Positions 1 to 26,359 of a stretch of DNA of 26,359 bases are shown one piece after another (within the stretch, counting starts at the first letter, position 1; each line of letters starts with the position of its first letter). This stretch comes from a virus, in the IMG/VR virus record IMGVR_UViG_3300024317_000015, positions 1 to 26,359 of that record; one strand, 5' to 3'. Made by a program: the position numbers and the translations under genes. Under the pieces are notes generated by a model, which saw only the letters and a list, made by a program, of their open reading frames with translations, did no database searches and was not told the DNA's origin.

Positions 1-136
1 GCCGACGAGGGGCAGGCACAGCCGACGAGGGGCAGGCAGGCAGGGGCAGGCAGGCAGGGGCAGGCAGGCACAGCCGACGAGGGGCAGGCACAGCCGACGA
101 CGGGGATCAGGCACAGCCGACGAGAGGGGGAGGCAG
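1..136. repeat. GGCA-rich tandem repeat array
   Basis: A 20-base unit (gccgacgaggggcaggcaca) begins at 1, 21, 73, 93 and 116. The copy at 21 is expanded internally by runs of ggca/gggg. The array reaches the window edge, so its full extent is unknown. It ends immediately before the ribosome-binding site and start codon of the small ORF at 138. It looks like slipped-strand expansion. A role as protein-binding sites is possible but not shown. Confidence 0.85.
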
Positions 137-137
137 G

Positions 138-344
138 ATGATGCGGTATGACGATGCGCCCGAAGCGTTCTATGCCGTGATCCCGATATCGATCCGCCGG
201 GAAGCATGGCGCAATGCCCGTCAATGGCGAGCGTATGAGGCAGCGCTTTCCAAATGGCAGCGACTACCGCGCAAGGAACGCCGCAGAGTCGCCATGCCAT
301 GCCCGCCAGATGGTCTAAGGGGAGGGGGGCCGGTACCTGAGTAA
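138..344 (+). CDS. Small hypothetical basic protein
   Basis: This 68-residue ORF of unknown family is preceded by a purine-rich GGGGAGG about 4 bases before two consecutive ATG codons, either of which could be the start. The composition is rich in Arg, Trp and Ala (RREAWRNARQWRAYEAALSK), suggesting a short helical, possibly nucleic-acid-binding protein. I recognise no domain. It is the only rightward gene in the first 5 kb and converges on the leftward operon across the tandem hairpins at 408-489. The ggca-type repeats directly upstream raise the chance that this is a fortuitous ORF, so the call is tentative. Confidence 0.4.
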   Translation: MMRYDDAPEAFYAVIPISIRREAWRNARQWRAYEAALSKWQRLPRKERRRVAMPCPPDGLRGGGPVPE

Positions 345-407
345 GGGGAGACCATTCAGGCTATCACAGCGCGATCCTATGGTAGACGGTGCCGTAGCGT
401 TTACGGG

Positions 408-489
408 CAAACGAAAGCCGCCTAGCTGCGAACAGCTAGGCGGCTATCAGACAAACGAAAGCTGCCTAGCTGCGAACAGCTAGGCGGCT
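408..489 (-). terminator. Tandem duplicated UUCG-loop terminators
   Basis: A 38-bp unit occurs twice (408-445 and 452-489, period 44) with one visible difference, C419 versus T463. Each unit holds a 13-bp stem around CGAA on the plus strand. On the minus strand this reads as a TTCG tetraloop followed by TTTCGTTT. The first stem (416-428 with 433-445) is perfect; the second has one G-T pair. The pair lies 15 bases past the stop codon of the leftward gene ending at 504, so it fits a doubled intrinsic terminator of that operon. It may also block readthrough from the small rightward ORF. Confidence 0.8.
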
Positions 490-503
490 TGATGGTAGGT
501 AGG

Positions 504-1061
504 CTATGCGTTGGCCGGCTGCCTACATGGAGTCCACGTGTACGATATCCAGATGCCCGCAACAGGTATCGCGATAGCGTTGCAACCATCCAATTGACGC
601 GACAGCCAATAACAGCCGCCCCTCTCGTTTTCCCGATTGTGGGCAGCCCAACCATGCGGGCAATCGCGGCTAACCTGATATCCGCCCACAACGTCAACGT
701 TAAGCTCGGCAAGCTCTGACTCTAGATCATCAACAGCCTCCCTTATCTCGTCAACAGCCTCCCTTGCCTTCGCGTCGATAACGGAACGCGCAATCCAATA
801 GGCATAGGCAACCATTGCCTGTTGGTATTCGCTAGGCTTGTATGTCGCGGCCGTATCATCCGCCGACTCCGTATCGGCGTTTGGGTCGGTTTCATACCGC
901 GAGATTATATCCTCGCATTGATGATAGTAGATACAGACTGAGTCGGTAGCAGAGTCCACATACTCGCATAGGCTGTCTTCAATCGCGTCAACGTCTAACT
1001 TGCCATCCGCCGGCAAGCAATCCGCGACAACATTCTGTGCAACGTTTTCTAGATCGATCAT
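504..1061 (-). CDS. Hypothetical acidic phage protein
   Basis: The product is a 185-residue acidic protein, last gene of a four-gene leftward operon. Residues about 35-60 contain an SVCIYYHQCEDIIS segment. This resembles a motif I associate with uncharacterised small phage proteins (a D-G/S-x-I-Y-Y-x-x-C type pattern); I cannot name a family. A long helical stretch (about 95-125, AREAVDEIREAVDDLESEL) predicts a coiled coil. The C-terminal third holds a DCPHGW and C-rich segment. No signal peptide or membrane segment is visible. The start ATG follows GGAAAGG at a somewhat long spacing. Transcription probably ends at the tandem hairpins just downstream. Confidence 0.7.
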   Translation of the reverse strand: MIDLENVAQNVVADCLPADGKLDVDAIEDSLCEYVDSATDSVCIYYHQCEDIISRYETDPNADTESADDTAATYKPSEYQQAMVAYAYWIARSVIDAKAREAVDEIREAVDDLESELAELNVDVVGGYQVSRDCPHGWAAHNRENERGGCYWLSRQLDGCNAIAIPVAGIWISYTWTPCRQPANA

Positions 1062-1124
1062 GACCGCTTAACCTTTCCTTTGTAGATCATACCGCCGCCG
1101 CTGGTGCGGCCGGTATATCATCAT

Positions 1125-1367
1125 TCAATTTCCTGCCCATTCGCTAGGACGATACCGAGTCGCCTTTTCGACAGCATCGGCAATAAACTTGCGCTCGCAT
1201 TCGCTGTTGTTGCGAAGCAGTTGGCCGAGTCGGCTATACTTGCGATAGCTGATTTGTAGATGCGGGTTTACCTCCGGGCCGCTTGTGTAGATCGTTCCGG
1301 AAACGGAACGCCATTGCACGCGGAACGCGTGCGGCCGAATCTGTTTGAAGCTCATTAGGTATGACAT
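1125..1367 (-). CDS. Small hypothetical protein, MSY leader
   Basis: An 80-residue basic protein of unknown function. The longer reading frame to 1604 is rejected because a ribosome-binding sequence, AAGGGAGTCGGGAATC, directly precedes the ATG at 1367, and an almost identical leader precedes the next upstream gene (start 1528). The product starts MSYLMSF and ends RYRPSEWAGN; no domain is recognised. It is the third gene of the leftward operon, 14 bases after the 48-aa membrane peptide gene. The repeated leader suggests a small gene cassette duplicated together with its translation signal. Confidence 0.6.
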   Translation of the reverse strand: MSYLMSFKQIRPHAFRVQWRSVSGTIYTSGPEVNPHLQISYRKYSRLGQLLRNNSECERKFIADAVEKATRYRPSEWAGN

Positions 1368-1381
1368 GATTCCCGACTCCC

Positions 1382-1528
1382 TTATGCAATGCCGACTAGG
1401 CGAGCGATACCGATACAAGTTGCGGCGAAGATTCGCGCAAACAGTATTGCTTGATCCGGCTTGTACGTGATCAGCAACGCCATATCGCCTAAACACAAGG
1501 CAACCATGGCGGATAACATGTAGGACAT
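1382..1528 (-). CDS. Short membrane peptide (48 aa)
   Basis: This ORF was read directly from the minus strand: ATG at 1528 to TAA at 1382, 48 codons. It is preceded by AAGGGAGTCGGAACCA, nearly the same leader as the gene starting at 1367. The peptide is very hydrophobic, with about residues 4-20 and 28-47 able to span a membrane and a short TYKPDQ loop between them. It starts MSYMLS, like its downstream neighbour's MSYLMS. The function is unknown; a two-span membrane peptide in a phage accessory operon could act in exclusion or lysis timing, but nothing here proves it. Confidence 0.6.
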   Translation of the reverse strand: MSYMLSAMVALCLGDMALLITYKPDQAILFARIFAATCIGIARLVGIA

Positions 1529-1551
1529 TGGTTCCGACTCCCTTATGCCGA

Positions 1552-1698
1552 TTACGGCAACCAGCGAATAGCTTCGCGTGCTGCCTCAATCGTTTCGTAT
1601 TCATCGATGATCACGCCATCCGCGATGATCACGTAATAGGACTCGTCGCCATTCCGATGCTGGCCCGCCTGAGTCCGCCGTTCGATCGTGTAGCTCAC
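1552..1698 (-). CDS. Small hypothetical protein (48 aa), first operon gene
   Basis: I place the start at GTG 1698, because GGAG lies 7 bases upstream; a TTG further up at 1734 would fall inside the promoter -10. The product begins MSYTIERR and contains the patterned segment SYYVIIADGVIIDEYETIEA followed by AREAIRWL. That is a beta-beta-alpha layout like other short 'query-type' phage proteins with an Asp/Gly turn. No catalytic motif is seen. It is the first gene after the promoter at 1733-1761 and leads the four-gene leftward operon. Confidence 0.65.
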   Translation of the reverse strand: MSYTIERRTQAGQHRNGDESYYVIIADGVIIDEYETIEAAREAIRWLP

Positions 1699-1732
1699 TG
1701 TCTCGCTCCGTTCGTCCTGTTGACGTATCGCC

Positions 1733-1761
1733 AATATAGGCCGGCCGGATTAGCGTTGCAA
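1733..1761 (-). promoter_or_regulatory. Sigma70-type promoter for the leftward operon
   Basis: On the minus strand TTGCAA (1761-1756) is followed, after exactly 17 bases, by TATATT (1738-1733). These match the -35 consensus at 4/6 and the -10 consensus at 5/6. Initiation near 1726 would give a leader of about 28 bases before the GTG at 1698. The spacer contains the GC palindrome CCGGCCGG. This is the most convincing promoter in the left part of the window. Confidence 0.7.
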
Positions 1762-1875
1762 GGGTATCACGCTAGATTTTTATCATGTCGCTCACCATCC
1801 TAAATCGGCAGGTTTTCTGCGGTGTTAGACGGAGTATGGCAGGTTACGGATTGCCGGATGGCAGGAAATAAATCT

Positions 1876-2011
1876 GTCGAGGCAGCCCAGGACGGTCGAG
1901 GATCGGCTGTGGCCAGCCTCGACGGTCGAGGCAGCCCAGGACGGTCGAGGATCGGCTGTGGCCAGCCTCGACGGTCGAGGCAGCCCAGGACGGTCGAGGA
2001 TCGGCTGTGGC
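1876..2011. repeat. 49-bp tandem repeat, about 2.8 copies
   Basis: Copies start at 1876, 1925 and 1974, the last ending within the shared sequence at about 2011. The unit is GC-rich, and each junction forms the inverted repeat GCCTCGAC-G-GTCGAGGC. The repeat lies in the non-coding stretch 1762-2152 between two leftward operons. The ORFs that cross it merely translate the repeat. The rest of the stretch (2012-2113) is GC-rich, with repeats of a GCCCGAC type and no gene I can support. Confidence 0.9.
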
Positions 2012-2113
2012 GGCGGCGGCGGTATGGTTAACGCCCGACATTGCCCGACGCCGCCCAACGCCGCCCGACAGCTCTCATGCGCGTACCCGCGCACGTAGGC
2101 GCGCACCCGCCCA

Positions 2114-2136
2114 AACCCAGCCACCAGGGCTGGGTT
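2114..2136 (-). terminator. Hairpin downstream of small membrane gene
   Basis: AACCCAGCC and GGCTGGGTT form a 9-bp perfect stem around the loop ACCAG. The hairpin begins 17 bases past the stop of the leftward gene 2153-2428. No good T-run follows on the minus strand, so it may be an mRNA-stabilising or weak termination structure. A sister hairpin at 2455-2473 has the same loop and a compensating base-pair change. Confidence 0.6.
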
Positions 2137-2152
2137 CATCTTATGGCCGGGT

Positions 2153-2428
2153 TCACTTTATATAGTAGCTGCGCCTCTCGTCTTCCTGTTTAGCATAAGC
2201 TTCCCCGTGTTCGAGGATACGAGTAAGATACATCTTCATAATACGATGGCAATGAATTACACGAGACACTTCAGCATCGTCGCGCGGTGGCCTATTTTCC
2301 ATTTTCCACGCGACACACTCATTGTAGCTTAGAAAGTTCGCTTTTGTCACAGGAAGATCAGGAAGAAGGGATACAAACCACAACCCGGCTATCACAACGC
2401 CAACAACAATAACTAAGATGCGGAACAT
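2153..2428 (-). CDS. Single-span membrane-anchored protein
   Basis: The 91-residue product starts MFRILVIVV. A strongly hydrophobic segment (residues about 3-26) acts as a signal anchor, leaving about 65 residues outside the cytoplasm, including Cys in NECVAW and IHCHRI that could form a disulfide. The ATG at 2428 follows AGAGAGG at good spacing. The same leader (cggaacatacgaaacctctc on the plus strand) precedes the next upstream gene at 3057, so I reject the longer start at 2452. Unknown family. With its neighbour it looks like a phage accessory ('moron') gene acting at the envelope, perhaps in superinfection exclusion; that is inference from location and topology only. Confidence 0.6.
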   Translation of the reverse strand: MFRILVIVVGVVIAGLWFVSLLPDLPVTKANFLSYNECVAWKMENRPPRDDAEVSRVIHCHRIMKMYLTRILEHGEAYAKQEDERRSYYIK

Positions 2429-2454
2429 ACGAAACCTCTCTCTGGTAGCCATAC

Positions 2455-2473
2455 CCCGGCCACCAGGGCCGGG
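2455..2473 (-). terminator. Hairpin between the two envelope genes
   Basis: CCCGGCC and GGCCGGG form a 7-bp stem with loop ACCAG, just after the stop codon of the gene ending at 2482. It is the same structure as the hairpin at 2116-2134, but the fourth pair is G-C instead of A-T. Change on both sides of the stem argues that the structure is selected. Confidence 0.6.
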
Positions 2474-2481
2474 TTGTTTGG

Positions 2482-3057
2482 TTATTTCACCGGGCGGATT
2501 GAATTTGATCCATCATTATCCCGGTACGTATTCTCTGGCGTCATCCCACATTCCTTTTTCAAGTGTCCGATAGCGGCGGGCATCCCGTCAAGGGAAAGTG
2601 TATATTCATACTTGTTGTTATCCATAGCCCAAAGTCGCACGCGTAATTGTTTTCCCGGTTTATCGAGTAACTTGTTGATTAGCACGTCACCATACAACAC
2701 TTTTACCGTGTTCTTGGTATATGGACCAAGATCAACTTCTAGCGCAGGATTACTGTCCACGCGGAACAATGCGGCAGGAGCGGTATGGATACCAAGCGTA
2801 TCTCCAAGATAACTATCCGCCACAAACCAGACAGTTAAATACCGTTTACCGTTGAACTTCCGCAAGTCCTTATACTCACTTTGCGATTCGTATGTCTTAC
2901 ATATAACTTCTATCTTCAATCCGCTCCCGGTTCCAATCACAAACTCCTTCCGCTTCTCCGTCATGCTATCAACCTCTGTGCCATATCTCCACGCACCAAA
3001 CTCTTCAGCGTGGACCGGCAGCGCCAATAGCAAACCAACAATCAATGCGCGGAACAT
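2482..3057 (-). CDS. Secreted periplasmic protein, TagO/VasI-like fold possible
   Basis: A 191-residue protein. Residues 1-17 (MFRALIVGLLLALPVHA) form a clear Sec signal peptide with an A-x-A-type site before EEFGAW. The mature part keeps two Cys (EVICKTY and KKECG) likely to pair. The layout (Trp near the start, DSMTEKR, an ALFRVDSNP strand, then LSLDGMPAAIGHLKKEC) recalls the TagO/VasI-type small beta proteins of Proteobacteria. I rate that resemblance weak to moderate. The ATG at 3057 overlaps the end of the RadA-like gene by 16 bases, so the two are probably co-translated. Its codon and base use look more AT-rich than the neighbouring ATPase, which suggests acquisition. Confidence 0.65.
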   Translation of the reverse strand: MFRALIVGLLLALPVHAEEFGAWRYGTEVDSMTEKRKEFVIGTGSGLKIEVICKTYESQSEYKDLRKFNGKRYLTVWFVADSYLGDTLGIHTAPAALFRVDSNPALEVDLGPYTKNTVKVLYGDVLINKLLDKPGKQLRVRLWAMDNNKYEYTLSLDGMPAAIGHLKKECGMTPENTYRDNDGSNSIRPVK

Positions 3058-3656
3058 ACGAAACCTCTCTCTGTCATCTCCAAAGGTAGCCATACCCCGG
3101 CTACCCCAAACCGGTTCTTCTCCGTCGCGATGTATCTTGGCGGCCCTCTACCCACCTTCACCGTCACGTCAACCAGATGCTCGATTGCCCGTGCGCCCGC
3201 GTGTATCCCACCCTTCGTCTCATGGCACACTAACACCACAGTCGTCCCCCAACGGCGAGCGTGCGCCACGGCTACCTTCACCGCGTCCAACGCCTTACCT
3301 TCGACCAGTTGCAGCGAGTCAAGGATCACCAAGGGTGAATTGACCGCTTCCCGCAACGCCTCCCCTATGTCAGCCTCGGCCAACAAGTCCATGTCATCCC
3401 TCAACCCCAACCGGATCACCCGATCGGCAACCGCCGACACGTCCTCCTCCAGGCAGACGTACAGCGATCCCGGCACCCCGGCCGCCGCCTGCGCCAATGC
3501 CGTAGACTTGCCCGCTCCAGGCTCTCCATGCAGGAGAACCACGGACCCGCCTACGAACCCACCTCCCAGCATCACATCGAGCCAGGGGACGCCCGTAGCC
3601 TGTCTGGTCAACCTCCCCCGGCTGACCGCTTCTCTAACCTTTAACATGCTGCTCAC
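3042..3656 (-). CDS. RadA/Sms-like RecA-family ATPase, short form
   Basis: A 204-residue RecA-fold ATPase. The Walker A is GEPGAGKST (residues 44-52), the Walker B ends in PLVILDSLQ (Asp about 113), and the TEKNRFG segment (about 178-184) contains the KNRFG motif typical of RadA/Sms. Bacterial RadA is about 450 residues with an N-terminal zinc finger and a C-terminal Lon-like domain. Both are missing here, so this is only the motor core. RadA drives branch migration in recombination; a phage core-only version probably serves phage DNA recombination or replication. The start is GTG at 3656 or ATG at 3647; neither has a strong ribosome-binding site. Confidence 0.85.
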   Translation of the reverse strand: MSSMLKVREAVSRGRLTRQATGVPWLDVMLGGGFVGGSVVLLHGEPGAGKSTALAQAAAGVPGSLYVCLEEDVSAVADRVIRLGLRDDMDLLAEADIGEALREAVNSPLVILDSLQLVEGKALDAVKVAVAHARRWGTTVVLVCHETKGGIHAGARAIEHLVDVTVKVGRGPPRYIATEKNRFGVAGVWLPLEMTERGFVCSAH

Positions 3657-3685
3657 TCTTGATAATTGTGGCCAGATTCTTGATC

Positions 3686-3889
3686 TTAGCGTATCCGTTT
3701 CAGCAATCCCTCCAGCATCCCTGCATGGATTGGGCAGAGTACCGCGTCACGTTCCGTCCGATCGGTCAGGAAGTTAAGGACGCCCGGAGTTGCCGTCTCG
3801 CGGAAGGTAACAAGGCAAATCCATTCAGCGGGGAGTTCGCCATGCGGGCATGTTTCACTGCACCCTCGAAACGCACAAACTAGGTCCAT
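3686..3889 (-). CDS. Small Cys-rich, possible zinc-binding protein
   Basis: A 67-residue product with CAFRGCSETCPHG near the start and CPIHAG near the end. The CxxxxC/CPH and CxxH spacing could bind one zinc. Three ATG codons stand in a row after AGGAG (3895, 3892, 3889); the third has the best spacing (6 bases), so I use it. The leader CTAATCACAGGAG is shared with the proline-rich late gene starting at 14114. It sits 30 bases upstream of the RadA-like gene in the same leftward operon; zinc ribbons often accompany RadA, but whether the two proteins interact is unknown. Confidence 0.65.
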   Translation of the reverse strand: MDLVCAFRGCSETCPHGELPAEWICLVTFRETATPGVLNFLTDRTERDAVLCPIHAGMLEGLLKRIR

Positions 3890-3904
3890 CATCATCTCCT
3901 GTGA

Positions 3905-4129
3905 TTAGAACACGCCAATCTTAGCCGCGACGCGAACCAGCAGCCAAAGCATGCCTAGCGTCATCGCGATATGCGTGCCTACCATCCACGCCAAAACAGA
4001 AAGGCGTGTCTCGATGCCGGCGATTCGACTTTCGTAACTAGCGGCCTCCTCCGCTGCCTTGTTCGCCTTATCCTCGGACGCGCCGGCATCCATCAGCGCG
4101 TCCCGCAATGCTCCTAGCTGTAAAGCCAT
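3905..4129 (-). CDS. Coiled-coil membrane protein, DUF1640-like
   Basis: A 74-residue protein: an Ala/Glu-rich helix (about residues 15-45, EDKANKAAEEAASYES) is followed by IAGIETRLSVLAWMVG and one membrane span (about 48-68). This coil-then-C-terminal-anchor plan matches the DUF1640/CCDC90-type small proteins often encoded by phages. The ATG at 4129 is preferred over 4195 because GGGAG lies upstream of it and the longer start would overlap the gene before it. The role is unknown; a membrane tether is likely. Confidence 0.6.
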   Translation of the reverse strand: MALQLGALRDALMDAGASEDKANKAAEEAASYESRIAGIETRLSVLAWMVGTHIAMTLGMLWLLVRVAAKIGVF

Positions 4130-4143
4130 TGTGTTTGTACTCC

Positions 4144-4332
4144 CTACAGCCACGGGTTCTTTCCGTCTTGGATTGCCTCTATGGCACAAAGCCAAAGATC
4201 GGTGTAACCACCTTGATGGTTACGCTTCTCAGGGTATGCTTTCCCCATTTCCTCGAATTGTATTAACACCTTCTCCTTTTGGTCAGGAGTAAAGGTTTCG
4301 TACAAGGATAGAAGTTGTAAGGCTTTAGTCAT
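4144..4332 (-). CDS. Small hypothetical protein (62 aa)
   Basis: A 62-residue helical protein beginning MTKALQLLSLYETFTPDQKE. The ATG at 4332 follows AAAGGAGA at 7-base spacing and overlaps the upstream stop as ATGA, so translation is coupled. The middle part (DQKEKVLIQFEEMGKAYPEK) is amphipathic and charged, and it ends in LWLCAIEAIQDGKNPWL. No known domain is recognised. Position in the early leftward operon suggests a regulatory or accessory role; function unassigned. Confidence 0.65.
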   Translation of the reverse strand: MTKALQLLSLYETFTPDQKEKVLIQFEEMGKAYPEKRNHQGGYTDLWLCAIEAIQDGKNPWL

Positions 4333-4499
4333 GCGTCTGTCTCCTTTAACGATATCATTTCCACTCGTCCATCCTGTAGAATAGCCGGGACCGGCATACT
4401 GATTTGATCCCATGCCCACATCCGCTCGACAACCTGATCGGGGATGACGACATCCCCAAACCGGCTATGCCACACAACGTGGTTCAGTTTGTAGGTCAC
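4329..4499 (-). CDS. Small hypothetical protein (56 aa)
   Basis: I use the GTG at 4499 because GAGGTGA precedes it closely and overlaps the stop of the upstream gene; a start at 4514 (ATG) lacks a ribosome-binding site. The product reads like a short beta-rich protein: THVVW-type start, RFGDVVIPDQVVERM, then MPVPAILQDGRVEMISL. The FGDVVIPDQVV phrase suggests a small SH3-like barrel, but I cannot assign a family. Its stop overlaps the next start as ATGA. Third-gene order and overlaps show it belongs to the operon driven from about 4850. Confidence 0.6.
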   Translation of the reverse strand: MTYKLNHVVWHSRFGDVVIPDQVVERMWAWDQISMPVPAILQDGRVEMISLKETDA

Positions 4500-4503
4500 T
4501 CGT

Positions 4504-4788
4504 TCACCTCGCATACGGCTGATGGAGCCATTGACCCAACGGCCAAGTCTGCCCGGTGGTATAGCAATGGGTTCGCCCGCCGATGTGCCCCGGCTCCCCT
4601 GGAAACAGCGTGTTCTCGTACCACTCCAAGTCGGAGCGGAACTGCGGAGCGTAATAGTCGCCCTCGTCGGCCGGCTTGTTAACGACAAGCTGGCTCCGGT
4701 CTAGCGGCTTCCTCGCCCAGGCGGGGACGTGTTCCACCGTGTAGCGATGCACATACTTGGCGCAGGCTTGCTGGAATGTAGGTCGCAT
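4504..4788 (-). CDS. Hypothetical protein, first gene of leftward early operon
   Basis: A 94-residue product starting MRPTFQQACAKYVHRY. The ATG at 4788 has an excellent GGAGG with 5-base spacing; the longer frame to 4845 would run through the operator and promoter and is rejected. Residues include the VNKPADEGDYYAPQF and WYENTLFPGEP segments; no recognised domain. It lies directly downstream of a perfect TTGACA -35 and the palindrome CAAACTCGGTTTG, so its expression is probably repressed by the protein binding that palindrome. Five further genes follow with short gaps or overlaps. Confidence 0.65.
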   Translation of the reverse strand: MRPTFQQACAKYVHRYTVEHVPAWARKPLDRSQLVVNKPADEGDYYAPQFRSDLEWYENTLFPGEPGHIGGRTHCYTTGQTWPLGQWLHQPYAR

Positions 4789-4797
4789 TTCACCCTC

Positions 4798-4810
4798 CAA
4801 ACTCGGTTTG
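4798..4810. promoter_or_regulatory. Operator-like palindrome CAAACTCGGTTTG (distal copy)
   Basis: CAAAC and GTTTG are inverted around TCG. The site lies between the predicted promoter (4824-4853) and the ribosome-binding site (4794-4798) of the leftward operon, a classic repressor position. The identical 13 bases occur three times in the array at 6223-6312, plus one variant. Confidence 0.75.
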
Positions 4811-4823
4811 ATCGTCGCCCAGC

Positions 4824-4853
4824 TAATCTGGTGACAGGTTGGCAAACTGTCAA
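4824..4853 (-). promoter_or_regulatory. Leftward early promoter
   Basis: On the minus strand a perfect TTGACA (4853-4848) is followed after 17-18 bases by CAGATT/AGATTA (4830-4824), a weak -10. Initiation near 4818 would place the palindrome 4798-4810 just downstream of the start point. The weak -10 suggests a regulated promoter. Confidence 0.55.
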
Positions 4854-5027
4854 CCAGGGAAAATGGTTAACGCCGTAATCCCCCGTATCGCTGCTGTTCA
4901 ACCCACACCATAGAAAATCTGCGACCAATCGTAAACCTGTCGCCTCTATCGGGTACCTAGACACGCACCCCTGCCATGCGCTACACGCGTAACCCCTACC
5001 TCGGGGTTAAAATGATCAGGGATAACC

Positions 5028-5102
5028 CGGAGAAATAGACCTCGGAGAAATGGATGTGACAAATATACGTCAGAGAAATGAACAGACCAACCTCGGAGAA
5101 AT
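5028..5102. repeat. GGAGAAAT direct repeats, four copies
   Basis: The motif cGGAGAAAT begins at 5028, 5043 and 5094, with the variant caGAGAAAT at 5071. All are in the same orientation and spaced 15, 28 and 23 bases apart. They lie in the non-coding stretch 4860-5192 between the divergent promoters. A near-inverted AACCCC...GGGGTT (4991-5008) and GGGATAACC (5019-5027) precede them. They look like protein-binding sites or iterons; no binder is known. Confidence 0.6.
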
Positions 5103-5192
5103 GGTCCCGGTTCACGGGGAATTCTGGCTAGTCTTGACAGGTTCGCACCATGCCACCATGTCATCCGCGCCACAGGTTGAAGGAGAAGACCG

Positions 5193-5465
5193 ATGGATAA
5201 CGCGCCGAGTGCCCCGACCCAGGTAGCAGCCCTGGATGTCGGGGAGATCTACACGATGGTTAAATTCATCCCCAGCAACACGCCTAACCTGACCAACGCT
5301 ATTAAGGAGGCACGGAAGAGTTTGATGCAGCAACTATCGTCCGTGATGGCCCGCGCACGCGTGAAAGAACCAGAATCCGTCTACGCTATGCACACCGTTC
5401 ACTCGTTCACCCGGTCATACGATGTGGTGGTAACAGGCGTGGTCATCAGGGAACTCGGTTTGTAA
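5193..5465 (+). CDS. Orphan protein A of a paralogous pair
   Basis: A 90-residue protein with no family I recognise. AAGGAGA stands 6 bases before the ATG at 5193. TTGACA at 5134-5139 could be its -35, but no good -10 follows. The sequence divides into a variable start, a helical basic middle (ITKEARKSL-like region, residues about 30-50), and a beta-rich end (VYAMHTVHSFTRSYDVVVTG then VVIREL). The end aligns with the protein at 5925-6188: both have R-A-R, P-x-x-x-Y-x-x-H-x-x-H-x-F-T and D-V/L-V-V. The two genes flank a cluster of DnaA boxes and palindromes, so a role in replication or its control is plausible. Confidence 0.7.
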   Translation: MDNAPSAPTQVAALDVGEIYTMVKFIPSNTPNLTNAIKEARKSLMQQLSSVMARARVKEPESVYAMHTVHSFTRSYDVVVTGVVIRELGL

Positions 5466-5470
5466 GGGTT

Positions 5471-5560
5471 GGGGATAACTTGGAAGATCGGGGATAACTC
5501 TGGGGATATGTGGATAACTCCACCTAAGCGGCACAGACTCTGAGCCAGGGTGTGGATAAC
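5471..5560. other. DnaA-box cluster, possible replication origin
   Basis: Two perfect DnaA boxes, TTATCCACA, lie on the minus strand at 5509-5517 and 5551-5559. Two related GGGGATAACT copies stand at 5471-5480 and 5490-5499, and TGGGGATATG lies between them. Four to five related sites in 90 bases all face the same way. TTATCCACA is the established high-affinity box of bacterial DnaA; an origin function here is inference. Confidence 0.65.
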
Positions 5561-5568
5561 TTTGACCG

Positions 5569-5598
5569 TTGACAGGCTCCGTTCCTGCCGGCTACGGT
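5569..5598 (+). promoter_or_regulatory. Possible rightward promoter beside the DnaA boxes
   Basis: A perfect TTGACA (5569-5574) is followed after 18 bases by TACGGT (5593-5598), only 3/6 to the -10 consensus. It would transcribe through the palindromes toward the gene at 5925 with a leader of over 300 bases, or make a short untranslated RNA. The first -35 base lies 10 bases past the last DnaA box, so DnaA could repress it. Confidence 0.35.
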
Positions 5599-5626
5599 CA
5601 GCCTGAGTAACCCTGGTTGCGATCAA

Positions 5627-5665
5627 CGTCGCACATTGTCGCACCGCGTGACGCATATTGTCGCA
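5627..5665. repeat. ATTGTCGCA direct repeats
   Basis: ATTGTCGCA occurs at 5635-5643 and 5657-5665, with the related ACGTCGCA at 5627-5634. A related GGTGCGAC/GTCGCACC inverted pair follows parB at 7638-7660. They may be sites for the same protein. Confidence 0.5.
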
Positions 5666-5690
5666 GCCTTACCCCAAACGAGCACTGGAT

Positions 5691-5814
5691 CACGCATGCG
5701 TGCCATTCACGGCTGGAGGATGACCAGATATGACGTGGTCGTGGCTGCCGGAGTTATGGCCATAACCCCGTTACATCAGAGGGTTGCATAAACTACGTGA
5801 CACGCGTCGCGTGT
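5691..5814. promoter_or_regulatory. Cluster of perfect palindromes in the intergenic region
   Basis: Three separate symmetric sites lie in the gene-free stretch 5466-5924: CACGCATGCGTG (5691-5702), GTTATGGCCATAAC (5753-5766) and ACACGCG-T-CGCGTGT (5800-5814). An AT-rich patch with TATAAAA follows at about 5879-5888. Such spacing is typical of a regulatory or replication region. Which proteins bind is unknown. I see no gene in 5466-5924. Confidence 0.6.
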
Positions 5815-5924
5815 GTCAGTTAACCTATTTTTGTCAATGTGCAACGTTGACGCACCCACTTCCGCGCACATTTCAGGAAAATATAAAACGGAGATTGCAT
5901 AGGGATTTTACGGGGACGCAGATC

Positions 5925-6188
5925 GTGAACCATGGTTCTAGCCTTGCCTCGGCTATTGCTGGCCTCGAACCGGGGACATCCATGTGCTGCTCCCGCTTTA
6001 TCGCAGCAAACTTAGTTTCGAGCGTGCTTCTGTACCGCACGAAGCGCAGCTTGACCAATACCCTGACCAAAGCGGTTTCCCGCGCGAGACAGAGGAATCC
6101 TAGTGCTATATATCATATACATTCACTGCACAATTTTACGCCACAGTTAGACCTAGTCGTCATAACAGTTGTGGTCAGAGATGAATAG
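5925..6188 (+). CDS. Orphan protein B of a paralogous pair
   Basis: An 87-residue protein read from GTG 5925, preceded by ACGGGGACG. The frame is open back to 5784, but this start gives the same length as its paralogue at 5193-5465 and aligns from the first residues. Shared positions include FI/FI, the R-K/R-S-L helix, A-R-A-R/S-R-A-R, Y-x-M/I-H-x-V/L-H and the closing V-V-I/V-R-D/E. Sequence identity is low to moderate, so the pair is old. Unknown function. The upstream half of the gene is AT-richer than neighbours. If the ATG at 5979 is used instead, the product would lack the N-terminal third. Confidence 0.6.
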   Translation: MNHGSSLASAIAGLEPGTSMCCSRFIAANLVSSVLLYRTKRSLTNTLTKAVSRARQRNPSAIYHIHSLHNFTPQLDLVVITVVVRDE

Positions 6189-6222
6189 GGTTGACACGCC
6201 TGCCGCCCGGTACTCCCAACAG

Positions 6223-6312
6223 CAAACTCGGTTTGGTGGTACCGCAAACTCGGTTTGGTGGTACGTTTGGCGGTACGGCAAACTCGGTTTGGCGACACGG
6301 CAAACTTGGTTT
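6223..6312. repeat. 22-bp iteron-like array of CAAACTCGGTTTG
   Basis: CAAACTCGGTTTG occurs at 6223-6235, 6245-6257 and 6279-6291, and as CAAACTTGGTTT at 6301-6312. The starts are 22, 34 and 22 bases apart. The 34-base gap is one unit plus a truncated TTTGGCGGTACGG unit. Each unit also carries a GGTACC/GGTAC-type box. The 22-bp period, two helical turns, resembles plasmid replication iterons. The same palindrome lies at 4798-4810. The array lies upstream of the gapR-parB promoter. Confidence 0.85.
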
Positions 6313-6367
6313 CTGTGGAGTTCCCCGGATGAGTTCAAGTTACTACTTCTTACATAGCGATTTCAGC

Positions 6368-6397
6368 TTGACAGACTGTCCGCTACCGTACTCCTAT
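6368..6397 (+). promoter_or_regulatory. Promoter of the gapR-parB operon
   Basis: A perfect TTGACA (6368-6373) is followed after 18 bases by TCCTAT (6392-6397), a weak -10. Initiation near 6404 would give a short leader to the gapR-like ATG at 6426. The iteron-like array ends 56 bases upstream of the -35, so its binder could activate here while repressing the leftward operon. Confidence 0.45.
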
Positions 6398-6425
6398 GTT
6401 CGTCATACTGTTGGAGTACGACCAC

Positions 6426-6683
6426 ATGGTGGAACGTCTTGTCGGTTCGTTAGACAACATACGTGAATCGCTACGCGCAGTAATAGAACGAATTGAACGG
6501 TTAGAGGCTGACAAAGCCGAGATCGCAGCCGACATCGCTGAGGTCAAAAAGAAAGCCAAAAGCGACGGCTTCGACATCAAGGTTATCAACACACTAATAC
6601 GCGAACGCCGTAAGGACGCGGACCAGGTTGAGGAGTTCAACATCGTCCTCGACACCTACCGCCGCGCGTTGGAGGCGCTGTAG
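6426..6683 (+). CDS. gapR: GapR-like DNA-binding protein (DUF2312)
   Basis: An 85-residue protein with the GapR/DUF2312 pattern: a long coiled N-terminal helix (IERIERLEADKAEIAADI, about residues 21-38), then the AEVKKKAKSDGFDIKVINTLI segment and a C-terminal RRKD...EEFNIVLDTYRRAL helix. In Caulobacter GapR binds overtwisted, AT-rich DNA and helps replication and gyrase. A phage copy may organise phage DNA or mimic the host protein. I place the start at ATG 6426 (GGAG at 9-base spacing), not the upstream 6396, because it gives the usual GapR length. It is the first gene of a rightward operon, 35 bases before parB. Confidence 0.85.
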   Translation: MVERLVGSLDNIRESLRAVIERIERLEADKAEIAADIAEVKKKAKSDGFDIKVINTLIRERRKDADQVEEFNIVLDTYRRALEAL

Positions 6684-6718
6684 GCGTCTCATCCCCCCAC
6701 GTCTGAGGAGGCGTAAGT

Positions 6719-7621
6719 ATGGATTATGATACCCCGTCGATCGACTACCAAGCCGAGTTTGAACCGGGCAGCCTTAAGGATGTCATGGCCGACATCGGTG
6801 CCAAGCCCAACAACGGCATGCACATGGTCCCCCTCGACAAGGTCTATGCGCCGCCTGGACTCAACGTCCGCGTCCGCAATGCAGCCTATGAGGACCGGAT
6901 CGAAGATCTTACCAAATCAATTATGGCCAACGGCTTCTACCTACACAAAGCTTTGCCTGCCCAAATCATCAAGCTGGATGGCGAGAGCGTGGTCGCGATC
7001 ACGGGTGGCTTCACCCGCTATGCCGCCGCCCTGCTCGCGCGGGACCGGGGCTACCCGATCGTCGCGGTGCCTGTGATCCTGCGCGCCGCTGGCGGCAACG
7101 ATCTTGACATCCAGAGCGCCCTGTTCGTTGACAACACCGGGGCACCCCTGATCCCGTGGGAGAAAGGGCTTATCGTCAAACGGTTAGTCGGTGGCGGCTA
7201 CTCGAAAAAAGAGATCCGCGAGAAGCTCAGCATCTCTGACACCTATTACGAGAAACTCTTGTACCTCCACAGCCTGCCGATGTCGTTGCAAAAGCTGGCA
7301 ATGGAGGATGTGATCAAGGCCAATCGCATTATCAGTACGGCGAAACGTGTAGGGGTGGACAAGGCATACGACGTGCTGACAGCGGGCCGCCCCAAGCGCA
7401 GCGGCGTCACCGCTCGCACCCTGACGGCAGCGATCGACTACGCGGTCAACCTGCCCACCGATGGCATCGGGTTCCTGTCCCGCTGGCGCAGCGGAGACGC
7501 TGAAGCGGTGGAAGAGGTGAACGCCACCTTGCGTAAGCCACGCAAGCCCCGCGCCCCGGCCGCTTCCCGCACCCGGAAGCCGCGCCGCAAGAAAGCCGAA
7601 GCCACCGAAATCGACCTGTAA
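6719..7621 (+). CDS. ParB-like nuclease/partition domain protein
   Basis: A 300-residue protein. Residues about 36-120 form a ParB/Spo0J/sulfiredoxin-type N-terminal domain, with GGFTRYAAALL (about 96-106) in place of the G-x-x-R-x-x-A-A motif. An HTH follows at about 161-183 (YSKKEIREKLSISDTYYEKL), and the tail (from about 272) is a very basic, Pro/Arg/Lys-rich DNA-binding tail. GAGGAGG stands 7 bases before ATG 6719. No ParA is visible, so it may act alone, as phage ParB-like regulators, nucleases or CTPase-type clamps do. It is co-transcribed with gapR, and the iteron-like sites upstream are candidate targets. Whether it functions in partition is unproven. Confidence 0.85.
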   Translation: MDYDTPSIDYQAEFEPGSLKDVMADIGAKPNNGMHMVPLDKVYAPPGLNVRVRNAAYEDRIEDLTKSIMANGFYLHKALPAQIIKLDGESVVAITGGFTRYAAALLARDRGYPIVAVPVILRAAGGNDLDIQSALFVDNTGAPLIPWEKGLIVKRLVGGGYSKKEIREKLSISDTYYEKLLYLHSLPMSLQKLAMEDVIKANRIISTAKRVGVDKAYDVLTAGRPKRSGVTARTLTAAIDYAVNLPTDGIGFLSRWRSGDAEAVEEVNATLRKPRKPRAPAASRTRKPRRKKAEATEIDL

Positions 7622-7637
7622 ACATGTTTTGACATGC

Positions 7638-7660
7638 GGTGCGACCACCAACGTCGCACC
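7638..7660. terminator. Hairpin after parB-like gene
   Basis: GGTGCGAC (7638-7645) and GTCGCACC (7653-7660) form an 8-bp perfect stem with a 7-base loop, 17 bases after the parB stop. No U-run follows, and the next gene starts 20 bases later, so it may attenuate readthrough or be a binding site related to the ATTGTCGCA repeats. Confidence 0.5.
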
Positions 7661-7680
7661 GTCAAACGCAAGGACGGCAG

Positions 7681-7899
7681 ATGACCTACGAGATTATGAC
7701 TTACGGCAGCGAGCGGAAGTTCGAGGCAGGGGATTCAGTTATCCGCGCCGTGCCCCGGATAAACCGTGACGGCGGCATCACCAAGGTTGTCGTCACCCAC
7801 ATGAACGGGGAAAGCCAAGCGCTGGAGCGTCTGATCACAGACATCAGAGGCAGGTACACGGGGTCGCTCTACTCGACCTGGGAAACCGGTAATGGGTGA
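7681..7899 (+). CDS. Small hypothetical protein (72 aa)
   Basis: A 72-residue product starting MTYEIMTYGSERKFEAGD. An AGGA stands 8 bases before ATG 7681; the frame is open back to 7639, but that start runs through the parB hairpin. It is a mixed charged, probably beta-rich protein (VVVTHMNGESQ) and has no recognised domain. The stop overlaps the next start (ATGGGTGA), so the two are coupled. It lies between parB and the integration genes. Confidence 0.6.
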   Translation: MTYEIMTYGSERKFEAGDSVIRAVPRINRDGGITKVVVTHMNGESQALERLITDIRGRYTGSLYSTWETGNG

Positions 7900-8287
7900 T
7901 GAAGGAGTTTGTGCATCCCTTAGTGATACGCACATCATGGACACCAACACCGGGCGGATTGTCGAAGTACGACGGCAGCCCTCGGGATATCGGATTTGGA
8001 AGGCGTGGACGGCGTACCACAAGGCGAACCCGGAGGTATACGAATGGTTTGTTCGGCTAACCTTCCATAAGATCAATAGGGGGTTCAAGCGACAGTCCGC
8101 TGACTTTATAATGCACGTCGTCAGGTTCGAGATAGAAGACGTGAACCCAGAGTCAAGTGACAAGTACAAGATCTGCAACGATTACGTCGCCTTCTATGCT
8201 CGCCTGTTTGCGGAAGAGTACCCCGATCAAGCCGGGTTCTTCCGATATCGTCAAAGCGTGGCCGATCAGTTCTTCGGTCCACTGTGA
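7892..8287 (+). CDS. Conserved phage-type hypothetical protein
   Basis: A 131-residue protein (or 116 from ATG 7937). It resembles an uncharacterised phage protein type with an aromatic start (KAWTAYHKANPEVYEWFVRL), a middle VVRFEIEDVN segment and a late ICNDYVAFYARLFAEEYPDQ ... FFRYRQS signature. I know the pattern only from unnamed phage proteins, so no function is given. It overlaps the previous gene by 8 bases and is followed 7 bases later by the excisionase-like gene. Confidence 0.7.
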   Translation: MGDEGVCASLSDTHIMDTNTGRIVEVRRQPSGYRIWKAWTAYHKANPEVYEWFVRLTFHKINRGFKRQSADFIMHVVRFEIEDVNPESSDKYKICNDYVAFYARLFAEEYPDQAGFFRYRQSVADQFFGPL

Positions 8288-8294
8288 GGTTACC

Positions 8295-8489
8295 ATGAGT
8301 GACAAGGTTGACGGAAAGCGGGCTTGGCGTGTGAACCCCTGGCGGGAGGAAGTGGGCGGGATAAGTCGAAACTTCGTCTACCGCCTGATCAAGCGTGGCG
8401 AACTGAAGACCGCGAAGCTGGGAGCCATCCGTGTGATCCTGACCCCGCCGCAAGAGTTCCTTGAATCCCACCAAGCGGAGGACCGGTGA
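8295..8489 (+). CDS. Excisionase-like HTH protein
   Basis: A 64-residue protein. Residues about 22-58 (GISRNFVYRLIKRGELKTAK, then LGAIRVI) form the winged HTH of the MerR/AlpA/excisionase type: helix, turn, a basic recognition helix and the short RVILTP wing. GAGG sits close before ATG 8295. A protein of this size and fold encoded 460 bases from the integrase gene most likely directs excision or regulates integration, as established for lambda Xis- and P4 AlpA-type proteins. It could instead be a transcriptional regulator of the same fold. Confidence 0.8.
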   Translation: MSDKVDGKRAWRVNPWREEVGGISRNFVYRLIKRGELKTAKLGAIRVILTPPQEFLESHQAEDR

Positions 8490-8490
8490 C

Positions 8491-8829
8491 ATGGAACTTA
8501 TCGACAAGGCAGAGTTCGATCAGCTTGTCGGCCATCTACGTTCGTCCGCAACCCGCCTGCTATTCGATGAGATAAGCTGGTGGGCGAACGAGAACCGGTC
8601 GATCCTTGGCCTCGTGCTGTTTGACCGACACGATAAAAACTACAGTTGGGTGTTCTTCGTCCGCGAGCCTGACGGGTACGCCACCATAGCCGTAGGCCAC
8701 TCGCTACCTTCAGTCGGCGATGCTATCCACGCAATCGAATTACAGATAACTCGGAGAACCACAAGCGATGAACTACGCCAACATTACAACAAGGCTTCAT
8801 CAAATCCGCCGCGCGACACGCGCCATTAG
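8491..8829 (+). CDS. Hypothetical protein (112 aa)
   Basis: The ATG at 8491 follows GGAGG at 9-base spacing, and the upstream alternative at 8461 is out of context. The first half is helical (AEFDQLVGHLRSSATRLLF); the second (LGLVLFDRHDKNYSWVFFVR through YATIAVGHSLPSVGDAIHAI) is a beta-sheet-plus-helix pattern seen in unnamed phage proteins. No catalytic motif is seen. It starts 2 bases after the excisionase-like stop, so the two are in one operon and probably in the lysogeny/integration set. Confidence 0.65.
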   Translation: MELIDKAEFDQLVGHLRSSATRLLFDEISWWANENRSILGLVLFDRHDKNYSWVFFVREPDGYATIAVGHSLPSVGDAIHAIELQITRRTTSDELRQHYNKASSNPPRDTRH

Positions 8830-8959
8830 CGAACGTGCAGGAAACGGCGACAGTATCAATGCAAGACAGGCACTAGAGGCAATCAAGTTGCATGTACAAG
8901 CCCTTGAAGCTGAACTAGGTAATCCTGAAAAGAGCGACACCTCACCGCTATCCGCGTAG
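8768..8959 (+). CDS. Small helical hypothetical protein (63 aa)
   Basis: A 63-residue product starting MNYANITTRLHQIRRATRAI. ARQALEAIKLHVQALEAEL is a clear amphipathic helix, possibly a dimer coil. GGAG stands about 13 bases before ATG 8768, a poor spacing. The ORF overlaps the end of the previous gene (62 bases) and the 3' end of the opposite-strand integrase (12 bases), so convergent transcripts meet here. It is plausible rather than certain. Confidence 0.5.
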   Translation: MNYANITTRLHQIRRATRAISERAGNGDSINARQALEAIKLHVQALEAELGNPEKSDTSPLSA

Positions 8960-10111
8960 TCGAATCACAGCCGCCGGCTCATCAAACGACTTCATAGACG
9001 CCCGTACAATGTCGTCGGTCCCGGTCGCGATCGCTGCCGCGTAATGCCGTTCGATCTGACTCGCGCTGGTATCGTGTAGCTTCGCTACTAGTTGGACAGG
9101 CAGCCCGTTCAACAATTGGGACGTGATGTGCGTGTGCCGTAGTGCGTATGAGGTTATGAGTCCCCGATCCTCGCCGATCGCTTCTACAATCCGGGTGAAC
9201 TTCCAAGTGTGATGGCCGGTACGCCAACCATTACCGGGTATCAACGGTTCGCTCTGCGCCTTACCCGCACTCACCACCCTCAACCTATTAGCCAGCCCAA
9301 CGGGTATCGGCACAATCACCGGCACCAGTTTCTTGTTTCGGCCTTTCTTCGATGCCGGGATCAGCAACCTGTCGCCCATCAAATCTTTTACCTGACACTT
9401 GGCGACCTGTGAGATGCGTGCCCCCGTCACCGCGAGAACCTCGACCACCAATCCAAAATCATCCCCGCGAGCCGCCTGTACCAGCCTCGCCACCACGTCG
9501 TCCGACAGCACTACGTTGTTCGCCACCCTTGCACCGGGCAGTGCCGACAGACCCACCTTCCACGGGTGCCGGCTCAGCCTCGGGTCCGCGTCAGCCGCGA
9601 GGTTTAAGACCGCCTTCAGGATGACGGCTAACCGGTTGACCCCTGATGCGGCCAACCCTCTCTCCACCAACCCGTCCCGCCACACACTCAACTCCCCGGC
9701 TCCCAGCAGCGCTACAGGGCGCTTCAACATCGCGTCAGTCAGGTTAAGCCGCAGCCGGGTTGCATTGCCCTTGTCGCCGCCCCTCGCCCGCAGATTGGCC
9801 TCGTATGCCTGCACCACGTCATCCAGGGTCAGAACCTTCGGGCCGTCATCGTCACCCCGACCAAGCTGCAACGCGGCTTCCCGCGCCTGGGCAAAGGTCA
9901 TGGTATCCTTGCCGTCAGCCCGCCGCTCGTCATCCGCCGCCGCGATACGCTTGATCGCGTTGCCGCCCTTCCCGTCAGCTAACCTGACCGACCATGTGCC
10001 GGCCCCCTCTATCCTTCGATACCCCAGGCTCACTCCACCTGATAGGGGCTGCCAGTACGGTTTGCCTCGAACCGCCAGCCGCATCCGCGCCGTTTTCGTC
10101 TCTATCGCCAT
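8948..10111 (-). CDS. int: Tyrosine integrase
   Basis: A 387-residue tyrosine recombinase. Start codon ATG 10111 follows AGGACGGGAC; the frame is open to 10162. An arm-binding region (about 1-90) and a core-binding SAM-like domain (about 93-195, LTLDDVVQAYEANL) precede the catalytic domain. The catalytic Arg lies in VTGARISQ (about 232), Lys in SKKGR (about 255), Arg in SYALRHTH (about 325), His in LHDTS (about 346) and the nucleophile Tyr in ERHYA (about 357). The usual His of H-x-x-R is Tyr here (SYALR), a variation seen in some alphaproteobacterial integrases. It integrates the phage into the host at an attachment site I cannot locate. Confidence 0.93.
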   Translation of the reverse strand: MAIETKTARMRLAVRGKPYWQPLSGGVSLGYRRIEGAGTWSVRLADGKGGNAIKRIAAADDERRADGKDTMTFAQAREAALQLGRGDDDGPKVLTLDDVVQAYEANLRARGGDKGNATRLRLNLTDAMLKRPVALLGAGELSVWRDGLVERGLAASGVNRLAVILKAVLNLAADADPRLSRHPWKVGLSALPGARVANNVVLSDDVVARLVQAARGDDFGLVVEVLAVTGARISQVAKCQVKDLMGDRLLIPASKKGRNKKLVPVIVPIPVGLANRLRVVSAGKAQSEPLIPGNGWRTGHHTWKFTRIVEAIGEDRGLITSYALRHTHITSQLLNGLPVQLVAKLHDTSASQIERHYAAAIATGTDDIVRASMKSFDEPAAVIRLRG

Positions 10112-10410
10112 GTCCCGTCCTATGTCCCGGTCAGCCTGAAACCGCATGGTACAGCCTGACACTGTATCTGGTCAACAACGTGAGGGTTTTCAACCGCCTG
10201 TAGCGATTATGCCAGGGCATAACCACCACATGATGTCCCGTCAGACGCTGTTCTACGGCGACACGCATTAGCCCGTGCACAGACATTATCTCAACCATAT
10301 CAGGTACTTACCGACACCTCCGGACCGGCTGTCCCGGCCCGTGTCCCGTCGAGCTTTTGGTTGACGGTTTTCAGGAGGCGAGTCAGCCTGTCGCCAAAGG
10401 GAGCCGCGAC
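10112..10410. promoter_or_regulatory. Integrase upstream region: TGTCCCG repeats and a palindrome
   Basis: No gene is visible in this roughly 300-base stretch. TGTCCCG occurs five times on the plus strand around it (about 10111, 10122, 10234, 10330 and 10342), with repeated GTCAGCCTG-like words. The perfect palindrome TTATGCC-AG-GGCATAA stands at 10207-10222. TTGACG at 10361-10366 could be a rightward -35. Integrase arm sites or a regulator's operators are possible. An attP core cannot be identified without the host junctions. Confidence 0.5.
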
Positions 10411-10665
10411 ATGGAGAAGGCAAGGTGGGTGATTTGGTCGGAAGAGCATCGCGCGTGGTGGGGCGTGGGCCGATGGGGCTATGTACCCCAGTTGACCTAT
10501 GCCGGCCGGTTTACTGAAGCCGAAGCCCGCGAGATCGTGGAACGGGCCAACATCGGCCTCACGCCGCCAAGGTTCAACGAGATCGCTATCCCCGACCCGC
10601 TGCGAAAGGCCGACATGCCGCTAGTACCCGGCTCGCGGGTCATGGCAGCCAGGAGAACGAAATGA
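10411..10665 (+). CDS. Small conserved phage protein, Trp-rich
   Basis: An 84-residue product. GGGAG precedes the ATG at 10411 by 7 bases, and the frame back to 10357 has no better start. The beginning, KARWVIWSEEHRAWWGVGRW, followed by a Tyr-rich stretch and AEAREIVERANIG, matches a phage-type small protein I recognise only by its WVIWSxEHxAWW pattern. The fold is unknown and the function unassigned. Its stop overlaps the following start as ATGA. It leads a group of short rightward genes after the integrase. Confidence 0.7.
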   Translation: MEKARWVIWSEEHRAWWGVGRWGYVPQLTYAGRFTEAEAREIVERANIGLTPPRFNEIAIPDPLRKADMPLVPGSRVMAARRTK

Positions 10666-10886
10666 ATGAGTATGTGTGGCTTGATGGCCGTGCAACGCTT
10701 GCTAAGCTCACATGGGGATGGAAGGGTGAGATGAGACGATTCCGTAAGTGTTACCGACGGCTACATCAAAATGGCTTCAGGCGTAAATACAGGAGATCAA
10801 CCTTGAGCTTGTCGAGGGGTATGTTCTATCCGATCGGCTGGTTTCCGTTACCCGGTCATTCTAAGCGCGGGTCCACCCATGACTGA
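10662..10886 (+). CDS. Small hypothetical basic protein (74 aa)
   Basis: ATG 10662 overlaps the previous stop (ATGA) and follows GGAGAACGAA, so translation is coupled. The product (MNEYVWLDGRATLAKLTWGW start; a run of Arg/Lys in MRRFRKCYRRLHQNGFRRKY) is strongly basic and may bind nucleic acid. It matches no family I know. Its end overlaps the start of the short ORF at 10879. Confidence 0.55.
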   Translation: MNEYVWLDGRATLAKLTWGWKGEMRRFRKCYRRLHQNGFRRKYRRSTLSLSRGMFYPIGWFPLPGHSKRGSTHD

Positions 10887-11022
10887 AACTGGCGGCCCCG
10901 GAACCGCAGTCGTGAGTGTATGGTGGGATGATAAGCAGTACCGCTCGACGCTGATCTACAAGATATTCTACGTTTGGACTTGGGCGAGTACATCGACATA
11001 TGGGCGATCGTCCTCCTATTAA
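10879..11022 (+). CDS. Short ORF (47 aa), possible 5' part of a frameshifted gene
   Basis: Read directly: ATG 10879 to TAA 11022, 47 residues, starting MTETGGPGTAVVSVWWDDKQ. It overlaps the previous stop by 8 bases. The opening looks coding (VVSVWWDDKQYR), but the tail (WTWASTSTYGRSSSY) does not. In the overlapping frame at 10974 the same bases read LDLGEYIDIWAIVLLL, which looks more protein-like. A frameshift between the two, natural or by mutation, is possible. No strong ribosome-binding site precedes it. Confidence 0.4.
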   Translation: MTETGGPGTAVVSVWWDDKQYRSTLIYKIFYVWTWASTSTYGRSSSY

Positions 11023-11246
11023 CCGCCTCACGTCCCACGGTTACCTACCGCCCCGTCGATCGTACCCGGATCAACAAAGTACGCACCCGCAAACGCGAAT
11101 CCCTTCTCCTCGACCACACAGAAGTAGTGATGCACCTCCACGGTAACCGCACCGTCAACGGGGTCGCCCGGTCAACGTATGCGCGCAAGTCACCCCGCAT
11201 CCACTACGTCTCAAGCTACTTAGCCCGTCGTGGCGACAAGCATTGA
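10974..11246 (+). CDS. Hypothetical phage protein, start uncertain
   Basis: A 90-residue frame opening at TTG 10974 without a ribosome-binding site; the frame is open back to about 10935. It contains a hydrophobic helix (IWAIVLLLT), then RINKVRTRKRESLLLDHTEV and SPRIHYVSSYLARRGDKH. The 'R-I-N-K-x-R-x-K' and 'R-I-H-Y-V' phrases recall a phage protein type that usually continues with about 20 more residues (a W/F-rich end), so this copy may be short. Its TGA stop lies inside the TTGAT that abuts the TnpB element, so the stop may be native rather than caused by insertion. Confidence 0.5.
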   Translation: MDLGEYIDIWAIVLLLTASRPTVTYRPVDRTRINKVRTRKRESLLLDHTEVVMHLHGNRTVNGVARSTYARKSPRIHYVSSYLARRGDKH

Positions 11247-11364
11247 TTAGTCAGCCCATATGTCAGGGGGAGCGGAAAATGGATTACACGTCACACCCAT
11301 GTCAAGGGATGAAATGGTATATTCGGCTGGTTGCAATCTCCCTGACAGGCGGGACTTTGTTCGC

Positions 11365-12594
11365 GTGATCGTGCTTCAAGCCACGACCGGGCGGCTCTAT
11401 CCGAGCGCGGCGCAAGAGCGGTCGATGGCGCGAATCGGCGGCCAGTGTCGCGCCTTGTGGAACCATTGGCTCGCGGTGAGCCGGGATCGCTACACGGCTG
11501 AGGGCAAGTTCGCCTTCCATGCCGAAATGAGCGCCGCCCTCCCGGCGATGCGGAAGGAAGAGCGCTACGAGGGGTTGCCGAGCCGTGCCGCGCAGATGAC
11601 GGTGCAGAAGCTCGACCGAGCGCTGCGCGAGTGCGGCAAGCGTGCCACGGCCCGAAAGGGCTTTCCGCGGTTCAAGCGCCGCGACGATCGCTGCGACGCT
11701 TTCCAGTTCGTCGGGCGCGAGCTCCGCGTCGAGCCGGGCCGGGTCAAGCTGCCGACGCTTGGCTGGCTCCGGGTGCGAGGGTTGCGCGTTCCCGATGCCG
11801 CTCGGCTTGTGCAGGTGACGGTGCGCCAGGATCGGGGCGGCTGGGCAGTGGCGCTTCAGATTGAAGCTGCCGCGCCGCTCTATCCTGCGCCGCTCGCGTC
11901 CGCTGTCGGGATTGACGTTGGTTTGACCAACCTGATTGCGCTCAGCGACGGCACTAAGATAAAGGCTCCACGGCTCGGTAGACGACGTGCCGGGCGTCTG
12001 CGGAGGCTTGAACGACAGAAAGCACGGCGGCGCAAGGGCAGCGTCAACCGCCGCCGTACCGTGGCACGCCTTAATCGCGAGCATGCCAAGCTCGGCGCAT
12101 GCCGAAAAGACTTCACACACAAGCTCAGCCGCGAGTTGATTGATCGGCACGAAGGCGTTGCTGTCGAGACGCTACGGCTGAAAGGCTTGATGCGCACCCG
12201 GCTGGCGAAGTCGTTTGCCGATGCCGGACTTGCTGAATTTCGCCGCCAGCTTGCCTATAAGGCGACATGGTCCGGGCGCACGTTCTGCGAAATGCCGACC
12301 TTCCAGCGCAGCACGGGTGTCTGCCCTGGCTGCGGGCTTATCGGCCCGAGACTGGCGCTGGGCGTTCGCGCTTGGTGCTGTACAGGCTGCGGTGCGATGC
12401 ACGATCGCGACGTAGCCGCCGCTCAGGTGATCCTGATCGGCGCGGTAGGGCGAGTGACGCCCGAACCGGCCGGCGAGAGCCGGCGAAAGCGAGGCGCTGT
12501 CGCCATGCGGCGAGCCCAGGCTTCGGCCCGGATCGCTCACGGCGAGCCACCTACGAATGATGCTGATGCTCGTGTCACGAGGTCATCCTTGTGA
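11365..12594 (+). CDS. tnpB: TnpB, RNA-guided endonuclease of IS200/IS605
   Basis: The start is chosen at GTG 11365 to give VIVLQATTGRLYPSAAQE, the usual TnpB opening; this yields about 409 residues, normal for the family. The frame reaches back to 11260. Motifs are intact: RuvC Asp in VGIDVGLTN (about 184), Glu in VAVETLRLKGL (about 268), zinc ribbon CPGCG ... CTGCG (about 320-342) and Asp in HDRDVAAAQ (about 349). TnpB proteins cut DNA guided by an omega RNA from the element's right end, next to a TAM; they are the ancestors of Cas12. The C-terminal tail after about residue 365 is long and Arg-rich. A catalytically competent enzyme is therefore likely. Confidence 0.9.
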   Translation: MIVLQATTGRLYPSAAQERSMARIGGQCRALWNHWLAVSRDRYTAEGKFAFHAEMSAALPAMRKEERYEGLPSRAAQMTVQKLDRALRECGKRATARKGFPRFKRRDDRCDAFQFVGRELRVEPGRVKLPTLGWLRVRGLRVPDAARLVQVTVRQDRGGWAVALQIEAAAPLYPAPLASAVGIDVGLTNLIALSDGTKIKAPRLGRRRAGRLRRLERQKARRRKGSVNRRRTVARLNREHAKLGACRKDFTHKLSRELIDRHEGVAVETLRLKGLMRTRLAKSFADAGLAEFRRQLAYKATWSGRTFCEMPTFQRSTGVCPGCGLIGPRLALGVRAWCCTGCGAMHDRDVAAAQVILIGAVGRVTPEPAGESRRKRGAVAMRRAQASARIAHGEPPTNDADARVTRSSL

Positions 12595-12631
12595 GCAAAA
12601 GCAATAATCACGCATGCGCGTGGGGAACCCG

Positions 12632-12663
12632 CGGCCCATTCGTTGGAAGAGGAATTTGGGCCG
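12632..12663. terminator. Stem-loop at the TnpB element right end / convergent terminator
   Basis: CGGCCCA (12632-12638) and TGGGCCG (12657-12663) form a 7-bp stem with an 18-base loop, following a CGTGGG-GAA-CCCGCG hairpin. It sits 37 bases after tnpB and 17 bases past the stop of the leftward membrane gene. It may be the element's right-end hairpin, an omega RNA structure or a bidirectional terminator. Confidence 0.5.
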
Positions 12664-12679
12664 GCGGGATATTGGCGGG

Positions 12680-12838
12680 TTACCGCATACCGGGTAGAAA
12701 CATGTAGAGTCCGAGTAACAGCACCGCAACGAACGCGAAGAATACGTTGGACGATGCAAACGGTGCCATTGGTGGCAGTGGTAGGATGGTAAGTAGCCAC
12801 ATGAACATCACCACACAAAATAAAATTTCTAAGACCAT
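12680..12838 (-). CDS. Small two-span membrane protein, holin candidate
   Basis: A 52-residue product from ATG 12838, preceded by AGGAGAAAGTCT; the longer frame to 12907 overlaps the HNH gene start and is rejected. It has two hydrophobic stretches (about residues 3-20 and 30-48) with a short Pro-rich turn (LPLPPMAPFASS). Two spans and under 60 residues in the late region could be a holin or an antiholin, but it is separated from the lysozyme (14162) by the HNH gene and two other genes. The start region faces the HNH start head to head. Confidence 0.6.
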   Translation of the reverse strand: MVLEILFCVVMFMWLLTILPLPPMAPFASSNVFFAFVAVLLLGLYMFLPGMR

Positions 12839-12893
12839 AGACTTTCTCCTACCTCGATTGCTATGATAACCGTTGTCTTTCGAGGAGAAGACA

Positions 12894-13427
12894 ATGGCCC
12901 AAATCAAATTACTACCTCCAGCAGCGTATCTGCACGCTTGTTTTATCTATAAACCAGAAACTGGGGATCTGATCTGGCGTAAAAGGCCGCTCGATCATTT
13001 TGCTGACGCTCGCAATTGGGCACGATGCAACACAATGTTAGCGGGAAAACGTGCGGGAAGTTTTACGATATCCAGCCATCGAGTTGTTCTGCTTAATCAA
13101 ACCCCCTACCTCGTCCATCGGATTGCCTGGAAAATGATGATCAATGAAGAGCCGCCCGATATAATAGATCACGTTAACGGTGTCCCTTTTGACAACCGAT
13201 GGGCTAATCTTCGAGCCGCCACAACAACCCAGCATATTGGTAACCAACGTATCCATTCAACCAACACGTCAGGTCATCGAGGTGTTTATCTTCATCGGCA
13301 ACAGAAGAAGTGGGTAGCGCAATTAGGTAGACGATACCTTGGCATATTCAACAGTCTAGAATCTGCCGTAGCGACTTACGACGCTGCGGCACACAAACAT
13401 TTTGGAGAATTTTATAGCAAGAGGTGA
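12894..13427 (+). CDS. HNH-AP2 homing-type endonuclease
   Basis: A 177-residue protein. VHRIAW (about 74) and IIDHVNGVPFDNRWANLR (about 90-107) form the HNH nuclease motif (paired D/H and N residues). The C-terminal segment (TSGHRGVYLHRQQKKWVAQL, then YLGIFNSLESAVATYDAAAH, about 125-170) is an AP2 DNA-binding domain. GAGGAG before ATG 12894 sets the start. The domain order is that of phage homing-type endonucleases. It stands opposite to the leftward late genes, and its TGA shares the palindrome TGATCA with the stop of the gene at 13428. It is AT-richer than its neighbours, suggesting separate arrival. Confidence 0.93.
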   Translation: MAQIKLLPPAAYLHACFIYKPETGDLIWRKRPLDHFADARNWARCNTMLAGKRAGSFTISSHRVVLLNQTPYLVHRIAWKMMINEEPPDIIDHVNGVPFDNRWANLRAATTTQHIGNQRIHSTNTSGHRGVYLHRQQKKWVAQLGRRYLGIFNSLESAVATYDAAAHKHFGEFYSKR

Positions 13428-13610
13428 TCATGGTGTCCTCCGTTTCTGGTAGCGCCGTAATGCGGCCCGCGATTGCGGACCCCAATCCCCGTCGATCTTC
13501 CCCTTGTACAAACCTTCGGCCTGAAGGTGGATTTGCAGCGAACGGGCTTTCACCTCGAACTCCCTGATCGCTGCCGCCACTTCAACCTTCGCCGCATCCT
13601 CGGCGTTCAT
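13428..13610 (-). CDS. Peptidoglycan-binding domain peptide (60 aa)
   Basis: Residues 26-58 (LQIHLQAEGLYKGKIDGDWG then SRAALRRYQK) match the PG_binding_1 repeat (L-Q..L-x(n)-G-x-Y-x-G-x-I-D-G-x-x-G-x-x-x-x-x-A-L-x-x-Y-Q). The first 25 residues form a helix. There is no catalytic domain, and no ribosome-binding site stands before ATG 13610. It could be an independent cell-wall-binding accessory of the lysozyme at 14162 or a detached domain of an older, larger lysis enzyme. The domain appears complete and ends at 13428 next to the HNH gene. Confidence 0.65.
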   Translation of the reverse strand: MNAEDAAKVEVAAAIREFEVKARSLQIHLQAEGLYKGKIDGDWGPQSRAALRRYQKRRTP

Positions 13611-13619
13611 CGTGCGGGA

Positions 13620-13644
13620 CCGGGGGGTCTGTTTGACCCCCCGG
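13620..13644. terminator. Strong GC hairpin between lysis-side genes
   Basis: CCGGGGGGTC and GACCCCCCGG form a perfect 10-bp stem around TGTTT. It sits 9 bases past the stop of the proline-rich gene (13653) and 10 bases upstream of the PG-binding start. Without a U-run it may attenuate rather than stop transcription; it would also occlude the start of the downstream gene. Confidence 0.65.
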
Positions 13645-13652
13645 CAAACTTA

Positions 13653-14114
13653 CTACGTCCCTGATGCGCTGCCGCGTCCTGAAGCTGATCCCCCAGGAGG
13701 CAATGGACGCGGCTTCCCTCCGCCCTGCGGGTCAAGTACCCAGCCAAATTCCTCAGTATAGACCCAAACAAATCCAGGATCAGGCGGCGGTCCTTCAGGA
13801 ATAGGCGGTAATGTATGGTCTGGATATACTGGTAAATATATGGGATGTTCGGGGTGAACACCATCTATTACTCCGGGTGGCAGAATCACAATTGGGTGGC
13901 TCGGCCTTGGCTGCCACCCAGGACCACCTATATCGACGTACTCCGGCGGCCTCCCGCCCCAGAACCCAAGCGGCGGCTGGGGCAATCCCTGGTCTGGATA
14001 GGTAGGCGGCCCGCCCCAAATGCGCGGTGTGTCGGCGACTCCGTTGAAAGTAACATCTTGTGGCGCACCACCATTGATGCTCATCTTGCCGGTAAAACGC
14101 ATTGCTATAGCCAT
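13653..14114 (-). CDS. Proline-rich phage protein
   Basis: A 153-residue protein. AGGAG stands 6 bases before ATG 14114. The first 30 residues (MAIAMRFTGKMSINGGAPQD, then VTFNGVADTPRIWGG) form a beta-type head; the rest is Pro/Gly-rich with repeated HPI-Y/V-LP motifs (HPIVILPP, HPIYLPVYP, HTLPPIPE). This type of small Pro-rich protein sits near lysis or tail genes in phages; I recall no assigned function. It precedes the PG-binding gene and follows the lysozyme in transcription order. Confidence 0.6.
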   Translation of the reverse strand: MAIAMRFTGKMSINGGAPQDVTFNGVADTPRIWGGPPTYPDQGLPQPPLGFWGGRPPEYVDIGGPGWQPRPSHPIVILPPGVIDGVHPEHPIYLPVYPDHTLPPIPEGPPPDPGFVWVYTEEFGWVLDPQGGGKPRPLPPGGSASGRGSASGT

Positions 14115-14161
14115 GTTAAACTCCTGTGATTAGCGTCACGTATTCTGACAAGGGCTACTTG

Positions 14162-14614
14162 TCAGCCGTCTTCTTCATCTGGCGTCCGGTACAGGTCAGC
14201 CTCTTCCTGCCGCCGTCGCACCAGACCGCGTAAAACTCGGCCGCCGCCTTGGTTCCACATGCTAAACGCTTCAGCGGCGGCCTCGTAATCCCCGTCGCAA
14301 TGCTTTCGCAGCACGGTAGAGCGACCTAGGCCGCCAAGACCGATGTTGTAGGCGAGGCTGACCAACGCACTGAACTGGTTATGTGTGGTCGGGGCATCGC
14401 CGATGAGCTTCAACACCCCCGCCTCGAACTCCCGTTCGAGCCGATTCGCCAGTAACTCTTCCGCCTCCTCCTGCGTTATCCGCATCCCGTGTCTGACATG
14501 CGGCCCCGTTTCGCCATAACCGATGGTCAGCTTGCCGGCGGGGCACACGTATGCGGTTAGCTCGCAACCTTCGTTGCGCTTGATCAGATCCAACGCGGCA
14601 GCATTCGTTTTCAT
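14162..14614 (-). CDS. GH24 phage lysozyme (endolysin)
   Basis: A 150-residue lysozyme with no signal or anchor. The catalytic Glu15 lies in IKRNEGCELTAY, then CPAGKLTIGYG with Cys24 and Thr30 in the Asp/Cys and Thr positions of the E-x8-(D/C)-x5-T triad of GH24 enzymes. The Y-N-I-G-L-GG segment and the SALVSLAYNIG repeat are family marks. AAGGAGA precedes ATG 14614. It cleaves the N-acetylmuramic acid - N-acetylglucosamine bond of peptidoglycan after holin release. Its cytoplasmic form and the absence of a signal anchor imply a separate holin. Confidence 0.93.
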   Translation of the reverse strand: MKTNAAALDLIKRNEGCELTAYVCPAGKLTIGYGETGPHVRHGMRITQEEAEELLANRLEREFEAGVLKLIGDAPTTHNQFSALVSLAYNIGLGGLGRSTVLRKHCDGDYEAAAEAFSMWNQGGGRVLRGLVRRRQEEADLYRTPDEEDG

Positions 14615-14625
14615 GCTCCGTCTCC

Positions 14626-15213
14626 TTAACGTGTCGCCAGCGTCCCGGCGATCTCTCGCGCCACCCGCACCGCCACATCCTCAGCACTGCTTTCCGGTGG
14701 TATCGCCCACGCGAGATAGATCACACCTACAAAAGTCTCGGGGCCGGGTGGTATCGGTATCGCACAACCACGTTTAATACCACGATCTGCTAGCCTACGG
14801 GCGACTGGTGTGCCTCGTGCCGTGATATCCACGCATACCGGAGTACCATCTAAAACCGTCACCAGTGATCGCGCATCTGAAACTTGAGTGATGATCGGCA
14901 GGGAACGTGGGGAGGGGATTACCGGACGTTCGCCGTCGCGTCTCCGGGCACCCATAAACTTTTGCGTGTTACTCGGTAGATCAACGGACCAGATTTGAAC
15001 AAGGTCCGCTTCCCCGGCCAACTTCTCTAATGCCGCCGGTATCTCATCAACCTTGAGGGTCGCGACAACCGGGGTCAACCACGCCTCAATAAGTTCGTCC
15101 CGTTTCTCGTAGACGATCCAGCCCGCGATACCGACAACCACCAAGATCACAACCGCAGCGATCTTCCACGGACGGTCAACGTAGTCGAACAACCGGGTGA
15201 TCAGGTCACTCAT
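14626..15213 (-). CDS. Membrane-anchored protein, GAF-like domain possible
   Basis: A 195-residue protein: one N-terminal span (about residues 17-36), a linker, and a soluble part (about 60-190) with a mixed alpha/beta GAF-like look (VQIWSVDLPSNT, PVCVDITARGTPVARRLADR, GCAIPIPPGPETFVGVIYLA). ATG 15213 overlaps the stop of the upstream gene (ATGA), showing coupling. It lies next to the lysozyme, so it could be a holin- or spanin-associated protein, but the large soluble domain argues against a simple holin. No ligand residues are identifiable. Confidence 0.6.
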   Translation of the reverse strand: MSDLITRLFDYVDRPWKIAAVVILVVVGIAGWIVYEKRDELIEAWLTPVVATLKVDEIPAALEKLAGEADLVQIWSVDLPSNTQKFMGARRRDGERPVIPSPRSLPIITQVSDARSLVTVLDGTPVCVDITARGTPVARRLADRGIKRGCAIPIPPGPETFVGVIYLAWAIPPESSAEDVAVRVAREIAGTLATR

Positions 15214-15551
15214 GTGAATACCGTAACCGCCCGGTTGAAGCCGCTGGTACTAGGCGTGGGTGGCGGCCCCGTACCTATACTGCCCGCCGCCCTCGACATG
15301 GCCCCTGCACGCCCCGCCAGCAGCGCTGCAACGGCAAACCCACCGCGTGCGGTACTGCGGCCCCTAGCCCTGCCATAGACGATCGCACTCGGCATGATGA
15401 CGCCACGGGCACTGGACCGGCGCGCCGATGCCCGTGCGAACAGCCCGGCACCGGATACCAGCGTCTCGCGGACAACCCCGCTGACCCGCAGTTCACCGTC
15501 AGCGGAAACCAGCGCTTCGCGTACCGTGCCCGCATTGCGGATGTCGGTCAC
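15210..15551 (-). CDS. Small tail-end hypothetical protein
   Basis: A 113-residue protein read from GTG 15551 (GTGA overlap with the stop of the tail appendage gene). The first part repeats VREALVSADGELRVSGVVRE-type segments, a repeat seen in phage tail or fibre neighbours (an alternating R-V-S-x-x-V-x-E pattern). The centre is Ala/Arg-rich, and a Pro/Thr/Ser linker follows. No enzymatic motif. It stands between the appendage protein and the membrane protein, so it may be a structural adapter. Function unknown. Confidence 0.55.
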   Translation of the reverse strand: MTDIRNAGTVREALVSADGELRVSGVVRETLVSGAGLFARASARRSSARGVIMPSAIVYGRARGRSTARGGFAVAALLAGRAGAMSRAAGSIGTGPPPTPSTSGFNRAVTVFT

Positions 15552-17041
15552 GATGCCACCCTGACTCCTGCCTGAGCGGCGTTAAGCCCTGCCGGCGTCC
15601 ATGCTGCCCCGGTATCGGGGTCAGTCGCGAAGTAGGTTGCCCCCCAGCCATAGGTCGTACCGGGCGCTACGCTAGCGACAGACCCTGCACTGTTGGTCGT
15701 GTTGGACTTCAGCCGCATGCTGGCGGTTTTTGCGCCACTGTCGCTCTTTGCCAGTGAAGCCTTGACCGCGACCGCATGAACGGTCGAAGCGGTAATCGGC
15801 GGGAAAGTGTACAGATCCTCGTGCCCGACAGTCGCGTCGAACACGTAGGAATACTGGCCATCCGGTGGTTGTTGGTTCACCTGATCATAGTTCGCACCGG
15901 ATGCGGTGAGGTTACCCCACAACAGCCAGGATGCTTGCCCACTGGTCATGGCCGGCGCTGTCCCCGGAGCGCCCGAAGCGTAGGTGTTCGCCGCTCGATA
16001 CCCCAGATTGCCGGCATCTGTTTGCTGTAAAACCACGCTCGTGTCGTTGATAAAGCCGATCCAATACTGCGCCCCAGCCGAGAGGCTTTGCGGCGTCGTT
16101 AGCGGCAAGTTTGCAACCGTGCCCGAAGTCACGCCGGTAACCTGCGTACCTGATGACATCAGGGTGCCCGGCGCGGTGCCGCCGCTATCAGCGTAGACAA
16201 CGCCGCGATAATTCGCGCCCGCGCTGGTCGCGCCCGGCATGATGCTAATGCTGCTCAGCGTGCCCGCGACGGCCGGGGTGAACCGTCGTAGCACCAGAGA
16301 CCCAGCAGCCGGCGCGTTCGTCGTCGTCACCCGTGCCGCGCTCGACCCCAATATCCCCGCCCCAAAGGCAAACTGCACCACGCTGTCACTGACAGGGAAC
16401 TGCGTCTCGATGCGTGGGCTATTCAACAGGACCGCGTTGTTGGTCGTGCCGGTGGCGTCGAATAGGTAAAAGTCATCAATGGTAGGGATAATGGCGATAT
16501 TCCCACTCGCAAACTGAAACACGTTTGCGTAGTTGTTGGTACTGCCAGTAGTGTCGCCACTACCAGATAGTATCGAGACGCCATCAAGCCAAAGTTGATA
16601 TGCGCCGGTATTTGAAAAAGTGATATCCCACTCCAAATAATGCGTCGAACCTGCTGTAATGCTAGTAGTGGATGTGCCGAGGACTGTGCCGCTTTGGTAG
16701 GAACCGTTTCTGACGCTAAATGTTCCGGTGGTTTGATTTATGCAAATGCCGCACTGGTTAGTTCCCCCGTCGGCAAACTGAATACCGCAAACCTGAATAA
16801 GCGAGGCAAGGCTGATCCGAACGCCACCAATAAGCCGGCTGTAATTACCGGCGAGTGTTTTAGATAGAGTACCGGGGGCGACAGGAATAGACACAGCAAA
16901 ACCCGTCGCGCTCAACCCGGCAACGATTGTGATCCCGCTCGTTGCCGTGTTCCACTCGGCCTGCAACAACGCCTGGACGCCTGCGGCGTTGTTGTTCACT
17001 GGACCGTACTTGTCGAACCCATCCAAAAAAACAATAGCCAC
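15548..17041 (-). CDS. Tail appendage protein with lectin-like domain
   Basis: About 497 residues; GGAGG stands 8 bases before GTG 17041. A GTG at 17059 overlaps the upstream stop but lacks a site. After an FLDGFDKYG start, residues about 60-230 look like a concanavalin/laminin-G-type beta sandwich (HYLEWDITFSNTGAYQLWLD, then GVSILSGSGDT), followed by repeats of beta-rich Thr/Ser/Gly sequence. The protein is neutral with few Lys, as expected of a receptor-binding appendage. It probably contacts the host surface. The exact receptor cannot be inferred. Confidence 0.75.
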   Translation of the reverse strand: MAIVFLDGFDKYGPVNNNAAGVQALLQAEWNTATSGITIVAGLSATGFAVSIPVAPGTLSKTLAGNYSRLIGGVRISLASLIQVCGIQFADGGTNQCGICINQTTGTFSVRNGSYQSGTVLGTSTTSITAGSTHYLEWDITFSNTGAYQLWLDGVSILSGSGDTTGSTNNYANVFQFASGNIAIIPTIDDFYLFDATGTTNNAVLLNSPRIETQFPVSDSVVQFAFGAGILGSSAARVTTTNAPAAGSLVLRRFTPAVAGTLSSISIMPGATSAGANYRGVVYADSGGTAPGTLMSSGTQVTGVTSGTVANLPLTTPQSLSAGAQYWIGFINDTSVVLQQTDAGNLGYRAANTYASGAPGTAPAMTSGQASWLLWGNLTASGANYDQVNQQPPDGQYSYVFDATVGHEDLYTFPPITASTVHAVAVKASLAKSDSGAKTASMRLKSNTTNSAGSVASVAPGTTYGWGATYFATDPDTGAAWTPAGLNAAQAGVRVAS

Positions 17042-17055
17042 AACCACGCCCTCCT

Positions 17056-17715
17056 TCACCCAGAGGCGATCGTCAGGGAACCAACCGGAAACGCGACCGG
17101 GACGCCACTGGCAAGGGTCTGCGAGGCCAGCTTCCGCACCATGCCATTGCCCACGCTGCTGGTGTTCACCGCAGTTCCCGCGTTGGTCAAGGTGAACGTG
17201 TTCGCGGCTGGGGCGACCACCGTCAGCGGCCCGGTGAAGTTGGACTGCGAGAAGGTCGGGCTGGCCCCACCGTACTCGTTTGTCCAGATGACAGTATCTC
17301 CAGCCGTGAAGCCATGACCGGGTACGGTCAACACCCCCGGTGAAGCGAGCGACACGGTCGCCGGCAGCCAGTCGAAGTTACCCAGGTAGTCCCACACCAA
17401 TAGGTTTCCACTGGTCGAGGCGTCGTACAGCCCGAAGGCGATCACCGCAGTCCAGGCTGCCCCTGGCAGCGGGAAGTTAATCGCGGCGGCATTGCTGATC
17501 GTACTCGGCGCTGAACCGGCAGCGGTATTCCAATCGGCGGCTGCGGTTGCAACTCGCGCGTACCCGGCCGCCGACACCTCGGTGAAACCTGTGCCATCGT
17601 CCAACCCGACACCCGTGAACAGCGCAATGTAGGCTGTGGGCAGCGTGAACATGGCGGTCTTGCCGGTGACGTGATTCAAAACCCCGCGCGACACGCGATC
17701 GGTAAAGCCGGTCAT
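17056..17715 (-). CDS. Tail fibre/baseplate-type protein
   Basis: A 219-residue protein. ATG 17715 overlaps the upstream stop (ATGA). The first 110 residues (TLPTAYIALFTGVGLDDGTG, then EVSAAGYARV ... WNTAAGS ... AIAFGLYDAST) match a widespread phage structural pattern of a jelly-roll-like adhesin subunit: Y-x-A-L-F-T, E-V-x-x-x-x-Y-A-R and W-N/D segments. The second half adds VLTVPGHGFTAGDTVIW, a small beta insertion of about 60 residues that interrupts the usual short form. It lies between the DUF2793 protein and the appendage protein, suggesting a place at the tail tip. Confidence 0.75.
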   Translation of the reverse strand: MTGFTDRVSRGVLNHVTGKTAMFTLPTAYIALFTGVGLDDGTGFTEVSAAGYARVATAAADWNTAAGSAPSTISNAAAINFPLPGAAWTAVIAFGLYDASTSGNLLVWDYLGNFDWLPATVSLASPGVLTVPGHGFTAGDTVIWTNEYGGASPTFSQSNFTGPLTVVAPAANTFTLTNAGTAVNTSSVGNGMVRKLASQTLASGVPVAFPVGSLTIASG

Positions 17716-18524
17716 GTCTCATACCCCACGATGGTGCCGAACGGCCCACTGAACCCACTGTCAGGGGTTGCCGGGGCAAGGATGCGTATAACGTCTCGCT
17801 TGGCGAAGTTGATAGCCGTCGCAGACGAGTTGAACGTGGCGTTAACTGTACCAGCCCCAACCGTAATCGTACCGGCATTGGTGAAGGTAAGCGGTGTCGC
17901 GGCAACCGCTTTCTGCACACGCAGCACAACAGCGGCAGTGGCAGCGGCAGTCCCGCCCAACGTACTCGACGCATTCAGGTAGTCGCCGAAGTCGGCCGGT
18001 ATCTGGAACGGGAAGCTGAACCGGTGGTAGAAGAGCGGTTGATTGGCAGTGAGCAATGAGGCCGGATCACTGCCGAATGAGAAAGCGCGTAGCGGCCGAA
18101 CGTTGATGAACTTACCTATCCCACCATCGTAGACAATGACATCGTTATCAACGGGTGACACAAAGTCGAACCCGTCAATCTTCTCGACCCACCCCGTACC
18201 GTCGAACATCCATACCGAATCGCTTTGTGAGTTCCAGGCTCGCCAGCCTGTCTTCGGTGCATAGTAAGACCAATCGGTTGTACCGAAGACCGCGATGGTG
18301 TTCGAATGCCCCGCCCACAAGCCCGCTCCCGCCGTGCCAACGATATAGCGGTCACCGGCTGCCGGCAGGATGCTGGGCGGCGAGTTCATCCGGTCGAGCA
18401 CAGCCAGATGCACTAAGGCGTCGAGCTTCGCGAAGTTGGGGTTGAATCCACCGACACCCCAGCCGTCCTCATGGGGTGCCCATCCCCATACGACGCCTAG
18501 ATTGGGTCCACTAGTACCGGGCAT
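17712..18524 (-). CDS. DUF2793-type tail protein
   Basis: A 270-residue protein. The first 120 residues carry the DUF2793 pattern (ILPAAGDRYIVGTAGAGLWA, then HSNTIAVFGTTDWSYYAPKT, then GWRAW ... VWMFDGTGW), a family found next to phage and GTA tail genes. The rest (NVRPLRAF to GTIVGYET) is a variable beta-rich C-terminal part, probably a head for binding. The start codon overlaps the upstream stop by one base. A surface or baseplate position is expected from the family and order; no enzymatic activity is known. Confidence 0.85.
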   Translation of the reverse strand: MPGTSGPNLGVVWGWAPHEDGWGVGGFNPNFAKLDALVHLAVLDRMNSPPSILPAAGDRYIVGTAGAGLWAGHSNTIAVFGTTDWSYYAPKTGWRAWNSQSDSVWMFDGTGWVEKIDGFDFVSPVDNDVIVYDGGIGKFINVRPLRAFSFGSDPASLLTANQPLFYHRFSFPFQIPADFGDYLNASSTLGGTAAATAAVVLRVQKAVAATPLTFTNAGTITVGAGTVNATFNSSATAINFAKRDVIRILAPATPDSGFSGPFGTIVGYET

Positions 18525-21097
18525 CAGGGTGGTCCCCCGTCAAAATTGTAGTCGAAGTCATCATCGAATGCGCCGACACGATACAACCGGAACTGGTAGT
18601 GTTGCCATGAAACAAGGCCACCTCTTACCGATTCCAATTGGAACCAATAAGACGGCAGTTCACCGTCTGCGGTGTCCATGGTGCTATCGTAAGTCCACGA
18701 TGTACCGGTGATGCCGGTCACGGTTCGGAGCAACGTTGTTGGTTCTGGGTCGGCCCCATCGTAAACGCGGACGGTGTAGGTGGTGCCGGATTCCGGCCCG
18801 GTGCTGCCGGCTGAATGTTCGAGTAAGAAGTTGGCCTGTGTGATCCTGTCACGGTGCGACCATGTCAGTTCCCGATCACCGGCCGTAGACACCATGCTTA
18901 ATTCATACGGAGTACCATTCACCTTCAGGTCGCCCGGTGGATAGGGACGCCCCTGCCGGCCGCCGATCGGCACCTCGTCCGTGTCTGCCAGAGAGGCGTC
19001 AAGCTGTTCGCTGGAGGTACGGGTGAGAAGTTTGACCTGAACGATTTCGCTGGTTGAGTAGTCGCGGAAATCTGTCGTTGGTGCGTGGCTTTGAAACCAG
19101 ATCTTGTCGCCCTTTTTGAACTCATGCAGGACCGTATCAATGCAGCCACGCGCGACAGTCAACTCACTGCCAGTGAAATCGATGTCATCAAGGCGGCAGT
19201 ATTCCTGAACGGCCGGATCAGCCCGACTGACGAGCACGATCGGCGTGCCGATCGCCGCTGTCACCAACTCCATCGAACTGCCGCCCGTAAAGTTGAACAC
19301 CGTGTCGCGCAGCCCGATGTTATCGGCTAATTCGGCACCGGCATCGAACCCGGCGATATTGCGTTCAACAAAAGCCGATTCCGATGTTGTCTTGCTTGAG
19401 ACGACGTAGTCCATCGCCGCGCCACCGGGCTGTTCGGCGAAGATCTTGACAACGCCGGTATCCGCCGTGACAGCCGCTAGCTCAGCCGGCGGCAGGTTCT
19501 CACTGAGATCGAGGTAGGTCATCTCCCCGACCAACTTCTCAGAGATAACCCTTGCGGAGCGGTTGGGTGGTATCCAGAAGCTTCGCTGTGGTGTTACAAA
19601 GCTGGTCGCGGGCAAGCCAAACACATCCTGCACCGCGATAACCGTGATCGTGTTGTCCTCAAGCGGCCCTTCCTCGATCTCTCCTATCCGTAGGATCAAG
19701 TTGCCGATGCCACGGGACGGTGCGCTGATCCGGATCACGTCACCCGGAGAAAACGAGAACCCAACCCGATCGAACTTGATTCGCATCCGGCGCACATCAG
19801 CCGAGTTAGCCTGTAAATCCCGCTGCGCCAGCCGCATCGCGAGAGCCGGTGTCGGCACACCGAGATAGTCAACGCTGGTCGAGATCATCGTGCCGAGTGA
19901 TTGGAACGAGGCGATATTCTGAACTCTGACCTGACCCTTCCGCCCACTGATCGGGTCGATGTAGTTAACGATGATCTCGTTGTAGGTCGTGTCGGACGAA
20001 CTCGACTCGTCCTCAATGATCTCAAGCATACCATTTTCAAAGGTATAAACTTCCAACGCGTTTGGATCGTAATCAAAGCGGATCAAACGTAGTTTGAGTA
20101 ACCCGGTTTGTCGGTCAATGTAAACAACCCCACCAATCGTGTTGACGATAATCTGGACAAACCTGTCGATATCCTCCTGGCGGTTCCACCGGATGCAGAT
20201 CCCAAAGCCTTCGTTAAGAAGCACCTCTGCTGCATTCGTAAAACTTGCCTCATCGATAAAGGATCGCGGCATCCCGCGACCCCAGATATTGTTTGTGGCG
20301 CACTCGTATAAGATGTGGGCAGGGTTCATAGCTTTGATGCCACCACCCTGCTGGCTGATCGAGGTGAAACTACCGCGAATCTCATGCACGTCTACCGGCT
20401 CGCCGAACACCAGGGATACCACCAAGCCGCTAACGGTTGCGTCCACCCCGTAAAGCTCATCGCTATGCCCATTGCACACAGCGGCAAAGCGGGAAGCAGT
20501 CTCCTCCGCAGTTGACCCGATCGCCACGTCGTGGCTCGCACCGGTAAGATAGGTAAAGAAGTTCACCTGTTCTTCGCCGATGGCGATGCCGTCCCCTGAA
20601 TGCGGCTGAGTGTTAAAGGTGATCAAGGTTACCGGTGCCGTCTCCATCGGGATCATCGCGAGATCCGGACGCCACACGTCGCCATCCCAACCGGCGGTCT
20701 GGCGATTAACCCGCAGTTTCCACGGCTTCGGGTACGGGTTGTTGCTGCTAATCTGACCGTAGTAAAACAGGGTCGTAACGCCCCGCCATCCGGGTACGGG
20801 GAACCCGCCTTCTATGGCACCGGTAATGATAGAATCAACAACCTGATCCGCTTCACCCATCATCAGTTTGAAGGTGCCGACAATCCCTCCCTCTTTCTGA
20901 TCACCACCAAACAGGTTCGGTTGGTTGATCTGTTGGAAGTCGCTAACTGTGAGGCTGCCTGACCACGCAGAAAGGTCGCCTACCCTGATCGCCGTAAGCT
21001 CGTTCACCGGCCCGCGACCCACGCCCATCTGGACGGCCATCGTATACTTGTAGCCGCTGATCTGTGACTTGCTGCCACCTTTACCGCCGCTGGGCAT
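18524..21097 (-). CDS. Tail tip attachment protein, gpJ-like hub
   Basis: An 857-residue protein at the position and with the composition of the lambda gpJ family. The start (GYKYTMAVQMGVGRGPVNEL) and the PAHILYECATNNIWGRGMPR segment, followed by FTNAAEVLLNEGFGICIRWN, are marks of this central tail hub group. Later come a LIRFDYDPN/YTFENG region, the VRRMRIKFDRVGFSFSPGDV segment and a fibronectin-like end (about 750-857, GDRELTWSHRDRITQANFLL). It forms the tail tip that closes the tube and binds the host. It overlaps the neighbour at 21081 by 17 bases. Confidence 0.88.
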   Translation of the reverse strand: MPSGGKGGSKSQISGYKYTMAVQMGVGRGPVNELTAIRVGDLSAWSGSLTVSDFQQINQPNLFGGDQKEGGIVGTFKLMMGEADQVVDSIITGAIEGGFPVPGWRGVTTLFYYGQISSNNPYPKPWKLRVNRQTAGWDGDVWRPDLAMIPMETAPVTLITFNTQPHSGDGIAIGEEQVNFFTYLTGASHDVAIGSTAEETASRFAAVCNGHSDELYGVDATVSGLVVSLVFGEPVDVHEIRGSFTSISQQGGGIKAMNPAHILYECATNNIWGRGMPRSFIDEASFTNAAEVLLNEGFGICIRWNRQEDIDRFVQIIVNTIGGVVYIDRQTGLLKLRLIRFDYDPNALEVYTFENGMLEIIEDESSSSDTTYNEIIVNYIDPISGRKGQVRVQNIASFQSLGTMISTSVDYLGVPTPALAMRLAQRDLQANSADVRRMRIKFDRVGFSFSPGDVIRISAPSRGIGNLILRIGEIEEGPLEDNTITVIAVQDVFGLPATSFVTPQRSFWIPPNRSARVISEKLVGEMTYLDLSENLPPAELAAVTADTGVVKIFAEQPGGAAMDYVVSSKTTSESAFVERNIAGFDAGAELADNIGLRDTVFNFTGGSSMELVTAAIGTPIVLVSRADPAVQEYCRLDDIDFTGSELTVARGCIDTVLHEFKKGDKIWFQSHAPTTDFRDYSTSEIVQVKLLTRTSSEQLDASLADTDEVPIGGRQGRPYPPGDLKVNGTPYELSMVSTAGDRELTWSHRDRITQANFLLEHSAGSTGPESGTTYTVRVYDGADPEPTTLLRTVTGITGTSWTYDSTMDTADGELPSYWFQLESVRGGLVSWQHYQFRLYRVGAFDDDFDYNFDGGPP

Positions 21098-21287
21098 CGG
21101 CTTCTTCTCGTAGGGCTACCTCGACCACAACCATCCCTAATGGATCTCCGGTCGCTTCAACCTCCTCTATCGATATGCCGTTGGTGACAAAATCGGACCA
21201 GCTAAACCCGTGCGCGGCAAACCACAAGCGGGGTTCCCGGTTACACATCCCGGCTGCCCTTAGATGGCGCATGTAGATCCGTGCCAC
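21081..21287 (-). CDS. Small tail-tip associated protein
   Basis: A 68-residue product read from GTG 21287, which overlaps the upstream stop by one base. It has an IYMRHLRAAGMCNREPRLWF start and a EATGDPLGMVVVEVAL end, a pattern I know from short phage proteins lying just before the tail tip gene. The small size and central position suggest a tail assembly factor. It overlaps the gpJ-like start by 17 bases. No metal or catalytic residues are apparent. Confidence 0.65.
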   Translation of the reverse strand: MARIYMRHLRAAGMCNREPRLWFAAHGFSWSDFVTNGISIEEVEATGDPLGMVVVEVALREEADAQRR

Positions 21288-21535
21288 TACTTCTTGCCCC
21301 CGGCGGTCTTCGTGCGGATCGCTTGGCTGGATAAGTTACCGTAGTACAGTACCATCCAATCCTCTATCCACACATCGCCGAAGATGACCGGCTGCGGCGT
21401 TCCTTCTTCATGTTGCGGAAACTGGAAGTCCTCAAAAGTCGCAGGCTTGACAATGTCGGTCTGCGGCTTCTTCGCGGTCAAAGCCGTAATCGTGTAGCTG
21501 ATGATGAGTAGGGCTAACGCCCAGATAAAGTTCAT
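21287..21535 (-). CDS. Small membrane-segment tail assembly protein
   Basis: An 82-residue protein. Residues about 1-20 (MNFIWALALLIISYTITALT) are hydrophobic, followed by KKPQTDIVKPATFEDFQFPQ and a charged C-terminus. This N-terminal helix plus 'K-P ... F-P-x-x-E-G-T' layout recalls small membrane-located proteins near tail tip genes in alphaproteobacterial phages, which may help insertion of the tail tip. It starts exactly where the upstream BR0599-type gene ends. Confidence 0.6.
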   Translation of the reverse strand: MNFIWALALLIISYTITALTAKKPQTDIVKPATFEDFQFPQHEEGTPQPVIFGDVWIEDWMVLYYGNLSSQAIRTKTAGGKK

Positions 21536-22398
21536 TAGAACACCGGTTGACCGTCAAAGGGATTCCGGCCAGGGGTATGCGGGAACCCTCCGAAGTTGCC
21601 AAGGTTGTTAAACTTGTTGACGCAAGTATCAACGACGCGATCACAGCCAGGGAAAACCGAGATCGGGTCACCGACATCCAACCCGGCGGGCATCCCTATC
21701 ACGGTAATCTGATCACCGACATGCGTGATGACCATACGGCGTTCGAGCACCCCCGAAGGAATGTGGTATTCAACAAAGCCGCCGTCGAACCAACCATCCG
21801 AGTCTATCGGAAATCCGGAAGCGGTAATCGTCAACCCGCTAATGCCAGTGACCGTTGCGTTCACCCGAAACAACTCGCGATCAACCTTGCACGTATTCGT
21901 CGCATATAAGACGTGTGGACAGTTACGCTGGTAGCCATACCGTAGCCCGCCACGCTGGAACGACGCCGCCAGCATTGCACAGGTGATCTTGGCCTCAACC
22001 TCGTCCACCTGTAAGATCCCATTGACGGTCCCGATCCACGTTATCACTGCCTCGGATACCACTGGCGTCATGCCATCGATGTCGGTTATATCGCCTACAT
22101 GGGCGCGGCGTAGTCGCAGCCACACCGTATCGGATGGCAGCGTGCCGAAGTAACGCAACTGCTGGCAGAACTCCTCCTCGATCGGCATCGTGATAACCAG
22201 AGTGGTACTCTGCGCCTCACTGCTAAGACGGATAGCCTCGTGCCGGATCGGCACTGCCTTCCATTCAACCTCGTTATGCCAGACATTCCGATCTGAACCG
22301 TTGTAGCGCCAGTAGTAATCCGCTCCGTCTGACGTGCGAATGAACTCGAAAAGCTCAATCGGTCGCCCGGAGAACCGTGATACTTCAAAGTCGCTCAT
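21535..22398 (-). CDS. BR0599/DUF2163-type tail protein
   Basis: A 287-residue protein. The pattern EFIRTSDGADYYWRYNGSDR at the start and CPHVLYATNTCKVDRELFRV at about 166-185 (two Cys close together), then FPGCDRVVDTCVNKFNNLGN with two more Cys, match the conserved Cys-containing signature of the phage BR0599 (DUF2163) family. The family lies between the tape measure and gpJ-type genes in siphophages and GTAs, likely a tail hub/baseplate component, and the Cys may bind an iron-sulfur cluster as in the lambda gpL group. ATG 22398 overlaps the upstream stop (ATGA). Confidence 0.85.
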   Translation of the reverse strand: MSDFEVSRFSGRPIELFEFIRTSDGADYYWRYNGSDRNVWHNEVEWKAVPIRHEAIRLSSEAQSTTLVITMPIEEEFCQQLRYFGTLPSDTVWLRLRRAHVGDITDIDGMTPVVSEAVITWIGTVNGILQVDEVEAKITCAMLAASFQRGGLRYGYQRNCPHVLYATNTCKVDRELFRVNATVTGISGLTITASGFPIDSDGWFDGGFVEYHIPSGVLERRMVITHVGDQITVIGMPAGLDVGDPISVFPGCDRVVDTCVNKFNNLGNFGGFPHTPGRNPFDGQPVF

Positions 22399-25373
22399 GT
22401 CGGGATGGTGAAGTTGCAGAAGACCGTTTCAAACATCACACCACGTAAGTGGATCGTCGCTATTCCACCCGCCTCAACGATAGTCGGGATTAACCAATGT
22501 GACTCCCGTTCGGCGTCGGAAACTCCACCAAAGTCATCATCATGGTGCAGCACGCAGGTCTTCTCGTAAACCTGCACAGCCAATTCGGCCGCAGGATTGT
22601 AGTCGAACACCCGCACCCTGGCATTCCAATACTTGTACCAATCGGGGTCTGACGAACCCGCACGATAGGAATGATCGGAAAACCCAACCATGATGAATAC
22701 AATCCAGAAATGGCCGTTGGTGCGTGGAATGGCGTTAATCTGGTGATCGTAATGATCGCCGCCCCCTACACTGTCATCCGACATGTAGGTGTACTCATCA
22801 AGGAAGGGGATCGCTGGTGCTCCTGTTGCAAGTTGCCAGTTAGCGTTATCGTACTGGTAACCCGGCGTCGGGATACCATAGTTAGCACCGCTGATCAAAG
22901 TACCGGTGATGCCGTTAAAGTCATTCATGTGGTCAAGTGGGATCTTCAACATGACCCCTAGCGGCCATGCTGGTTGGATTACGTCATGCACTTCCACGCA
23001 CACAAGGCTTCCTCCCGATGCCTCTTGATCGAGGTAAGGACGATTGAAGTAGATGTACATGACAAGTCGGCCGATACCGGGGAGGATGATCCCGATATTA
23101 TTGTTGAGATCATTCAGCGAGCCGTGATTTTGATAAAAGTGGTATGAAAGATTGTGGTTATTGCAAATTGGATAAAACATGGTAGTACGGATTCTACATG
23201 GACCCAAACCTCCCCAGCCAGTCAGATTGTAGGTGCCCCCCAGAAGATCGGAAATAGGCGGTAATACACCAAAGCAACCATCAAACGCGCCAAGGGCGAA
23301 ATACCCCATATACGTTAGGACCGTCGCGTCATCGTGAACATCGAAAATACGAAGCCCATTAGCATAAGGTGGACCGAGTAATGCCGAATAGTAAACCGCA
23401 CCCACCACCGTCAGCGATCCATCCGCCGCCGGCTTCATCAATACCCACCAATTCTGAAACGTCGAACTAATCTGGTAATTCGTATGAACGAGAACGTATC
23501 TCCCCTGTCTGACGGGGTTGCCGAACACCGACGCAGCGGCACCCGTAGCACCGGCGATCGCACTGCCATGCCAAGCGTTGATAGCTGTCCTTAGCCCTGC
23601 CCAGGTAAGTGTGTTCAAAAGAACCCCGGTGGGGCCGTAGACGAGCAAATTCGTAGTTACGCCCACCGCTAGGTATGAATTGCCGAACTCATCCAGCCGG
23701 TCAGGCGAGAACCCACCATTAGCGTAATTGGAGAGACCGGTATCGGCAAACCACTGGAAGTCATGCAAGCAGATATCATGCGTGGGTGGTTCGGGATCGA
23801 CAGGAGGAGGACCGACCTCGTCCCCAAGCCCGTAACCAACCCCGGTACGAAACACTGCGTTTACCGTCGTCACGCCTTGCGTGTCGATTGGGTGGACAAA
23901 TTCAACGCTATCCTGGTCGAGCCGGGAGAATGTCAGGAAGCTGATCCGCTGCACGTCCTGCGGCCGAATCAGTCTCCCAGGCGCAGAATCAAGTGCAAGC
24001 TGTTCGGTTTCCCCCTCGCTACCACTAATCGCGGCTGCGGTGATCCTGCGATAGAGACGGGTGCCGTCTCGCAATTGGATGACGATATATTCGCGATGCA
24101 GAAACGGCCCGCCCATGTCGGTATAGCCGCAACGCTTTACCTCCATCGTTGTATCGTCAGGCTCTATCGGCGCGACGATCTCGAAATCCATCATACCGGA
24201 GGGCAACCACAGCGGCAGCCGGCGTCCCATCAACGTGTAGAACAAACCGCGCAGCCGCCAATGTGCTGCGCGACCTTTCGCGAACCATGCGAACTCTTGA
24301 TGGGTAAAGCCTGTAACGTCGTAGAGGACTGGAATGCCGGTATCATTGTCGAGCGCAAACCATTTGCGATCGTAACGCACTGCCAAATCGAGTTCGTTGG
24401 TATCCTCCTGCAAGACATAATTGCCGTTAAAGATGCCAAGGTTAGACACGGCGTTTGACCGATTCGGTTCTAATGACTGAAACCGTATCCGTACCTCCGC
24501 AGTGCGATCGGCTCGCCGCCCAAAGTCTGGCTGGCTCTCAAGCTTACATTTCTTGACCGGCAACACTCGTGTACCGATCGGCCAACTGCCGCTGATTGGC
24601 GCGGCCAATGACAGAGACTCGACCTCACCGTCATACCCGGCAATCTCGACCAACTCATAAGTGAAGGGATCAAGATTGGCGAGGATCGCGTACCGACACG
24701 TCTGAAGTTCGGTGTAGTTGGTGGGCACGTAGATCGTGGTATCGCCACCGGAAGCCGCTATCCGAAGGTGACAGACATCGTGCCAAAGGGGCACATAAAT
24801 CGGCGAACCGGCCGTAGCCATCGTCAACAGGTCGAGGTAGGTCCGCTCTGGACCGGTAAGCATGTAGCTGTATTCGAGCCGCTGCCGTGGGCTGATCCGC
24901 AGGCTCATGCGTTGCTCTCTCGCCATCGGCGATTCGGCAATACTCGTCATCCACTCCAACGTCTCGCTCTGACCACCTCGCCAGTTCGGGCGCAGCGTCC
25001 ACACTGCCAGCTTCTCTAGTGACTCAAACGAGTAAATGACGAGGTTGCCGTCGTTCTGGAGCGACAGGTAGGCACCCTCATTGTCCGCTGTATCACTCGC
25101 CCACAGCGGGTCTTCATCGGCGTAGATGACGAGGTTACCGTCCCGCTGCATCATCAGCTTGGTGGCACCCTGGTCTTCGGTAGGCGTTGCCCACAGGACG
25201 GTAGACGGCAACTGCAACAGAACCAGATTGCCCTGCCGTTGGAACTGCAACCGGAAAGCCCCATTCGGGCTGTCCACCCACTGGCCCGGATACATCGTCG
25301 AGCCATTGGGCAAGGCGGTCTTGTTGCCGAATGCCGACGACACTACGGTATCGGTTGCCCACAGTGCCGGCAT
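22395..25373 (-). CDS. Tail protein with N-terminal bulb-type lectin domain
   Basis: A 992-residue, unusually long tail protein. Residues about 1-120 contain three B-lectin repeats, with QRDGNLVIY at 76-84, QNDGNLVIY at 106-114 and a degenerate QRQGNLVLL at 45-53 (consensus Q-x-D-x-N-x-V-x-Y for mannose binding). Residues about 130-520 (WMTSIAESPMAREQRMSLRI through the VGYGL segment) look like the distal-tail protein that normally stands between tape measure and BR0599-type genes. A Pro-rich linker (GPPPVDPEPPTHD) and a 450-residue C-terminal domain of unknown type follow. It may be the tail's carbohydrate-binding adhesin. Confidence 0.8.
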   Translation of the reverse strand: MPALWATDTVVSSAFGNKTALPNGSTMYPGQWVDSPNGAFRLQFQRQGNLVLLQLPSTVLWATPTEDQGATKLMMQRDGNLVIYADEDPLWASDTADNEGAYLSLQNDGNLVIYSFESLEKLAVWTLRPNWRGGQSETLEWMTSIAESPMAREQRMSLRISPRQRLEYSYMLTGPERTYLDLLTMATAGSPIYVPLWHDVCHLRIAASGGDTTIYVPTNYTELQTCRYAILANLDPFTYELVEIAGYDGEVESLSLAAPISGSWPIGTRVLPVKKCKLESQPDFGRRADRTAEVRIRFQSLEPNRSNAVSNLGIFNGNYVLQEDTNELDLAVRYDRKWFALDNDTGIPVLYDVTGFTHQEFAWFAKGRAAHWRLRGLFYTLMGRRLPLWLPSGMMDFEIVAPIEPDDTTMEVKRCGYTDMGGPFLHREYIVIQLRDGTRLYRRITAAAISGSEGETEQLALDSAPGRLIRPQDVQRISFLTFSRLDQDSVEFVHPIDTQGVTTVNAVFRTGVGYGLGDEVGPPPVDPEPPTHDICLHDFQWFADTGLSNYANGGFSPDRLDEFGNSYLAVGVTTNLLVYGPTGVLLNTLTWAGLRTAINAWHGSAIAGATGAAASVFGNPVRQGRYVLVHTNYQISSTFQNWWVLMKPAADGSLTVVGAVYYSALLGPPYANGLRIFDVHDDATVLTYMGYFALGAFDGCFGVLPPISDLLGGTYNLTGWGGLGPCRIRTTMFYPICNNHNLSYHFYQNHGSLNDLNNNIGIILPGIGRLVMYIYFNRPYLDQEASGGSLVCVEVHDVIQPAWPLGVMLKIPLDHMNDFNGITGTLISGANYGIPTPGYQYDNANWQLATGAPAIPFLDEYTYMSDDSVGGGDHYDHQINAIPRTNGHFWIVFIMVGFSDHSYRAGSSDPDWYKYWNARVRVFDYNPAAELAVQVYEKTCVLHHDDDFGGVSDAERESHWLIPTIVEAGGIATIHLRGVMFETVFCNFTIPT

Positions 25374-25374
25374 G

Positions 25375-26359
25375 TCAGCCCTTCACGATCGAACGAACCG
25401 TGGCGGCATTCTTGATCAGATGCTGCACCACGATCTTCTCGCCGGCTGACGACGACATTGCATGTGGGATGCGCTGCGGGTCATCAACCAACACCGACCG
25501 GATGTTGATGTCACTGCCGCCACCACCGTTGAAGATGTGCCGTGGATCGGATCGAGTCAGCACCTCCTCACCGCGTTGCAGGATCGCGGCCTGCTCGTTG
25601 ACACCCATCCCGACCACTGATCCTCTGTGGTAGCGAGGTGCATTGTCCCACCACGATGCCGGTGCCAATGCCGGGACACCGGCACCCCCGACGACGCCAC
25701 CACGATGGAAGAAGAGAGCGCTGACGCTTGGGCTTAGGGTGGAGACCGCTACCGGTGCCGCCGTCGAAGCGGTACTGCTAATGGTAGCCCCCGCGAGGTT
25801 CGCGCCCGTCTGAGAGCCGAACCCTAACAGTTTACCGAAGAACCCGGAGATGCCGCTGCCGGCCGCACCACTACCACCAGTGTCAACACCGAACAGACTC
25901 GACGCCAGTTTGGCGGCCTCGGCCTTGAGGATGTAGTTCGCGATGTCTTTCAGCAACTGCGCGAACAGGTTGGCACCGGCATTCTTGACCGCTGTTAAAA
26001 CGTCCTTCCACTGCCCGGTTTTCGCGATGACGTTGCCGATCGACTGAGCCACGGTATCGAATGCGGTCGCGATGCCGGTACTAAGCGACCCGGTAAACGT
26101 GTCCTTCAAACCCTTCCAGAACGGGTCAATGTACTGCGCTTCCGCTCGGAACTTTTTCGCCTCTGCTGTCAATTCAGCAATTTTCGTCGGGCTTAAATTA
26201 TTTTGCGTTTGGATGTATTTTTCGATCGCCTCGGCAGCTTTAAGGCTCGCCTCTTTCGTGAGATCGAACGCCTCTTTCTGCAACCGTAGTTTCTCGGTGA
26301 GATCAATAGCACCGAGATCGTACAGCCGATCAGCACTCGAAACGAGAGCCTGCCGAGTT
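25375..26359 (-). CDS. Tape measure protein, C-terminal part (cut by window edge)
   Basis: The frame is open to the right edge without a stop, so the N-terminal part lies beyond 26359. The visible 328 residues contain a helical Ala-rich region (EAIEKYIQTQNNL), FKGL-type FTGSLSTGIATAFDTVAQSI, hydrophobic helices, a Gly-rich segment (GAAGSGISGFFGKLLGFGSQ), and the typical tape measure end (FHRGGVVGG, ILQRGEEVLTRSDPRHI, FNGGGG). The tape measure sets tail length and passes into the membrane on DNA ejection. The stop is one base from the start of the lectin-tail gene. Siphovirus morphology is inferred from it. Confidence 0.9.
   Translation of the reverse strand, partial: TRQALVSSADRLYDLGAIDLTEKLRLQKEAFDLTKEASLKAAEAIEKYIQTQNNLSPTKIAELTAEAKKFRAEAQYIDPFWKGLKDTFTGSLSTGIATAFDTVAQSIGNVIAKTGQWKDVLTAVKNAGANLFAQLLKDIANYILKAEAAKLASSLFGVDTGGSGAAGSGISGFFGKLLGFGSQTGANLAGATISSTASTAAPVAVSTLSPSVSALFFHRGGVVGGAGVPALAPASWWDNAPRYHRGSVVGMGVNEQAAILQRGEEVLTRSDPRHIFNGGGGSDINIRSVLVDDPQRIPHAMSSSAGEKIVVQHLIKNAATVRSIVKG

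Follow-up and report, generated by a model that had tools for sequence, protein, structure and literature searches.

A candidate ParB/KorB/Noc-type operator cluster in the early region of a temperate Casjensviridae-like phage

The DNA analyzed here (the window) is the entire 26,359-bp IMG/VR record IMGVR_UViG_3300024317_000015 and is therefore probably a genome fragment. Its genes lie in a Casjensviridae-type order: two early blocks abut at a divergent junction, the leftward block first and then the rightward one, which includes a gene for a ParB-like protein; late genes, again leftward, follow. Related contigs used for comparison included G1 (G001; 55,493 bp), a close relative colinear with the window from position 4786 on, mostly at 92-95% identity; G2 (G002, L010; 28,636 bp), a close relative with 66-88% identity to the window; and G3 (G003, L024; 34,557 bp), a divergent syntenic relative whose ParB is 53% identical. 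The named comparison phages were the Burkholderia phages AH2 (Ahduovirus) and BcepNazgul (Nazgul), Carli, Erythrobacter phage R22L (L029) and Chi. Gene order together with portal, terminase, PolA, SSB and exonuclease is shared with AH2, BcepNazgul, Carli and R22L, placing the phage in Casjensviridae on the basis of order and core proteins rather than formal taxonomy, although the ParB proteins of these named phages are merely 24-36% identical to that of the window. A tyrosine integrase and an excisionase-like HTH gene bear out the temperate lifestyle proposed in an earlier note on this DNA. The same note had seen no Rep or helicase, which proved to be an effect of the fragment: the 55-kb G1 contig encodes PolA, an 817-aa primase (Prim-Pol, PriCT, DUF5906), a DEAD-box helicase, SSB and exonuclease, and replication genes thus sit outside the window. 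The host is probably an alphaproteobacterium, judging from the presence of GapR and the hosts of relatives.

Table 1. Features of the early region and lysogeny genes, in window coordinates.
Feature	Position	Strand	Basis and conservation
Exact palindromic site CAAACTCGGTTTG	4798..4810	+	Just downstream of putative leftward early promoter; kept at G1 position 69; G3 equivalent AAACTAACTTT
TTGACA hexamer, putative leftward early promoter	4848..4853	-	Sequence, hexamer only
CGGAGAAATG(G) direct repeats, divergent intergenic region	5028..5104	+	At 5028, 5043, 5071 (weak), 5094; kept in G1 (314, 329, 381) and G3 (812, 827, 869)
DUF7609 gene 1, 90 aa	5193..5465	+	PF24582 / phrog_6647, Pfam E 1.8e-11; G3 orthologue 52% identical
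DnaA-box cluster	5470..5561	+	Perfect TGTGGATAA at 5509, 5551; near copies at 5470, 5489, 5501
Promoter-like TTGACA-N18-TACGGT adjoining DnaA boxes	5569..5598	+	Kept in G1 and G2; putative function
Two ATTGTCGCA repeats, 22 bp apart (5634, 5656)	5634..5665	+	Kept in G1; one exact and one degenerate in G2
Perfect palindrome CACGCATGCGTG	5691..5702	.	Palindrome count vs shuffles
Perfect palindrome GTTATGGCCATAAC	5753..5766	.	Palindrome count vs shuffles
DUF7609 gene 2, 87 aa, GTG start	5925..6188	+	Pfam E 7e-9; G3 orthologue 66% identical
Perfect palindrome GAACCATGGTTC	5927..5938		Within first codons of DUF7609 gene 2
Degenerate site CAAACTTAGTTTC within DUF7609 gene 2	6007..6019	+	Same codons in G3: AAACTTAGTTT
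TTGACA hexamer, putative promoter upstream of array	6191..6196	+	Sequence
22-bp array, putative ParB operator/loading cluster	6223..6313	+	CAAACTCGGTTTG at 6223, 6245, 6279; CAAACTTGGTTTC at 6301
Putative gapR promoter (TTGACA 6368) and inverted repeat CGTACTCC/GGAGTACG (6388-6395/6413-6420)	6368..6420	+	Sequence of window, G2, G3
gapR-like gene	6426..6683 (ORF may start 6396)	+	PF10073 E 4.6e-22; start preceded by GGAG is 6426
ParB/KorB/Noc-type protein, 300 aa, proposed site binder	6719..7621	+	PHROG ParB E 5.8e-23
Site CAAACTCGGCTTG, 1 mismatch, first parB codons	6749..6761	-	G3 has AAACTAACTTT there
Excisionase-like HTH_17 gene	about 8288..8489	+	PF12728 E 2.6e-5, under curated cut-off; phrog_66 E 0.017
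Tyrosine integrase	8948..10162	-	phrog_1 E 1.5e-26; PF00589

The interval 5019-6312 had been read in the earlier note as a candidate replication origin or phage-plasmid maintenance region. The direct repeats, DnaA boxes, palindromes and 22-bp array invoked there are real and lie where they had been placed, and most exceed chance under Markov nulls. About 537 bp of this 1.29-kb interval are coding and specify two paralogous DUF7609 proteins, approximately 30% identical to each other, that had been missed; the interval is therefore not mainly non-coding. The DUF7609 AF2 model was confident (pLDDT 90) and gave no match in the PDB at E <= 0.001, and tblastn against phage records likewise gave none; resemblance to an Alba/SpoVS/MinE-like fold, at a Z of about 5 only, was discounted as evidence. 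The GGAGAAAT direct repeats take the form CGGAGAAATRG at 5028, 5043 and 5094, the copy at 5071, CAGAGAAATGA, being weaker; three copies with at most one mismatch are present in the window against 0.35 expected. Three perfect palindromes of at least 12 bp compare with 0.41 expected in 1,294 bp, a count reached in none of 200 shuffles. An AT-rich patch is present as had been claimed but is weak, the richest 100 bp (about 6099) having 59% AT and lying inside the coding frame of the second DUF7609 gene.

Leftward and rightward early genes face away from each other across about 4845-5193, and the rightward genes run from the DUF7609 pair through gapR and parB to the excisionase-like gene. A sigma-70 consensus scan returned a single weak match, no better than shuffles, and no significant promoter. 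The gapR- and parB-like genes reported to follow the region were confirmed by profile matches (Table 1). The inverted repeat CGTACTCC...GGAGTACG spans the gapR ribosome-binding site and is also present in G2 (about 394-426) and G3 (about 2015-2055), with a longer stem in G3 (CCGGTACTCC/GGAGTACCGG) and in degraded form in G1; it could possibly form a hairpin hiding the ribosome-binding site on read-through transcripts.

The AF2 model of the window ParB is of moderate confidence (pLDDT 80) and its best PDB fold match was KorB of plasmid RK2 (8qa9, E 1.2e-7), followed by ParB and Noc. A profile search agreed, yielding Noc/ParB matches (Noc E 4e-6), and membership of the ParB/KorB/Noc family, with a predicted ParB/Srx N-domain and HTH, is thus supported. 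In the region of the CTP-binding motifs (GxxR and N..E), residues G97, R100, A103, N139 and E148 are invariant in nine relatives, whilst the canonical GERRxRA is not exactly kept. In line with the lack of a visible ParA already remarked upon, no AAA_31 match was found among seven related contigs, several of them perhaps incomplete. A profile scan of the genome contigs with the ParB alignment gave no match. In G2 the middle segment of parB is partly duplicated just downstream of the intact gene (1713-1859).

Upstream of gapR-parB, the 22-bp array consists of four units at spacings of 22, 34 and 22, each 22-bp unit holding a 13-bp near-palindrome CAAACTCGGTTTG or, at 6301, its variant. There are three units in G1 (one 22-bp unit fewer) and one exact copy in G2. 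These units had been called iterons, a term that probably does not hold: near-palindromic sites of the same family occur beyond the array as well, and they resemble operators or parS more than Rep iterons. The form CAAAC-N3-GTTTG occurs five times in the window and five times in G1, with log10P of -8.0 and -7.6 compared with a null best of about -4.5. In G3 the motif reads AAACT(A/T)A(C/G)TTT instead (AAACTnAGTTT in the palindrome scan), yet three site positions are kept, at the leftward junction, in the codons of the second DUF7609 gene and at the parB start, which argues for one DNA-binding protein with the site drifting along with it. The window-lineage motif has an asymmetric TCG centre and lies mostly in one orientation (9/10 CAAACTCGG in G1), a pattern that seems odd for a symmetric ParB site and counts against assignment to ParB, as does the single exact copy in G2. 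The dispersed G1 copies are not beyond doubt as true sites: some fall within genes, where codon pairs (ACC GAG TTT GA), a feature that the Markov null ignores, may account for them.

Palindromes with 5-bp arms were scanned across the family and counts compared with Markov-2 nulls, in which shuffles reached a log10P of about -5. The P values are conditional on best-motif choice and the null lacks codon structure, but the enrichments in sister phages are too large for either to matter. GAAGTnACTTC has 23 exact copies in R22L (log10P -38) and 15 in BcepNazgul (log10P -24), whilst Carli has 25 of GGAAA-N3-TTTCC (log10P -54) and 28 copies of GGAAATnATTTCC. The motif of the AH2 clade is ACAACAnnnTGTTGT, and as a partial out-of-sample test the AH2 motif then recurred in G4 (G004), G6 (G006) and G7 (G007) at 9, 15 and 12 copies against 1.2, 1.1 and 0.45 expected; G4 additionally has three copies of AAACTnAGTTT, unlike its sister phages. 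In a cross-scan every motif was enriched mainly within its own lineage, the window and G3 motifs overlapping because these two are related. No enriched palindrome was returned by the scan for Chi, a member of the same family with no ParB match. None was returned either for G5 or for three unrelated phages that encode ParB homologues, which counts against the ParB assignment, as do the AAACTnAGTTT copies in G4. Spacing is more even than random in Carli (CV 0.39) and R22L (CV 0.58). The dispersed sites are mostly intragenic (25 of 28 in Carli), ruling out for Carli a role as promoter operators only, whereas R22L sites prefer junctions (10/30 intergenic, P 4e-6).

In the window, R22L, Carli, BcepNazgul and AH2, sites precede the gapR-parB or gp27-parB unit. 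GapR was rejected as the site binder since AH2 and BcepNazgul have sites and GapR was not found at the locus in either. R22L and BcepNazgul have both a common palindrome and a common R-Y-L-x-D stretch in the recognition helix. Among R22L ORFs common to site-bearing relatives and missing from Chi, ParB is the only evident DNA-binding protein present in most of these relatives, the others in this shared set including virion assembly proteins. A search of the open-access literature gave no account of scattered palindromes, or of what ParB does, in Casjensviridae. Enriched palindromes confined to the early gene region were also observed in two unrelated ParB-encoding phages, TTACT-N5-AGTAA (11 copies) in Xylophilus phage Lumi (L034) and TACAAATnATTTGTA (9 copies) in Agrobacterium phage Milano (L036).

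On balance, the most likely reading is that of an early control region in a temperate, Casjensviridae-like phage, where the phage's own ParB binds the sites of an autoregulated ParB/KorB/Noc-type operator cluster. Specific binding is suggested by the statistical association and by lineage-specific co-variation. The array would then be a cluster of 13-bp near-palindromes bound by the protein encoded just downstream; ParB dimers, bound beside the promoter of gapR and parB and loaded there as a clamp, would repress ParB's own operon. Through sliding, and from further sites, ParB would also have an effect on the DNA of the phage comparable to that of KorB on RK2 or of Noc on the chromosome. The DnaA-box cluster beside the promoter-like sequence would represent a lineage-specific addition.

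That cluster is genuine, with five boxes within 120 bp, all on the same strand, against a maximum of four in 30 Markov-2 shuffles, and with six boxes in G1 and eight in G2, likewise above null, the latter head-to-tail in 10-bp phase. It may link the operon, or replication, to the host's DnaA. A reading compatible with ParB autoregulation, plausible though less likely, is that the region is, or lies beside, the phage's replication origin, where host DnaA or the phage PrimPol-type primase would recognize the DnaA cluster, the GGAGAAAT array or both, with opening of DNA close by. Direct-repeat arrays in the divergent early intergenic regions of R22L (7809-8059; five 24-bp CCCCTCTGTGACGAC repeats beside AT-rich 13-mer repeats, an origin-like arrangement) and AH2 (about 10 repeats, 5752-5943) are consistent with this, as is the 98.7-100% identity of the window and G1 over 5536-6135, coding and non-coding alike, between flanks of 77-97%. 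This block may, however, reflect either constraint or recent recombination. The boxes, whose conservation in relatives the earlier note had made a test, gave a mixed outcome, being kept in G1 and G2 but absent from G3, which retains the genes, the GGAGAAAT repeats and the sites; in the named phages examined neither the cluster (R22L, Carli, BcepNazgul, AH2 and Chi) nor the DUF7609 pair was seen, and the divergent junction of BcepNazgul has no repeat array. Furthermore, no AT-rich unwinding element adjoins the boxes, AT content being 41-53% around boxes and palindromes, and GC skew, proposed in the earlier note as a check, merely tracks gene orientation in the window, G1, R22L, Carli, BcepNazgul and AH2. 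To describe the region as a control region that may also act as an origin is fair, whilst the plasmid-maintenance part of the original proposal is weak given that no ParA was found and an integrase is present.

That part would make ParB and its sites the partition centromere of an extrachromosomal prophage as in N15, and the ParB fold and the clustered and dispersed sites do recall the four N15 IR sites (PMC7205306). We regard it as very improbable: no ParA was found in the seven related, perhaps in part incomplete, contigs, no Rep was found among the ORFs scanned, the integrase (with the excisionase-like gene) argues against a plasmid prophage, and the same ParB is present in BcepNazgul and Carli, phages with no evident lysogeny genes (no integrase annotated within the 50 kb retrieved). 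The asymmetric motif centre, the prevalence of one orientation in G1, the sites at both divergent early promoters and the temperate gene set would suit stoperators or operators of a non-ParB lysogeny repressor, dispersed 13-bp sites in one orientation that silence transcription in the lysogen. The stoperators of the mycobacteriophage L5 lysogeny repressor are the comparison for such sites. This seems improbable, as no CI-like repressor was present among the window proteins scanned and as BcepNazgul and Carli, which lack an annotated integrase in the sequence fetched, are dense in sites that are mostly intragenic and, in Carli, evenly spaced. Least probable is a sequence accident, in which the repeats are functionless leftovers of duplication or codon bias. 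One array unit has been gained or lost between the window and G1 and common dicodons explain some coding copies, but such an accident fits poorly with the very large motif enrichment of the sister phages (log10P from -24 to -54), the lineage specificity and the conserved place upstream of gapR-parB.

Among known systems, Noc, the ParB paralogue in nucleoid occlusion in Bacillus, has no dedicated ParA and many dispersed palindromic sites. The window system resembles it in its ParA-less ParB-fold protein, its dispersed palindromes and its sequence match, but Noc acts on the host chromosome and the membrane. KorB, a ParB-family CTP-clamp repressor, recognizes a short silencer sequence that may sit close to a promoter or at a distance from it, and moves along DNA as a sliding CTP clamp (PMC11790492). 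KorB-like action is the leading idea for the window ParB, by analogy with its best fold match; the window system differs in belonging to a phage rather than a plasmid, in that no KorA partner was identified and CTP use is putative, and in that the phages have as many as 28-30 sites per 50 kb, mostly in genes. With SopB-centromere partition as in N15 and F (PMC7205306) the window shares inverted-repeat sites and a ParB-type protein encoded by a phage, but no SopA/ParA was found and there is an integrase in place of a plasmid prophage; a ParA-type ATPase partner, as in ParABS partition, was not found in the seven contigs noted above. Iteron plasmid origins share tandem repeats at 22-bp (two-turn) spacing and DnaA boxes in the same region, whereas the unit here is a near-palindrome occurring elsewhere in the genome, with no adjacent Rep, no Rep initiator being found among the neighboring ORFs scanned (part of the G1 ORFs). 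Such site clusters should not be taken for plasmid iterons.

An orphan "ParB-like partition protein" without known role is encoded by many phages, and the lineage-specific dispersed palindromes described here are candidate binding sites for phage ParB in at least five phage lineages, making that role directly testable. Tentatively, and with less confidence than for the window itself, a ParA-less KorB/Noc-like ParB in Casjensviridae and related phages may coat or organize the genome from dozens of approximately evenly spaced palindromes, the site of each lineage being matched to the recognition helix, for silencing, DNA organization or competition with the host nucleoid; in the window it would be paired with GapR and autoregulated through the array. 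If true, CTP-clamp gene control as known for KorB and Noc would extend to phages.

No Rfam match was obtained for the window at gathering level, or for 4700-6800 up to E 0.5. Short tandem repeats are present near the left end of the record at 1-120 (GGCAGGCACAGCCGACGAGG type) and 1891-1999 (CCTCGACCGTC, five copies), and the leftward early operon includes a gene for a KaiC/RadA-like P-loop ATPase (3042-3656, minus strand). A gene at 11260-12594, called TnpB/OrfB-like from its sequence, gave no tblastn match in G1, G2 or G3 and is a probable lineage-specific insertion; it is followed by an HNH-like ORF (12873-13427).
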